DNA of 64,000 nt from the NCBI RefSeq assembly GCF_900215295.1, contig NZ_OCMF01000002.1:310001-374000 (forward strand). The letters run 5' to 3'. Source of the stretch: Salinimicrobium sediminis. GTDB taxonomy: Bacteria; Bacteroidota; Bacteroidia; Flavobacteriales; Flavobacteriaceae. Positions within the stretch are counted from its first letter, which is position 1; every line of letters begins with the position of its first letter. Below the pieces are notes generated by a model that was not told where the DNA came from, did not search any database, and saw nothing but the letters and a program-made list of their open reading frames with translations. The position numbers and the translations under genes are program-made. Below are positions 1 through 64,000 of this stretch, one piece after another.

Positions 1-586
1 TACTCCTGATTTCCTCCTTGTTAGGAGCAATTAAAAAATTAACCCCATTAAGACTGACTGGTTCTCCAAATTCATACTGTTTAGAGGAACCGTCAGAAGT
101 TTCAAGCTTATAAGATGTAGCAGAAACCGGGGTGACCCAAAAATTTAAAGTAGACTCATGTACTAGACTCTTTTCGGAAAGAAATTCTATAACAACAGGG
201 GAGTTCTCATAAGCTTCAACTGCAATTACATTTCCTTCAACATGATATGTTACATTTAGATCCAGTTCATCTATTACTCCCTCAACTAAGCGTTTAGATT
301 TTAAATTAACAATTTGGTTTTCCAGAGAATTATTGTCAAATGCCAGGATGGAAGCACCTCCTGAAGGTAATGACCCCACGAGGTTACTACTCTCATCTTT
401 AAGGATCATCATCGTGGCCTCAGTGGCATATTTGGGCAGAGTATATCTATTATAAAGGTAGGCGATAGTCAATCCCAGCAAACATCCAAAAACAAGCCAC
501 TTCCAGTGTTTGAGATATTTAAAGATCTCTGCCTTGAGATCAAAATTCGATTGTTCCTTTTCTGAAAACTCTTCGAGCTCTTCCAT
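1..586 (-). CDS. Wzc-like polysaccharide chain-length/tyrosine kinase protein (3' part off window)
   Basis: The reading frame starts at ATG 586 and stays open to base 1, giving 195 N-terminal residues of a larger protein. An acidic N-terminus (MEELEEFSEKEQ) is followed by HWKWLVFGCLLGLTIAYLYN, a first membrane segment at about residues 27-46, then the start of a periplasmic Wzz-type domain (KYATEATMMI, then ENQIVNLKS). This is the usual start of Bacteroidota ExoP/Wzc proteins, which set polymer length and connect to the outer-membrane exporter; a C-terminal BY-kinase domain is expected but lies outside the window. It follows the Wza-like gene by 2 bp, so the two are cotranscribed. The family call is secure; kinase activity cannot be judged from this fragment. 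Confidence 0.85.
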   Translation of the reverse strand, partial: MEELEEFSEKEQSNFDLKAEIFKYLKHWKWLVFGCLLGLTIAYLYNRYTLPKYATEATMMILKDESSNLVGSLPSGGASILAFDNNSLENQIVNLKSKRLVEGVIDELDLNVTYHVEGNVIAVEAYENSPVVIEFLSEKSLVHESTLNFWVTPVSATSYKLETSDGSSKQYEFGEPVSLNGVNFLIAPNKEEIRS

Positions 587-588
587 AT

Positions 589-1398
589 TTACCTGCTAAA
601 AAGTACAATTATACTAAAAGCCGTTGTTACAATAGACACTAATCCTTGCCAACTTGTTATAAATCCTGCTGATTTTACTTTTCTATATGTTGGCTCAACA
701 TATACTATGTCGTTCTGCTTTAAATAATAATAAGGATTCTGAAAAATATCCACACTGGTAAGATCCAGAGTTTCATAGGTTAATCGATCATCTACCTGGC
801 GAATAACCAAAATATTATCTCTTTTCCCATCGTAACTGATATCACCGGACATGGCAATTGCCTGGGGTACGGAAATCCTTTCGTCAACTACATCGATGAC
901 GCTACTTCCGGTTTCCCCCATTACTGTCACCTTAAAATTGACAATTCGAACTCTTACCACGGCATCTTTGAGGTATTTTTCACGAAGCACAGTAGTGAGT
1001 TCCTCCTCTAGTTCTTCCCTGCTTTTTCCCTCAACATAAATTTCCCCAAGTACAGGAAAATTAATATACCCTTCAGAATTCACAAGGTAACCTGTCATGG
1101 CAGCGTTCTGACCTCCTCCTCCGCCACCGGCGCTTTGATTATTAAGGTTTAGCTGAAATGGCGCTGCTAACTCTTCATCCATAGAAGATACATCCACCCG
1201 AAGCACATCATTAATTTCAATTTTGGCAACAAAATCTTCAGGTGCAGCCATATTAGGAAGTCTTTCATAATCCTGGAAATAAACGATCTCTTTCCTGGTA
1301 GAACAGGAGGAAATCAATACTACTCCAAAAAGTAAGAGAAAAGATTTCAGGAAAAAAGATTGTTTCGGGATGTATTCTAGGGGATTGTATTTTACCAT
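589..1398 (-). CDS. Wza-like polysaccharide export lipoprotein (SLBB domain)
   Basis: A 269-residue protein with a signal peptide ending in a lipobox (LISSC, lipidated Cys32). A polysaccharide export domain follows (about 45-165, including a six-glycine loop near 92 and the VNSEGYINFPVLGEI stretch). An SLBB-like segment covers about 170-240, and one C-terminal hydrophobic helix lies at about 247-268. This is the architecture of outer-membrane polysaccharide exporters in Bacteroidota, which are shorter than E. coli Wza. It starts directly after the stop of the dehydratase gene and is followed 2 bp later by the Wzc-like gene, so export genes close the operon. Confidence 0.9.
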   Translation of the reverse strand: MVKYNPLEYIPKQSFFLKSFLLLFGVVLISSCSTRKEIVYFQDYERLPNMAAPEDFVAKIEINDVLRVDVSSMDEELAAPFQLNLNNQSAGGGGGGQNAAMTGYLVNSEGYINFPVLGEIYVEGKSREELEEELTTVLREKYLKDAVVRVRIVNFKVTVMGETGSSVIDVVDERISVPQAIAMSGDISYDGKRDNILVIRQVDDRLTYETLDLTSVDIFQNPYYYLKQNDIVYVEPTYRKVKSAGFITSWQGLVSIVTTAFSIIVLFSR

Positions 1399-3384
1399 TT
1401 AAATTATCTTCTTCTGGTTTGGATGTAAAACAGGGTCTTTATCTAACTTTTCAAAAGTGGAATTATTGCTTTTAAATTCGGGCACTAAGGTTTTTAATTT
1501 AGCTACTACTTTATGACTTTTCAGTTTGGTTGCAGACTTAATGATCTGTTCCACTGATTCACTTATTTCAGAGAAATTCCCTACCTGGTCTACAGCGATC
1601 ATGATCTTCTTATGGTGAGTTGGAAGGGTTTTACTTTTGTCACTGAGCAATTCTTCATAAAGCTTCTCACCGGGACGTAATCCTGTAATTTTAATACCAA
1701 TCTGTTTATTTGGAATATATCCGGCCAGTTTGATCATTTTGATTGCAAGATCCATAATTTTTACGGGTTCTCCCATGTCAAAAATAAAGATCTCGCCTCC
1801 TTTTCCCATAGCCCCGGCTTCCAGCACTAACTGGCAGGCTTCAGGAATGGTCATGAAATACCGGATGATATCCGGATGAGTTATTGTAACAGGCCCGCCT
1901 TTTTCAATCTGCTTCCGGAATAAAGGAACTACAGATCCATTAGAACCTAAAACATTTCCAAAGCGGGTGGTAATAAATTTTGTCTTAGTATCACTTTCTG
2001 CACAGGCAGAATGATAAAGAGCCTGCACATACATTTCTGCCGCCCTTTTTGAAGCACCCATAACATTGGTAGGATTTACTGCTTTATCTGTAGAAACCAT
2101 TACAAAATGTCCTACCTCATACTGAACTGCCAAATCTGCCAGGTTCTTTGTTCCCATGATGTTTACAAAAACAGCCTCATGAGGATTTGCCTCCATGAGG
2201 GGAACATGCTTATAAGCGGCCGCGTGGTATATCACGTCCACAGGCCTCTTTTGAAATAGTAATTCAAGTCTTTTTCTATTCCCTACATCACAAATAATAC
2301 AGCTGAAATTCAGATCCGGAAATTTAGACTGTATCTCCAGTTGTAAATTATGCATGGGCGTTTCTGCCTGATCCAGAATGATCAGCAGCTTGGGATTATA
2401 TTCAGCCACCTGTCTTACGATCTCACTACCTATGGAACCTGCACCTCCGGTTACCAGAATTGTTTTCCCGGTTAATTGTTGTCTTTTGTTCTCTTTATTT
2501 AGAAGAATAGGCTCTCTGTCCAGAAGATCTTCAATCTGAAGAGATTTAACTTTGTTGGAAACCGATTGTTCATCCTCGTAATTAGAAACTATAGGCGCAT
2601 TAAAAACTTTAATATCATTTTCCAGACATTCTTCCACCAGAGAGAATTTTTCTTCTGCTGTAAGCGTGTTTTCTGAAAGTATTAAAGCTGTAGCACCGAG
2701 AGATTTAGCTTCGGCACTTACCTGTAAACCATTATATATAACGGGTTTTCCCAGGATCCTGATGTTCCTTCGTGTATTATCATTGGTAATAAATCCGCGG
2801 ATATCAAACCTTTTTGGATGTTCTATTTCCAAAGCTCCTGCAATTGAAATGGCATTTTCATCGGCACCGAAAACCACCGCCTTCTGAAGGTTCTGATTTT
2901 TTTGGGTGGTTTTAAAATACTCATAAAGCTGCTTTACTGACAGTCTGAAAAGGAAAAGCAGAGAAAAGGAGACGAGAAAGTAAAAGATTAAACCCGCGAC
3001 CAGGTATATTTTTTCACCAATGAGAAAAAAGGTGGCATAATTGATAAAGAGAAGGGTCACAAAAGTACTGAAACAGGCGAGCATGATCTTTAATGCATCC
3101 ACATAAGAGGAATGCCTTATAAGACCAGCATAAGTCCGGAAAATAAAGAAAAAGAAAATATTTACTCCTAACACGAGAAACATTCTTTCATAAATGGAAA
3201 GAAATTCGTAAAAATGAGTCGTAAGATCCCTTAGCGCAATCATAGTAAGGAGATCGGCTACAATTATAATTGCAGTATCGATACCTAAAATTGCCCAACG
3301 AGGGAGATATTTGATATTCCTTATATCCAACCTGTTTTCGTTGGACAGAATTTGTTTAAGGGCGTAATTAAGTTTCTTACCCAT
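1399..3384 (-). CDS. Membrane-bound nucleotide-sugar C6/4,6-dehydratase (CapD/WbpM/PglF family)
   Basis: A 661-residue protein of the long PglF/WbpM type. Four N-terminal membrane helices (about 30-150) precede a degenerate first Rossmann domain (VVFGADENAIS, about 170) and the catalytic SDR domain with VTGGAGSIGS at 311-320 and STDKAVNPTNVMGASKR at 431-447. In this family the Lys of the latter motif replaces the usual Tyr. The family removes water from UDP-GlcNAc to give the 4-keto-6-deoxy sugar, the first step towards bacillosamine- or QuiNAc-type sugars. Directly upstream lie an aminotransferase, an acetyltransferase and a phosphoglycosyltransferase, matching the PglF-E-D-C order of function and arguing for a 4-amino product. 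The exact stereochemistry is not visible. Confidence 0.9.
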   Translation of the reverse strand: MGKKLNYALKQILSNENRLDIRNIKYLPRWAILGIDTAIIIVADLLTMIALRDLTTHFYEFLSIYERMFLVLGVNIFFFFIFRTYAGLIRHSSYVDALKIMLACFSTFVTLLFINYATFFLIGEKIYLVAGLIFYFLVSFSLLFLFRLSVKQLYEYFKTTQKNQNLQKAVVFGADENAISIAGALEIEHPKRFDIRGFITNDNTRRNIRILGKPVIYNGLQVSAEAKSLGATALILSENTLTAEEKFSLVEECLENDIKVFNAPIVSNYEDEQSVSNKVKSLQIEDLLDREPILLNKENKRQQLTGKTILVTGGAGSIGSEIVRQVAEYNPKLLIILDQAETPMHNLQLEIQSKFPDLNFSCIICDVGNRKRLELLFQKRPVDVIYHAAAYKHVPLMEANPHEAVFVNIMGTKNLADLAVQYEVGHFVMVSTDKAVNPTNVMGASKRAAEMYVQALYHSACAESDTKTKFITTRFGNVLGSNGSVVPLFRKQIEKGGPVTITHPDIIRYFMTIPEACQLVLEAGAMGKGGEIFIFDMGEPVKIMDLAIKMIKLAGYIPNKQIGIKITGLRPGEKLYEELLSDKSKTLPTHHKKIMIAVDQVGNFSEISESVEQIIKSATKLKSHKVVAKLKTLVPEFKSNNSTFEKLDKDPVLHPNQKKII

Positions 3385-3402
3385 AGAGTTCGGTTTAGGA
3401 TT

Positions 3403-4533
3403 TTACTGCAGAAAATTTCTGATTGCAGTTTTGATCCTGTTTTTCTCTTCGTCATTCAGGTTTGAACCTGAAGGAAGACAAAGACCCGTTTTAAAAGCCT
3501 CTTCTGCAACTCCATTCCCGTAAAAAGGAGCTTCCCAAAAAACAGGTTGCAGGTGCATAGGCTTCCAGAGAGGCCTGCTTTCAATATTCAGTTCCTCAAG
3601 ATCCTCTCTTAGAGCATCTGTATTAAAAGCTTCTTTTTCCACGATTATGACTGTGAGCCAGTGGTTGCAAAAGTACGTATTTTCAGGTTCATTTAATACT
3701 TTTACTCCTTTAACTCCTCCAAAAATATCATTATAGAAAAAATTCATCTCCCTTCTTTTAGAGATATGAGCATCGAGAACTTCCATTTGACCTCTGCCAA
3801 TTCCGGCAGAAATATTGCTTAGCCTATAGTTATACCCAATCTCGCTATGTTGATAGTGAGGTGCTGCATCACGAGCCTGAGTTGCCAAAAAAATAGCCTT
3901 TTCTTTCATTTTTGGATCTTTACTCACTAATGCCCCTCCTCCGGAAGTAGTAATGATCTTATTTCCATTAAAAGAAAGAATGGCAAAATCTCCAAAAGTG
4001 CCACATTTTTCTCCTTTATAAGTACTCCCAAGAGCCTCAGCACTGTCTTCAATAACGGGTATATTGTATCTGGAAGCTATGGCGTGAATTTCTTCTACTT
4101 TATAAGGCATTCCGTAAAGGTGAACCGCGATAAGTGCTTTGGGTTTTTTTCCCTTTTTGATCCTGTCTTTTATGGCTTCCTCCAGGAATTCCGGAGAAAT
4201 ATTATAGGTATCTTTCTCACTGTCAATGAAAACCGGAGTGGCCCCCAGATACACTATTGGATTTGCTGAGGCAGCAAAAGTAAGGCTCTGACAGAGCACC
4301 TCATCACCACGCTCCACTCCGCAAAGGATCAAAGCAAGATGAAGGGCAGCAGTCCCGGAACTTAAGGCGGCTACTTTCACATCTTTCCCTAAATAACCTT
4401 CAAGGTCATTTTCAAAACCCGTGACATTAGGCCCCAAAGGAGCGATCCAGTTCTGGTCAAAAGCTTCATCAATATATTTTTGCTCATTACCTCCCATATG
4501 AGGAGAGGATAAATAAATTTTAGATTTGTTCAT
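3403..4533 (-). CDS. DegT/DnrJ/EryC1 PLP-dependent sugar aminotransferase (PglE-like)
   Basis: A 376-residue aminotransferase. The PLP-binding lysine is K192 in the context SFNGNKIITTSGGGALVS, and the cofactor pocket IEDSAEALGS lies at 161-170. The SFNGNKIITTSGGG form is typical of UDP-4-amino-4,6-dideoxy-GlcNAc aminotransferases (PglE group), which transaminate the product of the neighbouring dehydratase using glutamate. The 5' end overlaps the acetyltransferase gene by 14 bp and the dehydratase gene follows 18 bp after its stop, so the three are translationally close. Substrate is inferred from context. Confidence 0.88.
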   Translation of the reverse strand: MNKSKIYLSSPHMGGNEQKYIDEAFDQNWIAPLGPNVTGFENDLEGYLGKDVKVAALSSGTAALHLALILCGVERGDEVLCQSLTFAASANPIVYLGATPVFIDSEKDTYNISPEFLEEAIKDRIKKGKKPKALIAVHLYGMPYKVEEIHAIASRYNIPVIEDSAEALGSTYKGEKCGTFGDFAILSFNGNKIITTSGGGALVSKDPKMKEKAIFLATQARDAAPHYQHSEIGYNYRLSNISAGIGRGQMEVLDAHISKRREMNFFYNDIFGGVKGVKVLNEPENTYFCNHWLTVIIVEKEAFNTDALREDLEELNIESRPLWKPMHLQPVFWEAPFYGNGVAEEAFKTGLCLPSGSNLNDEEKNRIKTAIRNFLQ

Positions 4534-5137
4534 CTCTTTTCTCTGATATTTTAATCACTTTCCCCGGGTTCCCGACGACCGTAGCATAATCCGGGACCTC
4601 GTCAATTATTACAGACCCGGCACCAATAGTACACCATTTGCCAATATGTATTCCCGGTATCACCAGTGCCCCTATTCCAATGTGTGTACCCTCCCCTACT
4701 TTCACTCCTCCTGCCAGCACGGCCCCGGGAGATACGTGTACAAAATTTTCCAAAACGCAATCATGCTCTACAATACATCCCGTATTGAGAATGCAATGTT
4801 CTCCTATAATGGTATCTGCGTTGATGGCAGCATTCGCCATAACCACCGAACCTTTCCCTAGTTCCACCGTTTCATCTACCACAGCAGTTGCGTGACTAAT
4901 TCCCCGAAAAAAATCTCCTCCATAATTCAAAGAAATTTTTTTTCGGGTTTTGTTGTCACCTACCGCTATAATTGTTTTTTTTCTAAGGACTTCAGGAGAT
5001 AAATCGTGAATTACATCGTATTTGTAGATCCCCGTAATGGCTTTATTGTCATCTATAACATGATGAATCTCCTCCATTCGGGAGTGAACAAGATCAATGA
5101 TCACTTTTGCATGTCCGCTGGCACCGTAAATATTCAT
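4520..5137 (-). CDS. pglD: PglD/NeuD-type sugar acetyltransferase (left-handed beta-helix)
   Basis: A 205-residue enzyme with the N-terminal nucleotide-sugar binding start YGASGHA (4-10) and a C-terminal hexapeptide-repeat helix (about 85-190). His125 lies in VEHDC, the position of the catalytic base in the PglD family. PglD N-acetylates the 4-amino group of the UDP-4-amino sugar to give UDP-2,4-diacetamido-trideoxyhexose. It sits between its expected partners, the aminotransferase downstream (14 bp overlap) and the phosphoglycosyltransferase immediately upstream (ATG follows directly on the previous stop). NeuD O-acetyltransferases look alike, but context favours the N-acetyl role. Confidence 0.85.
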   Translation of the reverse strand: MNIYGASGHAKVIIDLVHSRMEEIHHVIDDNKAITGIYKYDVIHDLSPEVLRKKTIIAVGDNKTRKKISLNYGGDFFRGISHATAVVDETVELGKGSVVMANAAINADTIIGEHCILNTGCIVEHDCVLENFVHVSPGAVLAGGVKVGEGTHIGIGALVIPGIHIGKWCTIGAGSVIIDEVPDYATVVGNPGKVIKISEKRDEQI

Positions 5138-5743
5138 TTAATTATTTCCATTAAAAGGTTCTGTCGTAGCCATATTTGCTGTGTTTACTCCTTCAGATTT
5201 AACCACCTTTAAAAAGGTCAACCACAAGATCTTAATGTCAAGCAAAAAAGACAAATTTTCAACATACCACACATCCAATTCCAGTTTTTTGTTCCAGGAA
5301 ATAGCATTTCTTCCATTTACCTGGGCCCATCCGGTAATTCCCGGCTTCACCAGATGCCTTTTATGTTGTCTGGGGGTGTAAATTTTTAAATACTCCGGAA
5401 GCAGTGGCCTGGGACCAACCAGACTCATATCACCTTTGACTACATTGATCAATTGCGGGATTTCATCTACTGACGTCTTTCTCACAAACTTTCCGACGGC
5501 GGTTAACCTTTCAGAATCGGGGAGTAAATTCCCTTCAGCATCCCTGGCATCGGTCATAGTTTTAAACTTAATGATCCTGAATATCTCCCCTTGCTTCCCG
5601 GGACGTCTTTGAAGAAAAAAAGGATTTCCTCCATTGGCAAGTGCAAGTAAAAAAATAAAAAATAACAGAAACGGACTTAAGAATATCAATGCCGTGAAGG
5701 CAATTAAAAAATCAATAAGGGGTTTCCAATATCTTCTGTACAC
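5138..5743 (-). CDS. Polyprenyl-phosphate phosphoglycosyltransferase (PglC-like sugar transferase)
   Basis: A 201-residue monotopic sugar transferase of the small PglC type: one N-terminal membrane helix (about 8-36), then KFKTMTDARD, SVDEIPQLINVVKGDMS, VGPRPLLPEY and PGITGWAQVNGR, the conserved bacterial sugar transferase blocks. It moves a phosphosugar from its UDP carrier to undecaprenyl phosphate, the committed first step of repeat-unit assembly. The start is GTG (5743-5741); an in-frame TGA lies a few codons upstream and no ATG is nearby. It appears to be the first gene of the left-end operon: a TATCTTTG -7 box lies about 55 bp upstream. Confidence 0.9.
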   Translation of the reverse strand: MYRRYWKPLIDFLIAFTALIFLSPFLLFFIFLLALANGGNPFFLQRRPGKQGEIFRIIKFKTMTDARDAEGNLLPDSERLTAVGKFVRKTSVDEIPQLINVVKGDMSLVGPRPLLPEYLKIYTPRQHKRHLVKPGITGWAQVNGRNAISWNKKLELDVWYVENLSFLLDIKILWLTFLKVVKSEGVNTANMATTEPFNGNN

Positions 5744-5795
5744 AAAGCTGATTTTTCAGGGGGCAAACTAAAGGATTTATAGGTTTAATCCGTCG

Positions 5796-5803
5796 CAAAG
5801 ATA
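5796..5803 (-). promoter_or_regulatory. Bacteroidota -7 promoter box TATCTTTG
   Basis: TATCTTTG on the minus strand fits the Bacteroidota sigma-A -7 consensus TAnnTTTG, with the predicted transcript start about 45 nt before the GTG of the phosphoglycosyltransferase. No good -33 TTTG was seen, so support is partial. It would drive the operon down to the Wzc-like gene. Confidence 0.45.
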
Positions 5804-5814
5804 TGTTAATTTTA

Positions 5815-5950
5815 GTAATTCGGGAATCGGGAATCGTTAATTCGAGAAGCGGGATTCGGGAATCGGGAAACGGGATTCGGGATTGGTTAACTGGGGAATC
5901 GGGAATTGTTTATTCGGGAATCGTAATTTGGGATTCGGAAAACGGAAAAA
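5815..5950. repeat. Degenerate tandem array, CGGGAATC/GTTAATTCG type
   Basis: About 135 bp in which short units such as CGGGAATC, GGGATTCG, GTTAATTCG and GGATTGGTTAACTGGGG follow one another with a period of roughly 7-9 bp and frequent substitutions. The unit GGGATTGGTTAA is shared with arrays near 47930 and 50835. Confidence 0.7.
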
Positions 5951-6121
5951 TCGGCGGGAACCTGCCTCATCTGCGCGAAAAAGATGGAATACCTCTATCA
6001 ATGTACTTACAAGAATTACTGTGATATCGAGATACGCTTTCCTCTACTCCTCGTCTGCCCAACTTTCCCGGAGCCGATCCACGGTATTCTTTTTCTGATC
6101 ACTGAGTACTGAAAACTTTTT

Positions 6122-6162
6122 AAGTCTCCTCGTCTCCTCGTCTCCTCTTCCCCTAGTCCCCA
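6122..6162. repeat. Pyrimidine-rich octamer array GTCTCCTC
   Basis: Three consecutive GTCTCCTC-type octamers followed by a decayed CCCCTAGTCCCC stretch. Similar CTCC-rich arrays close the repeat gaps at 14602-14640 and 38203-38232. Confidence 0.65.
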
Positions 6163-6295
6163 AATCTAGATTTAGAATTTGGTGCATGGAATGCGGATCT
6201 GTGTATCGTCACGGATTACAAATCCGCGCCATCGGTATCTCGTTAATTCTAAGCCTTTTGGTCTCCCGCTCCCCTATCCTCTTGATATTCAAGCC

Positions 6296-7459
6296 CTAAA
6301 GCCCCGCTTCCTTCATCTGTAACTTATATTCCTCTAAAAGTAAACCCCAAAAAACTTTTCTTTCATACTTTTCAGTAATAACAGAACGGGAATTAGCGGC
6401 GAGCTTTCGGCGCAGTTCAGCATTGGTTGCCAATTTCTTCATGGCTAATAAAAGAGCTTCCTGGTCTTTTACCGGAATTATAAGTCCGTTTTCTTCTTCA
6501 CGGATGATCTCATTACAGCCGTTTATGTCGGTTACAATAGAAGGTAAACCCATTGCCCCTGCCTGCATCACTACATTTGGAAAGCCTTCCCTGTAACTTG
6601 GAAACACCAGGACATCTGCAGCTGCAAAATAAGGGCGGACATCAACCTGATAGCCGGTAGTAAAGATCTTCGAATGTGCCTTAATTTCTCTAAGATTTTC
6701 CTCTTTTATAGGATCCAATTCCTGTTCAAAAGGCCCCACAAGCAGTAAACTAATGTCTTTTGTTTCTGAGGCTAACTGCTTAAAGGCCTGGACCAATTCG
6801 TTTATCCCTTTATCCCTAACAAGTCTGCCGACAAAAATGAACACCAGGTCATCAGAGGGAATGTTCAGGGATTGCCGGATTTCCTGCTTTTGTTCTGCCG
6901 TGAAATCTGCCGGACTGAAATACCCGGTGTCTATACCATTGGAGCTACCCTCTCCCAGCACTTTTAATTTTCCAGGTTTGGTAAAATTATGGCTTAGAAT
7001 GATCTTTTTAAGACCTTCAGAATTCGGATACACTTTAGTAGCAAGTCTATACGTCAGTCGCTCCACCTGCTCCAAAATCTTTCGTTTAGCCCCAATAGTC
7101 TCCATTAAGGGCATTCCGGCGACTGTGTGCAACCGTACAGGAACTCCTGCCATTTTAGCTGCCATCATCCCAACAATTCCGGCTTTGGGAGTGTGAGTAT
7201 GAACAATAGCAGGTTTTTCTCTTTTTAAAAACCTGTAGAGTTTGAATAAAGCTCTCAGATCTTTTGCCGGAGTAATTTCGCGTGTCATTTCCAGCTGAAA
7301 GGTTTCCACTCCATTATCCCGGCCGTACTTCTCAAGGCGTTCTTTTTCTGCAGCAACGGCAGTGACCTTAAAATATTCATTCATAAATGTCAGCTGTCCC
7401 TCAAGAAGTTTTTCTAAAGAAAGGGGGATGGTAGTGATGCGGATGAGTTTTAGGAACAT
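6296..7459 (-). CDS. Glycosyltransferase family 4 (PglA/WcaA-like)
   Basis: A 387-residue GT-B enzyme. The donor-site signature is EGFPNVVMQAGAMGLPSIVTD (around residue 290), with the E-x7-type acidic pair region and FVGRLVRDKGINELV in the linker. The N-terminal half carries the acceptor-side THTPKAGIVGMMAAK motif seen in transferases acting after bacillosamine-type phosphosugar loading. The ATG at 7459 was chosen; a TTG at 7474 would extend it, but that TTG is the end of a -7 promoter box (TATATTTG). It probably adds the second sugar to the lipid carrier. A 552 bp repeat gap separates it from the phosphoglycosyltransferase gene downstream. Confidence 0.85.
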   Translation of the reverse strand: MFLKLIRITTIPLSLEKLLEGQLTFMNEYFKVTAVAAEKERLEKYGRDNGVETFQLEMTREITPAKDLRALFKLYRFLKREKPAIVHTHTPKAGIVGMMAAKMAGVPVRLHTVAGMPLMETIGAKRKILEQVERLTYRLATKVYPNSEGLKKIILSHNFTKPGKLKVLGEGSSNGIDTGYFSPADFTAEQKQEIRQSLNIPSDDLVFIFVGRLVRDKGINELVQAFKQLASETKDISLLLVGPFEQELDPIKEENLREIKAHSKIFTTGYQVDVRPYFAAADVLVFPSYREGFPNVVMQAGAMGLPSIVTDINGCNEIIREEENGLIIPVKDQEALLLAMKKLATNAELRRKLAANSRSVITEKYERKVFWGLLLEEYKLQMKEAGL

Positions 7460-7471
7460 ATAAATTTTGTT

Positions 7472-7479
7472 CAAATATA
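7472..7479 (-). promoter_or_regulatory. -7 promoter box TATATTTG before GT4 gene
   Basis: A perfect TAnnTTTG match 13 bp before ATG 7459, placed between this gene and the terminator of the repeat-lipoprotein gene. If real the leader is only a few nucleotides long. It explains how the GT4 gene can be expressed after an upstream terminator. Confidence 0.45.
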
Positions 7480-7493
7480 ATTTATCCTTTCCG

Positions 7494-7527
7494 GGAAAAA
7501 AAGAAAGGCTGCCAATTGGCAGCCTTT
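7494..7527 (-). terminator. Rho-independent terminator of the repeat-lipoprotein gene
   Basis: A perfect 10 bp stem (AAAGGCTGCC 7504-7513 with GGCAGCCTTT 7518-7527) with an AATT loop, followed on the minus strand by a T-rich run (TCTTTTTTT). It starts 18 bp after the stop of the lipoprotein gene. Confidence 0.85.
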
Positions 7528-7545
7528 TTATAAGATTTTAAACGT

Positions 7546-8769
7546 CTAATTATCTGGAGTGACGTGAATTGTTAGTTCAATGGAGTCTGAACAATCTCCT
7601 TCCACCACAGTATATGTTGTTGTATAAGATCCAACCCCTCTTTCATTAAAGTCATTGATCAAGTCCCAAATAGAAGGATCAAATGATCCGCTTCGGCTAA
7701 CTCCCTGAGGCAAAAGGCTCAAATAAAGCTTTCTTACTTCATCCCAACTAGGAATCGCCTCAGCTTCGGAATAGGAAATAGATTTTGAACTTTCGGTCTT
7801 TAGGATCAAATCACAACCTGGATCTGAAGATTGATCTGCAACCACATAAATAGTAAGTTCAACAGAATCTGTGCACTCCCCTTCACTAATTGTGTAGGTA
7901 GTGGTATACGTTCCCGGACCGGTATAGGAATTGATCAGATCCCATATAGATGGATGGAATTCTCCATTTTTGGAAATTCCTTCTTCCAGTAAGCTTAGAT
8001 AAAGCTTTCTAACTTCATCCCAACTCGGAATGGCATCTGCTTCAGATTTGGTAATTGTCTTTGACGCATCTGCACCAGCGTTCAAGTTACAAGTAGGGTC
8101 TGAAGAGCCATCGGCAACTACAACAATGGTCAATTCCACAGAATCTGCACAATCACCCTCAGTTATTGTGTAAGTAGTTGAGTATTCTCCCGGGCCTGTG
8201 TAAGAATTAATAAGATCCCAAATGGAAGGATCAAATTCGCCGTTTCGGGCTACCCCTGCTTCCAATAAGCTTAAATAAAGTTTTCTTACTTCGTCCCAAC
8301 TTGGAATAGCATCTGCTTCAGATTTTGTAATGGTCTTTGAAGCATCATCACCTGCACTGAGTTCGCAGGTAGGATCTGAAGGAAGGCTTTCTACCACATT
8401 AATAGTTAATATAACAGAATCTGAACAATCTCCTTCAGTAACTGTATAGATAGTAGTAAACTCACCCAGAGGATTTTCGTTGAAGGCATCGATAAGGTCC
8501 CAGATTGCAGGATCAAATTCACCATTTCTACTTACCCCTTCGTCCAGAAGACTCAGATATAATTTTCTAACTTCATCCCAACTTGGAATGGCTTCAGCTT
8601 GCGCCACAGTAATAGTAGTGGATTTATCGGCTCCCGCACTTATGGTGCAGGCATCTGCCTCTACTGAGGCGGTAAAAGCATAGTTGTCGCCATATTCAAG
8701 ATAGCTATCATCTTCAACAGAACAAGAGTAAACTAAAGCGACCATTAGCAATAAGTAAATTTTTCTCAT
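7546..8769 (-). CDS. Four-repeat surface lipoprotein of unknown function
   Basis: A 407-residue protein with a lipoprotein signal (MRKIYLLLMVALVYSC, lipidated Cys16) and then four tandem units of 89-94 residues starting at Cys41, Cys135, Cys227 and Cys319. Each unit has a Cys at its first position, a near-invariant IPSWDEVRKLYLSLL segment, a G-x-F-x-P-x-IWDLI segment, then a beta-rich tail T-TYT-x-EG-CxDS-ELTI. The second Cys per unit suggests an intra-repeat disulfide. The tail resembles Ig-like repeats of bacterial surface proteins; the helical WDEVRKLYLSLL insert is not one I can name. It has its own terminator and is flanked by EPS genes, suggesting a cell-surface role tied to the polysaccharide. 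Function is not recognised. Confidence 0.8.
   Translation of the reverse strand: MRKIYLLLMVALVYSCSVEDDSYLEYGDNYAFTASVEADACTISAGADKSTTITVAQAEAIPSWDEVRKLYLSLLDEGVSRNGEFDPAIWDLIDAFNENPLGEFTTIYTVTEGDCSDSVILTINVVESLPSDPTCELSAGDDASKTITKSEADAIPSWDEVRKLYLSLLEAGVARNGEFDPSIWDLINSYTGPGEYSTTYTITEGDCADSVELTIVVVADGSSDPTCNLNAGADASKTITKSEADAIPSWDEVRKLYLSLLEEGISKNGEFHPSIWDLINSYTGPGTYTTTYTISEGECTDSVELTIYVVADQSSDPGCDLILKTESSKSISYSEAEAIPSWDEVRKLYLSLLPQGVSRSGSFDPSIWDLINDFNERGVGSYTTTYTVVEGDCSDSIELTIHVTPDN
7549..8649 (-). repeat. Four tandem ~276 bp coding repeats
   Basis: Units at 8368-8649, 8092-8367, 7816-8091 and 7549-7815 encode the four protein repeats. The two middle units are the most alike and the last is the most diverged, in line with expansion by unequal crossing-over from the middle. 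Confidence 0.85.
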
Positions 8770-9076
8770 AACAATTTGATTTGGTTTCTATTAAGATAAA
8801 AGTAAGCCTTAGTTCAATCCATTTGTTAAAAGGAAAATTAAATTCGGTGAGATGTCAAAAAAGAGGATAGAATGTAGAATTTTAAAAGTTTTTTTGAAAA
8901 TTTCACAGCTTGTTTAGAAGAAAAAGATGTCTAAAATTCTATTGATTTTTGATAATTTTACTCAAAAAATAGTTAACGAAAAATACCCAACCGACAGCTG
9001 TTGCTTATTTTGGTTTAAAAGTCAAAGAATCTACTGATGCTTTAGCTATATTTGACCGAGAACAGATAGAAAAAAT
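8770..9076. other. 307 bp divergent intergenic region
   Basis: The region lies between the minus-strand lipoprotein gene and the plus-strand acetyltransferase gene. The left half is AT-rich with nothing recognised. The right part (8973-9080) reads as the tail of a truncated gene and contains a TATATTTG box at 9047-9054. Confidence 0.6.
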
Positions 9077-9080
9077 ATGA
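8973..9080 (+). pseudogene. 3' remnant of an unidentified gene
   Basis: After a TAG at 8970 the frame reads about 35 residues of normal-looking protein (…TAVAYFGLKVKESTDALAI, then FDREQIEKI) to a TGA at 9078-9080. That TGA overlaps the ATG of the next gene in the ATGA arrangement typical of coupled operon genes. No start codon exists in the frame, and two in-frame stops lie just upstream. The overlap and codon composition suggest the C-terminus of a lost upstream operon partner, probably left by a rearrangement whose breakpoint is near 8970. The family is not recognised. Confidence 0.45.
9047..9054 (+). promoter_or_regulatory. -7 promoter box TATATTTG
   Basis: A perfect TAnnTTTG match ending 22 bp before the ATG at 9077. 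It lies inside the gene remnant, so if used it arose or was exposed after the truncation. No clear -33 element was found. Confidence 0.4.
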
Positions 9081-9739
9081 AGAAAAAGAAGCTGGTAATT
9101 TATGGGGTAGGACGATTTGCGGAATACGTTCAGTACGTTTTCGATAATGACAGTGAATTTGAGACAGTAGCCTTTTGCATAGAAAAAGCCTATTTAAGTT
9201 TAGAACACTTCGGGAATAAACCTTTAATTCCTTTTGAAGATATTTTTGTGGAATATCCTCCCGAAAAATTTTCCATGTTCATTGCTGTGGGCAGCAATTT
9301 TATCAGACAACGAATCTTTACTAAGACAAAAGAGTTGGGATATACCCTCGCTTCATATATTTCAAGTAAATCCAGCCATTGGGAAAACCTCTTATACGGG
9401 GAAAATGTTTTTGTAGATGAAGGGTGTGTGCTTCAACCCTTCACGAGGATTGGAGAAAACACCATTTTATTCACTTCACAAATTGGTCATCATACCTCTA
9501 TTGGAGATCACACCCTCGTTAGCGGATCTAAAACCGGGGGTAATGTAAAAATCGGGGATAACTGTTATGTTGGATTAAACGCTTCTATTAAACAGAATTT
9601 GAATATTGCTGACGGAACTATAATAGGAATGGGTTGTATTATTGAAAAAGACATTTCTGAATCTTCAGTATATACTCACAAAGGAACAACCAAAAGAAAA
9701 ATTGAACCGGATCAAATTGCGAGATTATTCCTTAAATAA
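9077..9739 (+). CDS. NeuD/PglD-like sugar O/N-acyltransferase
   Basis: A 220-residue enzyme with an N-terminal Rossmann-like start (KLVIYGVGRFAEYVQYVF) and a C-terminal left-handed beta-helix of hexapeptide repeats (about 100-200, e.g. IGENTILFTSQIGHHTSIGD). HHTSIGD gives a candidate catalytic His. The N-terminal domain is less PglD-like than in the 4.5-5.1 kb gene, and some relatives act as O-acetyltransferases, so the acyl acceptor is open. It is one of few plus-strand genes in the locus and its stop overlaps the start of the next gene by one base, so the two form a unit. Confidence 0.78.
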   Translation: MKKKKLVIYGVGRFAEYVQYVFDNDSEFETVAFCIEKAYLSLEHFGNKPLIPFEDIFVEYPPEKFSMFIAVGSNFIRQRIFTKTKELGYTLASYISSKSSHWENLLYGENVFVDEGCVLQPFTRIGENTILFTSQIGHHTSIGDHTLVSGSKTGGNVKIGDNCYVGLNASIKQNLNIADGTIIGMGCIIEKDISESSVYTHKGTTKRKIEPDQIARLFLK

Positions 9740-10683
9740 TGAATTTTACAGAATTCAGAGCTCGGTATGAAAGGCGTGAGATAATACCTTACCCAAATAA
9801 TGTTAAGGAAAAACCTTTGCTTTCGGTACTTGTACAGACTTACAACCATGAAAATTTTATTCAAAAATGTTTAGAAGGTATCCTGGAACAAAGAACTGAT
9901 TTTGATTTTGAAATTTTGCTGGGAGAAGATAACTCTACTGATAAAACGAGGGATATCTGTATTGAATACGCGGAAAAATACCCTAAAAAAATCAGGCTAT
10001 TTCTGCACCATCCCGAGAATAAAATCAAGGTGCTGAATATTATTACCGGAAATTTTAATGCACTTTATAACTTTTACTCTGCCCGGGGAGAATATATTGC
10101 ATTTTGTGAGGGAGATGATGTATGGAAGGATCCACTCAAATTACAGAAACAGGTAGATGTGCTCAAACAGAATACTCACCTTGCCTTCACCTATCATTCC
10201 TTCATAGAAGTCAACCATAAAGAGGAGCTGCTTCCAAAAGAATTCGTTTTAGAGCAGCCGGCACAAAATATCTCACGAGAAGATTTGAAAAAACTTAATT
10301 TCCACCCCCTCCTTTCGACGATGTGCTTCAGGAACTTTGGAAATGAATTACCGGAACAAATGGCTGAGGTCATTAATGTAGATAGTTTTTTGCTCAGTCT
10401 CCTTGGAAATTTTGGGGAAGCAGAATTTATTGAGAATATTGCACCGTCTTATTACAAAAGACATGAGGGAGGAATGTGGTCGGGACGTAATAAGGAATTG
10501 AAACTTAAGTCTAAGAATTTAACTTTTGAAGCTTTACAAAAATATTATCATTATAAGGGGGAGGAAGAGCTTAATAAGGAATTCCGGAAAGAAATAAAAA
10601 ACACCCATCGAATTCTTTTCCTTTATTATTTAAAAAAATTTCAATTTTTAAATTCCTTCTACTTAATGAGATCTCTTTTTTAA
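9739..10683 (+). CDS. Glycosyltransferase family 2
   Basis: A 314-residue GT-A enzyme. The fold start is LSVLVQTYNHENFIQKCLEGI (about 29-48), followed by GEDNSTDKTRDI and the metal-binding CEGDDVWKD (about 128). Family 2 enzymes with this QTYNHE start occur in many EPS and O-antigen loci; the sugar is not predictable. It overlaps the acetyltransferase gene by one base (TAATG). Its 3' end overlaps the convergent GT2 gene by 21 bp with no terminator between them. Confidence 0.85.
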   Translation: MNFTEFRARYERREIIPYPNNVKEKPLLSVLVQTYNHENFIQKCLEGILEQRTDFDFEILLGEDNSTDKTRDICIEYAEKYPKKIRLFLHHPENKIKVLNIITGNFNALYNFYSARGEYIAFCEGDDVWKDPLKLQKQVDVLKQNTHLAFTYHSFIEVNHKEELLPKEFVLEQPAQNISREDLKKLNFHPLLSTMCFRNFGNELPEQMAEVINVDSFLLSLLGNFGEAEFIENIAPSYYKRHEGGMWSGRNKELKLKSKNLTFEALQKYYHYKGEEELNKEFRKEIKNTHRILFLYYLKKFQFLNSFYLMRSLF

Positions 10684-11559
10684 AAGAATTTTACATCTCA
10701 AAAAAGGTATTTTTAGAAATGGTTTAAGGTACAGGCGCCTTCTTTTCCAAGCCATCTGATAGTAGCCTAAGGCGTGCCGATCCTCACCTTTTCTTTCATA
10801 TAGATAACCTAATTGGTATTGAAGACGGGAATGAGATATGGGATCTGTTTTGTATAAATCAATATGTTTAGAAAGAAGTCTTTCATGGGAAGATATTTTC
10901 TTTGAAACACTGCTACTGGGACGGTTACTACTATCAATATTATAAATAAGAAAAGGCTCGTCGACAATTTTAATCTTTAACGACGGAATTTGTCCTATCC
11001 GAATCCCGAGTTCATAATTTTCCCCAAAAGTCATTTCAGGATCAAAACCGCCTGCCTTTAGAAAAACATCTTTTCTATAACAAATGCTCCCCGCTAAAAA
11101 TGTTGCTGTAATACTGTTATAGATCATTTCAAGTTTTTCAGGCTTCCAAATGGAAGATTTACCATCAATTAATTTCGACACCTGCCAGCAAATAAGATCG
11201 TTTTGAGTATAATTTTCTTCCTTCAACCTGTTAAGGAGTCCCGGCAAAAATCTATCGTCGGAATCCAGAAAGATGATATACTCTCCCCTGCTTAATTCAA
11301 CCCCCATATTCCTGGCGGTAGTAACTCCTAAGTTCTTTTGAAAATGATAAATAATCCTCTCATCATCAAGAAAGTGTTTTATCACTTCTTTTGTTTCATC
11401 TGTGGAGCCGTCATCAATAATGATAAGTTCCCAATTATTATCTGTTTGATCCAGGACACTTTTAATGGTAACCGGAAGGGAATGAGCACTATTAAAGGTG
11501 GGAATTATAATTGAAATCAATCGGTGTTCTGCTCTCGTTAAATCTGTAACATTTCCCAT
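10663..11559 (-). CDS. Glycosyltransferase family 2
   Basis: A GT-A enzyme of 298 residues from the chosen ATG at 11559. That start leaves a 19 bp gap to the asparagine-synthase gene; a longer frame to 11679 would overlap that gene by about 100 bp and add residues outside the fold. Signatures: LISIIIPTFNSAHSLPVTIK, DDGSTDETKEVI, and DXD motif FLDSDDRF. It probably adds one sugar of the repeat unit at the cytoplasmic face. It is cotranscribed with the upstream asnB-like gene. Confidence 0.85.
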   Translation of the reverse strand: MGNVTDLTRAEHRLISIIIPTFNSAHSLPVTIKSVLDQTDNNWELIIIDDGSTDETKEVIKHFLDDERIIYHFQKNLGVTTARNMGVELSRGEYIIFLDSDDRFLPGLLNRLKEENYTQNDLICWQVSKLIDGKSSIWKPEKLEMIYNSITATFLAGSICYRKDVFLKAGGFDPEMTFGENYELGIRIGQIPSLKIKIVDEPFLIYNIDSSNRPSSSVSKKISSHERLLSKHIDLYKTDPISHSRLQYQLGYLYERKGEDRHALGYYQMAWKRRRLYLKPFLKIPFLRCKILLKKRSH

Positions 11560-11578
11560 TATCCAAGTTCCTTGTTGA

Positions 11579-13471
11579 TTAATTTCTGAGATATGTTTCT
11601 TTATACCACTTCTGAAAACAGAAAAAAGTCCAGACCCTGAAAGTATTGTCTTCCTTGCCTTCAATATGTTTGTTAACAAGATGGCTTATCTCCTCCTTAT
11701 GGAAAATTCCCTGTTTTAACAAAAAGCCCTTTTCAATATAGGACATAAGCTCAGGCTTTAAGTATCCTCTAAGCCAGTCTCCTACAGGCACCCCGAAACC
11801 CTGTTTCGATTTGTTTAAAAAATCTTCCGGGAAATATTGTTTAAAGGATTCTTTCAGCAGGTATTTTTTATTCCAGCCTTTCATTAAATAATGTTCAGGA
11901 ATACTTGAAGTAAAATTCCATATTTTCTTATTCAGGAATGGAGCTCTGCTTTCCAGAGATGTGAGCATACTGGTGCGATCCACTTTTACCAACATATCTC
12001 CTTCAAGACTTAACAACCTGTCAATATTCCTAAAATCTGAAAGAGATTTGTTTTTATCACCCACCTTGTCTTTATAATACTTCAGAGAATCTTTTTCGTA
12101 ATTATCCTGCTGGAGAATTTCTCTTAACTCCTCATCCTGAAAGCCGAGAGAAATAATATTAAAGTAAAAATTTCCATCATAATTTACAGCCTTTAACAAT
12201 CGCTTCATTTTAAATCTAAGGCCCCTGTTATCGTCTCCGGTTGAGAGCATGGAGGAAGCGAACTTTTCCGCTGTGGAATGTACAGCCTTAGGTATAACAG
12301 CTGTGTACTTGCGGTTCAATTTACCCATGTAATATTTGTTGTAGCCTCCAAACACTTCATCGCCCCCATCTCCTGTGAGTGCTACTTTTACGTGCTGCCG
12401 TGTCTTATTTGCTACCAAATATGTTGCAAGGGAAGAGGAATCTGCAAATGGTTCATCAAAATTAAGCAGAATATGATCCATGTTATCCTTAAGATCACCT
12501 TCAGAAACTATGAACTCATGGTGATTGCTGTTGATAAGCTTCGCCACCGTTCTTGATTTATCGGTTTCATCAAAGGATTTCTTTTCAAAACCTATAGAGA
12601 AAGTATCAATCTTTGCGTCGGACTGCTGTGCCAAACAAAGAGAAACAATCGACGAATCGACTCCCCCGGAAAGAAAAGTACCCAAAGGCACATCGGCAAC
12701 AGACCTCGACAGAACACTTTCCTGAACCAACGTGTGTGTTTTTTCTGTTGCCTGCTCAAATGAAAGGTCTGACTTCTCCTTGTTAAAGTTCTGTCCTATC
12801 TCCTTTTCAAGATATTTTTGATCTGTACAGTCAAACTCCAGATAATGATTAGCTTTAAGCTTAAAAATTCCTTCATAAATAGTAAAAGGAGCCGGTATAT
12901 AGGTCAGTTGAAAATAAAGGTTTAATCCCTCCTTAGAAATACGAGGTTTTACTTTCTTTTGCTTAATTATAGATTTTAGCTCGGATGCCCACATGAAACC
13001 TTTATCATCCGTGGTGTAGTAGAGAGGTTTTTCGCCAAAAAAATCCCTGGCAATAAAAAGCTTTTTAAGGTTACCATCATAGATACTAAAGGCAAACATC
13101 CCGTCGAGCATAGAAAAGGCAGCTGTTCCATGAACTTCATAAAGCCTTAGTATCACCTCTGTATCTGAGGTGGTTTTAAAGCTAATGCCTTTAGATTTCA
13201 GATCTTGTTTTAATTTCAGATAGTTATAGATCTCTCCGTTGAAGACAATAGAAATCTTTTGGTCATCGGAATAAATGGGTTGTTTCCCGGTAGAAAGATC
13301 AATAATCGACAGCCGGCGCATTCCCATCCCGACTGTATATTCGTTTGTGTTTTTCACAATAAGTCCATCCTGGTCAGGTCCCCGGTGGAATATCTCCCCG
13401 TTCATCCTGTTTAGGATTTGAGTTATATCATCTGAATCTGAAGTAGAGACCAGTCCATTTATTCCACACAT
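11579..13471 (-). CDS. asnB: Asparagine synthase-type glutamine amidotransferase
   Basis: A 630-residue protein beginning MCGINGLVS with the nucleophile Cys2. It has an N-terminal class II glutaminase domain (about 1-200) and a C-terminal synthetase domain with the ATP pyrophosphatase loop LSGGVDSS (about 265-272). Housekeeping AsnB makes asparagine; homologues inside polysaccharide loci (WbpS group) are thought to amidate uronic or amino-sugar carboxyls. The position within the EPS operon, between a deacetylase and a GT2, and the uronic-acid genes further right favour sugar amidation, but this is inference. A TAACTTTG -7 box lies just upstream. Confidence 0.85.
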   Translation of the reverse strand: MCGINGLVSTSDSDDITQILNRMNGEIFHRGPDQDGLIVKNTNEYTVGMGMRRLSIIDLSTGKQPIYSDDQKISIVFNGEIYNYLKLKQDLKSKGISFKTTSDTEVILRLYEVHGTAAFSMLDGMFAFSIYDGNLKKLFIARDFFGEKPLYYTTDDKGFMWASELKSIIKQKKVKPRISKEGLNLYFQLTYIPAPFTIYEGIFKLKANHYLEFDCTDQKYLEKEIGQNFNKEKSDLSFEQATEKTHTLVQESVLSRSVADVPLGTFLSGGVDSSIVSLCLAQQSDAKIDTFSIGFEKKSFDETDKSRTVAKLINSNHHEFIVSEGDLKDNMDHILLNFDEPFADSSSLATYLVANKTRQHVKVALTGDGGDEVFGGYNKYYMGKLNRKYTAVIPKAVHSTAEKFASSMLSTGDDNRGLRFKMKRLLKAVNYDGNFYFNIISLGFQDEELREILQQDNYEKDSLKYYKDKVGDKNKSLSDFRNIDRLLSLEGDMLVKVDRTSMLTSLESRAPFLNKKIWNFTSSIPEHYLMKGWNKKYLLKESFKQYFPEDFLNKSKQGFGVPVGDWLRGYLKPELMSYIEKGFLLKQGIFHKEEISHLVNKHIEGKEDNTFRVWTFFCFQKWYKETYLRN

Positions 13472-13492
13472 TTATATTTGAATTTTTAGAGG

Positions 13493-13500
13493 CAAAGTTA
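13493..13500 (-). promoter_or_regulatory. -7 promoter box TAACTTTG
   Basis: Matches TAnnTTTG on the minus strand, 21 bp before the ATG of the asparagine-synthase gene, in the 56 bp gap after the deacetylase gene. Supports a separate transcript for asnB and the GT2 below it. Confidence 0.4.
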
Positions 13501-13527
13501 AAAAAGGATTACAGAGTACTTCTGGTT

Positions 13528-14505
13528 TTAAACATTATTTAGGAAGGTGTTGTATATTTCATGCATATTAGCTGACTTAAAGCCATAGGTCCTTTGAAGT
13601 TTTCCGAAGTGACTGATAATTGTACTCAGATCATTCAGGCTTTCCAGAGGAGATTCTCCAAAATTATGGGGATGCCACCACAAATGATAAATCTCCCCGT
13701 GTTTGGCTGCATAGGACATTTCCTGAAATATTTTTTTCATCTTCAAACCATGAAGAATAGAGTTAGTCTCATAAGGACGGAGAAAGCGGCTCGCCGGTTG
13801 CTCTAAGGGTAGATCATTATCCTTTTTCAAACTGGAAAAGGAATAACTTTTGGAAGAAGATAAAAGATTATAAGCATCCCCCGTTCGAAATAGTTTAGTT
13901 TTCAAATCTTCACTGGCAGGATCTTTCCAGTACCAGACATCAGGATTTGAACGAACAGAGGTGATCTCAAGTCCGGTACAAACCTTCAGATATTCCCGAT
14001 TCATTTGGTTTCTCGGAAAGACCAGGGATCTTAAAGGAAAACCAAAATCTTCAGCCATTTTGATAGCTGTTGTTAGATCAGCTTTAAATTCTTCCAGGGT
14101 CTGCCCAGCTTCCTTACAGTAATAATGAGAATAAGTATGACTCCCAATTTCTTGCCCCGGTACCTTTGCAATTTCCCTGATCAGGTCGGGAGCAAAGCAA
14201 AGTGCTTCCGTCTTTAAATTTTTTACCGCATTACCGAATCTATAGGAGGATAACCTTCCATTTTCATAATTCGGCTCTATCGTCGAATTATTCTCTTCCC
14301 ACTCTTTCCAGTTTTTATTAAATAACATACCCACCGTCGCCCAGGTACAGTGTATTTGATTTTCTTTAAGTAGCTTGAGTATCTTAGGAATAACTGCTCT
14401 TGTATTTCGAAAGTATTCGATCCGCTGCCTGTAATCGACCATATCAAATACCCCCCAGAGGAGTTCAAAATCGAGAGATATTACTAAAGCTCCTTTATTA
14501 TTCAT
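13528..14505 (-). CDS. Polysaccharide deacetylase-family protein
   Basis: A 325-residue NodB-fold protein. VISLDFELLWG supplies the first Asp motif, CTWATVGML follows, and GSHTYSHYYC supplies the H-x3-H metal motif. The family removes acetyl or related groups from sugars; this variant (with DFE rather than TFDDG) is the type often found in EPS operons. It has no obvious signal peptide, so it may act on cytoplasmic lipid-linked sugars. The gap to the upstream Wzy-like gene holds short repeat arrays. Confidence 0.75.
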   Translation of the reverse strand: MNNKGALVISLDFELLWGVFDMVDYRQRIEYFRNTRAVIPKILKLLKENQIHCTWATVGMLFNKNWKEWEENNSTIEPNYENGRLSSYRFGNAVKNLKTEALCFAPDLIREIAKVPGQEIGSHTYSHYYCKEAGQTLEEFKADLTTAIKMAEDFGFPLRSLVFPRNQMNREYLKVCTGLEITSVRSNPDVWYWKDPASEDLKTKLFRTGDAYNLLSSSKSYSFSSLKKDNDLPLEQPASRFLRPYETNSILHGLKMKKIFQEMSYAAKHGEIYHLWWHPHNFGESPLESLNDLSTIISHFGKLQRTYGFKSANMHEIYNTFLNNV

Positions 14506-14510
14506 TCTAT

Positions 14511-14640
14511 AGTTAATTCGGAATCGTTAATTCAATTCGAAAAATTAGATGGACATTATTTTAGTTCTAAGCTTTTTATGGGAAAGAGGAAGAATGTTTT
14601 TACCTTTCCCTAAGTCTCCAGGCCCCTAAGTCTCCAAGTC
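14511..14640. repeat. Paired degenerate arrays (GTTAATTCG type and CTAAGTCTCC type)
   Basis: The 135 bp gap has a GTTAATTCGGAATCGTTAAT array at 14511-14541 and a CTAAGTCTCCAGGCC / CTAAGTCTCCAAG array at about 14608-14638. This is the same left-right order of array types as in the 5.7-6.3 kb and 38.0-38.2 kb gaps. Confidence 0.6.
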
Positions 14641-15843
14641 TTAAACCGCCACTTCCATTTCTTTTATCCTCTGCTCTCTCAATTTTTTTAACCTTTTAAT
14701 TCTGGTGTATTTTTTCTGGGCCAGGTAATAGTAGATTACAAAGAACAGGAAATACATTACCATGGATTTTTGACGCATGATAATTCCCAGATTAGACATT
14801 ACGAAGGTCATGGCAAAAGAAGTACTAATAAATATCACAAAGCTCATCTTAACAATAGCTGGTGATCTCCTAATAAACTTTATAAAATCTTTTTTTAAAA
14901 TCTTTATAAATAGCAGCAAGTAAATGAGGTTTTCAAAAGATGTTATAATTCCAAGAAAATTAGGTGCATCGATAAAAAGCGGTCTGAACCAAAAAGTAAA
15001 TAATTTAAAGGCTATGGGATAAGAAGACATATCTACCCCCGATCCAGATCTACTTAAATCTTCAGCACGCTCCTCGGACTGTTCTTGAAAATCTGCAATG
15101 ATATTTTCTGAATCCTGCAAATTCATTACCGCCAGAATCTGATCCTGTACCAAAATAAGAGCCCCTCCCAGAGATATAAAGACAAGGGCTTTTTGCCAGA
15201 ATGGAAGTTTTTCCTTCCCGCTCATATATCCTAAAACAGTTCCTATTGCCACAAACATGAACACATGTGGCCTAATGTAATAAATGATAATACTCCCTAA
15301 GATTAATAAGATAATTCGTGATTTAGGTTTAATAATGGCATACGTAAACATCATTAAACCAAGAAAAATGGCTGATCCCTTTCCCAGAGAGGCTGTCCAG
15401 AAATGCATGTTAGGTAAGAACAATATTAGCGAAAACAGATCAATATTTCTAAAAACTTTAACCTTAACGGGAATCTTTTCCCTGAAGAACATATAAGCAT
15501 ATACGAAACCCAGGTAGCCAAACCAGGCAAAGGTAACCATTAGCATATCATAGGAAAAACCAATTTGATAGAAAGGATAAGAAAAGAAATTTATAAAATG
15601 AGTATCCGTACCAAATAAATCAAACCATCCACCGGTATGGGAACTAATAACCTTAAAATATCGTTTTGAATCTGAAGGGTTATTATAAGCATACCAGCTA
15701 TAAACTCCATAAAAAATTATGTGATAAAGATATAGGAGATTTAATTTCTTTTTTTCAAAAAAAGAATGTCGGTGAGAGTAGACTCCAAAAATCACCTGAT
15801 TTAAAAGAAAAAATAAAACGATTAAAAAGAAAACTCCCAACAT
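14641..15843 (-). CDS. Polytopic membrane protein, candidate Wzy/EpsG-type polymerase
   Basis: A 400-residue protein with about 9-11 hydrophobic helices and a long polar loop (about 240-285, with EQSEERAEDLSRSGSG) between late helices. HFWTASLGKGSAIF in the middle resembles the conserved Lys/Gly patch of Bacteroidota EpsG-like polymerases. Wzy proteins join lipid-linked repeat units in the periplasm and have little sequence conservation, so the call rests on topology, length and position. It is the best polymerase candidate in the window. It follows the GNAT gene by 2 bp. Confidence 0.6.
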   Translation of the reverse strand: MLGVFFLIVLFFLLNQVIFGVYSHRHSFFEKKKLNLLYLYHIIFYGVYSWYAYNNPSDSKRYFKVISSHTGGWFDLFGTDTHFINFFSYPFYQIGFSYDMLMVTFAWFGYLGFVYAYMFFREKIPVKVKVFRNIDLFSLILFLPNMHFWTASLGKGSAIFLGLMMFTYAIIKPKSRIILLILGSIIIYYIRPHVFMFVAIGTVLGYMSGKEKLPFWQKALVFISLGGALILVQDQILAVMNLQDSENIIADFQEQSEERAEDLSRSGSGVDMSSYPIAFKLFTFWFRPLFIDAPNFLGIITSFENLIYLLLFIKILKKDFIKFIRRSPAIVKMSFVIFISTSFAMTFVMSNLGIIMRQKSMVMYFLFFVIYYYLAQKKYTRIKRLKKLREQRIKEMEVAV

Positions 15844-15845
15844 AT

Positions 15846-16787
15846 TTAAAATAATTCCAGGTCCCCTAAACTATTATTCCAATTATAGACTTTTAAAAAA
15901 TCTTCTTTTTCTTCCTTTTTTAGATTTAAAACATTTAATGTAAGGATGGGCCCTAAATTTCCTTTTATACCACTTAATTGTATTAAGTTTGGAGAGAAAC
16001 TAATTAGATGGCAGCTAAACTTTGTCACGACCTTGTCGATAATTTCCTGAAGATTCTTTTTCTTAACTATATTTTCATCATATAAAAAATCAGCTATCCT
16101 TAATTCTTTAAGCCATCCTCTATTTTTTACGTAGGCTGCCAAATAAAATCCAATATCAGACACTACTTCATAAGATTGCAGAGGGTTGTCTTCATAACGC
16201 CACTTAAGCATATCAGCAGATTTTGGGGTAAATAAACCTGGTTTAGACTCTAATTTTTTATTCCAGGTCTGACATAAGCCCTCCAATTGAAACTGAGAAA
16301 TTTTCTTCTCCACATTATAAACCTGATCGATCTTTTGCGGCTTTAAAAAGGATAATGAAGGTTTTATTCCCACATAAATATTACCAACTTGTTCCCAACC
16401 CATTTTCAAATATCCAGGTCTGCTCTGTTCATTAGGGGTATTAAAAATAAAATTATCATTACTGGATTTAGCCACGTCCACAGCCTTTAGAGTCAGTTTC
16501 TTAAAAATACCTTTCCCTTGATGCTCCGGATGGGTGGCGGTATCTACAGCTCGTAGTGCAGAAAATCTTTTTGAACCTTGCTGCCATTGCCACCGCATTA
16601 ATGCCCGTACTCCTACTATTTTTTCATTTTTAACAGCTACCAAAACAATCGATTTCCCAAGAGGATTATTAGTATGTTTAAACTTCCAAACCTCCTCTGA
16701 CAGCTTCAATTGATCCTCCCCCAAGCTGGCCTTTAAAACTAGAACGATCTTCGGAATATCGATCTCAGTAGCTTCCCTAATCTCCAT
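15846..16787 (-). CDS. GNAT-family N-acyltransferase
   Basis: A 313-residue protein with an N-terminal GNAT fold. The acyl-CoA loop is EHQGKGIFKKL (about 92-102, matching R/Q-x2-G-x-G), preceded by RAVDTATHP. A second half (about 160-313) lacks clear motifs. A paralogue with the same layout, including the FNTPN and LKMGW motifs, lies at 20511-21404. Such double-length GNAT proteins occur in EPS loci where they may acylate amino sugars; the acceptor is unknown. A TAAATTTG box lies about 36 bp upstream. Confidence 0.75.
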   Translation of the reverse strand: MEIREATEIDIPKIVLVLKASLGEDQLKLSEEVWKFKHTNNPLGKSIVLVAVKNEKIVGVRALMRWQWQQGSKRFSALRAVDTATHPEHQGKGIFKKLTLKAVDVAKSSNDNFIFNTPNEQSRPGYLKMGWEQVGNIYVGIKPSLSFLKPQKIDQVYNVEKKISQFQLEGLCQTWNKKLESKPGLFTPKSADMLKWRYEDNPLQSYEVVSDIGFYLAAYVKNRGWLKELRIADFLYDENIVKKKNLQEIIDKVVTKFSCHLISFSPNLIQLSGIKGNLGPILTLNVLNLKKEEKEDFLKVYNWNNSLGDLELF

Positions 16788-16822
16788 TAATAAGTTTTTT
16801 ATTTAAAATTATTTGGTCTGTG

Positions 16823-16830
16823 CAAATTTA
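16823..16830 (-). promoter_or_regulatory. -7 promoter box TAAATTTG
   Basis: A TAnnTTTG match in the 144 bp gap between the GT4 gene (ends 16932) and the GNAT gene (starts 16787), with a predicted leader of about 30 nt. No good -33 element. Confidence 0.4.
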
Positions 16831-16931
16831 ATTCTCCCTGAAAACGGAAAAGGAGTTTTGGCCCATTCAAATTAATTCGATATCTTTTTATCAAATGATC
16901 CAACTCTATTTCACGATCTTGCGTCACAAAA

Positions 16932-18059
16932 TCACTGCTTCACTTCATCATTGATCAAATCAACATAACACTTCTCCAATTCCCTAACCATAATTTCCAG
17001 ACTAAAAGAGGCAATTACCCGCGTTCGGGATTCATACTGAAATTTTTTTCTTCGCTCCGAATCTATTAAAAGTTTCATACAATTATCTGCAAGTGCCTGA
17101 ACATCTTTTACTTCACTTAGTAATCCTTCCTTCTCATTTCTAACTACCTCCACTACCCCCCCTGCTTTAGTAGAAACAACAGCGCAACCGCTACTCATTG
17201 CCTCAAGCAAAGCTATAGGCAAACCTTCAAACTGGGAACTCATCATGAAGATGTCCATAGCTGAAAAGAAGTCTTTAGTGTTTGTTCTCAACCCGGGAAG
17301 GACTATTCGATTTTCCAGATCGTTTTCACGGATAAGGTTTTTTATTTCTTCTTCTTTGGGCCCCGCTCCCACAAGCAAACCATAAACATTCGAAAATTCT
17401 TTATTGATAATTTTGAATGCTTTTACCCAGCTAACAAGATCCTTTTGTTCCCTAAATACAGCCAAATTTCCAATTACCACAACCTCCTGGGGAATATTAA
17501 ATTTTTTCCGAATCATGTTACCTGCCTGATGATCCCGACTGAATTTTTCGGTGTTCACTCCATTCAAGAGGGTTTGTACCGGTATATTTTGCTTTATATT
17601 TTGTTTTATTGACCTGCTTACATCTTTTGAAACCCCAATAGCCTTACTTTGCCAGTTAAAGGTCAAAGCATTTAATTTCCTGGTAGCAAAATGATATCGT
17701 TCCTGAATATTATGCTCGGTATAAATTAGAGGTATTCCAGTTTTTCTATGGACTAATCTTGATAAGAATCCTGACCATGGTAAATGTGCGTGAATAAGGT
17801 CTATTTCAAATTTTTTACAATATGAAGCAACATCTTGATACCTTAACAACATTTTTAAATTACTCTGAGCTTCAAAACAGGTGACTTTTCCTCCGGCTCT
17901 TTCAATTTCATCTACCATCTGATTTTTCCAGGGGAGAAAATAAATATAATGAAATTCAAATTTCTTTTGATCGTGCAGCTTAAGAGTTTCAGGTAGTAAC
18001 ATTTCTGCACCACCTCTTCCTAACGATTTTATAATGTGGAGAATCTTTTTCTTGCTCAT
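16932..18059 (-). CDS. Glycosyltransferase family 4
   Basis: A 375-residue GT-B enzyme. Start ATG 18059 gives MSKKKILHIIKSLGRGGAEM, the usual GT4 opening with the GGAE loop. A TTG at 18104 would add 15 unconserved residues and run through a -7 box. HAHLPWSGFLSRLVH lies near residue 95 and the donor signature SSQFEGLPIALLEAMSSGC near 285. A retaining transferase adding one repeat-unit sugar is expected. It is separated by 127 bp from the double-GT gene upstream. Confidence 0.86.
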   Translation of the reverse strand: MSKKKILHIIKSLGRGGAEMLLPETLKLHDQKKFEFHYIYFLPWKNQMVDEIERAGGKVTCFEAQSNLKMLLRYQDVASYCKKFEIDLIHAHLPWSGFLSRLVHRKTGIPLIYTEHNIQERYHFATRKLNALTFNWQSKAIGVSKDVSRSIKQNIKQNIPVQTLLNGVNTEKFSRDHQAGNMIRKKFNIPQEVVVIGNLAVFREQKDLVSWVKAFKIINKEFSNVYGLLVGAGPKEEEIKNLIRENDLENRIVLPGLRTNTKDFFSAMDIFMMSSQFEGLPIALLEAMSSGCAVVSTKAGGVVEVVRNEKEGLLSEVKDVQALADNCMKLLIDSERRKKFQYESRTRVIASFSLEIMVRELEKCYVDLINDEVKQ

Positions 18060-18074
18060 TCTATAATAAAATGG

Positions 18075-18082
18075 CAAAGTTA
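18075..18082 (-). promoter_or_regulatory. -7 promoter box TAACTTTG
   Basis: A TAnnTTTG match 15 bp before ATG 18059. It decides the start codon: the upstream TTG alternative would place the promoter inside the gene. Confidence 0.4.
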
Positions 18083-18186
18083 CACCATTCGCTCCCGTTA
18101 GCAAGAATTTTAAAATATATTAAGAAATACCACAATCAGTTCACTAGAATATAAAAATCACAAGGTTTGTGATATATATTCAATAT

Positions 18187-20421
18187 CTAATCGATCATCT
18201 CCCTGTAAAATTCCAAAAAGTTTTTTGTCAATTTTTTATTCATAAATTTCTCTGTAACCATTTTATGGGCCTTCTCTATTTGAGAATAATCAGGCTGCTC
18301 TAAATTACGGAGTATAGCAGTAGCAAATTCCTCTTCATTCCCTTTTGCAATTAAACTTCCTGTATCTCTATTAACCACCTCACTTATTCCTCCTACGTCG
18401 TAAGCCACAACTGGTGTTTTACAATACATGGCTTCTAGTATAACTCCGGGAAGTCCTTCTATAATACTTGGTAAAACCAAGAGATTACCTGACTTTATAA
18501 AAGATAAAGGATTGTTGACAAAACCGTGGAAGTATACCACATCACTAAGTTTTTTTTCTTTTATTAAATTCTTGATTTCCGGTAAAAGTGGTCCATCTCC
18601 AATTAAATGTAATTTTACATCCTTTCTATTTTTCAGGACCTTTTGAAAAATGTTTATAAGGCCTTTATGATTTTTTTCAAAACTAAAACCTCCAATATGA
18701 ATTATATGCTTACTTTCCTCAGATGAGAGTTCTATAAGAGGAATATCTTTCTTCCTTTCAAGTCCAATGGGAACAACAGTGGTTTTACCTTTAAGGTTCG
18801 GAAAGTGTTTTAAAAGATCTTTTTCTGAGCAGTTCGAAACAGACACAACTCCCTCTATATTTTGATATAAATACTTGTTTAATTTCAATTGTAATCCTGA
18901 TCTTAAATATCTTCCCACTTCACTAGCATTCCTGAAAATAATAGGTGTTTTCCATCCAAACACTTTCTTTGAAAAAACAGCATACTTTAAAGTATCGCCG
19001 GCATTAGCCTGAACGAAATCCGGTTGGAAATCTGTAATTAAATTATTCAAATTCTTCCATGCTCTAAAATCAAAAAAACGTGAAGCCCCTGAACCTTTCA
19101 AGTTCTTAATTTCACCTTTCCAGTCAAGCACAGCTCCCCCTTCAAAAATACTGGCAATCTGCACCTCCATTCCTAATTCTTTTTGATGATTTGCTAATTG
19201 ACAGGTAAAAATTTCGGCGCCTCGTGGCTGGGGTTTCTGAATAAGATGAAGAACTTTTAAAATTCTATTTGCTTTTTTTTCCAGAAGTTGATGATAGAAA
19301 TGCTCATAGGAAGTCACCACTTTAGAAAGCTCAAATTTCTCTTTGGCTTTTTTCCTGGCTGCTCGTCCCAAAGATTTATAAGCCTCAGGATTTTTAAGTA
19401 CTTTCCTCACTAATGCTTGTAACTCACTTATATCCCCTTTTTTGTAAACAAGTGCAGAATGTTTGTCAACACACTCCAGGTTTACAGGAATATCAGAACA
19501 TATTATTATTTTCTCAGCCATCATGGCTTCTATCAGGGCACCCGGAAGACCTTCCGAATAGGATGGATAAAGGAAAATTTTAGAATGATTAAGTAAAGTA
19601 TTAATATTTTCAATTCTTCCTAAAAATTCCACATGGTTCTGTAAATTCCAACGTTTCACTCCCTTTTCCAGTTCCCGTCTAAAAGGGCCATGGCCGGCCA
19701 GGAGCAATTTTACCTCTGGAAACTCCTTAATAATCCCAGGCAAGACTCTTAGCAGATCCAATTGGCCTTTAAGGGAAATTAAACGACTAACATTCAAAAG
19801 AATTAATCTGTCGTAATTATTTAGAAAAGGAGTTGGCCCCTCTAAGCGCTCTGATCTTGAGTTACAAAAAGCAGAACTACTTCTTCCTCTGTAAATCACT
19901 TTGATTTTCCACGCGGGAACCCCAAGGGCAGCTCCGGATATATCTTTAATAGTTTTTGAATTAGAAATAAAATAATCTACATGTTTAACCGTCTTTCTAT
20001 CAATATTATGAAAGTATCTTAATTTTAAATTTTGAAGAGGATCATTTGTTTTATATCGATCAGAGGAATAAGCATTACTTACGAAACTTCCTATGAGACT
20101 TATTTTTCGAAAAATCTTTTTTAATTTCCTGGCGATGATCTCTGATCTAAAAAGTGTTGCATGAACAAGATCAGGCTTTTCCTTTAAATAAATAGGAATT
20201 AACTTTTCAACAGCTAGTTTAAATGCATATTTCTTATCTATATCAAGTGAATAAACTTTAATACCTGAAGATTCCAAATTTGCTTTTAACATATCCCCCT
20301 GGTAAATATGGACAAAGACAGGTGTAATGGTATTGAAATTTTGAGTTATTTCAACCAGGCTTTTTTCCGCTCCATAACCCTCAAGGGTATCAATTAAATA
20401 TAATACTTTCAACATTTTCAT
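18187..20421 (-). CDS. Tandem double GT4 glycosyltransferase (fusion)
   Basis: A 744-residue protein with two complete GT4 units. Unit 1 (about 1-375) opens MLKVLYLIDTLEGYGAEKSL and has SYSEGLPGALIEAMMAEK. Unit 2 (about 380-744) opens ILKVLHLIQKPQPRGAEIF and has SIIEGLPGVILEAMYCK. Both E-x7-E donor sites look intact. Unit 1 is a close relative of the free GT4 at 22245-23390 (shared VHIYxGDML, LxHxTLFRS and LIGSFVxNxY), while unit 2 is more distant, so the gene is probably a fusion of two once-separate genes. It may add two consecutive sugars. Two starts, ATG 20421 and 20415, are possible. Confidence 0.85.
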   Translation of the reverse strand: MKMLKVLYLIDTLEGYGAEKSLVEITQNFNTITPVFVHIYQGDMLKANLESSGIKVYSLDIDKKYAFKLAVEKLIPIYLKEKPDLVHATLFRSEIIARKLKKIFRKISLIGSFVSNAYSSDRYKTNDPLQNLKLRYFHNIDRKTVKHVDYFISNSKTIKDISGAALGVPAWKIKVIYRGRSSSAFCNSRSERLEGPTPFLNNYDRLILLNVSRLISLKGQLDLLRVLPGIIKEFPEVKLLLAGHGPFRRELEKGVKRWNLQNHVEFLGRIENINTLLNHSKIFLYPSYSEGLPGALIEAMMAEKIIICSDIPVNLECVDKHSALVYKKGDISELQALVRKVLKNPEAYKSLGRAARKKAKEKFELSKVVTSYEHFYHQLLEKKANRILKVLHLIQKPQPRGAEIFTCQLANHQKELGMEVQIASIFEGGAVLDWKGEIKNLKGSGASRFFDFRAWKNLNNLITDFQPDFVQANAGDTLKYAVFSKKVFGWKTPIIFRNASEVGRYLRSGLQLKLNKYLYQNIEGVVSVSNCSEKDLLKHFPNLKGKTTVVPIGLERKKDIPLIELSSEESKHIIHIGGFSFEKNHKGLINIFQKVLKNRKDVKLHLIGDGPLLPEIKNLIKEKKLSDVVYFHGFVNNPLSFIKSGNLLVLPSIIEGLPGVILEAMYCKTPVVAYDVGGISEVVNRDTGSLIAKGNEEEFATAILRNLEQPDYSQIEKAHKMVTEKFMNKKLTKNFLEFYREMID

Positions 20422-20510
20422 CTCTTTTGACTTAATTTTCGAAGTATTTTCAGATTTTTCATTGAATACACCTGGTTTTATCTGTAATATATAAAATGCA
20501 ATAATTCGTA

Positions 20511-21404
20511 TTATATTTTGGCTTCCAGATCCCCCAGAGATAAATTGAGCGTTAGCAAAAGGTTATTTTTTTTGTCGTCTTTGACTACAACTACAGGTTT
20601 TTTTCTATTTATAATTTTTAAGAAAACTTTGCTTCTCAGATTCTTATAATAAAAATATATTAACCAAACTTTATTTTTCTTTCCCAAGGAGTTTAACATC
20701 TGTTCTATGAATTCAGGTTTTCCTATATTTTCATATACAATTAAAACGGGTAAACCCCCAATTTTACTTAATTTATAAATTAAATAATGGCCCGGTAAGG
20801 CAAAAGAAGCAATCCTGTAGTCTTCGCCTTTATAACGCCAAGCTAGAAAATCTTCAGTAAGGAGAGTTGATAAAAGAGGGTTAAAGGAGTCAGGCATCAA
20901 TTTCATTTGAGATGAATTAATATCACTGAATTCCAAACTTTTAAAAAAGGGGTTCACTATACCTATTTGAAAATTAGATATATTTTCAAGTTGCTTCCAT
21001 CCCATTTTTAAATTTCCCGGCAAACTGTTATTGTTGGGTGTATTAAATATGAAATCATAATGTGAAGGGGTAAATTTCATTAAAAAAGCATTTAATTCTT
21101 TAAAATAACCTTTCCCCCTGTAATTTACATCAATAGCCGTATCTACTGGCCTAACAGCTTTTAATTTCAGGTTCTCCCCTGAATTGAAAAACTCCCAATT
21201 CATCAACATTCTAATACCTACAATTTGAGACTCATCCTGTAGAAAGACTCCTTTGGACTTCCCAAATGGGTTGTTACAATGCTTCCAAATAAAAAATTCT
21301 CTGGTAAAACTTTTATCTAAATTTCTTCTAATCACATTTACCGCATCAGTTATATCTTTTGGATCGGATAAATTTAACTGACGAAAAATTAGACTAGTTT
21401 CCAT
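20511..21404 (-). CDS. GNAT-family N-acyltransferase (paralogue of the 15.8 kb gene)
   Basis: A 297-residue protein with the same layout as the 313-residue GNAT at 15846-16787. Shared features are WKH-x-NNPFGKS, the RPVDTAI strand, the acyl-CoA loop YRGKGYFKEL (about 94-103), FNTPNNNS and LKMGWKQL. The C-terminal half is poorly conserved between the two, perhaps giving different acceptors. Its start overlaps the end of the deacetylase gene by 11 bp, implying coupling and a joint de-acylation/re-acylation role, which is inference. Confidence 0.72.
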   Translation of the reverse strand: METSLIFRQLNLSDPKDITDAVNVIRRNLDKSFTREFFIWKHCNNPFGKSKGVFLQDESQIVGIRMLMNWEFFNSGENLKLKAVRPVDTAIDVNYRGKGYFKELNAFLMKFTPSHYDFIFNTPNNNSLPGNLKMGWKQLENISNFQIGIVNPFFKSLEFSDINSSQMKLMPDSFNPLLSTLLTEDFLAWRYKGEDYRIASFALPGHYLIYKLSKIGGLPVLIVYENIGKPEFIEQMLNSLGKKNKVWLIYFYYKNLRSKVFLKIINRKKPVVVVKDDKKNNLLLTLNLSLGDLEAKI

Positions 21405-22248
21405 TTCTTAGTTGATTGATTAAAGAATGAAATCCAGACACTTTGACTTTAAACTCACCCAATTCTGTAGTTGAATCAACCCTTATCCTGGAGATTCTTA
21501 AGGGATGAATCTTTGAATTATTTAATTTATGATCAAATAAAAAGGCTAAATCAATTTGATTGGCCTCTAAAACCTTTTCTGAGACTTCGTCGAAATTGCC
21601 GTTAGGATAAGCAAAAATGTTGTCTCCGGGAATTCCCCATCTATGGAATAATTCTTTACTTTTTTTAAATTCATGTTCTAATTCTTCCAGGGTACATTTA
21701 TCAAATAAAGGATGCGTATGGGAATGATTACAGCAGCGTATTCCATTTTGCTCAAGTTCATATAGGTCTTCTACAGTTAACTGCCTCCTTTTTCCGGAAT
21801 ATTCTATTTTTTGCAGTTCAGTTATTCGCTCTTGGTTACTTAAACCTTTGAAATAGTTCAGTTTTTTTTTGCCATAAATACTATTAAATATATTCCACCA
21901 AAACTCCCTGTTCGTATCTATTAATTCTGTTATAATAAAAAGACAAGCAGGAATTTCATATTTTTTCAGAATAGGTAATCCATGTTTCAAAACTGAAAAA
22001 TCTCCATCATCAAATGTAATAAGCAAGGGTTTTGGGGGTAATGGCCGTTGATTTTGGATATGATGATTTAGAGTTTTTAAGTCAATTATGTCGAAATGCT
22101 TAATTAAAAACTTTATTTGTTTTTCAAACAGTGTAGGATTCTCTATATCATGGTAAGCCAGAACTCTCAATCTACTTGAAGAGAGAAATCCAAAAAGATT
22201 ACCAGGAATAGATAAGGTATTATAAATAAAACTACGAATATTTCTCAT
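21394..22248 (-). CDS. Polysaccharide deacetylase (NodB fold)
   Basis: A 284-residue enzyme with the classical motifs LLITFDDGD (Asp-Asp, about 76-84) and CNHSHTHP (H-x3-H, about 171-178). FAYPNGNFDE (about 210) forms the conserved Pro-containing block. An N-terminal hydrophobic stretch is weak, so the location is uncertain. It overlaps the GT4 gene upstream by 4 bp (ATGA) and the GNAT gene downstream by 11 bp. It is a second deacetylase, of a different subtype from the one at 13.5-14.5 kb. Confidence 0.82.
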   Translation of the reverse strand: MRNIRSFIYNTLSIPGNLFGFLSSSRLRVLAYHDIENPTLFEKQIKFLIKHFDIIDLKTLNHHIQNQRPLPPKPLLITFDDGDFSVLKHGLPILKKYEIPACLFIITELIDTNREFWWNIFNSIYGKKKLNYFKGLSNQERITELQKIEYSGKRRQLTVEDLYELEQNGIRCCNHSHTHPLFDKCTLEELEHEFKKSKELFHRWGIPGDNIFAYPNGNFDEVSEKVLEANQIDLAFLFDHKLNNSKIHPLRISRIRVDSTTELGEFKVKVSGFHSLINQLRNGN

Positions 22249-23390
22249 TTTGACTTATTCATTACTGTCTCGTAGAACTCTTCATATTGGTTTACCACCA
22301 TCGCGATGTCAAATTTTCTATAGGCCTGTCTCCTGGCATTTTCGCCCATATATTTAAACTCCGGACCGTCTGCTAAAACCATTTTCATCTTTTCCTGCAG
22401 TTCATTAATATTTCCTTTTTTAAATATAATGGCAGATTCTTCATTAACGCATTCCAAATTCTCTCCAATGTCAGAGCAAATGATAGTTTTACCAGACATC
22501 ATAGCTTCAATCAAGGCTCCCGGTAGACCTTCTGCATAGGAAGGATATAAGAACAAATCACAAATTTCCAGTAAGTAAGGAATATCCAGCCTCCTACCCA
22601 AAAGTTTTACATTCTCCTCTAAAGATAATTTGGATATCTCCCATTTTAACTGATTTTCACAAACACCATGACCTGCAATGAGTAAAATTGAGTTTGGAAA
22701 AGTATCTAAAACTTCCGGCATGGCCCTGATTAAATCAAGTTGTGCTTTTCGTGGTATTAATCTACTCACGTTTAATAAAACCTGTTTATTATCCAAGCCT
22801 AATTCCTTTTTTATTTTTTGAAGCCGAACAGGATCCAAATTTTCATATTTTCTAATATCCCTGCCCCTTGGGATCACTTTGATCTTCTCCTGTTCAACAT
22901 CTAAGGCATTCCCCTCCTCTCTTCTAATTGTTTCAGAATTGGAAATATAAAAATCTACTAGTTTTGAAGACTTCTTATCCATTTGATAGGCTATCCATAA
23001 CTTTAATTTCATCAAAAGGTTTTGATTTTTATAGCGCAAGGGAGTGTAAGAATTATTTACAAAACTTCCTATTAAAGGAATTTCTGGAAATTTCTTCTTC
23101 AATCGTCTAGCAACCATATCAGATCTAAAAAGGGTTGAATGAATTAAATCCGGTTTTTCGGCTAAGATTATTTTTGAAATATTTGACTCAGCCAGTTTAA
23201 AACCATATTTTTTTTCAATATTCAATGAATATACTTTTACCCCCTTTTTTTCAAGAGCTTCCCTAAGCATATCTCCTTTGTAAATATGGACAAAAACAGG
23301 CTTAACCTTTTTTAAATTTATGGCGATCTGGGTTAAGCTCCTTTCTGCCCCAGAGCTATTAATTGTGTCAATAATATAAAGTACTTTCAT
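22245..23390 (-). CDS. Glycosyltransferase family 4
   Basis: A 381-residue GT-B enzyme. ATG 23390 gives MKVLYIIDTINSSGAERSL; the frame extends to 23429 but would overlap the upstream GT2 gene by 35 bp. The donor signature YAEGLPGALIEAMMSGK lies near residue 285. It is the closest relative of the first half of the double GT at 18187-20421, so a local duplication is likely. It is coupled to the deacetylase by an ATGA overlap. Confidence 0.86.
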   Translation of the reverse strand: MKVLYIIDTINSSGAERSLTQIAINLKKVKPVFVHIYKGDMLREALEKKGVKVYSLNIEKKYGFKLAESNISKIILAEKPDLIHSTLFRSDMVARRLKKKFPEIPLIGSFVNNSYTPLRYKNQNLLMKLKLWIAYQMDKKSSKLVDFYISNSETIRREEGNALDVEQEKIKVIPRGRDIRKYENLDPVRLQKIKKELGLDNKQVLLNVSRLIPRKAQLDLIRAMPEVLDTFPNSILLIAGHGVCENQLKWEISKLSLEENVKLLGRRLDIPYLLEICDLFLYPSYAEGLPGALIEAMMSGKTIICSDIGENLECVNEESAIIFKKGNINELQEKMKMVLADGPEFKYMGENARRQAYRKFDIAMVVNQYEEFYETVMNKSK

Positions 23391-23394
23391 TAAG

Positions 23395-24303
23395 CTATTT
23401 TGATAAAAAAATATGTAATCGAGATGCAAATTTCAATGGAAAAGTTGAGTACAAATAAAAGGTAAAATAATATTTAAAGGTGTCACTCCATTTTTTCTTA
23501 GGGATTTTTTTCAGATATCTTTCAGCAGTAGCTTTATCCAATAAATGCATATTTAACCACATCATTTTATAATAGAATTTTTTCTGAAGATTCTCATCCT
23601 TATCGATTCTTTTAAAATGTTTGGGTAGGAATATATTATAAGCCTCAGCTATTTTGAAGAAATTCCCTGAAAGTCTATCCTTATTTCCTTTATAAATTTT
23701 TATCAGGTGTTTTTCTGTATAAGTATAGTCGAACTTTTGAGAGATTCTTAAAAAAAATTCTGTGTCTTCTGCAGCTGGAAGGTCTTCATTAAAAAAACCG
23801 GCCAGAAGAAAGACTTCCTTTTTAAAGGTAATTCCGGCTCCCGATCCTACCTGGAGATTATGTAAAAAAGTAGTATATGCTTCACCTCTTCTTTTTGGAA
23901 CCCAGCTAAAACTATAACTCTTATGGGGATAAACATAGGTCACCCCTGTCCACATAAACCCAATCTCAGGACCGGAACTTCTCAAGACATTTTTGCTGAC
24001 TTCCAGGAAGGTTTCTTCAAATTCGTCATCACTATCCAAAAGAGAAATTAATTCACCCTGACTAGCCTTTATACCGATATTCCTGGCTTTAGAAGCGCCA
24101 CCATTTTTAGCTAATTCAATTAATTTTATTCTTTTGTCATTAAATGATTTTTTGATTAATTCTACAGAATTATCAGAAGATAAATCATCTACAACAATCA
24201 GTTCAAAATTTGTTTCAGTTTGTTTGAGGACACTATTTATTGCTCTGCAAATGGTTTCTTCTCTGTTATAATTCGGGATTATGATACTAAATAAAGGTTT
24301 CAT
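23395..24303 (-). CDS. Glycosyltransferase family 2
   Basis: A 302-residue GT-A enzyme. ATG 24303 gives MKPLFSIIIPNYNREETIC; an upstream in-frame extension adds 14 unconserved residues. It has VVDDLSSDNSVEL and the DXD motif LLDSDDEF (about 90-97). The C-terminal part lacks helices long enough for a membrane anchor. It forms a run with the GT4 gene 4 bp downstream. Confidence 0.86.
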   Translation of the reverse strand: MKPLFSIIIPNYNREETICRAINSVLKQTETNFELIVVDDLSSDNSVELIKKSFNDKRIKLIELAKNGGASKARNIGIKASQGELISLLDSDDEFEETFLEVSKNVLRSSGPEIGFMWTGVTYVYPHKSYSFSWVPKRRGEAYTTFLHNLQVGSGAGITFKKEVFLLAGFFNEDLPAAEDTEFFLRISQKFDYTYTEKHLIKIYKGNKDRLSGNFFKIAEAYNIFLPKHFKRIDKDENLQKKFYYKMMWLNMHLLDKATAERYLKKIPKKKWSDTFKYYFTFYLYSTFPLKFASRLHIFLSK

Positions 24304-24368
24304 ACAATTATGTTTTGAACAACAGAAAGACATAAAAAATTTCAATCAGGAAGGATCTAAATGGCTGA

Positions 24369-25280
24369 CTAATAAAACTTTTTGTTCATGATGAAATATT
24401 GCGTACTCTTAAAAAAGGTGGCCAATAGCCTTTTGATATTTTTAAAAAAGAAACGGAATTTAAACTGTTTAATTGCAACTAGAAAATTCCAAACCATATT
24501 CTTATACAGATACCAAAAATTGTTAAAATTGAGCATTCGATGATCAATTAAGACATTAATAGCGTATGCTCTCGCAAGTAGTTGATGCTTATAGTAAAAA
24601 TTAATATCTTTTGAACTATGCATTTGATTTTCATGTAACCTTATATAAATGAGCACTTCTTCATCTATAAAATTTTTAGGCTTCTTCGAAAGTTGCGTAA
24701 TAAGCATCAACCACTCCTGTGAATTTCTGAGATCCTCTTTAAAAGGAAGGGGTCCTAGGAATTCTCTTTTCCACAGACCATCTGCAGTACTAAATCTTAT
24801 CTTCCCAAAGATAAAATTTTCAAGAGGTTTTATTAAGGGATAAGATTTAGACCAAAATTTATCCCATGTAATAATTCCATCTTTATTTATGTGAGAGAAA
24901 AAACGGGATCTGGAAAACACAACATCATAATTCCCCTGGTTTATAATCTCAAGTTGTCTTTCAAGAGCATGAGGAGCCAGTAAATCATCTGAATCCAACC
25001 ATTTTACATACTTCCCTTTCGCCTTTTCTAAACCATAATTTCTCGCGGCGTTACCTCCCGGCAGTCTGTAATCAGGTCTCTTAAAAAGTTTGATTCTATC
25101 GTCTTTCAGAAATGCATTGATCACCTCCACAGAATTATCATTCGAGCCGTCATCTACAATGATCAATTCCCAATCCTGGTATGTCTGTGACCTAATTGAA
25201 TTTATTGTTGCTGCGATTAAATCCCCTCTATTAAAATTGGGTATTATAATAGTTACTATATGAGAGTTTTTCTCCTCCAA
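24369..25280 (-). CDS. Glycosyltransferase family 2 (TTG start)
   Basis: A 303-residue GT-A enzyme with TIIIPNFNRGDLIAATINS at the N-terminus, VDDGSNDNSVEVI, and the DXD motif WLDSDDLL (about 93-100). An in-frame TAA lies directly before the TTG at 25280 and no ATG occurs before the conserved core, so TTG (or a later rare start) must be used. It follows the flippase gene by 27 bp. Confidence 0.84.
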   Translation of the reverse strand: MEEKNSHIVTIIIPNFNRGDLIAATINSIRSQTYQDWELIIVDDGSNDNSVEVINAFLKDDRIKLFKRPDYRLPGGNAARNYGLEKAKGKYVKWLDSDDLLAPHALERQLEIINQGNYDVVFSRSRFFSHINKDGIITWDKFWSKSYPLIKPLENFIFGKIRFSTADGLWKREFLGPLPFKEDLRNSQEWLMLITQLSKKPKNFIDEEVLIYIRLHENQMHSSKDINFYYKHQLLARAYAINVLIDHRMLNFNNFWYLYKNMVWNFLVAIKQFKFRFFFKNIKRLLATFFKSTQYFIMNKKFY

Positions 25281-25307
25281 TTACCAAGGTTTTTAATTAA
25301 AATAATT

Positions 25308-26732
25308 TTATTTCTTTTTGATCCTTATTTTTTTAAATAAAAATTCTCTGGTGACAGGGGTAGCAAGAAAAAATATGACTAGAAATACCCCAAAGATTAG
25401 ACTTTTAATCAAAAGATTTAAGATATCGCTATCCAACTTATTCTGGTCAAAAAGGAATAATGGAACTGCAGCGAACAGGCTGGCAATTAAAGGAATAATA
25501 AGCGTTTTTAAAAATAGTAAAAATGATTGATTCAGGGCGTAATGTGTAACCATAAAAAACCCCTGAAAAAAATTTAAAACAAAGGCGATTACCAAGCCTA
25601 AGCCCACTGCCTCAATATTGCCACCTATAAAAACACCATACATTATACCAGATACCATTAAGATAGCACTTAAAAGACCTGAAAGGAACAGGAGATCTGT
25701 ACGATCAACAGCTTGAAATATTGAACCAGAACTGGAAAGACACACCTGGAAGCCAACGGTGAAAGCAAGAATTTGAAAAACAGGAATACTCGGACCCCAT
25801 TGGTTACCATATATAATTAAAATAAGCTCTGGGGCAGCAAAATAAAGGAAGATGGACAAAGGAAATCCCAACATTGCCAATACCTTAATTAATTTTAAAT
25901 AGGTATTAAAAATGAATAACTTATTGTGTTGATAATTGGATAAAACGGGATGCAATACAGGTGTAATTACGTTAGTTAGGTTACCCACCGGAAGCATCAT
26001 TAGTCCATAGGATTTATTATAATAGCCAAGATTAGCATTACCTAAATATTTTCCAATTAAGAGATTGTCTAAATTCCTCGAAAAGTAATTTATGAAGTTG
26101 AACCCAAATTGATAGGTAGAAAAAGATGCTATCTCTCGCAGGGGTTTCTTACGGATGTTCAAAACAGGAATTACAGGCACCATTCCAAAAAATATAATAA
26201 AAATTAGAAAGCCATCTATTATACTTTTATATACTAACGCATAATAACTAAAATTATAATAGGCCATTACGATTGCTGCTAACCCGCTGAGAAGGTGAAC
26301 GGATGTCTTTATTATACCAATTTGCTTGAATTCTAATTTTTTTAAAAGCAAGGCACTTGGTACTATCCTAAAAATATTAAATAGTATTGACAATGCTAAA
26401 ATTCTAACAATTGGTATCAGTTCAGGCTCTTCATAAAAACCAGCTATAAGCCCTGCACTAAAAAAAAAAGCTGTGGCCAGGCCCACTCCCATTACAAGAG
26501 AAAATGAAAATATGGATTGAATATCGCCAGGAGTCAAATGCTTGCGTTGGACAATGGCGGGGCCAAGTCCGAAATTGCCTAACAAATTAAAGAAAGTTAC
26601 AAAAACAGTTACCAGGGCAACTATACCAAATTCTTCAGGAGTAAGTAAGCGAGCCAAAACGGCACCAACCACTAAAGATATGATGACCCCTGAATATTTG
26701 GCAATAGCCGTATAAAAGATTCCTTTGAGCAT
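25308..26732 (-). CDS. Wzx-type lipid-linked oligosaccharide flippase (MOP superfamily)
   Basis: A 474-residue protein with about 12-14 membrane helices. The N-terminus AKYSGVIISLVVGAVLARLL followed by TPEEFGIVALVTV is the polysaccharide-transport motif of the WzxC/RfbX group. It moves undecaprenyl-linked repeat units to the periplasm. A second flippase lies at 40856-42301, so either two repeat units are exported or one gene was acquired with the cargo block. A TAATTTTG -7 box lies 11 bp before the ATG. Confidence 0.9.
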   Translation of the reverse strand: MLKGIFYTAIAKYSGVIISLVVGAVLARLLTPEEFGIVALVTVFVTFFNLLGNFGLGPAIVQRKHLTPGDIQSIFSFSLVMGVGLATAFFFSAGLIAGFYEEPELIPIVRILALSILFNIFRIVPSALLLKKLEFKQIGIIKTSVHLLSGLAAIVMAYYNFSYYALVYKSIIDGFLIFIIFFGMVPVIPVLNIRKKPLREIASFSTYQFGFNFINYFSRNLDNLLIGKYLGNANLGYYNKSYGLMMLPVGNLTNVITPVLHPVLSNYQHNKLFIFNTYLKLIKVLAMLGFPLSIFLYFAAPELILIIYGNQWGPSIPVFQILAFTVGFQVCLSSSGSIFQAVDRTDLLFLSGLLSAILMVSGIMYGVFIGGNIEAVGLGLVIAFVLNFFQGFFMVTHYALNQSFLLFLKTLIIPLIASLFAAVPLFLFDQNKLDSDILNLLIKSLIFGVFLVIFFLATPVTREFLFKKIRIKKK

Positions 26733-26742
26733 TGGTTGATTA

Positions 26743-26750
26743 CAAAATTA
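26743..26750 (-). promoter_or_regulatory. -7 promoter box TAATTTTG
   Basis: A TAnnTTTG match in the 41 bp gap between the GT gene ending at 26774 and the flippase start. The leader would be very short. Confidence 0.35.
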
Positions 26751-26773
26751 CTGTTGGATGCCAAAAAATATTC

Positions 26774-27904
26774 TTACAAATTCATAAAGATGCTTTCCAC
26801 CTTTCTATTAAAGGCATCAATTGAAAAGAATTCCTTAAAAATTAGATGTGCAGCGGACACTCTTTCATTTATGGCACTTTCATCGTATTGCGCAATATTA
26901 TAAATCGAAAGAGCCATAGCTTCAGGAACATTTCTGGTGTAAAAAATTTGATCTTCCGAAAAGAATTCTTTAGGAGCTAGAGATTCTCCGGTGAGAACAG
27001 GTGCTTTCATAGCAATTCCATCAATAATTTTATTCACAATCACGTTTTTTGCCTTTTCACTATCACCAAAATTACCAAGAACTAGGTCACAATTTTTTAA
27101 AAGAAAACCTTCTAACTTTCCATTAGAGAAAGTTTTATCGTTATGAATACTCACAACATTTGACAGATTAAGATCTTGGATCAATTTTAAATAAGGTCTC
27201 GCTTTTTCTCTATTCGTACCCAAGAGATGGAAATGGAAGTTGAGCTTATAATTTTCTTTCAAAATTTGAGCAGCAGATATTATTTTTTCCAGTCCATGAA
27301 GGGGTATATAGGTGCCCCACCAGCAAATATTGAATGTTCTTTGGTTTTTATTGGAATAGTAATTTAACTCACAATCTTGCCATTCTTCGGTGCATATTGG
27401 TAGGATAAAGTGCTCTTCTGAACTATAATTTAAGTCCAATAGTTGTAAGTAATATTTGGCTTCAGTAGAGTTAAGAAAGAATGTGAAATCAGCATTTTTA
27501 ATAATTTTCCTGTCGTTGTGCCACAATTTAGAGGCTGCAGATGAGTCCATGTTCACTATTTCACCCTTCGGTAAGGGCTTTTTGTCGAGAACGTGAGTGT
27601 CATAAAATGATACATAAAAATCGGTTACTATTTTCTTTTTTAACCAAACTGCTATTCTAAATTCAAATTGAAAGTTATTACACATGGCTGGCATAATCAC
27701 CACATCAGCAAGTACTATATTAATTAAGCTACTAAGCTTAGAGAATAATGAAAACAAAAAACCGGGTAATCTATTCCTGTTTTTAAGGGAGTTGTAATAA
27801 AGTGGTTGTTGTTTATTTAACAAAAGTTGAATTAGGTTCTCCGTTCGGTGACCTCCCATTACTTTTCCAATAAAATAGTAATTTTTAGCTGTAGTTTTCA
27901 TCAT
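26774..27904 (-). CDS. GT-B (family 4-like) glycosyltransferase
   Basis: A 376-residue protein. The C-terminal half has a recognisable GT4-like nucleotide-binding domain: ICWWGTYIPLHGLEKIISAA (about 194-213), FHFHLLGTNREKA, and a donor region around NVIVNKIIDGIAMKAPVLTG where the usual E-x7-E is degenerate. The N-terminal half is unusual (YYFIGKVMGGHRTENLIQLL). The start is the first of two adjacent ATG codons, immediately after the stop of the SDR gene. It may add the dideoxyhexose made by the genes just upstream, which is inference from position. Confidence 0.68.
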   Translation of the reverse strand: MMKTTAKNYYFIGKVMGGHRTENLIQLLLNKQQPLYYNSLKNRNRLPGFLFSLFSKLSSLINIVLADVVIMPAMCNNFQFEFRIAVWLKKKIVTDFYVSFYDTHVLDKKPLPKGEIVNMDSSAASKLWHNDRKIIKNADFTFFLNSTEAKYYLQLLDLNYSSEEHFILPICTEEWQDCELNYYSNKNQRTFNICWWGTYIPLHGLEKIISAAQILKENYKLNFHFHLLGTNREKARPYLKLIQDLNLSNVVSIHNDKTFSNGKLEGFLLKNCDLVLGNFGDSEKAKNVIVNKIIDGIAMKAPVLTGESLAPKEFFSEDQIFYTRNVPEAMALSIYNIAQYDESAINERVSAAHLIFKEFFSIDAFNRKVESIFMNL

Positions 27905-28744
27905 TTAAACTTCAGGAACAAATCTCATTACTTCATTCTCTCGATATGGTAATTTACCCACCAATAACTTACCTTTTGCACCCCACTTTTGCCACCAGAA
28001 TTTAGAAAAATCATAAATTGATTGAGGATTGCCACTACCCAAATTTTGAATACTGATATGAAAAGTATCTCCGGTTTCTTTTATACGGTCACAAGCTATT
28101 ATTAACTTTCCTGCTACTTCCTCTACACTGACAAAATCGCGAATTTGTTCTCCTTTTGTCATTGGAAAATCCAGGCCACTTAAGGCTGCCTTTTTAAGAG
28201 ATGGCCATAGCCGTGTTTCTAATTCACCGGTACCATACACCTGGAATATTCGTTGGATAGAAATAGAAACATTTTTATCCCTTGCAAATTCTTTAAAAGC
28301 TAATGTTGCCATAGCTTTTGAAGTAGAATAGGTATTGGTAGGTTCTAAAGGAGCATCTGTGGGAATATAATCATATCGTTCTCCTGCTGTTCCATACTCA
28401 AAACATGTTCCTGCCACTACAAAACTTTTAATTCCGGCATCCTTAGCTTTCTTAAATAGAGCTAAAGGTTGTAGAACGTTATATCTAATACAATTCTCTA
28501 GGGTATCATAAGGAAAGTTGGCAGAATGAGCTGCTAAATGAACCAGAACCTCGCAATTTTTAAAATCCTCTTCCTCTACGTCTTCCATACTTTTATCTAT
28601 CCATTCTGGTTGAGATTTTAGTTGAATTTTGGTTTTTGAATCAGGGGCTCTCTTAAGAGCCCTGATTATATGTCCTTGCTGCATAGCTTGACACAGAAAA
28701 TGCGACCCAACAAACCCAGTACCACCTGTTAAAAAAATTTTCAT
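27905..28744 (-). CDS. NAD(P)-dependent epimerase/dehydratase, candidate final reductase of the CDP-dideoxyhexose pathway (AscF-like)
   Basis: A 279-residue short-chain dehydrogenase with the cofactor loop TGGTGFVGSH (about 6-15) and the catalytic YSTSKA (Y-x3-K, about 139-144). In the ascarylose pathway the last step is NADPH reduction of the C4 ketone by AscF; in abequose and paratose pathways related SDRs (RfbJ, RfbS) act instead. The gene starts 1 bp after the epimerase gene, last in the order rfbF, rfbG, rfbH, epimerase, reductase, which fits that role. Confidence 0.72.
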   Translation of the reverse strand: MKIFLTGGTGFVGSHFLCQAMQQGHIIRALKRAPDSKTKIQLKSQPEWIDKSMEDVEEEDFKNCEVLVHLAAHSANFPYDTLENCIRYNVLQPLALFKKAKDAGIKSFVVAGTCFEYGTAGERYDYIPTDAPLEPTNTYSTSKAMATLAFKEFARDKNVSISIQRIFQVYGTGELETRLWPSLKKAALSGLDFPMTKGEQIRDFVSVEEVAGKLIIACDRIKETGDTFHISIQNLGSGNPQSIYDFSKFWWQKWGAKGKLLVGKLPYRENEVMRFVPEV

Positions 28745-28745
28745 T

Positions 28746-29282
28746 TTAGAACGGGTTTATAAAATTATTCAATGAAGGATGTTGCGTATCTCTTGGGGAT
28801 AAGGTCGGGTTCGAAATAGGCCAATCGTAGTTAATTGTGTTCCACAAAATCCCTTTATCATTCTTTGGACTGTATACTGTAGAAACCTTATAAAAAAGAA
28901 CAGAATTATCTTCTAAACTTAAAAAAGCGTGACCACATCCTTTGGGTATGTATACCATTTTATTATTTTCATCTGTTAAAATTGTTGAGAAACATTTCAA
29001 ATAAGTAGATGAGGATTTCCTCAAATCAATTATTACATCAAGAACTTTTCCATTCAGGCAAGTGACAAGTTTAAAATGTTCATTAGGTGGAATTTGAAAA
29101 TGAATTCCTCTTAGGACATTTTTATTAGAACAAGAGAAATATTCCTCCTCCCAATTTGTTTCTAACCCTTGGTCTCTGAATTGATCCAGGTGGAAGGTTT
29201 TTAAAAACCAGCCTCTGTTGTCCTTTAACATCTTTGGTTGAATTTCAAAGCATCCGGAGATATTCGTTTCTAAAACTTCCAT
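28746..29282 (-). CDS. RmlC-like 3,5-epimerase, candidate AscE
   Basis: A 178-residue cupin epimerase of the dTDP-4-dehydrorhamnose 3,5-epimerase family. LRGIHFQIPPNEHFKLVTC carries the catalytic His and Lys, DVIDLR-type strand follows, and FYKVSTVYSPKNDKG carries the Tyr. The start is ATG 29282; a TTG at 29288 would overlap rfbH. With no rmlA/B/D genes nearby and rfbF-G-H directly upstream, it is best explained as the C5-epimerase that turns the CDP-dideoxy intermediate to the L series (AscE), giving ascarylose rather than abequose or paratose. Confidence 0.75.
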   Translation of the reverse strand: MEVLETNISGCFEIQPKMLKDNRGWFLKTFHLDQFRDQGLETNWEEEYFSCSNKNVLRGIHFQIPPNEHFKLVTCLNGKVLDVIIDLRKSSSTYLKCFSTILTDENNKMVYIPKGCGHAFLSLEDNSVLFYKVSTVYSPKNDKGILWNTINYDWPISNPTLSPRDTQHPSLNNFINPF

Positions 29283-29284
29283 TT

Positions 29285-30610
29285 TCAAAAATTCAGTCCA
29301 AAAAATTCTTCCAGCTTCTCTGCCACATAATCAAGATGTTCATGCCCAAGCGCGGGAAATATACCAATCCAAAAGGTTCTAAGCATAGTTATATCTGTAT
29401 TGGTCAAATCACCAACAACACGATACTCGAGATTTTTAAAATAGGGCTGCTTGGTCAAATTGCCTGCAAATAAAAGCCTGGAGCCAATTTTATTGTCTTC
29501 TAAGAACCTTAAAAGGTCAACACGATCTACCCCGGCATTCTCTGTCAATGTTATAGGAAATCCAAACCAGGATGGGTTGGAATTAGGGGTGGCCACAGGT
29601 AATTTCAGGTAATCTGTTAGTGACTGCAACCGGGCATGTAAATATTCGAAATTTTCTCTTCTCTTTTGAATAAAGTATTCAACCTTATCCAACTGTGCTA
29701 ACCCACAAGCTGCCTGCATATCTGTGATCTTCAGATTATAACCCAAATGGGAGTAAATATATTTATGGTCGTAGCCAAATGGTAAATCTCCCTGTTTTTG
29801 TTCAAAACGACAACCGCAAGTATTGTCACAACCCGGTGCGCAATAACAGTCCCTACCCCAATCTCTAAAAGATTCGGCAATGGTTTTTAATTCAGAGTTA
29901 TTAGTAAAGACCGCACCACCTTCTCCCATTGTAATATGGTGAGCAGGATAAAAACTTAAGGTACCAATATCGCCAAATGTTCCTACTAATTTATTGTTAT
30001 AGGTGGCTCCAAGTGCATCACAGGTATCTTCAATTAGCCATAAGTTGTGCTTTTTGCATATCTCTAGGACTTTTTCAAGATTAAAAGGGTTACCCAAGGT
30101 ATGGGCAAGCATTATTGCTTTAGTCTTTGGGCTTATAGCAGCCTCAATTAGATCTGCATTAATGTTATGAGTTTCCAGGTCTACATCTACCAGCACTGGT
30201 ACTGCTCCGAACTGGACTATTGGATTTACAGTTGTAGGAAAACCGGCTGCCACTCCAATTACTTCATCTCCTTTTTTAATAGCGCGTTCTCCTAATTTAG
30301 GAGAGGTCAAAGTACTAAAAGCTATAAGATTGGCAGAAGAGCCGGAGTTCACAGATATACAATGTTTTACTCCAAGAAAATCAGCCAGTTTTTTTTCAAA
30401 AGCCTCATTAAATCTCCCGGCGGTAAGCCAGCCATCGAGGGAGGCATCTACCATATTCATGATTTCATGTTTATCTAAAACCTTTCCGGAAGGAGGAATA
30501 ACTGTCTCCTGCGGCACAAATTCTTTTTTACTATAATTCAAGTCGGCATATTCCGCCACCAACTTTTTAATATCAGTTCTAATTTTTTCTAAACTTCTAA
30601 CAGCTTCCAT
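29285..30610 (-). CDS. rfbH: CDP-6-deoxy-4-keto-glucose 3-dehydrase (E1, RfbH/AscC)
   Basis: A 441-residue PMP/iron-sulfur enzyme of the DegT fold. The usual PLP lysine is replaced by histidine in FYPAHHITMGEGGA (H224/H225), the hallmark of E1. Cysteines C197, C255, C257 and C265 reproduce the C-x57-C-x1-C-x7-C cluster pattern known for E1 exactly. It removes the C3 hydroxyl from CDP-4-keto-6-deoxyglucose, with electrons passed from the reductase encoded at 32464-33441. It sits 2 bp after rfbG. This is among the most secure functional calls in the window. Confidence 0.95.
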   Translation of the reverse strand: MEAVRSLEKIRTDIKKLVAEYADLNYSKKEFVPQETVIPPSGKVLDKHEIMNMVDASLDGWLTAGRFNEAFEKKLADFLGVKHCISVNSGSSANLIAFSTLTSPKLGERAIKKGDEVIGVAAGFPTTVNPIVQFGAVPVLVDVDLETHNINADLIEAAISPKTKAIMLAHTLGNPFNLEKVLEICKKHNLWLIEDTCDALGATYNNKLVGTFGDIGTLSFYPAHHITMGEGGAVFTNNSELKTIAESFRDWGRDCYCAPGCDNTCGCRFEQKQGDLPFGYDHKYIYSHLGYNLKITDMQAACGLAQLDKVEYFIQKRRENFEYLHARLQSLTDYLKLPVATPNSNPSWFGFPITLTENAGVDRVDLLRFLEDNKIGSRLLFAGNLTKQPYFKNLEYRVVGDLTNTDITMLRTFWIGIFPALGHEHLDYVAEKLEEFFGLNF

Positions 30611-30612
30611 TC

Positions 30613-31689
30613 TTAATAATTATTATATTCATCAATTTCTTTTAAACACACAGTATTCATATTGTTATCCTGCACCCAGTTTTTATGCCACTCAATTATT
30701 TTTTCCAAGGTATGATCAACGGTCCATTGAGGCTCCCAGCGCAATATTGCCTTTGCCTTAGAACAATCCAGTTTTAGCAATCGGGCCTCGTGAGGGTTTT
30801 CTTTATTATCTTTCTTCCAGCTGGCACCATTTCCCCATAAATGCACCATTTGATTTATGATATAGCCTACCGGTTTACAATCATAATCATTTGGGCCTAA
30901 ATTCCACGCCTGATCATAGCCATTTTCAGAATACAAAGATTCAGCTAACATAAGATAACCTGCGAGTGGTTCGAGAACATGCTGCCATGGTCGTATTGCC
31001 AGGGGATTTCTTATAACAACAGGCTGGTTGTGTTGGAAAGCTTTTAAAATGTCAGGAATAAGGCGATCCTGGGCCCAATCTCCACCTCCTATTACGTTCC
31101 CGGCCCGGGCGGTGGCAAGATTCGCTGTACCTTCCTCTTTAAAAAAAGAACTCCTGTAAGCCGAACTTACCAACTCTGCACAACCCTTGCTATTGCTATA
31201 TGGATCATGCCCTCCCATAGGCTCATTTTCACGATAACCCCACAACCATTCCTTATTTTCATAACACTTATCTGTAGTGACAGATACAATGGCTTTAAGA
31301 TTTGTACATGTTCTTGCAGCTTCAAGCACGTTTACAGTGCCCATAACGTTTGTGGCATAGGTTTCGACAGGATTACTATAAGACAAGCGTACAAGCGGCT
31401 GTGCAGCCATATGTATAAGGATATCCGGATTAAATGTCGTCATGCTTTTTTTGATCGCATCCAGGTTCCTAATATCCCCAATTTCACTTTCCATTCCTGA
31501 CTGGATATTTGCAACATTAAATAGTGCAGGAGTGGTAGGAGGTTCTAATGAAAAACCTTTAACAGAACTCCCCATTGACTGCAGCCAAAGACTTAACCAG
31601 CTTCCTTTGAATCCTGTGTGCCCTGTGACAAATACTTTTTTGTCTTTCCAGAACCCCGTGTCAACTTTTCTTACTGTTTTTATTTCCAT
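30613..31689 (-). CDS. rfbG: CDP-glucose 4,6-dehydratase
   Basis: A 358-residue SDR with FVTGHTGFKGSWLS (the GHTGFKG variant typical of RfbG), the Thr/Asp/Lys block VTTDKCYENKEW, and Y-x3-K in DPYSNSKGCAE. It turns CDP-glucose into CDP-4-keto-6-deoxyglucose. ATG 31689 was chosen, matching the family N-terminus and overlapping rfbF by 10 bp; a longer frame to 31719 overlaps it by 40 bp. Confidence 0.94.
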   Translation of the reverse strand: MEIKTVRKVDTGFWKDKKVFVTGHTGFKGSWLSLWLQSMGSSVKGFSLEPPTTPALFNVANIQSGMESEIGDIRNLDAIKKSMTTFNPDILIHMAAQPLVRLSYSNPVETYATNVMGTVNVLEAARTCTNLKAIVSVTTDKCYENKEWLWGYRENEPMGGHDPYSNSKGCAELVSSAYRSSFFKEEGTANLATARAGNVIGGGDWAQDRLIPDILKAFQHNQPVVIRNPLAIRPWQHVLEPLAGYLMLAESLYSENGYDQAWNLGPNDYDCKPVGYIINQMVHLWGNGASWKKDNKENPHEARLLKLDCSKAKAILRWEPQWTVDHTLEKIIEWHKNWVQDNNMNTVCLKEIDEYNNY

Positions 31690-32453
31690 ACTTTCCACGG
31701 TGCTTTTCCACTTTGCCATAACTCTTCAAGTTTGTTCTTATCACGCAGTGTATCCATGGGCTGCCAAAAGCCTTCGTGATTAAATGACATCAATTCGTTA
31801 TCATTAGCTAATGACATTAGGGGCTCCTGCTCCCATATTGTCGAATCATCTTTAATCCTTTCCAGCACCTTAGGGGAAAGAACAAAAAACCCACCATTTA
31901 TCTTTCCACCATCTCCTTTCGGTTTTTCTTTAAAACTCCGCACTTCATGATCTATAATATCCAGTGCACCAAACCTTCCTTCAGGATAAGTTGCAGTAAG
32001 AGTCGCTTCTTTTCCACTTTTATGATGAAAATCTATGAGTTCCTTAATATTTACATCAGCTACACCGTCTCCATAAGTAAAACAAAAACTTTTTTCATTT
32101 CTTATATAATCCCCTACTCTTTTTAATCTTCCTCCTGTCATGGTATTGTCCCCTGTATTTACCAGAGTGACTTTCCAGGCTTCTGCTCTTTTATGATGAA
32201 CTATCATCTCATTTTTTGCCATGTCAAAGGTGACATCGGACTGATGTAAAAAATAATTGGCAAAATATTCTTTTATTACATAGCCTTTGTAGCCACAACA
32301 GATGATGAACTCATTGATGCCATAATGCGAATAGATTTTCATAATATGCCATAAAATGGGCATCCCTCCTATTTCTACCATTGGCTTCGGTTTTGTGGTT
32401 GTTTCCTCACTCAACCTGGTACCCAGACCACCTGCGAGAATAATAACTTTCAT
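31680..32453 (-). CDS. rfbF: Glucose-1-phosphate cytidylyltransferase
   Basis: A 257-residue nucleotidyltransferase of standard length. It opens KVIILAGGLGTRLSEETTTK, then KPMVEIGGMPILWHIMKIY, with YGDGVADVN carrying the metal Asp. It makes CDP-glucose, the entry point of the CDP-3,6-dideoxyhexose pathway, and is directly followed by rfbG and rfbH. Confidence 0.95.
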   Translation of the reverse strand: MKVIILAGGLGTRLSEETTTKPKPMVEIGGMPILWHIMKIYSHYGINEFIICCGYKGYVIKEYFANYFLHQSDVTFDMAKNEMIVHHKRAEAWKVTLVNTGDNTMTGGRLKRVGDYIRNEKSFCFTYGDGVADVNIKELIDFHHKSGKEATLTATYPEGRFGALDIIDHEVRSFKEKPKGDGGKINGGFFVLSPKVLERIKDDSTIWEQEPLMSLANDNELMSFNHEGFWQPMDTLRDKNKLEELWQSGKAPWKVWK

Positions 32454-32463
32454 ATTTTGATTT

Positions 32464-33441
32464 TTAGTTTGAAATTACAAATGCATCGGAAAAGAAATTT
32501 TCTTCAGGTAAACCTCTTTTAACTAATTTAAACTCTGCTTCTTTGATCATTTTTTCAGATCCGCATGCATAAACAGCACTTTTTGATAGATCTAAATCCT
32601 GTTTTAATAGAATATCCTGAACATATCCATTGTTTACCATGGCCGACTTATCTCGGGATAAAACAGGAAAAAATTTTACAGGTATATCTGTTTCTTTTGG
32701 ATCCCAGAAGAAATCTTGATTATATCTATTTCCCCAGAACAGGTAGATATTGTATTTCAAATTAGAAGTTTGTTTCAAATTTTCCATAATAGATTTCACC
32801 GGCGCAATCCCGGTACCGGTTGCCAAGAAAATAAGATTATTTACATTCTGATTTCTTCTAAAAAAAGTTCCTTTAGGCCCTTCTATTCTTAATAAATCAT
32901 TCTTTTTTGCCTTATTAAACCAATACTGGGACATTTCACCCCCAATATAATTTTTTATAAAAAATTCCAGAGAATGATCATCGGCATTCGTATTTGCAAT
33001 TGAATAACTTCTCTTAATACTTCCTTTTATAATATTAACATATTGACCATTTAGAAATTTAAATGACTGGGTTGGAGGAATTCTTAATACGACTTTTATG
33101 ATTTCCTCTCCTATTATTTGAATATCTTGAATTTTTGCTGGAATAACCCTAGAACTAGGGATATTATATTCGCTCAAATCTTCGGTGTCTAAAACCATAT
33201 CTGTTAAAGGGGAACGAACACAAGATAATATATATCCATTCTCAATTTCCTCAGAGGTTAAACCTAACTCTTTAGAAGTCGAAAATGATTGGCCAGATTG
33301 AACCTTTACTTTACAACTTGAGCATCTACCTATCAAACAACTATGTTCCAATATTACTCCAGACTTCTTTGCACCTTCTACAAGATTATCCTCACTCGAG
33401 CAATTGAAAATTCTATTATTTCTAAGAGAAATTTTAAACAT
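32464..33441 (-). CDS. ascD: CDP-6-deoxy-delta-3,4-glucoseen reductase (E3, AscD-like ferredoxin-NAD(P)H reductase)
   Basis: A 325-residue flavoprotein with an N-terminal plant-type [2Fe-2S] domain (C35, C40, C43 and C74 in C-x4-C-x2-C-x30-C), an FAD domain (RSYSIAN, about 145-151) and an NAD domain (GTGIAPVKS, about 206-214). This domain order is that of E3, which feeds electrons from NADH to RfbH. It lies 10 bp upstream of rfbF, completing the set needed for C3 deoxygenation. Confidence 0.88.
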   Translation of the reverse strand: MFKISLRNNRIFNCSSEDNLVEGAKKSGVILEHSCLIGRCSSCKVKVQSGQSFSTSKELGLTSEEIENGYILSCVRSPLTDMVLDTEDLSEYNIPSSRVIPAKIQDIQIIGEEIIKVVLRIPPTQSFKFLNGQYVNIIKGSIKRSYSIANTNADDHSLEFFIKNYIGGEMSQYWFNKAKKNDLLRIEGPKGTFFRRNQNVNNLIFLATGTGIAPVKSIMENLKQTSNLKYNIYLFWGNRYNQDFFWDPKETDIPVKFFPVLSRDKSAMVNNGYVQDILLKQDLDLSKSAVYACGSEKMIKEAEFKLVKRGLPEENFFSDAFVISN

Positions 33442-33456
33442 ATTGATTTTTTAACT

Positions 33457-34473
33457 TTAACTTATGTAGTAGTTTTTGTACCACTCTACAAATTTATTTA
33501 CCCCCTCTTTTAATTTAATTTTAGGTCGATAATTAAAAGTGCTTTGAAGGTCGCTTACGTCGGCCCAGGTTCGTTCAACATCTCCCGGTTGCATGGGCAT
33601 CATGATTTTTTCAGCTTTTCTTCCTAACTGATCTTCAATTTCTTCGATAAAACGGAGTAAATTTATTGGTTTACTATTTCCAATATTATATAAACTATAA
33701 CCGTTTCCTTTATTTTCATTCACGATTCTGAGAATTCCTTGTACAATATCATCTATATAAGTAAAATCTCTTTCTTGATTTCCTTTATTAAAAACTTTTA
33801 TAGGTTTCCCTTTAATTATAGCGTCAGTAAAAAGAAACATAGCCATATCTGGTCTACCCCAAGGGCCGTAGACAGTAAAAAATCTTAGACCGGTAGTTCT
33901 GAGGTTATATAAATGACTATACGTAAATGCCATTAATTCATTACTTTTTTTTGTCGCTGCATAGAGGCTAATTGGGTGATCTACATTATCCTCAATAGAA
34001 AAGGGGACTTTTTTATTTTGACCATACACGCTGGAACTACTGGCATAAATTAAATGGTCGATCTTGAAATTCCTGCAACATTCTAAAATATTTGCAAACC
34101 CTACAAGGTTACTGTCAATATAAGCCTCAGGATTCTCTAAACTATATCGAACGCCTGCTTGAGCAGCAAGATTAATTACCTTGTCGAATTTATAGTTTTT
34201 AAAAAACTCCGGAAGAGCTTTTCTGTCTTCTAAATTGAGACGAACAAATTGAAAATAAGGATAAATCTTACTACCAGTGATATTTCCATAAATCTCCGCA
34301 TCTTGTCTTTCTATTCCCAATTCCAGTAATCTGTCATATTTTAATTCAACACTGTAGTAGTCATTGATATTGTCTAATCCAATTACCTCATACCCGTTTT
34401 CGGCCAGATTTTTAGAAACATGATATCCAATAAAGCCGGCTGCTCCGGTTACTAAAACCTTATTTCTATCCAT
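33457..34473 (-). CDS. UDP-glucuronate 4-epimerase-like SDR
   Basis: A 338-residue extended SDR. VLVTGAAGFIGYHVSKNL and the following DNINDYYSVELKYDRL are typical of bacterial UDP-glucuronate 4-epimerases (LspL/Cap1J group). ASSSSVYG and the Y-x3-K YAATKKSNE complete the active site. It would convert UDP-GlcA, made by the dehydrogenase at 49.4-50.8 kb, into UDP-GalA. The start is 1 bp after the sulfotransferase stop. Confidence 0.85.
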   Translation of the reverse strand: MDRNKVLVTGAAGFIGYHVSKNLAENGYEVIGLDNINDYYSVELKYDRLLELGIERQDAEIYGNITGSKIYPYFQFVRLNLEDRKALPEFFKNYKFDKVINLAAQAGVRYSLENPEAYIDSNLVGFANILECCRNFKIDHLIYASSSSVYGQNKKVPFSIEDNVDHPISLYAATKKSNELMAFTYSHLYNLRTTGLRFFTVYGPWGRPDMAMFLFTDAIIKGKPIKVFNKGNQERDFTYIDDIVQGILRIVNENKGNGYSLYNIGNSKPINLLRFIEEIEDQLGRKAEKIMMPMQPGDVERTWADVSDLQSTFNYRPKIKLKEGVNKFVEWYKNYYIS

Positions 34474-34474
34474 A

Positions 34475-35269
34475 TTATTTAAATCTATAATTCTTTAAAG
34501 ATCTTAAGGGCCATGTTAAAAGATCTACTGTTATTTTCTGAAAGGTATTCAGTTGTGTTTGCCAGGAACTATTTAACCTAATATTTTTATCAAAATTCGT
34601 CCTTCTTTTATCACCCCAAAGGATATGATTCGTTATTTTGCTTTCATCAACAGCTATGTCATGATCATTATTAAAAGCTATTAGTTTATTTGGCAACTCA
34701 TTAGGTAAAAAATCGTAGGTTAGCTCAAGATTTCTATCTCTTACTTTGATCTGCTCAAGAATAAAATTTCTATAGGTCCATTCTAAACTATCGTAAATCA
34801 TCATCATATTATACCTCCTAGCAATGAATGGTTTTGGATGGCTTTTCTCTTTCACCCTTCTTTTTCTATTTTTCATACGGGAAAGAATAACACCTTTAGG
34901 GTTTCTTTTGATATGAATAGTGTAAAACTGGTCCTTAAAAATTTCGGAATATTCCTTCAAGCGATCCAATTGTTTGGAAGTATCCAGAATAATCTCTGCT
35001 CCCGTAATTGCCTGGAGCCTAAAAACAATATCCTTCAAATTTTTAAGTTCTCCGGAAGAAATTGATTTTTTAATTTGTCCCCAAACAGGACAATCAGGAT
35101 AGGGTTTTCCACAACTACAAACCACTATTTGATCTGAAGTCGATTTCAAGATCTGAATAGCCTTGTCTATTTCACCGGCGTAGAATACATTTTTGGTAAA
35201 ATGTGTGTAATAACTTCCCATGAAAGTAGTACCACTTCTATCGTAACCTATTATGGATATAAATTTCAT
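34475..35269 (-). CDS. PAPS-dependent sulfotransferase
   Basis: A 264-residue protein opening FISIIGYDRSGTTFMGSYYT, the 5'-phosphosulfate loop (R-S-G-T-T) of sulfotransferases. The 3'-phosphate region (IHIKRNPKGVILSRMKNRKR, about 117-136) supplies the Arg/Ser contacts. CSCGKPYPDCPVW is a Cys-rich insert of unknown use. It starts 3 bp after cysN, the last gene of the PAPS cassette, so the operon both makes PAPS and uses it, most likely to sulfate the polysaccharide repeat unit. It is the only sulfotransferase recognised in the window although two PAPS cassettes are present. Confidence 0.85.
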   Translation of the reverse strand: MKFISIIGYDRSGTTFMGSYYTHFTKNVFYAGEIDKAIQILKSTSDQIVVCSCGKPYPDCPVWGQIKKSISSGELKNLKDIVFRLQAITGAEIILDTSKQLDRLKEYSEIFKDQFYTIHIKRNPKGVILSRMKNRKRRVKEKSHPKPFIARRYNMMMIYDSLEWTYRNFILEQIKVRDRNLELTYDFLPNELPNKLIAFNNDHDIAVDESKITNHILWGDKRRTNFDKNIRLNSSWQTQLNTFQKITVDLLTWPLRSLKNYRFK

Positions 35270-35272
35270 TGC

Positions 35273-36529
35273 TTATACAATCATTCCCGCGGCTACGGTT
35301 TCATTAGAGTTTTCATCAATTATTATTATACTGCCGGTAATACGATTATCCCTGTACGAATCCAGCATTAACCTTCTGGTGGTTCGGATCTTCACTCTGG
35401 CAATGTCATTCATCTCTAAATTGGAATCTTCACTATCTCTTTCAAACGTGTTAATATTCATCTTATAAATCACCTCCTTGATAATTGCACGTTCTTCATT
35501 GGAAGTATGCACGATAGTATATTTAGCGCGCGGGTTCATAGCATCGTTGTTTAACCAGCACAGCATTACATCGAACTCCTGCTCCTGCTCAGGTTGGTTA
35601 TTCTTCTTAACGATCATGTCACCCCTGCTTACATCAATGTCATCCTCAAGAGTTATTGCGACAGACATGGGGGCATATGCCTCTTCCACTTCCTTCTCCC
35701 CGGCATTGATCGATCTGATCTTTGAAGTAAATCCAGATGGTAGGACTGCTACTTCATCTCCAGTTCGATAAATACCACTTGCAATCCTTCCGGCATACCC
35801 CCTGTAATCCCTATACCTATCACTCTGCGGTCGTAATACGGTCTGTACAGGAAAACGTGCATCGATCTTATTGATATCACTGCTGATATGCAGATTTTCA
35901 AGAGTACTTAGAAGCGTTCCGTTTTGGTACCAAGCCATGTTCTCTGATTTGTTTACCACATTATCCCCTTTTAATGCACTAATAGGTATAAATCTTACAT
36001 CCTTCATCAATAGCTTGGAAGAAAACTCTTCGAACTGTATTATTATATTATTATATACTTCTTCTGAAAAATCAACCAGGTCCATTTTGTTGACACAAAC
36101 GATTAGGTGAGGAATATTCAATAAAGATGCAATAAAAGAATGCCGTTTTGTTTGCTCAATTACCCCATGACGAGCATCAATTAAGATCACTGCAGCATTA
36201 GCCGTGGAAGCTCCCGTAACCATATTTCGTGTATATTGGATATGCCCGGGGGTATCTGCAATAATGAATTTACGTTTAGGAGTGGTGAAGTAACGATATG
36301 CTACATCTATAGTTATCCCCTGCTCTCTTTCATCTTTCAAACCATCGGTAAAGAGGGCTAGATCGACCCCATCATGGCCTTTTTTTGCACTGGTAGCACT
36401 TACCGACTCCAACTGGTCCTCAAAAATGGATTTAGAGTCGTATAAAAGTCGACCTATCAAGGTTGACTTGCCGTCATCTACTGATCCGGCAGTTGTGAAG
36501 CGTAGTAGTTGGTTGTTATTAATTTCCAT
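35273..36529 (-). CDS. cysN: Sulfate adenylyltransferase subunit 1 (GTPase), copy 1
   Basis: A 418-residue EF-Tu-like GTPase: Walker A GSVDDGKSTLIGRLL (16-30), DTPGH (G3) and NKMDL (G4), then two beta-barrel domains. It has no fused APS kinase. It couples GTP hydrolysis to APS formation by CysD. It is 11 bp downstream of cysD with nothing between, in contrast to copy 2. It ends in ETVAAGMIV. Confidence 0.95.
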   Translation of the reverse strand: MEINNNQLLRFTTAGSVDDGKSTLIGRLLYDSKSIFEDQLESVSATSAKKGHDGVDLALFTDGLKDEREQGITIDVAYRYFTTPKRKFIIADTPGHIQYTRNMVTGASTANAAVILIDARHGVIEQTKRHSFIASLLNIPHLIVCVNKMDLVDFSEEVYNNIIIQFEEFSSKLLMKDVRFIPISALKGDNVVNKSENMAWYQNGTLLSTLENLHISSDINKIDARFPVQTVLRPQSDRYRDYRGYAGRIASGIYRTGDEVAVLPSGFTSKIRSINAGEKEVEEAYAPMSVAITLEDDIDVSRGDMIVKKNNQPEQEQEFDVMLCWLNNDAMNPRAKYTIVHTSNEERAIIKEVIYKMNINTFERDSEDSNLEMNDIARVKIRTTRRLMLDSYRDNRITGSIIIIDENSNETVAAGMIV

Positions 36530-36540
36530 AGATTCTAATT

Positions 36541-37446
36541 CTAAAAATATCCTTGTTTTTTTCGATCTTCCATTGCAGTTTCAGAACGCTTATCATCAGA
36601 ACGATCACCCCTTTCGGTTTTCCGCATGGCTGAAACTTCCTGAACGATCTTTTCCAGGGTGTCAGCATCTGACTCTATTCCCCCCGTGATAGTAATATCT
36701 CCTAAAGTTCTGAAACGAATCTTTTTCTTCTCTATATTCTCTCCTTCTTCCAGCCTCAAATATTCTGAAACGGGGATCCAGGAATTACTTCTGAATACCA
36801 CTTTCCTTTCATGGGCAAAATACAAAGATGGAATTTTGATGTTTTCTCTTTTGATATAATTCCAGACGTCCATTTCTGTCCAGTTACTAATTGGGAAGGC
36901 CCTGAAATGCTCCCCTTCGAAATGTTTTCCATTCAGGAGATTCCAAAGTTCCGGTCTTTGGTTCTTAGGATCCCACTGGCCGAAGTCATCCCTATGGGAG
37001 AAGAACCTTTCTTTTGCACGGGCTTTCTCTTCATCTCTTCGGCCTCCCCCGATCGCACAATCAATTTTATTTTCTTCAATAGCATCTAGGAGGGTTGTGA
37101 TTTGTAATGCGTTACGGGTTGCGTTCTTTCCTTTTTCCTCTGCTACACGACCACTATTAATGGATTCCTGAACCGAACCTACGATCAATTTTACACCCAA
37201 TTCCTTTATCAGATCATCCCTGAATTTTATCGTTTCGGGAAAATTATGACCAGTATCCACATGCATGAGCGCAAAAGGTATTTTCGATGGAAAAAATGCT
37301 TTTTTAGCTAAATGGGTAACGAGAATCGAATCCTTACCCCCGGAAAATAGAATGACAGGATTTTCAAATTGAGCCCACACTTCCCGAAGAATATAAATGG
37401 CCTCAGATTCTAACTCATCCAGGTAGTTCAAATAATATTTACTCAT
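36541..37446 (-). CDS. cysD: Sulfate adenylyltransferase subunit 2, copy 1
   Basis: A 301-residue ATP-pyrophosphatase-fold enzyme with SGGKDS (about 34-39) and HVDTGHNFPET, making APS from sulfate and ATP with CysN. GGGRRDEEKARAKERFFSHR is the conserved CysD block. It overlaps cysC by 8 bp, an overlap repeated exactly in copy 2. Confidence 0.95.
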   Translation of the reverse strand: MSKYYLNYLDELESEAIYILREVWAQFENPVILFSGGKDSILVTHLAKKAFFPSKIPFALMHVDTGHNFPETIKFRDDLIKELGVKLIVGSVQESINSGRVAEEKGKNATRNALQITTLLDAIEENKIDCAIGGGRRDEEKARAKERFFSHRDDFGQWDPKNQRPELWNLLNGKHFEGEHFRAFPISNWTEMDVWNYIKRENIKIPSLYFAHERKVVFRSNSWIPVSEYLRLEEGENIEKKKIRFRTLGDITITGGIESDADTLEKIVQEVSAMRKTERGDRSDDKRSETAMEDRKKQGYF

Positions 37447-38038
37447 TGTATTTCAATTTTTCCTTTAAAACTTTAATTACCCTCTCTACTGACTCCTCCA
37501 CGGTTTCCTCCTCTGCCCTTATTTCTACAGCAGGATCTTCTGGAGCTTCATATGGAGAACTGATACCCGTAAAATTTTTGATTTCTCCGGCTCTCGCTTT
37601 CTTGTATAGACCCTTAACATCTCTTTCTTCACATATCTTCAGAGGGGTATTTACAAAGATCTCTACGAAATTATCCTGCCCAATAACCTTCTTAGCCTCT
37701 TCCCGGTCCTTTCTCAATGGGGAAATAAAAGCGGTAATAGTTACCATTCCGGCATCCATAAAAAGTTTGGCCACTTCGGCTATTCTCCTGTTATTTTCCT
37801 TCCTATCCTCAAGAGAGAAAGTCAAATCTCTATTCAGGCCACTGCGCACATTATCACCATCCAAAGAATACGTCCTGATACCGTTCTTAAATAATTCTTT
37901 CTCTAAGTGATTAGCAATGGTAGATTTTCCCGATCCCGAAAGACCGGTAAACCAGATCACGAAGGAATTATGATCATTCTGCCGGTTACGCTCCTGCCGG
38001 GAAATATGATAGTCGTGTTGTGTTATGTTGGAGGACAT
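37439..38038 (-). CDS. cysC: Adenylylsulfate kinase, copy 1
   Basis: A 199-residue APS kinase: Walker A GLSGSGKST (33-41), LDGDNVRSGLNRDL, the lid-region FISPLRKDREEA, and FVNTPLKICEERD. It phosphorylates APS to PAPS for the sulfotransferase downstream. A 200 bp repeat-containing gap separates it from the DUF2061 gene upstream. Confidence 0.95.
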   Translation of the reverse strand: MSSNITQHDYHISRQERNRQNDHNSFVIWFTGLSGSGKSTIANHLEKELFKNGIRTYSLDGDNVRSGLNRDLTFSLEDRKENNRRIAEVAKLFMDAGMVTITAFISPLRKDREEAKKVIGQDNFVEIFVNTPLKICEERDVKGLYKKARAGEIKNFTGISSPYEAPEDPAVEIRAEEETVEESVERVIKVLKEKLKYNE

Positions 38039-38238
38039 TTTTTCGTTAATTCGGTAATTCGTTAATTTGAGAATCCTTAATTCGTATTTTCAAAATTGAT
38101 TAATTTCTTTATGCACAGCTATTGTTGTTCCGTGAACTTCCTAGTATTTTGCTACCTATTCTATCGATCTCATTTGTTCTTACTACTACGATTTAATACC
38201 CTCGTCTCCAAATCACAGGTTCCCTCGTCTAAGTGCCA
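38039..38238. repeat. Repeat-bearing gap between DUF2061 and cysC, copy 1
   Basis: A GTTAATTCG array (about 38044-38086) at the cysC side and a CCCTCGTCTCC-type array (38203-38232) at the DUF2061 side, with unremarkable AT-rich DNA between. No gene. The equivalent gap of copy 2 (47917-48030) holds related arrays. Confidence 0.6.
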
Positions 38239-38706
38239 TCACGTCCCATAGCCTTCTGTAACTTCTGCTACTTCTTTATCTTTTTCTCTGCGATTGGGAA
38301 GTCCAAAGTCGATTTTATACCATGTACGTTCATGGAGATAGTACAAGATCATCTTAGTCACCACCTCTGCAAATCCGATTTGTAAGCCGGTAACAGGATT
38401 CCCCGTGATAATCCATGCCAGAAGCATAGTATCTAATGTGCCTACAACCCTCCAGGAGACAGTTTTTGCAAGATGTCTTTTTTTGCTGTCATCACCATTC
38501 TTTTTAAGACCTAATTTGACTTTGAACCACATTCTTTCATGCAAATAGTAAAAAACCATTTTGGTGATCACTTCTGCAAAGCCAATTTTTAAACCGATAA
38601 AAGCATCTCCCGATATGAACCAAGAAAGTAAAATAGTGTCAATGGTACCAACTATACGCCAGGTGACCGCTTTGGCAATATGTCTTTTATGGGAACTATC
38701 CTTCAT
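38239..38706 (-). CDS. Double DUF2061 membrane protein, copy 1
   Basis: A 155-residue protein made of two DUF2061 units, about 1-65 and 75-140, each with KRHIAK-x-WRIVGT-x-DT then two membrane helices and YYLHERxW. The helices of each unit are LLSWFISGDAFIGLKIGFAE-like. DUF2061 proteins recur beside cysC, cysD and cysN in Bacteroidota; a role in sulfate handling is suspected but unproven. It overlaps cysQ by 11 bp, as in copy 2. Confidence 0.85.
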   Translation of the reverse strand: MKDSSHKRHIAKAVTWRIVGTIDTILLSWFISGDAFIGLKIGFAEVITKMVFYYLHERMWFKVKLGLKKNGDDSKKRHLAKTVSWRVVGTLDTMLLAWIITGNPVTGLQIGFAEVVTKMILYYLHERTWYKIDFGLPNRREKDKEVAEVTEGYGT

Positions 38707-39499
38707 GTGAAATAAAGAAATGACCGTTTAAAAGATCTTCCCGGTTATAAGTCATGGATTTTCCGGTCTCCCGGGAAATACAATTCAATCCAACTGCCTC
38801 ACAAATTGCCTGCCCCGCAACGGTATCCCATTCCATGGTGGGTGCAAACCGGGGGTATACCTGGGCTTGTCCTTCTGCGACCAAACAGAATTTTAAAGAA
38901 CTTCCTTTTGAGACTACTTCAATCTTTTTTCCAAACTTCTTTTTCAACTCCTCAATGTATTCTAAAGTATCATTGTTCATATGGGATCGGCTTCCCACTA
39001 CTCTTATGCAATCTTTATGACCGGAAGGTAAAATTTCCTCAGCTTTGTTCAAAATATCATCGATATTAAGATCATCCGGGGCAATAGAAACCTTAAAAGC
39101 TTTATTTTCTGAAACATCTGCAAAATACAGACTGTTAAGAGCAGGTGCGAAGATTACTCCCAATCGTGGTTTTCCTCGGGAAACAAAGGCAATGTTTACC
39201 GTAAATTCTCCATTTCTTTTGATAAATTCCTTAGTTCCATCCAGCGGGTCTACGATCCAACACTCTTCCCATTGTTTTCTAACACTATAGTCAATTTGCT
39301 TATTCTCCTCACTGATCAGGGGAATATTGGTGGGAAAAAGAAATTCGTTAATAACTTCATTCGCTTTTTTATCTGCAAGAGTCAGAGGGGAATTATCTTC
39401 TTTGGTCTCTATCCAGAAATTCTCACTGTCGTAGATTTCCATGATCACTTTTCCTGCAGCCGCCGCCGCTTCAATCGCAATCTTTAAATTTTTATTCAA
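38696..39499 (-). CDS. cysQ: 3'(2'),5'-bisphosphate nucleotidase, copy 1
   Basis: A 267-residue inositol-monophosphatase-fold enzyme: EDNSPLTLADK, the metal site WIVDPLDGTKEFIKRNGEFT, and WDTVAGQAICEAVG. It removes the PAP by-product of sulfotransfer. No ATG lies at the conserved start. The TTG at 39499 gives MNKNLKIAIEAAAAAG, equal in extent to copy 2 and to the family. A TTG at 39526 is part of a -7 box and is rejected as the start. It is the first gene of cassette 1. Confidence 0.9.
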   Translation of the reverse strand: MNKNLKIAIEAAAAAGKVIMEIYDSENFWIETKEDNSPLTLADKKANEVINEFLFPTNIPLISEENKQIDYSVRKQWEECWIVDPLDGTKEFIKRNGEFTVNIAFVSRGKPRLGVIFAPALNSLYFADVSENKAFKVSIAPDDLNIDDILNKAEEILPSGHKDCIRVVGSRSHMNNDTLEYIEELKKKFGKKIEVVSKGSSLKFCLVAEGQAQVYPRFAPTMEWDTVAGQAICEAVGLNCISRETGKSMTYNREDLLNGHFFISHEG

Positions 39500-39523
39500 A
39501 CTTGTCCAATAATTATGAGGCTG

Positions 39524-39531
39524 CAAATATA
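39524..39531 (-). promoter_or_regulatory. -7 promoter box TATATTTG before cysQ copy 1
   Basis: A perfect TAnnTTTG match just upstream of the chosen TTG start; cysQ copy 2 has the identical octamer in the same place. A further TATATTTG lies at 39649-39656. Marks the likely start of the cassette 1 transcript. Confidence 0.5.
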
Positions 39532-39721
39532 CTCGGCCAATCTCACATAGCCTCAGAAAAAGGTCTTAAAGAACTGTGAAAAAGAAATTTTCTAAAAATT
39601 ATCAGTAAAATCGAGCCCGAAAAAAGTTAGTAGCAAAAAGGAAGTGAGCAAATATAAGGACTAATAAAAACCTTTTCTGTCTTCCCTTTAAAATTAAAAA
39701 AATTTCATTCTGACAATCAAA

Positions 39722-40795
39722 TTATTCCGCAGCCGTTAAGGTAGAGGTGATTTCTTTTAACTGTGCAGGATTCTGACCTGCATAAAAAGGAAGACAAAGA
39801 ATTCTACCAGAAATAGATTCTGAAATTTCAATTTTTTTTCCTTGAATGTATGGTAAAGAATTCAAAGAGGGATAAAAATAGCGTCTTGGAAAGATTTCTT
39901 TTTCATTCAGAGCCTTCTGTACTTTTAAAAGTTCATTTTCATCAGAAAAAATTACCGGAAAATAGCTGTAGTTCCATTCTACACCCTCACGAAGTTTAAT
40001 TATATTGAGCTCAGTATTTGTCAGGGCCACTTGGTAAAAATCATAGACCACTTTTCTTTGTTCTATATTGGATTCGACATAAGGCAAAACTGCTAATCCC
40101 ATTGCCGCCTGTAGCTCGTTCATCTTAGCATTAATCCCAAGTCCTAAAAATTCTGTTGCGCTTTTGTGTCCAAAGTTGTGACTGTAAAATAGTTCCTTGT
40201 ATAAATCAGGATCTTTACAAAACATTGCCCCGCCTTCCCCTGTATGGAAGATCTTTGTTGCATGGAAGCTACAGGTACTCACATCTCCATAATTAAAAAT
40301 AGACTCTCCCTTATACTTTACACCAAAACAGTGAGCAGCATCATATATGACCTTAAGTCCATGTTTTTTTGCTATTCTGTCAATTTCCTCCACATTACAG
40401 GGATTTCCAAAAACATGTGTTGCCAGGATTGCTGTGGTTTGGTCTGTAATCGCAGCTTCTATTTTAGTTTCATCAATGGTCAAATATTCAGGGTGTATAT
40501 CAACAAAAACAGGTGTGCATTTCTCCCACACGATAGCCGCGGTAGTAGCTACATAACTGAAAGGAGTGGTGATCACCTCTCCATTTCCTGCGAGCACTTT
40601 TAAAGCGATCTGCAAAGGCAGGGTCCCATTAGCGGTTAGAATAAGGTCAGGTGAATCGAGATAGTCTTTAAGCTTTGTCTGTAACTCATACCACAGTTTT
40701 CCTCCATTAGCGATCTGATTGGAATTCCAAATCTGCTCCAGGTATTTTTGATACTCCTCAATTGGAGGAAGAAAAGTTTTGGTGACGTTGATCAT
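39722..40795 (-). CDS. DegT/DnrJ/EryC1 sugar aminotransferase
   Basis: A 357-residue PLP enzyme with the lysine K181 in SFHATKIFHTGEGGAMFC and the pocket VIYDAAHCFGVKY (149-161). The SFHATK-x-FHT form is seen in VioA/FdtB/WecE-type enzymes, which aminate dTDP- or UDP-keto sugars. Its keto-sugar-making partner is not adjacent, so the substrate is open; the dehydratase at 1.4-3.4 kb is one candidate. It is 60 bp downstream of the second flippase gene. Confidence 0.82.
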   Translation of the reverse strand: MINVTKTFLPPIEEYQKYLEQIWNSNQIANGGKLWYELQTKLKDYLDSPDLILTANGTLPLQIALKVLAGNGEVITTPFSYVATTAAIVWEKCTPVFVDIHPEYLTIDETKIEAAITDQTTAILATHVFGNPCNVEEIDRIAKKHGLKVIYDAAHCFGVKYKGESIFNYGDVSTCSFHATKIFHTGEGGAMFCKDPDLYKELFYSHNFGHKSATEFLGLGINAKMNELQAAMGLAVLPYVESNIEQRKVVYDFYQVALTNTELNIIKLREGVEWNYSYFPVIFSDENELLKVQKALNEKEIFPRRYFYPSLNSLPYIQGKKIEISESISGRILCLPFYAGQNPAQLKEITSTLTAAE

Positions 40796-40855
40796 TTATT
40801 TGATTTCTCGTTTTTAAGTGTTTGCCTTTTGTTAGAACAGGCAATGATTTAGAAA

Positions 40856-42301
40856 TTATTTTGTTCGATGTTCTCTAATTAAATCTTTTAACTGTGGTAA
40901 TTGTTCAAACCTACCAAAAACAGATAAAATAAAATAAATACCCAAACCAATAAATCCTCCTGCCATTAATCTAACAAAATCCGGAAAATCATAGAAAAGA
41001 TTCTGGTCCCCAAGAAAAACAATAGCGGCACCAAGAAAGGTTATGAAGTATACAGGAAAAACATCTCTTAATTGTGAACTCAGAGGATAGGTTATGAAAA
41101 TCTGGGTATAATAGGCGTTTATAAAAAATGCCACCAGTGAAAGAACCACCTGCCCCCATAGCAAACCATATATTCCAAATGGTATAATTAATAACAGAGA
41201 AACTACAATGAGAATTTTCTTTACAATTTCCAGCTTCAGAAAAAGATCACTTCTACCATAGATATTCAACAGAGTTAAATTATAACTATGAAGAGGTAAT
41301 AGTAATCCACCTAAACATAAGATCTGAAAAAAAGGAACAGCAGGTAGCCATTTTTCAGTAAAAAGAAATCTGAACAGTGGATCTGCCAGTGCAGCACTGA
41401 TCATCAAAACCGGACTCACTATATATAAAACCATCTTCAAAAGTTTTCTAAAAACACTTTTTAGGCGTTCCGGATCATCTTTAATCCCTACAAACATTGG
41501 GAAACTAACCTTATTCAGAGCCCTCTCAATATTACTTAGCGGTAATTGTTTTGTGCTTTCGGCCCGGCTGTAGAAACCCAGTAATGCCGGAGAAAAAAAT
41601 TTCCCTATTACTACTAAATACAGATTATTAAATAATCTATTAAGTAGATTGGCCACGCCCAGTTTATAACCATAATTCCAGTGTTTTATAAAAGTGTCTT
41701 TTTTGAAAATCATGGAAGGGAACCAATGAGAATATTTCCAGATAAGTACAGCGCTAATCAGGGAGGTTAATAGACTGCTGTACACCAGACTCCAAACCCC
41801 AAAACCTTCAATGGCAAGAAAAATTCCTAAGGCTCCACCAATCAATGCTGCAGGAATAGCAGTAAGGGTTTGAACTTTAAATTTCATATCACGTGTGAAC
41901 AGAGCCAGATGAACAGAAGTTGCGGCTGAGAAAATAAATGTCAAACAATAAACCCTAATAATATTTGTAAGTAGGTCTTGCTTATAAAATTCAGCAATTA
42001 GAGGTGCACTAAAGAAAATTCCTGTGTAAATTAATAATCCTGCAAAGACGTTAAAAATAAAAACGGTAGAAAAATCCTTTTCATCAGCTTCGGTATCCCT
42101 AATAATCGAGAGGCTTAAACCACTATCTATAATTCCATTACCTACAGCTACAAAAACGGCAATCATTGCAATTAATCCGAATTCTGCAGGAAGTAGTAAT
42201 CTGGCAAGGATCAAAGAGACAATAAACCCAATTATTTGATTCCCGAATTGCTGAGTAAAAGTCCATACCAGGCCGGATGTAACGACTTTCTTTAATGCCA
42301 T
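40856..42301 (-). CDS. Second Wzx-like flippase (MOP superfamily)
   Basis: A 481-residue polytopic protein with about 14 helices, opening SGLVWTFTQQFGNQIIGFIV and LARLLLPAEFGLIAMIAVF, the same polysaccharide-transport motif as the flippase at 25.3-26.7 kb but clearly diverged from it. It lies with an aminotransferase and two fucosyltransferase-like genes in the block between the two sulfate cassettes. It may serve a second glycan. Confidence 0.88.
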   Translation of the reverse strand: MALKKVVTSGLVWTFTQQFGNQIIGFIVSLILARLLLPAEFGLIAMIAVFVAVGNGIIDSGLSLSIIRDTEADEKDFSTVFIFNVFAGLLIYTGIFFSAPLIAEFYKQDLLTNIIRVYCLTFIFSAATSVHLALFTRDMKFKVQTLTAIPAALIGGALGIFLAIEGFGVWSLVYSSLLTSLISAVLIWKYSHWFPSMIFKKDTFIKHWNYGYKLGVANLLNRLFNNLYLVVIGKFFSPALLGFYSRAESTKQLPLSNIERALNKVSFPMFVGIKDDPERLKSVFRKLLKMVLYIVSPVLMISAALADPLFRFLFTEKWLPAVPFFQILCLGGLLLPLHSYNLTLLNIYGRSDLFLKLEIVKKILIVVSLLLIIPFGIYGLLWGQVVLSLVAFFINAYYTQIFITYPLSSQLRDVFPVYFITFLGAAIVFLGDQNLFYDFPDFVRLMAGGFIGLGIYFILSVFGRFEQLPQLKDLIREHRTK

Positions 42302-42401
42302 TTAACAGTAGGTTATCTTAAAAAGATAGAACGAAAGTATGACTTATTCACCAAATAATACTTAATCCCAACCTAAAAGGGATATTATTAATTTTAAATA
42401 T

Positions 42402-42409
42402 TAGCTTTG
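42402..42409 (+). promoter_or_regulatory. -7 promoter box TAGCTTTG
   Basis: A TAnnTTTG match on the plus strand 11 bp before ATG 42421, in the 119 bp divergent gap between the flippase and the fucosyltransferase-like genes. Confidence 0.4.
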
Positions 42410-42420
42410 AGCCTACTATT

Positions 42421-43386
42421 ATGGTATCAAAATCTGCAGAATTGGAATCTTTTAACACCAATGAAGTTTTAGTGCGTTATCAACAACTAAATAATTCGTT
42501 TGAAAAAAAACTGACTTTCCATTTAGGAGCAAATGCCGGGTTCTTTTCTGAATTCAATAATATGGTTTTTGCTATTCTTTACTGTTTAAAAAATAAAATT
42601 AAATTCAGTTTATATTCCAAAGGAGGCAATTTGGCTCACATTAAAGGTTGGCAGGATTACTTTCTGCCCTTTTGTGAAGAAACCAAATTTTTTCTTCACA
42701 AACGTTATAACCGAAGGGCATACCAGATGGAAAATGCCAAAATATGGCCTCCCGTTCTCCTTCGATCTCTAACAGGAAATGATTATTTAACACAAGATAT
42801 ATGGGATAGTTTTAGAACCCGGGAATTTGAATCTACGTCATTTACAATTCCTGAACTTGGTATATTTAATTCCACCCTTCCTAATGCAGCAAAAACTATA
42901 GTAGAAATGTTATGGCGTTATAACGAGCCTGCTGCAACTTATATTAAAGAATATAAAGAGTCTGTAGTTTTACCTGACAATTTCATAAGTATGCATATTC
43001 GAGCGGGCGACAAAACCAAAGAAAATGAAATTTATAATGTCGAGAACTATATGCAAGAAACAGTAAAATCGGGGCTATCCAAAAATATTTTTGTTTTGAC
43101 CGATGACTACCGCTCAATAAAAGAACTTAGAAATAATTATCCATCCTGGAATTTTTTAACTTTATGCCAGCCGTCAGAACAGGGATATATTCATGCAGAA
43201 TTTTTACAGCTGAGCAAAAGGGATAAATACCTAAGATTGCTAAAATTAATGGCCAGTATTGATATATGTGCTTCTTCTGAACACTTCATAGGCACCTATA
43301 GTTCCGGTCCTGGAAATTATCTAGCTATGCGGATGGGAGAAGAAAAGTGTACCGGGATTGATTATAAGAAGTGGTTATTATGGTAA
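42421..43386 (+). CDS. Putative fucosyltransferase (NodZ/FUT8-like fold)
   Basis: A 321-residue protein. MHIRAGDK (191-198) resembles the H-x-R-x-G/T-D-K donor motif shared by alpha-1,6- and O-fucosyltransferases (NodZ, FUT8, POFUT). FVLTDDYRSIKELRNNY and GTYSSGPGNYLAMRMG fit the C-terminal donor half. The N-terminal region (FHLGANAGFFSEFNN) is like small bacterial members. Fucose transfer is likely but the linkage is unknown. The following GT10 gene overlaps its end by 7 bp. Confidence 0.65.
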   Translation: MVSKSAELESFNTNEVLVRYQQLNNSFEKKLTFHLGANAGFFSEFNNMVFAILYCLKNKIKFSLYSKGGNLAHIKGWQDYFLPFCEETKFFLHKRYNRRAYQMENAKIWPPVLLRSLTGNDYLTQDIWDSFRTREFESTSFTIPELGIFNSTLPNAAKTIVEMLWRYNEPAATYIKEYKESVVLPDNFISMHIRAGDKTKENEIYNVENYMQETVKSGLSKNIFVLTDDYRSIKELRNNYPSWNFLTLCQPSEQGYIHAEFLQLSKRDKYLRLLKLMASIDICASSEHFIGTYSSGPGNYLAMRMGEEKCTGIDYKKWLLW

Positions 43387-44405
43387 ATCAAGATATGGAA
43401 AAGAAGAAAGACACTTTCAAGCCTTTAAAAATCTGGTTCACCGATTTCTATAAAGGTTTTGATCCCGCCAATAATTATTTATATGAACTTTTAAGCCGCC
43501 ACTATGAGCTTATTTTGGATAAGGGAAATCCCGAGTATCTCATTTATTCCTGCTATGGCAGAGATTTTCTTAAGTATAAAAACCCGGTAAAGATCTATTA
43601 CACCGGAGAGAACCTGATCCCGGATTTCAATCTCTGTGACTACGGAATAGGATTCAGTTACCTGGAATTCGGAGACCGATATTTAAGATATCCTAACTTT
43701 GCACTTATTCCGGACCAGTTTAAAAAGCTCCTGAAGCCAAGATCATTTAATATAAAAGACCTTGAAAAGAAAGAATATTTCTGCAATTTCATATATTCTA
43801 ATTCCCAGGCAGATCTGGCAAGAGATGAATTTTTTCACCTTCTAAGTAATTACAAAAAGGTCATGTCGCCAGGGAGCCATCTCAAGAACGCTTCAATGGA
43901 TGTGGGGGGAAGATTTACAGAGAACTGGATGTACACAAAACTGAACTTTCAGTCAAAATGTAAATTCACCATTGCCTTTGAAAACTCTTCCTCGGCAGGC
44001 TATACCACAGAAAAGCTGATGCATGCCTACATCACCAATACTATTCCTATTTATTGGGGAAACCCCGAGGTGACAAAAGATTTTAATTCTAAGTCCCTGA
44101 TCAACTGTCATGAATTTAAAACTTTTAAAGAGGTGATTGAGAGGGTGAAAGAAATAGATCAAAATGATGAGCTGGCGCTTCAAATGTTAAATGAACCTCC
44201 CTTACCCAGAAATGAAATTCCTGAGAATCTTAAGGAGGAGACACTGGAGAGGTTTTTAAAAACGGTTTTCGATCAGGATTTAGAAAAAGCTTATAGAAGG
44301 CCCAAATTTGGCACGATCAGAAATTATGAAAATGAATTGGCCAAAAAATTTCATTCGGGGAAACCGGATAAACTATCTTCTTTAAAAAGGTTACTTAAAC
44401 TCTAA
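43380..44405 (+). CDS. Alpha-1,3/4-fucosyltransferase family 10
   Basis: A 341-residue GT10 enzyme with the diagnostic FENSSSAGYTTEKLMHAY (200-217) and IPIYWGNPE (222-230). An N-terminal half holds YTGENLIPDFNLCDYGIGFS. ATG 43380 was chosen; a GTG at 43371 is an alternative. GT10 enzymes use GDP-fucose; no GDP-fucose synthesis gene (gmd, fcl) occurs in the window, so the donor must be made elsewhere. It ends 280 bp before the convergent cysN copy 2. Confidence 0.88.
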   Translation: MVNQDMEKKKDTFKPLKIWFTDFYKGFDPANNYLYELLSRHYELILDKGNPEYLIYSCYGRDFLKYKNPVKIYYTGENLIPDFNLCDYGIGFSYLEFGDRYLRYPNFALIPDQFKKLLKPRSFNIKDLEKKEYFCNFIYSNSQADLARDEFFHLLSNYKKVMSPGSHLKNASMDVGGRFTENWMYTKLNFQSKCKFTIAFENSSSAGYTTEKLMHAYITNTIPIYWGNPEVTKDFNSKSLINCHEFKTFKEVIERVKEIDQNDELALQMLNEPPLPRNEIPENLKEETLERFLKTVFDQDLEKAYRRPKFGTIRNYENELAKKFHSGKPDKLSSLKRLLKL

Positions 44406-44410
44406 TAAGA

Positions 44411-44660
44411 GATTACACGGATTTATCTGATTCCACGGATTTCATCCGTTTAAACAATCATCCCAGCGGCGATAGTTTCATCAGTTGATTCATCAATCAA
44501 AATGGAACTACCTTTATTCCTGTTCTCTCTATAGGAATCTGACATAATTGGTTCACCTCAACTTCACCCGGGCGATTACATTTCGAGACAAATTTTTGTC
44601 ATTGGTTATCCTGTCATAAGCGTTGATATCGATCTGGAAATTAAAATGATTACGCGGATT
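44411..44660. repeat. Direct repeats bracketing the cysN remnant
   Basis: GATTACACGGATT at 44411-44423 and GATTACGCGGATT at 44648-44660 (12 of 13 bases equal, same orientation) lie on either side of the cysN fragment, each within a small degenerate array of CGGATT units (to 44447 and 44683). Confidence 0.6.
44450..44640 (-). pseudogene. cysN: Frameshifted 3' remnant of a third cysN
   Basis: Translating the minus strand from about 44640 gives FQIDINAYDRITNDKNLSR and NVIARVKLR, then after a frameshift near 44555 PIMSDSYRENRNKGSSILID and ESTDETIAAGMIV, ending in TAA at 44450. This lines up throughout with the last ~65 residues of both intact CysN proteins (compare SYRDNRNTGSIILVDENTNE and AAGMI). 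It differs from each copy, so it is a separate, older third copy rather than a fresh partial duplicate. The rest of the gene is gone. Confidence 0.9.
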
Positions 44661-44685
44661 ACTACGGATTGCCCGGATTGACTGT

Positions 44686-45942
44686 TTATAATATCATACC
44701 TGCTGCCACCGTTTCATTTGTATTCTCATCAACGAGAATTATACTTCCAGTATTTCTGTTGTCACGGTAGGAATCAACCATTAAAGGACGAGTACACCTA
44801 ATTTTTACACGAGAGATATCATTCATTTTTAATTCCTTATCCTCAATGATCCTATCGTAGGTATTGATGTCGATTTTATATATGACTTCCTTTATGATTG
44901 CACGCTGCTCATTAGAAGTATGAGTGATAGTATATTTCGCCCTTGGTTTGGCTGCATCATCATTCAGCCAGCAAAGCATTACATCAAACTCCTGGGTAGG
45001 CTCCGGCTGATTATTTAACCTTACTATCATGTCACCCCGACCCACATCTACATCATCTTCAAGGGTCATAGCGATGGACATAGGAGCGTAGGCTTCTTCA
45101 ATTTCTGTTTCGCCTGAATTTATGGATCTTATTTTTGAAGTAAATCCAGATGGCAATACTGCCACTTCATCTCCTACACGGTAGATTCCGCTGGCCACTC
45201 TTCCCGCATATCCTCTGTAGTCCCGGTGTTCTTCACTTTGAGGTCTTAGCACCGTCTGTACCGGGAAGCGGGCATCAATTTTATTAATATCGCTGCTAAT
45301 ATGCAAAGTCTCCAGTATGTTCAGTAAAGTCCCTCCCTGATACCAATCCATACTCTGTGACCGGTTCACCACGTTATCTCCTTCCAAAGCGCTGATAGGA
45401 ATGAAGCGTACATCCTTCATAAGCAGTTTTGAAGAAAATTCCTCGAATTGTCCAATGATCTCATTGAACCTATCTTCAGAGTAATCCACCAGATCCATTT
45501 TATTGATACAAACAATAAGATGTGGAATGTTCAGCAAAGAAGCGATAAAAGAATGCCTTTTCGTTTGTTCTATCACTCCGTGTCGGGCGTCGATCAAAAT
45601 CACAGCAACATTTGCAGTAGATGCCCCGGTAACCATATTCCTGGTATATTGAATATGCCCCGGAGTATCGGCAATAATGAATTTTCTCTTCGGAGTCGTA
45701 AAGTACCTGTAGGCAACATCAATGGTGATCCCCTGCTCCCTTTCATCCCTTAAACCATCAGTAAACAAAGCGAGATCCACACCTCTGTGTCCTTTTTTTG
45801 CACTCGTGACACTAACGGATTCGAGCTGGTCTTCAAAGATTGATTTTGAGTCGTATAAGAGGCGGCCTATTAAGGTGCTTTTCCCATCATCCACCGAACC
45901 TGCAGTAGTAAATCGTAATAATTGGTTGTTATCTATATGCAT
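44686..45942 (-). CDS. cysN: Sulfate adenylyltransferase subunit 1 (GTPase), copy 2
   Basis: A 418-residue CysN, the same length as copy 1 and very similar along its whole length; GSVDDGKSTLIGRLL, DTPGH and NKMDL are intact. Unlike copy 1 it is separated from its cysD by 479 bp holding the GxxExxY gene. Its 3' end faces the fucosyltransferase genes, with the cysN remnant between. It appears functional. Confidence 0.94.
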   Translation of the reverse strand: MHIDNNQLLRFTTAGSVDDGKSTLIGRLLYDSKSIFEDQLESVSVTSAKKGHRGVDLALFTDGLRDEREQGITIDVAYRYFTTPKRKFIIADTPGHIQYTRNMVTGASTANVAVILIDARHGVIEQTKRHSFIASLLNIPHLIVCINKMDLVDYSEDRFNEIIGQFEEFSSKLLMKDVRFIPISALEGDNVVNRSQSMDWYQGGTLLNILETLHISSDINKIDARFPVQTVLRPQSEEHRDYRGYAGRVASGIYRVGDEVAVLPSGFTSKIRSINSGETEIEEAYAPMSIAMTLEDDVDVGRGDMIVRLNNQPEPTQEFDVMLCWLNDDAAKPRAKYTITHTSNEQRAIIKEVIYKIDINTYDRIIEDKELKMNDISRVKIRCTRPLMVDSYRDNRNTGSIILVDENTNETVAAGMIL

Positions 45943-45970
45943 TATGTCACTAATTATCGCGAATTTATAA

Positions 45971-45985
45971 CGAATTATCGCGAAT
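45971..45985 (+). repeat. Inverted repeat, left arm (15 bp), GxxExxY element
   Basis: CGAATTATCGCGAAT, the exact reverse complement of 46391-46405. A direct copy of its 13 bp core (AATTATCGCGAAT) lies at 45952-45964, so the arm belongs to a short array. Confidence 0.85.
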
Positions 45986-46382
45986 GGGTTGTATTAATAA
46001 TTCTTTTATAGGTTAAGGATGTAGTGCCGAAATTCACAAGAACACCAAGCTCTTTTCGAGTAGCTGCTAAATAGTTATTTAACTGTGAAAGGAAAGCGAC
46101 AGGTATATGTTTAACTGATTTTACTTCCAGAACAATTTTATCATAACAAACAAAATCAGCAATGTAATATTTCTTCAATTTTTGCTCTTTATAAAAAATA
46201 TTCAACTTAACCTGCCGTTCGAAAGGAATTTCTGCATTTTTAAATTCTTGCTCCAGAGCTTCTTCATAAACAGACTCAAGGAAACCGGACCCTAAACCAC
46301 GATGGACTTTCATACATGCTCCAATGATCTTATAGCTTTCCTCTTTATATAAGATTTTACTGTCGGACTCCATTCGTTTCAT
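45975..46382 (-). CDS. GxxExxY family protein (PDDEXK-like fold)
   Basis: A 135-residue protein with GSGFLESVYEEALEQEF, the G-x2-E-x2-Y signature of this family, followed by IADFVCYDKIVLEVKSVKHI, where D…E-x-K matches a PDDEXK nuclease-like core. Its biological role is unknown to me. It lies between cysD and cysN of cassette 2, a pair that is contiguous in cassette 1. The gene is enclosed by perfect 15 bp inverted repeats whose left arm overlaps its 3' end, so it looks like a later insertion. ATG 46382 or 46373 can serve as start. Confidence 0.85.
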   Translation of the reverse strand: MKRMESDSKILYKEESYKIIGACMKVHRGLGSGFLESVYEEALEQEFKNAEIPFERQVKLNIFYKEQKLKKYYIADFVCYDKIVLEVKSVKHIPVAFLSQLNNYLAATRKELGVLVNFGTTSLTYKRIINTTHSR

Positions 46383-46390
46383 TCGCTTTA

Positions 46391-46405
46391 ATTCGCGATA
46401 ATTCG
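46391..46405 (-). repeat. Inverted repeat, right arm (15 bp), GxxExxY element
   Basis: ATTCGCGATAATTCG, the exact reverse complement of 45971-45985, nine bases upstream of the GxxExxY start codon, inside an ATTCG-rich array (46381-46417). Confidence 0.85.
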
Positions 46406-46421
46406 ATTCTTTAATTCGTGA

Positions 46422-47327
46422 TCAGAAGTAGCCCTGGCGCTTCCTATCTTCCATAGCGGTCTCAGAACGTTTATCATCACTCCTATCCCCTCTCTCGGTT
46501 TTTCTCATAGCTGAAACCTCCTGAACGATCTTTTCTAAGGTATCTGCTTCTGATTCTATACCACCAGTGATAGTAATGTCGCCAAGGGTTCGGAAACGGA
46601 TTTTTTTCTTTTGGATTTTCTCCCCTTCTTCCAATCTCAAGAATTCTGAAACCGGTATCCAGGAATTGCTCCTCCAAACTACTTCCCGCTCATGGGCGAT
46701 GTACAGCGAAGGGATTTTTATGTTTTCTCTTTTGATATAATTCCACACATCCATCTCTGTCCAGTTACTGATGGGAAAGGCTCGAAAATGCTCTCCTTCA
46801 AAGTGTTTTCCATTGAGCAAATTCCACAACTCCGGCCGCTGATTTTTTGGATCCCATTCACCGAAGTCGTTCCTATGAGAAAAGAAACGCTCCTTTGCTC
46901 TTGCCTTTTCCTCATCTCTTCTTCCCCCACCAATAGCGCAATCGATCCTGCGCTCCTCAATAGTATCCAATAAGGTTGTTATCTGCAAGGCGTTACGGGT
47001 TGCATTCTTTCCTCTTTCTTCAGCCACTCTTCCGTTATTGATCGAATCTTGCACGGAACCTACAATTAGCTTTACTCCAAGTTCCTTAACCAGATCATCT
47101 CTAAACTGAATGGTTTCTGGAAAATTATGTCCTGTGTCCACATGCAGTAATGCAAAAGGAATTTTAGCAGGATAAAATGCCTTTTTTGCGAGGTGAGTAA
47201 CGAGAATGGAGTCCTTCCCACCTGAAAAAAGGATTACCGGGTTTTCGAACTGGGCCCAGACTTCCCTCAGGATAAATATTGCTTCCGATTCCAGTTCATC
47301 CAGGTAATTCAGAAAATATTTACTCAT
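46422..47327 (-). CDS. cysD: Sulfate adenylyltransferase subunit 2, copy 2
   Basis: A 301-residue CysD, same length as copy 1, with SGGKDS and GGGRRDEEKARAKERFFSHR intact. ATG 47327 was chosen because it reproduces the copy 1 N-terminus (MSKYFLNYLDELESE) and the same 8 bp overlap with cysC; an in-frame extension to 47348 exists. Its stop is followed by the GxxExxY insertion instead of cysN. Confidence 0.94.
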   Translation of the reverse strand: MSKYFLNYLDELESEAIFILREVWAQFENPVILFSGGKDSILVTHLAKKAFYPAKIPFALLHVDTGHNFPETIQFRDDLVKELGVKLIVGSVQDSINNGRVAEERGKNATRNALQITTLLDTIEERRIDCAIGGGRRDEEKARAKERFFSHRNDFGEWDPKNQRPELWNLLNGKHFEGEHFRAFPISNWTEMDVWNYIKRENIKIPSLYIAHEREVVWRSNSWIPVSEFLRLEEGEKIQKKKIRFRTLGDITITGGIESEADTLEKIVQEVSAMRKTERGDRSDDKRSETAMEDRKRQGYF

Positions 47328-47916
47328 GATATAATATTTTTTGTTCAAGGAATTTTAGCAGCCTCTCCACAGATTCCTCTACAGATTCTTCCTCTGTTTT
47401 GATTTCAAAATCGGGAGTTTCAGGTACTTCATAAGGAGCGCTTATTCCAGTAAAATTTTTTATCTCCCCTGCCCTGGCTTTTGCATAGAAACCTTTGACA
47501 TCCCTCTTCTCACAAATTTCAAGAGGCGTGTTTACAAAGATCTCCAGAAAATTCTCCCTTCCAATAATATTTTTTGCTTGGTCCCTATCCTCTTTTAAAG
47601 GAGAAATAAAGGCAGTAATAGTGAGCATTCCTGCATCCATAAATAATTTTGCAACCTCTGAAATCCTCCTGTTGTTCTCAAACCGATCTTCTCTGGAAAA
47701 TCCAAGCCCTTTATTGAGTCCGCTGCGAATGTTGTCTCCGTCCAAAGCATAGGTCTGAACGCCCTGCTTAAATAGCCGTTCTTCGAGCTTACTTGCAATT
47801 GTAGACTTTCCTGAACCTGACAAACCGGTAAACCAAAGTACAAGAGAAGTATGACCGTTTTTTTTGCTGCGATCTTCCCTGGAAATATGGTATTTGTGTT
47901 TTATAATGTTGGGCAT
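47320..47916 (-). CDS. cysC: Adenylylsulfate kinase, copy 2
   Basis: A 198-residue APS kinase with GLSGSGKST, LDGDNIRSGLNKGL and FISPLKEDRDQA intact. It is visibly more diverged from copy 1 than the cysN and cysD pairs are. Makes PAPS from APS. Confidence 0.94.
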   Translation of the reverse strand: MPNIIKHKYHISREDRSKKNGHTSLVLWFTGLSGSGKSTIASKLEERLFKQGVQTYALDGDNIRSGLNKGLGFSREDRFENNRRISEVAKLFMDAGMLTITAFISPLKEDRDQAKNIIGRENFLEIFVNTPLEICEKRDVKGFYAKARAGEIKNFTGISAPYEVPETPDFEIKTEEESVEESVERLLKFLEQKILYHE

Positions 47917-47924
47917 TGTTTTTC

Positions 47925-47990
47925 GTTAATTCGGGATTGGTTAATTCGTTAATCTGAGATTGGTAATTAGTTAATTAGTGATTTATTAAT
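47925..47990. repeat. GTTAATTSGGGATTGGTTAA array, DUF2061-cysC gap of copy 2
   Basis: GTTAATTCGGGATTGGTTAA at 47925-47944 matches 19 of 20 bases of 50825-50844, and decayed units (GTTAATCTG, GTAATTAGTTAATTAGTGATT) follow. This is the clearest dispersed copy of the unit that forms the inverted repeat around the four-helix-bundle gene. Confidence 0.75.
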
Positions 47991-48030
47991 CAGAACTGCT
48001 CTTCGTATGTCTAACTTCGTAAATCTAACT

Positions 48031-48495
48031 TCAATCCACCTGCTCCTTCACTTCTAATACTTCATCAGTTTTGTTTCTCCTTCCCTGAAGTCCGTAATCA
48101 ACTTTGTACCAGGTACGCTCGTGGAGATAATACAAAACCATTTTTGTAATAACCTCTGCTAATCCAATCTTTAATCCGGTAATTGGATTTCCGGTGATGA
48201 TCCAGGCGAGAAGCATGGTATCCATGGTACCTACAATACGCCAGGAAATAGTTTTAGCTATGTGCCGTCTTCTACTGTTCCATTTTCCGGAGGAATGAGA
48301 AAATTCTCCTTTAAACCAGAGTCTTTCGTGAAAGTAATAAAGGATCATTTTTGTAATAACTTCAGCAAAACCAATCTTTAATCCCGTAAAGGGGCTCCCG
48401 GAGATAAGCCAGGCCAGCAGAATAGTATCCAAAGTTCCAACAATCCTCCAGGTAATAGTCTTGGCAATATGTCGCTTATGTGATTTATCCTTCAT
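48031..48495 (-). CDS. Double DUF2061 membrane protein, copy 2
   Basis: A 154-residue protein of two DUF2061 units with the same layout as copy 1 (KRHIAKTITWRIVGTLDT and RRHIAKTISWRIVGTMDT, each followed by two helices and YY-x-HER-x-W). It overlaps cysQ by 11 bp, as in copy 1. Its conservation in both cassettes supports a real role with sulfate activation. Confidence 0.85.
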   Translation of the reverse strand: MKDKSHKRHIAKTITWRIVGTLDTILLAWLISGSPFTGLKIGFAEVITKMILYYFHERLWFKGEFSHSSGKWNSRRRHIAKTISWRIVGTMDTMLLAWIITGNPITGLKIGLAEVITKMVLYYLHERTWYKVDYGLQGRRNKTDEVLEVKEQVD

Positions 48496-49285
48496 AAGAA
48501 ACTACAAAGTTATCGTTTCTTAAATTTTCCCGGTTATATTGAATGCTTTTACCCGAATGGCTAAACTTGCAGGTAAAACCCACCGCTTCACAAATAGCCT
48601 GTCCTGCTTCGGTATCCCACTCCATAGTGGGGCCAAATCTTGGATAGTAATGAGCTTCACCTTCTGCCAATAAGCAAAACTTTAGGGAGCTTCCTATAGA
48701 AACCACCTGTACCTCCTTCTCTGCGGATTTTAGTTCTTTTATAAATTTGAGAGTTTCCTCGTTCATATGCGAGCGACTCCCGACAATCTTGATAGCATTT
48801 GACACTTTTTTCGGATGAATTTCTCTGGCAGACTTGATGATTTCAGTTGCATCTACTGCTTCTGCAGTTATATGAAATTTAAAAGCCTTTTTCTCTGAAA
48901 CCAGGCTAAAGTAAATTACGTCAAGAGCCGGAGCATAAATTACGCCTATCTCAGGCTTTCCTTCTGAAACCAAAGCTATATTAACGGTGAATTCCCCATT
49001 GCGTTTAATGAACTCTTTTGTGCCATCAAGAGGATCTACAATCCAACAGCGGTCCCAATTCTTCCTTTCTTCAAAAGGTAACTCAAGGTTTTCTTCACTT
49101 ATAACGGGGAGAACTGTAGATTTTAAATATCCATTTATGACGTCATTGGCTCTCTTATCAGCTATAGTCAAAGGAGATGCATCAGCCTTTATTTCCACCT
49201 GAAAGTCCTCTTTTTCCTAGACTTTCATAATCTCTCTTCCGGCTGCTATAGCAGCCTCAATGGCTATTTCTATATATTCTTTCAT
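48485..49285 (-). pseudogene. cysQ: cysQ copy 2 with in-frame amber codon
   Basis: The full frame starts at ATG 49285 (MKEYIEIAIEAAIAAGREIM, then KV) and is cut by TAG at 49219-49217, codon 23, where copy 1 has Tyr (EIYDSENF). The frame then continues intact for 243 codons with SPLTIADK, WIVDPLDGTKEFIKRNGEFT and WDTEAGQAICEAVG. So one point change separates it from a full gene. An internal start (ATG-like codons near 49198, giving MEIKADASPLT) would lose the first helix. It is a pseudogene, a very young one, or a sequencing error; copy 1 can supply the function. Confidence 0.85.
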
Positions 49286-49292
49286 CGGCCAC

Positions 49293-49300
49293 CAAATATA
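49293..49300 (-). promoter_or_regulatory. -7 promoter box TATATTTG before cysQ copy 2
   Basis: A perfect TAnnTTTG match 8 bp before ATG 49285, the same octamer and place as in cassette 1. Together with the terminator at 49335-49382 it makes cassette 2 an independent transcript. Confidence 0.5.
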
Positions 49301-49334
49301 TTCAAAGTTGATAAAAGAGCGAAAATATAGGGCA

Positions 49335-49382
49335 CAAAAAAAGACGCTTCTCTCCTTTTTTAAGTAAGGTTATAAAACGTCT
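49335..49382 (-). terminator. Rho-independent terminator after UDP-glucose dehydrogenase gene
   Basis: On the minus strand AGACGTTTT (49382-49374) pairs with GAAGCGTCT (49350-49342) with two G-T pairs, followed by seven T. It lies 39 bp after the stop of the dehydrogenase gene. Confidence 0.7.
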
Positions 49383-49420
49383 ATTTTTAAAATTGGGGAA
49401 ATCAGTACTAATCCGCCAAA

Positions 49421-50815
49421 TCAGTTTCCTATCGCATAGAATTCAAATCCGATCTCCTTCTTGGTCTTAGGTTCCAATAACCTTCTGCCATCAAACAAGA
49501 ATGCAGGCTTCAACATCTTATCATAAAGCTTTTGCCAATCCAGTTCTTTAAATTCGTCCCATTCAGTAAGAACGGCGATAGCGTGCGCATCTTCACAGGC
49601 TTCATAAGGAGAATTAACAACTGTAACGGCCTGCCGGTTTGCATCTCCGCTACGGGTGCCGAGATAATCAAGGTCTGAATAGATCTGCTCCTCGGTTACC
49701 TTAGGATCATATACCATGATCTCTGCCTGTTCATTAAGCAGATAATCTGCCACATAAATAGCTGCTGATTCCCGAGTATCATTTGTATCTTTTTTAAAGG
49801 CCCACCCTAAAATGGCAATTTTCTTACCGGCTACAGTGTTGTACATGGTTTGCACCATATTAGCTGCAAAACGCCTTTTTTGATGATCATTCATAATGAT
49901 CACCTGCTCCCAGTAATCTGCGACCTCATTCAAATTGAAGGTGCGGGCAATATACACAAGGTTCAGGATGTCTTTTTGGAAACAAGACCCTCCAAAGCCA
50001 ACAGATGCTTTCAAAAATTTCGGACCTATCCGGCTATCCATCCCTATAGCTTTAGAAACTTCATTTATGTCTGCTCCGGTCTTTTCGCAAAGTTCAGACA
50101 TTGCATTTATGGACGAGACCCTTTGTGCCAGGAATGCATTGGCTGTAAGTTTCGATAATTCGGAGGACCAAACATTGGTGGTTAAGATCTTTTCTCTTGG
50201 AACCCATGTTGCATAAATATTTACAAGGGCTTCCATAGCCTCCCTACCTTCTTCAGTTTCTATATCTCCTCCAATAAGAACGCGATCGGGATTTCTTAAG
50301 TCTTCTACTGCAGTTCCTTCTGCTAAGAATTCCGGATTCGACAGAATTTGATATTTCACACCATTTCCTGTACTGTCTAGAATATCTCTCAACGCCGCAG
50401 CTGTACGTACGGGTAAGGTTGATTTCTCAATAACTATTTTATCATTTTTTGATACTTCAGCAATTTGGCGTGCACACAGCTCAATCCATTTTAGATCAGC
50501 TGCCATACCTTTTCCAATTCCGTAAGTCTTGGTTGGTGTATTTACGGAAATAAAGATCATATCGGCTTCGTCAATTGCCTTGTCTACATCAGTTGAAAAA
50601 AAGAGATTACGGCCTCTGGCCTCCTTCACTATTTCTGAAAGCCCTGGTTCGTATATTGGGATCTTTTCTACATCGGGATCATTCCACTGCTTTATTCTCT
50701 TCTCGTTGATGTCGACCACAGTAACATTTACGTTTGGACATTTTTGAGCGATTACCGCCATGGTAGGACCTCCCACGTAACCGGCACCGATGCAGCAAAT
50801 ATTTTTTATTTTCAT
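49421..50815 (-). CDS. ugd: UDP-glucose 6-dehydrogenase
   Basis: A 464-residue enzyme of the long, animal-like UGD type: [19 protein letters not shown] at the N-terminus, the catalytic Cys in [18 protein letters not shown], and [14 protein letters not shown] in the UDP domain. It makes UDP-glucuronate, substrate for the epimerase at 33.5-34.5 kb. The next gene upstream encodes a four-helix-bundle protein inserted between it and the tviB-like gene. Confidence 0.93.
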
Positions 50816-50824
50816 TTATTTGTA

Positions 50825-50841
50825 GTTAATTGGGGATTGGT
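50825..50841 (+). repeat. Inverted repeat, left arm (17 bp), four-helix-bundle element
   Basis: GTTAATTGGGGATTGGT, the exact reverse complement of 51402-51418. It is part of a short array to 50858 and nearly identical to 47925-47941. Confidence 0.85.
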
Positions 50842-50891
50842 TAATAAGTTAATTGGTAGCTGTTCTCTACTTATATTAACCTGACCAATCT

Positions 50892-51260
50892 TTACTCATT
50901 CTGTTTTCTTAAATATTTAATATAACCATTTAACAACCTTATGCAGGAGTCGGTAGTATTTCTTATTTCCGCTAAATTCTCCTTTGTTATATAATTCCAG
51001 GAGTGTGCTTCAAGAGCATGATCTAAAACTTCGGCCACTGATCCACGAGCATTCAGAAGAAATTTGACGTTTTCTTTATAATGATAACGACCCCATCCCT
51101 CCGCAATATTTGCCGTTGCTGAACGGGAAGCCCTCAAAATTTGCGACCGTAAATCGAATTTTTCAGAATCCGGCAAGGCTAGAATAACTTTTTCCTTTAT
51201 AAAAAGTTTAAGTTCAAAACACTTTTTCCAGCACTCCAATTTCTCGAAATTGTCAGCCAT
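50892..51260 (-). CDS. Four-helix-bundle protein (23S rRNA intervening-sequence protein family)
   Basis: A 122-residue protein with the family pattern: FEKLECWKKCFELKLFI, then LRSQILRASRSATANIAEGW with the conserved SATANIAEG-x-GR, then FLLNARGSVAEVLDHA. Members were first seen as ORFs inside 23S rRNA intervening sequences bounded by complementary ends, and relatives serve as Avd in diversity-generating retroelements. Here there is no rRNA and no reverse transcriptase. The gene sits between ugd and the tviB-like gene, within perfect 17 bp inverted repeats. Molecular function unknown. Confidence 0.88.
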   Translation of the reverse strand: MADNFEKLECWKKCFELKLFIKEKVILALPDSEKFDLRSQILRASRSATANIAEGWGRYHYKENVKFLLNARGSVAEVLDHALEAHSWNYITKENLAEIRNTTDSCIRLLNGYIKYLRKQNE

Positions 51261-51267
51261 TCTTTTA

Positions 51268-51310
51268 GGTTAATTGGTTAATTGGTTATCGGGTTAATTA
51301 GTTAACTGGA
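51268..51310. repeat. GGTTAATTGGTTAATTGG tandem array
   Basis: Tandem TTAATTGG octamers (GGTTAATTGGTTAATTGGTT) decaying into CGGGTTAATTAGTTAACTGG, immediately upstream of the four-helix-bundle start codon and in the same orientation as the left arm at 50825. Confidence 0.7.
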
Positions 51311-51401
51311 TTTTTTATTTTTCGAACCAAATTATCTTCACTATCTGTTATATTACTCATTAGTCCCTATTCCTCGATCACTAATCACCACTCCCTAATT
51401 C

Positions 51402-51418
51402 ACCAATCCCCAATTAAC
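51402..51418 (-). repeat. Inverted repeat, right arm (17 bp), four-helix-bundle element
   Basis: ACCAATCCCCAATTAAC, the exact reverse complement of 50825-50841, in an inverted heptad-like array (51361-51432) that reaches the 3' end of the tviB-like gene. Confidence 0.85.
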
Positions 51419-51428
51419 CAATCACTAA

Positions 51429-52709
51429 TCACAATTTTTTATCACACCTATCCCCTAATACTCCCTTCACATCATAAACCACTGTTTGCCCATTTTTCAA
51501 TTGATCAAGGTCAAGATCAAGGAATTCTTTATGAGCAACAGTAAGCACCACAGCTTCAAACTTTCCTTTAGGCAATTCTCTGGTAGTGGTTAGCCCATAT
51601 TCATGCTGCACTTCCTCAGGGTCGGCTAACGGATCATAAATGGTAATATTAGTACCGTACTCCTTCAGGTTTTTAATAACGTCAACCACCTTGGTGTTCC
51701 TAACATCAGGGCAGTTCTCCTTAAAGGTGATTCCCAGAACCAGGATATTCGCTCCTTTTACTTTTTGATCATTCTGAAGCATTAATTTTACTACTTCCGA
51801 AGCCACGTATTGGCCCATGGAGTCGTTCATTCTTCTTCCCGCCAGAATGATCTCGGGGTGGTACCCAATCTCCTGAGCTTTTTGAGCCAGGTAATAAGGA
51901 TCGACTCCAATACAATGTCCGCCTACCAGTCCGGGTTTGAATGGCAGAAAATTCCATTTGGTTCCCGCCGCTTCTAAAACATCCTGGGTATCAATATCCA
52001 TCATATTGAAGATCTTTGCCAGTTCATTGACAAATGCAATATTGATATCACGCTGAGAATTCTCAATCACTTTTGCTGCTTCTGCAACTTTGATCGTTGG
52101 GGCCAGATGCGTTCCTGCAGTAATTACTGAAGCATAAAGCTCGTCTACTTTTTTTCCTACTTCGGGAGTAGAACCTGCAGTGACTTTTAAGATCTTTTCA
52201 ACCGTATGCTCCTTGTCCCCCGGATTTATTCTTTCGGGAGAATAACCTACATAGAAATCTTCATTGAATTTCAATCCGCTCGTCTTCTCCAATACCGGCA
52301 CACATTCATCTTCTGTTGCCCCCGGAAAAACGGTTGATTCGTAAATTACTATATCTCCTTTTTTAAGCACCTTTCCTACAGATTCGCTACTTTTATATAA
52401 CGGGGTAAGATCGGGTCGGTTATTTTTATCTACCGGAGTAGGTACAGTAATTACATAATAGTTGCAGTCTCTTATATCCTGAAGCTCTGCTGTACAGTAC
52501 AAGCCGTTTTCATCAGAAGGAGATTCAACGAGCACCTCCTGAAGTATGTCATTTTCAACCTCAAGAGTGGTATCTATACCTTTCTTTAGCTCTTCTACTC
52601 TCTTCTTGTTGATATCAAATCCTATTACAGGAAATTTTGTTGCAAACAATCTTGCTAAAGGCAGGCCTACATAACCTAAACCTACAACTGCTATTCTTTT
52701 GTTTTCCAT
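51429..52709 (-). CDS. tviB: UDP-N-acetylhexosamine 6-dehydrogenase (TviB/WbpO-like)
   Basis: A 426-residue nucleotide-sugar dehydrogenase: RIAVVGLGYVGLPLARLFA, STVFPGATEDECVPVLE, and catalytic Cys in GGHCIGVDPYYLAQKA. It groups by these motifs with Vi-antigen TviB and WbpO, which oxidise UDP-GlcNAc or UDP-GalNAc to the uronic acid. Its partner epimerase starts one base from its ATG (TTATTT overlap), supporting a UDP-GalNAcA product. Confidence 0.88.
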   Translation of the reverse strand: MENKRIAVVGLGYVGLPLARLFATKFPVIGFDINKKRVEELKKGIDTTLEVENDILQEVLVESPSDENGLYCTAELQDIRDCNYYVITVPTPVDKNNRPDLTPLYKSSESVGKVLKKGDIVIYESTVFPGATEDECVPVLEKTSGLKFNEDFYVGYSPERINPGDKEHTVEKILKVTAGSTPEVGKKVDELYASVITAGTHLAPTIKVAEAAKVIENSQRDINIAFVNELAKIFNMMDIDTQDVLEAAGTKWNFLPFKPGLVGGHCIGVDPYYLAQKAQEIGYHPEIILAGRRMNDSMGQYVASEVVKLMLQNDQKVKGANILVLGITFKENCPDVRNTKVVDVIKNLKEYGTNITIYDPLADPEEVQHEYGLTTTRELPKGKFEAVVLTVAHKEFLDLDLDQLKNGQTVVYDVKGVLGDRCDKKL

Positions 52710-53716
52710 TATTTATTTACTAATAAATTCTCCCAATACCACTCCACAGCCTCTTTAAGCCCTGCTTCAATCTTGTATTGAGGTTCATAACCTAATAATT
52801 CTTTTGCTTTATCCACAGATGCCAATGAGTGTGGAATGTCTCCAGCCCTGTTCGGACCGTGTTCTACTTCTACATTAGCTATTTCAGGATCGTATTCTGA
52901 AAGATATTTCTTGAGGAGTTGTGTAAGTTGTTTCAAATTGGTTCTATCCCCTACAGCCGTATTATAAACCTGATTCAGCGCCTCCTGGTTCCCGGTTGTC
53001 AATGCCAAAAGATTCATTTGGATAACATTATCGATATAAGTGAAATCCCGGGAGTAGGTTCCGTCACCGTTGATCACCGGACTTTCATGCTTCATGAATT
53101 GAATTACAAACTTTGGGATCACGGCAGCATAAGCTCCATGCGGATCCTGTTTTCTTCCGAAGACATTGAAATACCGCAAACCAATAGTATCTAAACCATA
53201 TGTAGTATGGAAAATATCGGCATAGAGCTCATTTACATATTTTGTAATGGCATATGGAGATAAAGGTTTGCCAATCTTATCTTCAACTTTAGGCAAGGCT
53301 TCAGAATCTCCATAAGTAGAGGAACTTGCCGCGTAAACAAATCTTTTAACCCCGGCATCCCTGGAGGCTACCAACATGTTCAGAAATCCTGATATGTTGA
53401 CTTCATTACTGGTAATAGGATCATTAATAGATCTTGGAACAGATCCCAGTGCTGCCTGATGCAACACATAATCCACCCCGGCAACTGCTCTTTTACAAGC
53501 ATCGAGATTTCGAATGTCTCCTTCTATTAATGTGAATTTGGAATTATCATGTATTGCAGAAAGATTTTCTCGTTTCCCTGTCGCGAAATTATCAAGGCAA
53601 ACTACTTCAGCATTAAGATCCAGAAGAGTCTCACAAAGATTGGATCCAATAAATCCGGCACCGCCGGTTACTAATACTTTTGAAGAACTCAGCAATTCAA
53701 ATTGTTTGCTGTTCAT
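52709..53716 (-). CDS. tviC: UDP-N-acetylglucosamine(uronate) 4-epimerase (TviC/WbpP-like)
   Basis: A 335-residue [34 protein letters not shown], the loop [11 protein letters not shown] typical of the WbpP/TviC group, ASSSTYGD and [10 protein letters not shown] (Y-x3-K). ATG 53716 was chosen; the frame to TTG 53755 runs into a TATCTTTG -7 box. It is the first gene of the large EPS transcript, just downstream of the LacI-type regulator. Confidence 0.88.
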
Positions 53717-53752
53717 TAAATTAAATTTGGATTGTTTTTTTGAAATATCCGC

Positions 53753-53760
53753 CAAAGATA
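53753..53760 (-). promoter_or_regulatory. -7 promoter box TATCTTTG, right-end EPS promoter
   Basis: A TAnnTTTG match 37 bp before ATG 53716, in the 87 bp gap after the regulator gene. The best candidate for the start of the tviC-tviB-ugd transcript. Confidence 0.45.
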
Positions 53761-53803
53761 AAATTTCCCCGCGAGGTATTTCCTAATTTCCTCTTAAAGC
53801 AGT

Positions 53804-54814
53804 TCATTTTTTGAATTCCGTAGATTCCAAATGAACCACTTTAGTATCTATAATATATTTCTGAACCGGTCCTGTATTTTTTTTATTGATACGGTTAATA
53901 AGAACCTCCATCGCCTTTTCCCCCAGTTTATCAGGGAATTGATCAAAATAACTTACAGAAGGAGTGAGATATTTAGCGAGACCTCCCCTAATAAATCCAA
54001 CAATCTTAAGGTCCTCCGGAATTCTTATCCCGTTCTCATAAGCCAGCCTGTAAGCCATCATCGTACTGTCAAAATCACTTCCTAACACAGCTTCCACTTT
54101 ATCTTCAAGCAACATCTTCAGGATTTTTTCTTTGAGGCTTTCCATTTTTGCAGAATTTGCAACATAGAAAGTGTCGTTTTCCCTAAGAGCTTCTCTATAC
54201 CCATCAATCCTGGCTTTACCTACTCCCATGTGATGTATGGAAGTTGCTATTCCAATCCGGTTAATACCTTTCTCCTGAAGTTCTTTAGTTGCATCATAAA
54301 ACACCTTATGATCATCAATTCCTACTTTATCAACAGCCATATCAAAACCTATCCGGTCATAAAGCACTACAGGAATATCATACTGAAGCACATTTTTGAT
54401 ATGTTCAAATTCTTTTTTCCGCTGAGTCTCTTCTGCTATAGCTATTAGGACGCCGTCAACATATCCCGAGGTTAAAAGCTCTGCAATTTGCTTTTCCCTG
54501 TCATAAGATTCATTGGAGATATACGTCATGAGCTGCAGCCCCTCTCTCTGCGCCCTTTCCTCCATTCCGGAAAGTACTTTTGCAAAAAAGGAATTTGCGA
54601 TGTTGGGAATTAAAACTCCAATAGTACCGCTTTTACTGCTTTTTAAGTTAACTGCAGTGGGATTAGGCCTGTAATTATGAAGAGCAGCCAATTCTTTTAC
54701 CCTTTCAATTGTTTTAGGACTAATTTCGGGGCTATCATTAAGAGCTTTTGACACTGTAGAGACTGAAACATTGAGCAATCTTGCTAACTCTTTCAGGGTA
54801 ATTCTGCTTTTCAT
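53804..54814 (-). CDS. LacI-family transcriptional regulator
   Basis: A 336-residue regulator: HTH at 5-24 (TLKELARLLNVSVSTVSKAL), hinge NYRPNPTAVNLKS, then a sugar-binding periplasmic-like domain (TIGVLIPNIANSFFAKVL to residue 336). It lies directly upstream of, and in the same direction as, the EPS genes, and is a candidate local regulator of them. The target and ligand are unknown. A TACATTTG box lies about 27 bp upstream of its ATG. Confidence 0.9.
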   Translation of the reverse strand: MKSRITLKELARLLNVSVSTVSKALNDSPEISPKTIERVKELAALHNYRPNPTAVNLKSSKSGTIGVLIPNIANSFFAKVLSGMEERAQREGLQLMTYISNESYDREKQIAELLTSGYVDGVLIAIAEETQRKKEFEHIKNVLQYDIPVVLYDRIGFDMAVDKVGIDDHKVFYDATKELQEKGINRIGIATSIHHMGVGKARIDGYREALRENDTFYVANSAKMESLKEKILKMLLEDKVEAVLGSDFDSTMMAYRLAYENGIRIPEDLKIVGFIRGGLAKYLTPSVSYFDQFPDKLGEKAMEVLINRINKKNTGPVQKYIIDTKVVHLESTEFKK

Positions 54815-54840
54815 TCAGAAGAATTTATAGGGATGAAATA

Positions 54841-54848
54841 CAAATGTA
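54841..54848 (-). promoter_or_regulatory. -7 promoter box TACATTTG before the LacI-type gene
   Basis: A TAnnTTTG match 27 bp before ATG 54814; leader about 20 nt. Confidence 0.4.
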
Positions 54849-54928
54849 ATAAAGCCTTGTTAATTCGTTTCATTAATTACCGGCTCATCCTAAGAATATT
54901 TATCTTTTTCCGGAAAAAACTTCCAAAA

Positions 54929-55072
54929 ATGAGATTTTTAAGCACTTACTGGTTTTACGTTTTAGCTGCAGTTATAACCATTGTGGGTTTGGTAACTGGT
55001 TGGTATGTTTTTTTCCTTTTTGCCCTTCCTTTAGGACTCTTCAACTTCAGAAGCAAGGACAAGGATGAATAG
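54929..55072 (+). CDS. Small membrane protein (47 residues)
   Basis: From ATG 54929 it reads MRFLSTYWFYVLAAVITIVG and on through LVTGWYVFFLFALPLGLF to NFRSKDKDE: two closely spaced hydrophobic helices and a charged tail. Longer in-frame starts (54833) add a basic stretch that looks untranslated. The composition is that of real small Bacteroidota membrane proteins; the family is not named. Confidence 0.6.
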   Translation: MRFLSTYWFYVLAAVITIVGLVTGWYVFFLFALPLGLFNFRSKDKDE

Positions 55073-55158
55073 CGCGTTAAATAATTACTAAACCACCCGC
55101 TGTATTTGCAAAGACGGGTGCGCAGCCGTAATTTAAGCATCAACAAAAACAACCCGGA

Positions 55159-55482
55159 ATGAAACAAAAAGGAACGGTATCGCAAACCTTAAATATGCTG
55201 CGTTTAGACTTCGGATATGAAGAAGATTTCAACCTGCTGGATGAAAAATTAAAAACTCCCGGGGAAAGGGAAGAATTTTTATCCCAGGATTTTGTGGTTG
55301 ATGAAGTTTACAGGTTTGAAGGCCCTTCTAATCCAGGCGACGAAGCAACGATCTACGCTATAACTACTTCAAAGGGAAGAAAAGGGGTGCTACTTGACGG
55401 ATACAACTATACATCGGGACAGGTTTCTGAAGAACTCCTTCAAAAACTTGATCTAAAGAAAAACAGACCCATCTCGGATTAA
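55159..55482 (+). CDS. Conserved hypothetical protein (often labelled phosphoribosylpyrophosphate synthetase)
   Basis: A 107-residue acidic protein: TVSQTLNMLRLDFGYEEDFN, then FVVDEVYRFEGPSNPGDEAT and IYAITTSKGRKGVLLDGYN. This matches a small Bacteroidota family that databases often label as a PRPP synthetase, although it is far too short and lacks that enzyme's motifs. Function unknown. It lies upstream of dps in the same direction and may share stress-related expression. Confidence 0.75.
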   Translation: MKQKGTVSQTLNMLRLDFGYEEDFNLLDEKLKTPGEREEFLSQDFVVDEVYRFEGPSNPGDEATIYAITTSKGRKGVLLDGYNYTSGQVSEELLQKLDLKKNRPISD

Positions 55483-55546
55483 CTTTCAAAAAAAGGAATT
55501 TTCTAATACATTTTTTCTGATTAATTAATTTAATTACAAAACAACT

Positions 55547-56038
55547 ATGAGTTATCTAGGTTTAGACGAAAAAAAAACGTCAAATACTGTACAGGAGCTA
55601 AATATCCTTTTAGCCGATTATCATCTTTATTATCAAAAATTGAGAAATTATCATTGGAATGTCATTGGTAAGAACTTTTTTGATCTTCATGAGAAATTTG
55701 AAGAGCTTTATGATGATGCCAAGATCAAGATCGACGAAATAGCAGAAAGGATCCTTACGCTGCGCTATCAACCCACCAGCAATCTAAGCGAATATCTGGA
55801 GAAAGCGAATGTAAAGGAATCCAAATCTGACCTTTCCGATTCCCAGATGATCAAGAACCTCTTAGATGACCACGGAACGATTTTAAAGCAAATGCGTAAA
55901 GTAGTTGAAATCGCAGAAAAAGGAGGCGATGAAGGTACTATTGACCTTATTGGAGCCTACATAAGAGAGTTGGAGAAAACGAGTTGGATGCTTGATGCCT
56001 GGAAGATGAAGACTTCTGAACAACACAAGCCGGTCTAA
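55547..56038 (+). CDS. dps: Dps family ferritin-like DNA-protection protein
   Basis: A 163-residue four-helix protein. The inter-subunit ferroxidase residues H36, H48, D63 and E67 have the standard spacing (YHWNVIGKNFFDLHEKFEEL then IDEIAERI). It stores iron and protects DNA against peroxide. The MscS gene begins 4 bp after its stop. Confidence 0.93.
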   Translation: MSYLGLDEKKTSNTVQELNILLADYHLYYQKLRNYHWNVIGKNFFDLHEKFEELYDDAKIKIDEIAERILTLRYQPTSNLSEYLEKANVKESKSDLSDSQMIKNLLDDHGTILKQMRKVVEIAEKGGDEGTIDLIGAYIRELEKTSWMLDAWKMKTSEQHKPV

Positions 56039-56042
56039 ATAA

Positions 56043-56954
56043 ATGGACGACGGATTTAATATTAATGATTCCATTGAAGGAATCTGGGATAAATTAGGCG
56101 AATGGCTGGATTCTTTGATCCTGGGTTTGCCTAATTTTCTTTTGGCAATTCTGGTCTTTTTTCTATTTGTACTGGGAGCTAAATATCTTGGGCAGATTCT
56201 TAATAGGGTACTAAGGTTCAAAGTTAAGCAAGACTCCATTAGAGAGATCACGATCAAGATCGTAAAGGTTCTGATCATTGCCATTGGGTTCTTTGTTGCT
56301 CTTGGCCTCCTGAATCTTGACAAAGTCTTGACTTCGGTACTTGCAGGTGCCGGTGTTGTGGGACTGGCTATAGGTCTTGCTCTCCAGGGGACGCTTAATA
56401 ACACCTTTTCGGGAATCCTTTTAAGTTTTCTACCAGAATTACAGATAGGAGACTGGATCGAAAACAACGGTTATGCAGGACGCGTAGTGGAAATCAACCT
56501 TAGAAGCATCGTTATAAGGGAAGCAGACAATAATTATGTGGTTATTCCAAACTCCCAGGTAATTGACGCCCCTTTTAAGAATTTTTCACGCACCTCCCGG
56601 TCACGGGTAATGGTCAACTGCGGAATTGCTTATAATTCTAATCTTGAGATGGTAAGGGATTTAACCATCAATACCTTAGCCGAAATTTTCCCGCAACAGG
56701 GAAATGAAGAGGTTGAATTTATGTACAACGAATTTGGAGACAGCTCCATCAATTTTGTCGTCAGATTCTGGGCACCCGTCACTACAAATCGGGATATTTT
56801 AATTGCCTCTAATTCGGCTATCATTGCTATGAAGAAGGCTTATGATGAGCATGGAATAAACATCCCGTTCCCAATAAGAACCTTGGAATTCAATAATAAA
56901 CTGAAGCTGGACCAACCATCTCTTCCCGGGGAATCAGGAGCAAAAGGAGAATAG
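56043..56954 (+). CDS. MscS-family mechanosensitive channel
   Basis: A 303-residue protein with three helices; the pore helix GAGVVGLAIGLALQGTLNNT (about 101-120) is the conserved MscS TM3, followed by FSGILLSFLPELQIGDWI and the beta domain. It relieves osmotic downshock. Cotranscribed with dps. Confidence 0.92.
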   Translation: MDDGFNINDSIEGIWDKLGEWLDSLILGLPNFLLAILVFFLFVLGAKYLGQILNRVLRFKVKQDSIREITIKIVKVLIIAIGFFVALGLLNLDKVLTSVLAGAGVVGLAIGLALQGTLNNTFSGILLSFLPELQIGDWIENNGYAGRVVEINLRSIVIREADNNYVVIPNSQVIDAPFKNFSRTSRSRVMVNCGIAYNSNLEMVRDLTINTLAEIFPQQGNEEVEFMYNEFGDSSINFVVRFWAPVTTNRDILIASNSAIIAMKKAYDEHGINIPFPIRTLEFNNKLKLDQPSLPGESGAKGE

Positions 56955-57205
56955 TCTTACCATCCTCATAAACCTCATAAAGGCTAAAAAATTATTCATC
57001 GTGAAATTTACCAGGAAATAATAATGGCCTTCTAAAATCCAAACCGATACTCAAACATCTGGGTTGGTAAGGCTCATAGAATTCATTGTTCAGGCAAGAA
57101 ATTTATTCCTGAAAAATCAGGAAAATATTTTAATGTAGAATTTAACAAAATAAAATACCCTTCCAAAAATTATTTGGAAGGGTATTTTTGTTATTGATAA
57201 TTCGG
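56955..57205. other. Convergent intergenic region with bidirectional terminator
   Basis: 251 bp between convergent genes. Nothing recognised in the first 195 bp; the terminator hairpin follows. Confidence 0.6.
57152..57188. terminator. Bidirectional rho-independent terminator
   Basis: A perfect 16 bp stem (AAAATACCCTTCCAAA with TTTGGAAGGGTATTTT) and 5-base loop, giving U-runs in both directions. It serves mscS on the plus strand and the phosphoesterase gene on the minus strand. Confidence 0.92.
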
Positions 57206-60200
57206 TTAGAAATTTACTCCTATACTAAAGCTGACCCTTGGTTTTTCACCACCAGTAAAAAGGTTGAACTTAGCCGAAACTGCATCTGCCCCTGTGATCC
57301 AGAATCCGCCGCCGTAGTTATCGTGCCACTGGTTACTATCTTCTCCGTCAAGCCATACTCTTCCAACATCATAACCTGCAAAAATTCCAACCTGAAATGG
57401 AAGAAAAGAGGTTTTGAATTCATTAAAACTATAACGAAGATCATTTCCCCACGCAAAAGCACTTTCTCCAATAAACCTTTGCTCTCTGTATCCTCTAAGG
57501 CTTTCCAGGCCACCTAAAGAAGCTGCCTGATAAAATTCAAAATCATCCCCCATCAAAATCTCTGCATTAAAACGGGAGTGAAGAACCAGCTTCCGGTTTC
57601 TGACTACCGCCCTGTAAAACTCTAAAAAAGGATTGAAATAGGCGTAGATTTTATCGGTCTCTGCAGTATTCATTTTTCCCCCGGCCACGAATTCAAATTT
57701 TAATCCGTTTGTTGGATTTAAGATATCATCATAACTTTCATACCTGAACAAGCCTTCCAGACCGGCAAAATATTGTCTGTCAAAAATTTCGGCATTTTCG
57801 GGGAAGGCTTCAGAAATTAGCCTATCCGGAGTATCTTCAATTTGAACTCCTTCAAAAGAAGCCATAAGTTCATAATAACGACCAAACGGAGTCTTTTTGT
57901 TGATTCCCGTTTCTCCTCCTATCCTGCTTATTCTTACCCGGTTATAATCCTTACCTAATTCTTCTTCAGGATTAACCGTTTCATTCCCTATTCCGAAGAA
58001 ATTTCGAGTGTAGCTGGGGTTGGTAAAATGTGCTCCAATAAGTAAATTAAAATCACCAAACACATGTGCAAATTCTCCCTGGTAACTAAGGTCAAAACTT
58101 TGAGTTGCGAAGTAATATCCACCCCTTATCCTGTGCTGGGCTGTAAAAGGATTTCTTCTAAAACCGTAGGTGGTATAATTCCCACTTATTCCTACTTGAA
58201 AACCATCATCAGGGTTATAACCTACCGCCGGTAAAATCGCACTTGTGGTGTAGATTCGACGATCCTTGTCAAAAACATTTACATCATATTTATCGGTAAA
58301 ATTAAAGTCGGCCCCGTCATTGATCTCCACCGTATTTGGTAAAGATTTATGGTCATAAACCTTAATATTTTTGCCATTTTTGATCCTGTAGATGTCATTG
58401 TTTTGACCACCAATGATCCTGATCCTGATGTTTGCCGGTCCATTTCCTGCAACCTCAAAGATATCATCATCATCCAGTCCATAGATCCACATTTCTTTAG
58501 TGTAATTCCAATCGTAAGTTTTATCGCTGACAACATCAGCTTTTTCTCCATCTTTGATTCTGTGGACCGCAACACGGGTTTTACCTTCAGGAAGTCGTTG
58601 AATATCCAAATAGTCATCCTTATCGGTTGCTGAAATGATTGCGACCTTAGCAAAGTAATCATAATACCTACTGGCAATATCCACTAAATTGTCTCTTCTT
58701 CCTTTGAGGCTACTTATGATCTTATCTGTTGATTCCCCCATAGTTTCCTTCGGAAGCTTACTGAAGGCTTCTTCTATAACTTCATCTGTGATCTGCTCCT
58801 GAAGGAATTTCGCTTGCTGAAGCCACTCTTCCCGGCCTACATTCTGAATAAGACTTCTATCCAGCCCAACAGCTGCCGAATTAAACCATTCTATATTATT
58901 GATATTATCACTGTAAACTGCAAATTGATTGGCAAAACCTGTTAACCCTCTTAAGGTATTAAAGAAGGCTCCGTCGAAATTTGAGAACACCTGATCCCTA
59001 TCGCGGGGAATAGGCTTAAAAAGATGATTTCCTTCTTCGTCTTCAAATTCTGCCCATCTCCACTGGTCCTCATGCCTGTCCCAATCTCCCACCAGCATAT
59101 CAAACATTCGGGCTTTAATATATTCCGGTTCGTCCAGCTTATATTTCTCATCCCTTCGCAGGCGTTCGAAGACACCTGATGTACTTTCAATATCATGATT
59201 TGGACTGCCAAAGGTTTCATGATCTTTCCAACCTTCTTCGGGGCGCTCTACGATCATATATAACTCATCCCCGTATTCCCTGTTATAATCTCCCAGTGCT
59301 TTTTGCTTCGGAACATAAAACACCTGCGGATTCGTATGAAAAATTCCTGCTGCTTTTGATAATGTAGGGATCGCTAAAAAAGCATAAGGATGTGCAGACG
59401 TATAGAAATCTCTGATAATATCTTCCGCTAAGGTATTTTCAAATTTAGTCTCCACCGGTGTATCCTTGTAGGCAACGGTTTGAAGAAATTGCACAGCGCT
59501 TTTTTCCAAAGCTCTCATGTTATAATCCCTTCCTTCTTTATCCTTTAATCTTAAGGAGCGGGTTTGATGACCGCCACCGGCTCTTTCCACAGTAAGACCG
59601 CCATACAAAGTGTCAAGAACAGCTACAGGAGCTTCGACCAAAGTACCATAAAGGTCCCGGTACCGGTCTCCCCAAATGCTTTCATAGACTTCAGAAACGG
59701 TAGTATCCCGTGGCTCATAAACTGAAGCATAAACAGTAGATGGAAATGCGGTTGTTAAGGTATCAGTATTAAATGGGACCGGGGCTTTTATCACCTCTTT
59801 TTGATATAGCAATTTTGGTGTTTTATCTTCACTTCCGTAGAAGCTAACCCAGGAGGAACCATCCTCAAAAACATCAACAGTAGCAAAGCCCTGTCCGGAA
59901 TAAGCAAATAATCCGTCATTCCTTAATCCTACATAAGATGCTTTCGAAGCAGATCCCGAGACTATTTGTTTTATATCCTCATGTTCTATATATTGAAGAG
60001 AATGATCATGTCCCGAAGCAAAGATCACATTCCCCCAGCGCCCGGCTATGGTTTCAATTCGTTTTCTCATCGCTTTGTAGCGCTCATTTTGAAGATCTGT
60101 ACTGGTTACACCTCCGGTAGTTCTCAAAAAGTTGGCAATAGTTCCAAGAATAGGAAGGGGTAATTTTCTTTGAGTGGGAAAAAGGTGATTATTCAATGCA

Positions 60201-60928
60201 AATTTTCCTCCGTGTAGACCGTTGGTGTAAAGAGGGTGGTGAATAACGAAAATAACCGTCTTGGTCTGATTTTTCTTTAGTTCACTATCTATCTCCTGAA
60301 AAAATGCTTCCCGGGTTTTAATTTCGGCGCAATCGTCATTGATCTTTGGATTATCATCCCAATCTTCAAGAAACCATTGGGAGTCGGCTACCAACACCTG
60401 GATCTTATCACTCACTTCAATAGAAGCCAACCCGCATCCCGGTTCTGGATAGAAGACGTTATCCTGTTTTAGCTTTTCGCGCAGGTAATCGGCCTGGCGT
60501 TTAAGTCCCGGAAGTCCCTGTGCATACCAGTCATGATTCCCGGCTACGAAAAATAAATTACCATCATAATTTTCGACGGCATCAATTTGAGCATCAAGCC
60601 TGTATTCCATGAGTTCCCTTTCCGGGTGATCTTCAGCGACCAGGCCGGCAGGGTAAACGTTGTCTCCCAGGAAAATGGTGTAATTGCCTATTTGCTTTAC
60701 TGAATCAATATATGTTTTGAAAGCCAGGAGCGCTTCTGATGATCCCCCCGGAGGAGAATATCCGCCATCACCTAATAAATAGAAGGATTTCTCAATATTC
60801 TTATCCTGGGGATACCCAAAGTCCTGAGTGGGTTCTCCATTAGCATATTTCACCTGATTAATTTTGGGGGAACAGCCTGTAAATACTGCAAATAAAGCTA
60901 GTGTTAGAAATATGTTATTTTTTTTCAT
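57206..60928 (-). CDS. Calcineurin-like phosphoesterase fused to an outer-membrane barrel (lipoprotein)
   Basis: A 1240-residue protein with a lipoprotein signal (LFAVFTGC). The metallophosphoesterase domain (about 50-360) has FLGDNVYP, GNHDWY, VIHHPLY and ASGHDHSLQY. A middle region (about 480-880) follows, with RPEEGWKDHETFGSPNHDIE and KPIPRDRDQVFSNFDGAFF. The C-terminal 300 residues are an Omp85/surface-antigen-like barrel (RGYREQRFIGESAFAWGNDL) ending in aromatic FSIGVNF. The family is common in Bacteroidota but its substrate is unknown. The barrel predicts outer-membrane location with the phosphoesterase in the periplasm or outside. Confidence 0.85.
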   Translation of the reverse strand: MKKNNIFLTLALFAVFTGCSPKINQVKYANGEPTQDFGYPQDKNIEKSFYLLGDGGYSPPGGSSEALLAFKTYIDSVKQIGNYTIFLGDNVYPAGLVAEDHPERELMEYRLDAQIDAVENYDGNLFFVAGNHDWYAQGLPGLKRQADYLREKLKQDNVFYPEPGCGLASIEVSDKIQVLVADSQWFLEDWDDNPKINDDCAEIKTREAFFQEIDSELKKNQTKTVIFVIHHPLYTNGLHGGKFALNNHLFPTQRKLPLPILGTIANFLRTTGGVTSTDLQNERYKAMRKRIETIAGRWGNVIFASGHDHSLQYIEHEDIKQIVSGSASKASYVGLRNDGLFAYSGQGFATVDVFEDGSSWVSFYGSEDKTPKLLYQKEVIKAPVPFNTDTLTTAFPSTVYASVYEPRDTTVSEVYESIWGDRYRDLYGTLVEAPVAVLDTLYGGLTVERAGGGHQTRSLRLKDKEGRDYNMRALEKSAVQFLQTVAYKDTPVETKFENTLAEDIIRDFYTSAHPYAFLAIPTLSKAAGIFHTNPQVFYVPKQKALGDYNREYGDELYMIVERPEEGWKDHETFGSPNHDIESTSGVFERLRRDEKYKLDEPEYIKARMFDMLVGDWDRHEDQWRWAEFEDEEGNHLFKPIPRDRDQVFSNFDGAFFNTLRGLTGFANQFAVYSDNINNIEWFNSAAVGLDRSLIQNVGREEWLQQAKFLQEQITDEVIEEAFSKLPKETMGESTDKIISSLKGRRDNLVDIASRYYDYFAKVAIISATDKDDYLDIQRLPEGKTRVAVHRIKDGEKADVVSDKTYDWNYTKEMWIYGLDDDDIFEVAGNGPANIRIRIIGGQNNDIYRIKNGKNIKVYDHKSLPNTVEINDGADFNFTDKYDVNVFDKDRRIYTTSAILPAVGYNPDDGFQVGISGNYTTYGFRRNPFTAQHRIRGGYYFATQSFDLSYQGEFAHVFGDFNLLIGAHFTNPSYTRNFFGIGNETVNPEEELGKDYNRVRISRIGGETGINKKTPFGRYYELMASFEGVQIEDTPDRLISEAFPENAEIFDRQYFAGLEGLFRYESYDDILNPTNGLKFEFVAGGKMNTAETDKIYAYFNPFLEFYRAVVRNRKLVLHSRFNAEILMGDDFEFYQAASLGGLESLRGYREQRFIGESAFAWGNDLRYSFNEFKTSFLPFQVGIFAGYDVGRVWLDGEDSNQWHDNYGGGFWITGADAVSAKFNLFTGGEKPRVSFSIGVNF

Positions 60929-60984
60929 GCAAAATTTGTAGGGGTATTTTTTTGTAATTTGGCGTTAAATCTAATTTCTACTAA

Positions 60985-62175
60985 ATGACACCTCTTGTTG
61001 AGAAAACAGCAAATTTTGTTCAGGACTTATTCACTAAAGAACTTCCCAATACATTCATCTACCACAATTATAAACATACTCAGAGGGTAGTTAAAAGTAG
61101 TAAAGAATTAATTGAAAAATCTCAAATTAGTGTTAAACAGGAAGAGGCGCTCCTGCTTGCCGCATGGCTTCATGACACCGGCTATACCAGAAAATACGCA
61201 GGCCATGAAGAAGAAAGCGTGGAAATAGCAAAGGAGTGGTTACAGCAAAATGACGCCGATGCAGAAACTATTGAAACTGTTTCCCGTTGTATCCTTGCGA
61301 CTCGTATGCATGCTGAACCCAGGGATATTTTGGAAGAAATCATTAAGGATGCCGATACCTCACATTTAGCTAAAGATTACTTTGAAGAAACCAGTGAATT
61401 CCTGCGCCAGGAACTCAAGCTATTAAAGATCAAGAACTTTAGTGATAGAGAATGGATCAAGCAGAATATCGACCTATTTACTACTAAACACGAATTCTAC
61501 ACAGATTACGCGCGGCAAAACTGGAAGGAACAAAAGGATAAGAACCTATATGAACTGCTGGAAGCTCAAGGAAAAGCAAGAAAAAAACTGGCCAAAGAAG
61601 AAGCAAAGGCAAGGTTAAAGGTTAAATATAAAGACAAGAGTCCGGACCGGGGAATACAAACCCTATTTAGGGTGACCATGAGAAACCATCTTAAACTCAG
61701 TGATATTGCCGATACTAAAGCAAACATCCTGCTTTCTGTAAATGCAATTATAATTTCTCTGGCCATCTCCAATTTGATCCCCGACCTTACTGCTCCGGTA
61801 GACGCGGGAACTACCGTAATGATCCCCACTTTTATTCTCATGATCTTTAGTGTGGCTTCTATCATTGGGGCAATAATGTCCACAAGACCAAATGTAACTT
61901 CAGGAGAATTTACGAAAGAACAGGTCAAAAACGGGGACGTGAATGTGCTTTTTTTCGGTAATTTTCACAGAATGCCTTATGATCAGTTTGAGTGGGCCAT
62001 GCATGAGATCCTCAATAACCGGACAGATGTCTATGAATCTCTGATGAAAGATCTTTACATGCTGGGAATCGTCCTTAACCGGAAATATTATCTTCTAAGA
62101 ATTACCTATACGGTCTTCATGATAGGAATTATCCTCAGTGTCCTGAGCTTTATTGTTACTTACTATCTGGTCTAA
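60985..62175 (+). CDS. HD-domain protein with C-terminal Pycsar-effector-like membrane domain
   Basis: A 396-residue protein. The N-terminal HD phosphohydrolase has H31, H63-D64 (WLHDTGYTRKYAGHEE), H109 and D122. A coiled, lysine-rich linker (about 195-220) follows. A C-terminal domain (about 225-396) has MRNHLKLSDIADTKANILLS, then three to four helices, matching the PycTM type used by effectors of Pycsar phage defence. No pyrimidine cyclase gene is adjacent, so it is not a complete Pycsar locus. HD-PycTM proteins also occur as stand-alone chromosomal genes in Flavobacteriia. Its 3' end overlaps the convergent GAF gene by 81 bp. Confidence 0.82.
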   Translation: MTPLVEKTANFVQDLFTKELPNTFIYHNYKHTQRVVKSSKELIEKSQISVKQEEALLLAAWLHDTGYTRKYAGHEEESVEIAKEWLQQNDADAETIETVSRCILATRMHAEPRDILEEIIKDADTSHLAKDYFEETSEFLRQELKLLKIKNFSDREWIKQNIDLFTTKHEFYTDYARQNWKEQKDKNLYELLEAQGKARKKLAKEEAKARLKVKYKDKSPDRGIQTLFRVTMRNHLKLSDIADTKANILLSVNAIIISLAISNLIPDLTAPVDAGTTVMIPTFILMIFSVASIIGAIMSTRPNVTSGEFTKEQVKNGDVNVLFFGNFHRMPYDQFEWAMHEILNNRTDVYESLMKDLYMLGIVLNRKYYLLRITYTVFMIGIILSVLSFIVTYYLV

Positions 62176-64000
62176 GACCTTTTCAAGATCTTCATAAGTG
62201 AAAATTTGTTCTGAGTGGTTTTCATCTTCGAGATGGTAAAGGATATTTACCCTTATCGCTTTAAGACCTATTACTCCCTGAACATCTTCCAATTCAAGTA
62301 ATTCCACCTGGTCACCCAGGTATTTTTTAGCCTGCAAATATTTAATGTAGCGAAGGTACTCCCGCTCATCCCTCCTGTTGGAATAAATTATAGCAATTTT
62401 TCCCTTTTGAGTAATACGCTCTTCAGAACCTTTTACATTGGCCTTATCAATTCTTTTTTTGATGATCTCATACCTTGCATTATAAGTTCCATCAACATCG
62501 AATTGCTTTTCATCCATTCTGTATCTTATGGAAAGGGTACTGTTGTACACCAAAATAAGAGAAGCAGCCTCTAGTTTTAAAGGCATATTTTCCTGTATCT
62601 GATAGAACCTGTTTTCCATTTCGCACATGGTGGTGAGCTGCCATAATCGTAGGTTAAAAAGATAAACTTCATCAAAAGGCTTAATTCTACTATTTGTCAG
62701 CGATGCTCCAATATATATATTGTGCTCTACTCCGTCTGTCTTATATCTTTCAAAATAATGAGGATATATCTTTTGGGCATCCACCTGTTTTCGGTCGATA
62801 TACCTGGCCATGGTACGATTGATCTGCTGCACCGCTTCATCATAATTCTTACGATGATTATAGATGATCCCGGTTTCTGAATTAATGTTCTTTCTGTAAT
62901 CAGAAACCATATTTTTAAGCTGCGGAGTCTGCTTTTCAATGTGGTTCATTACAGGCTCGATTTCCCTCTGAAGCAGATTAAATACCTTTTGCTCACTTGA
63001 AGCATTAAGATTTTCTGAAAGCTCCTCTACAAATTCAGCTATTCTGAATTCTACCTGCTCATAAATGTTGAGCTTTTCGACTTCTTTAGCTTCACAGATG
63101 ATCTTATTGATCTCTTGCAGTTGATCCAGAAGATCCTGCTGAATAGCTTCATTTCGTGCTTCCGAAGAAGCTACGATATCAATTTCACCATAAAGCGGAA
63201 AAACGTCAGGAAAAGTAATGTCTTTAAAGGATGCCAAACCATCCTCATCAAGATCCTTGATGAATTTCCTTGCTTCCTTCTCAAAGATCCAGAGCACGCT
63301 GGGATGAATCGAAGTACATTCGCTCTGGATCACAGCTTTGACCCTGTTTTCAAATTCTGTCCTGCTACGTTCTACTGCAGTTACAATAAAAGGAAGAATG
63401 TCCTCAAGTTTAGTAGCGTTAACACTGTTAAGCACATTCTTTTGATAGGAGATCAATTCCAGAACTCCCAGTAAAGTATCATTTTTGGCAATTGGAGCAA
63501 TGATGGCACTTTTTGCATTTTCAGCTTTTAAAGAATCAGCTAAAAAATTGGTGGCAGTGTTCTTAGCAAAAAGATCCACATTTGGTATACTAAGGTTATG
63601 ATGGTTGACCACCAGTTTTTGATAAGCATCTTCATCAAGAGCAGCCCGGCAGTCGATTTGCTTTTCGTTTCTCAACATGAAGCTGGGGGCCCTGTTGCCC
63701 ATCATTTTTTCAAACGTGGAATCCTGCTCATTGTACATAGTGAACCCCACCCGTAACTTCGGAATCTGATAAATAGATTTGAAAATTTCTTCAAATTTCT
63801 CCATTTCCTCCCTTCCGGAAGTATTTTGCTGTAAAAGCGTGGTCTTTAGATCTGAAATAGCATCATCAACAGTGACATCTGTAAGAGAAATAATAGTAAA
63901 ACCTTTGAAGATCCAACTTTTTCGTGGGAATTTTTCTTTCCACAGCTTTACATCCTCTATATTCTGAATAAGAAGGTCAACATCCTTTTCGGTAATTTCC
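62095..64000 (-). CDS. GAF-domain protein (5' end off window)
   Basis: The frame stays open from the TAG at 62095 to the window edge (at least 634 codons), so its start lies beyond 64000; an internal ATG at 63804 is not the true start because the frame upstream (EITEKDVDLLIQNIEDVKLW and on) is protein-like. A GAF-like domain covers the region with SAIIAPIAKNDTLLGVLELI. Its long C-terminal half is alpha-helical and unassigned. Ligand and role unknown. Its last 27 codons lie antisense to the HD-PycTM gene. Confidence 0.8.
   Translation of the reverse strand, partial: EITEKDVDLLIQNIEDVKLWKEKFPRKSWIFKGFTIISLTDVTVDDAISDLKTTLLQQNTSGREEMEKFEEIFKSIYQIPKLRVGFTMYNEQDSTFEKMMGNRAPSFMLRNEKQIDCRAALDEDAYQKLVVNHHNLSIPNVDLFAKNTATNFLADSLKAENAKSAIIAPIAKNDTLLGVLELISYQKNVLNSVNATKLEDILPFIVTAVERSRTEFENRVKAVIQSECTSIHPSVLWIFEKEARKFIKDLDEDGLASFKDITFPDVFPLYGEIDIVASSEARNEAIQQDLLDQLQEINKIICEAKEVEKLNIYEQVEFRIAEFVEELSENLNASSEQKVFNLLQREIEPVMNHIEKQTPQLKNMVSDYRKNINSETGIIYNHRKNYDEAVQQINRTMARYIDRKQVDAQKIYPHYFERYKTDGVEHNIYIGASLTNSRIKPFDEVYLFNLRLWQLTTMCEMENRFYQIQENMPLKLEAASLILVYNSTLSIRYRMDEKQFDVDGTYNARYEIIKKRIDKANVKGSEERITQKGKIAIIYSNRRDEREYLRYIKYLQAKKYLGDQVELLELEDVQGVIGLKAIRVNILYHLEDENHSEQIFTYEDLEKVLDQIVSNNKAQDTEDNSYHEDRIGNS

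Follow-up and report, generated by a model that had tools for sequence, protein, structure and literature searches.

GxxExxY genes as probable enzyme partners of an interspersed family of short word arrays

GxxExxY genes form a widespread family for which we know of no function, and our search of the open-access PMC literature found neither a role for them nor an account of the repeats described here. We think it probable that these genes are the enzyme partners of an interspersed repeat family, in an arrangement like that of REP sequences and RAYT genes with an unrelated nuclease as the enzyme; the binding, cutting, and movement of the repeats by that enzyme are what we infer. The repeat unit would be an array of words, each about seven bases long and as a rule present in two to four copies. 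The word types would be CRCRRAG, CACNRAT, CGGATT, and CGAATT, with a step from copy to copy of mostly 8 to 11 bp. A gene-bearing element would then be a GxxExxY gene flanked by two inverted arrays, and arrays lacking the gene, whether single or paired, would be its nonautonomous copies. An interspersed repeat of this kind would give GxxExxY proteins a testable substrate and would account for a repeat that is common in environmental genomes.

The insert between cysD and cysN

The window (the whole 64-kb stretch of DNA that was analyzed) contains two paralogous cysN-cysD cassettes with their neighbors, at 35273 to 38706 and 44686 to 48495; another genome of the genus, G105, has three cysD copies. 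The features discussed below are as follows.

36530 to 36540, no strand: cysD-cysN junction of cassette 1 (L076), 11 bp, without the element
44686 to 45942, minus strand: cysN of cassette 2
45943 to 46421, minus strand: whole insert of cassette 2, 479 bp from the cysD stop codon to the cysN start codon
45948 to 45985, no strand: 3'-side word array, with the plus-strand words CACTAATT, CGCGAATT, ACGAATT, and CGCGAAT, in direct and inverted repeats
45971 to 45985, no strand: copy of the 15-bp repeat, from the repeat search and shuffle test
45975 to 46382, minus strand: GxxExxY (PDDEXK_3) gene, 135 codons, from profile matches, a structure model, and PDB fold matches
46375 to 46422, no strand: 5'-side word array, with the words CACGAATT, TCGAATT, CGCGAATT, GCGAATG, and ACGAATG in gene sense
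46391 to 46405, no strand: inverse copy of the 15-bp repeat, from the repeat search
46422 to 47348, minus strand: cysD of cassette 2
50825 to 50841 and 51402 to 51418: 17-bp inverted repeat of TTAATTGG-type words around a four-helix-bundle gene

As the initial annotation reported, the GxxExxY gene that separates cysD from cysN in cassette 2 is enclosed by a perfect 15-bp inverted repeat (CGAATTATCGCGAAT at 45971 to 45985, with its exact inverse at 46391 to 46405), and in cassette 1 the two genes are 11 bp apart. In cassette 2 the gap is 479 bp. The 15-bp copies are exact, but these coordinates are too narrow for the arms: the repeat is the core of two longer arrays of a short word, CGAATT at this locus, at about 45948 to 45985 and 46375 to 46422 (the words were read by eye from the sequence; the repeats came from the repeat search). 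The 5'-side array reaches the cysD stop codon, and the 3'-side array stops 5 bases short of the cysN start codon. The predicted start codon of the GxxExxY gene lies within the 5' array, and its stop codon lies within the 3' array. When both flanks were dinucleotide shuffled, a perfect 15-bp inverted repeat arose in 0 of 5000 shuffles, the longest being 14 bp. Perfect inverted pairs of 15-mers with a gap of ≤800 bp occur at only three places in the window: the GxxExxY locus, the 17-bp pair around the four-helix-bundle gene, and a short hairpin at 57152. This hairpin (57152 to 57188) has perfect arms of about 16 bp and is terminator-like by look only.

The open reading frame (ORF) in the insert matches TIGR04256 (GxxExxY) with 137.9 bits (cut-off, 35) and PF13366 (PDDEXK_3) with 130.8 bits (cut-off, 22). 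These are its only matches among the Pfam and NCBIfam profiles at E values up to 0.001, with no match to an HUH tyrosine transposase, and the insert holds no second ORF of ≥80 amino acids. The insert thus encodes no transposase or recombinase, as had been noted.

To follow the junction in relatives, we surveyed 12 genomes of the genus, 10 of which gave 15 cysD-cysN junctions. Six junctions were filled and nine were empty, and all six filled ones carried word arrays (CGAATT in four, CGGATT in two). The proposal that the insert is mobile is supported by this mixture, and the pattern that had been named as contrary to it, a gene without repeats in most of the relatives' cysD-cysN pairs, was not found. 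On a tree of the cysDN sequences, the well-supported branches require at least four changes between the filled and empty states. Two of the filled junctions, L068 and L077, have element genes that are 87.7% identical, versus 77.9% for cysD and for cysN. Identity adjoining the element is hardly raised (78% in cysD and 83% in cysN). When L068 is compared with the junction in the window (L066), the values are 82.0% for cysD, 85.5% for cysN, and 66.6% for the element gene. One version of the element therefore occupies one junction in two different cysDN backgrounds. Because this version is more alike than the genes around it, it appears either to have reached the same junction twice or to have been exchanged in a short recombination tract; ordinary recombination could account for an exchange.

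Cassette 1 had been offered as a clean empty-site control. Its sister in the cysDN tree, L077, carries the element, so cassette 1 alone cannot settle insertion versus loss, and its empty state may be either original or a loss. The suggested comparison of junctions for a target-site duplication gave none readable by eye at the 15 junctions. Nor does a single insertion describe the locus well, since word arrays of the kind that forms the arms are numerous also without the gene. The GxxExxY gene of L068 (the G109 cysD-cysN junction) has an in-frame stop codon, which suggests that elements decay in place.

Between ftsX and a neighbor gene that we take to be DUF3098, the GxxExxY gene is present in the genome from which the window comes (the source genome) and in G108. 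Four genomes (G101, G109, G007, and G104) have two arms without a full gene. Among the other genomes, one arm has left traces in two, no clear arm is seen in three, and a contig end cuts one (all states were sorted by eye). At this site the gene was lost and the arms stayed. The FtsX protein of G101 is 99% identical to that of the source genome, so the loss with retention of the arms is recent in G101.

Word arrays with and without the gene

The source genome has three GxxExxY genes, each lying between inverted arrays of its own word: CGAATT in the window, CGCAAAG at L001, and CACAGATG at L003. It had been suggested that GxxExxY genes be tested for flanking inverted repeats against other genes, and this comparison bore out the association. 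We used the 80 loci that, among the matches listed, were most like a CRCRRAG-type subset; they represent that group rather than the whole family, and they come from Bacteroidota and several other phyla, including many metagenome bins, some of which may be misbinned. Enough flank for scoring was available at 75 loci, and the control consisted of 154 other ORFs from the same loci. The median arm score was 15.5 for the GxxExxY genes versus 8.5 for the control ORFs (P = 2e-18). Scores exceeded the control 95th percentile at 51 of 75 loci and the control maximum at 10; the remaining 24 fell short of the 95th percentile. At 30 family-level loci the median of 13.5 was above both the shuffle value of 8.25 (P = 5e-7) and the value of 9.0 from 19 control ORFs (P = 4e-5).

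Two other measures were discarded. Shuffling flanks between loci put no locus above the 99th percentile, but it is a bad control because the same words recur at different loci and some pairs are homologous; it was replaced by same-locus ORFs and shuffles. The number of loci whose two arms had 6-mers in common, 66 of 75, was uncontrolled and was set aside.

Word class follows the protein. The GxxExxY protein tree requires 7 changes of word class, versus a mean of 15.4 when labels were shuffled, and none of 200 shuffles gave a number as low (classes were assigned by eye for 29 of 32 loci). It is thus the gene clade that the word goes with, not the genome.

Elements of this type are also carried on plasmids, in 8 of 72,556 plasmid records. 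In a Bacteroides finegoldii plasmid, the gene (WP_032839887.1) lies between radA and a gene for an FAD protein, and its arms hold CACAGAG, CGCAGAG, and CACGGAG words. One locus was found in IMG/VR, where the search patterns covered no more than close relatives of the CRCRRAG-type group, and 50,697 phage records gave no GxxExxY element. Pairs of GxxExxY genes on the same strand, a few hundred bases apart, occur at G305:C1:3199652-3200531 and G201:C4:68683-69764 and are perhaps tandem copies of the element.

We then counted arrays irrespective of the gene with the pattern CRCRRAG-NNN-CRCRRAG, which finds AG-type words alone; the backward pattern was the control. Within the family, the same 100 genomes were used for the array count and the gene search: 23 genomes with the gene had 137 array pairs (control, 9), and 77 without it had 14 (control, 29). 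Across the phylum (247 genomes), 122 with the gene had 1062 pairs (control, 103), and 125 without it had 211 (control, 218). GxxExxY scored above the profile cut-off in 120 of these 247 genomes. An excess of at least five AG-type pairs was present in 45 of the 122 gene-bearing phylum genomes versus 2 of the 125 without the gene, uncorrected for kinship; the 45 span 15 families by our count by eye. The other 77 gene-bearing genomes lack such an excess, by a pattern that covers one word type. Outside Bacteroidota, 11 of 14 genomes, all chosen for presence of the gene, had a more than threefold array excess (for example, 232 versus 3 in the genome of L159, 160 versus 6 in that of L134, and 145 versus 5 in that of L136); the exceptions were 20 versus 18 (L138), 3 versus 7 (L153), and 16 versus 15 (L130).

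Another word type, CACDRAT-N-CACDRAT, occurs 237 times in the 12 genomes of the genus (control, 3) and 17 times in the source genome (control, 0); within this set, the search for the GxxExxY family covered 2 genomes (the source genome and G007). A genome-wide repeat of the enzyme-flanking type is therefore present, while the window's own word, searched for in one form (AATTCGCGNNAATT), was found in the source genome at the window locus only.

That the AG-type excess occurs almost only with GxxExxY points to the nuclease as the mover. Arrays might instead be spread by another enzyme, such as a RAYT-type transposase encoded at another place in the genome, with GxxExxY as a passenger between them. 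There is precedent in RAYT and the related TIRYT genes, which are flanked by repeats or inverted ends of genome-wide families (PMC3733652), and 40 array regions from four gene-bearing genomes held no GxxExxY remnant. We nevertheless consider a passenger role unlikely, given the 45-versus-2 difference just described and the agreement between word and GxxExxY tree, since no match with the word would be expected of a passenger.

The absence of gene remnants weighs differently on a homing-type element, in which the nuclease would cut an empty junction, repair would copy the element in, and the scattered arrays would be relics of lost elements. One cysD-cysN junction filled several times or exchanged, and arms that persist at ftsX after gene loss, would fit such homing. 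It is made very unlikely by the lack of remnants in those 40 regions and by arrays far in excess of genes: G084 has 33 array pairs and one GxxExxY gene. A solo array compared across six genomes of G084's genus was present in G084, decayed in G357, and absent in four; no exact empty site was found among the six, and the downstream flanks differ.

Among 53 arrays of at least three words, 17 were single, 29 had an inverted neighbor, and 7 had only a direct neighbor (within 600 bp). In the array regions, 123 of 184 steps from word to word were of 10 bp; in gene arms, 9 bp was the commonest (96 of 242).

These arrangements bear on whether the arms act in RNA. An intervening sequence (IVS) like those that encode S23 proteins would have arms that pair in the transcript and a stem that RNase III cuts, so that the insert is tolerated in operons. 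The model is the Coxiella IVS, in which terminal inverted repeats with tandem heptamers flank an S23-protein ORF and which RNase III excises (PMC4990558), and the window element does sit in the cysD-cysN operon, in the same direction as the operon. Against this stand the mismatches in the arms of 86 loci, which show no preference for G.U (153 G.U versus 192 A.C), the 17 of 53 arrays with no neighbor within 600 bp, and the L001 gene, which runs against the direction of its msrA-like neighbor. We regard an RNA-level element as quite unlikely.

Two further repeats were seen in passing. L288 (G102:C3:83500-85700) contains, at 262 to 1654, about 11 units of 124 bp in tandem, and nearly every unit has the word CACGAATGCACGAAT in the same direction. 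A PCR primer near an invertible promoter of the Bacteroides fragilis capsule, published in PMC3090145, contains CTCTGTGTTCTCTGTG, which is two AG-type words.

The predicted nuclease and its action

Nine residues are invariant in 52 GxxExxY sequences: G33, L35, E36, D76, E86, K88, Q100, N117, and R127. We take the conserved residues to form the motifs named D, ExK, and QxxxY. The AlphaFold2 model of the window protein has a mean pLDDT of 91.3. In a Foldseek search of the PDB, the best matches were four chains of 4ic1 (E = 3.4e-5 to 1.2e-4), which we take to be SSO0001, a Cas4. The next matches (E = 0.002 to 0.01) were the Argonaute-associated Cas4-family protein ACE1, lambda exonuclease, LHK-Exo, and RecE. 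By sequence, no PDB entry was related to the window protein at an E value below 0.7. The protein is thus predicted to have a PD-(D/E)XK fold, nearest to that of Cas4, and both the D and ExK residues and the fold expected of such a nuclease are present. Cas4 proteins have four conserved iron-sulfur cysteines, whereas two cysteines are present in the window protein and none of the alignment columns of the 52 sequences is a constant or nearly constant cysteine. The dN/dS ratio of element genes was 0.06 for L066-L067 and also 0.06 for L066-L074, where synonymous sites are near saturation; two further pairs were saturated.

Such a nuclease might serve its host, with the arrays as chromosomal sites for DNA end processing, repair, or defense rather than mobile DNA. 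In G084 regions, 16 of 18 arrays lie outside open frames of ≥90 codons, the solo-array spacing is near a helical turn, and end-processing nucleases are among the fold relatives, all of which would suit a host function. Mobile DNA is suggested instead by a patchy distribution, by words that differ within one genome, by the exchange at cysDN, and by the relic arms at ftsX, and the PADLOC matches are partial and low scoring, at 20.7 and 19.4 bits. We hold a host function to be highly improbable.

A simple transposon was also considered and dropped, because there is no transposase between the arms, no target duplication is readable, and many arrays lack the gene. Recognition of arrays in DNA by the nuclease is favored by the fold, by the 10- to 11-bp step in solo arrays, and by arm mismatches that are not biased toward G.U. 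We propose that the GxxExxY protein, as a minimal Cas4-like PD-(D/E)XK nuclease, would bind the word array in DNA and cut at or near it. Repair or recombination would then copy or move the array, as is supposed for RAYT and REP; cutting followed by repair-driven spread is suggested by analogy with these (PMC3116915 and PMC3733652).

Comparison with known systems

The window has a second gene in a similar setting, a four-helix-bundle gene (TIGR02436/PF05635) at 50892 to 51260 within the 17-bp perfect inverted repeat. The source genome has 10 such genes. At 30 four-helix-bundle loci the median arm score was 13.5; shuffled flanks scored 8.5 (P = 3e-10), and the control ORFs, of which there were only 9, scored 8.0 (P = 8e-6). 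The two families thus seem to ride similar elements. S23 belongs to the same four-helix-bundle family, PF05635. Our broadest reading is tentative, and we would not put it as high as an even chance: minimal Cas4-like GxxExxY proteins read and spread word arrays across many phyla, protein and word coevolving, with four-helix-bundle proteins in a parallel element of which the 23S IVS is a special case. Word-array elements could then provide a frame for the origin of 23S rRNA intervening sequences. Like the window element, the 23S rRNA IVS with S23 has one small gene flanked by terminal inverted repeats (PMC4990558); the window element differs in lying in a protein operon, cysD-cysN, in encoding GxxExxY, and in having no RNA-pairing signal in its arms.

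Members of the Cas4/lambda-exonuclease branch are the best fold matches of GxxExxY, in which the D, ExK, and QxxxY residues are conserved; unlike them, GxxExxY proteins have about 120 residues and no conserved cysteines, and their genes are repeat flanked. MITEs and their parent transposons share inverted ends and internally deleted forms with GxxExxY elements, whereas 17 of the 53 arrays have no neighbor array, the window element has no known transposase between its arms, and no target duplication was seen.

The closest parallel is with REP/REPIN sequences and RAYT genes (REPtrons and TIRtrons). REPs are short repeats that lie mostly outside genes, either alone or as inverted pairs; RAYT genes lie between inverted repeat copies, and the enzyme and repeat types are thought to coevolve (PMC3116915 and PMC3733652). 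The GxxExxY system likewise has interspersed repeats and an enzyme gene between inverted copies. Its enzyme is a predicted PD-(D/E)XK nuclease whereas RAYT is an HUH enzyme, and its unit is an array of direct words whereas the REP unit is a palindrome. If our reading is true, the REP/RAYT lifestyle arose also with an unrelated, Cas4-like nuclease.
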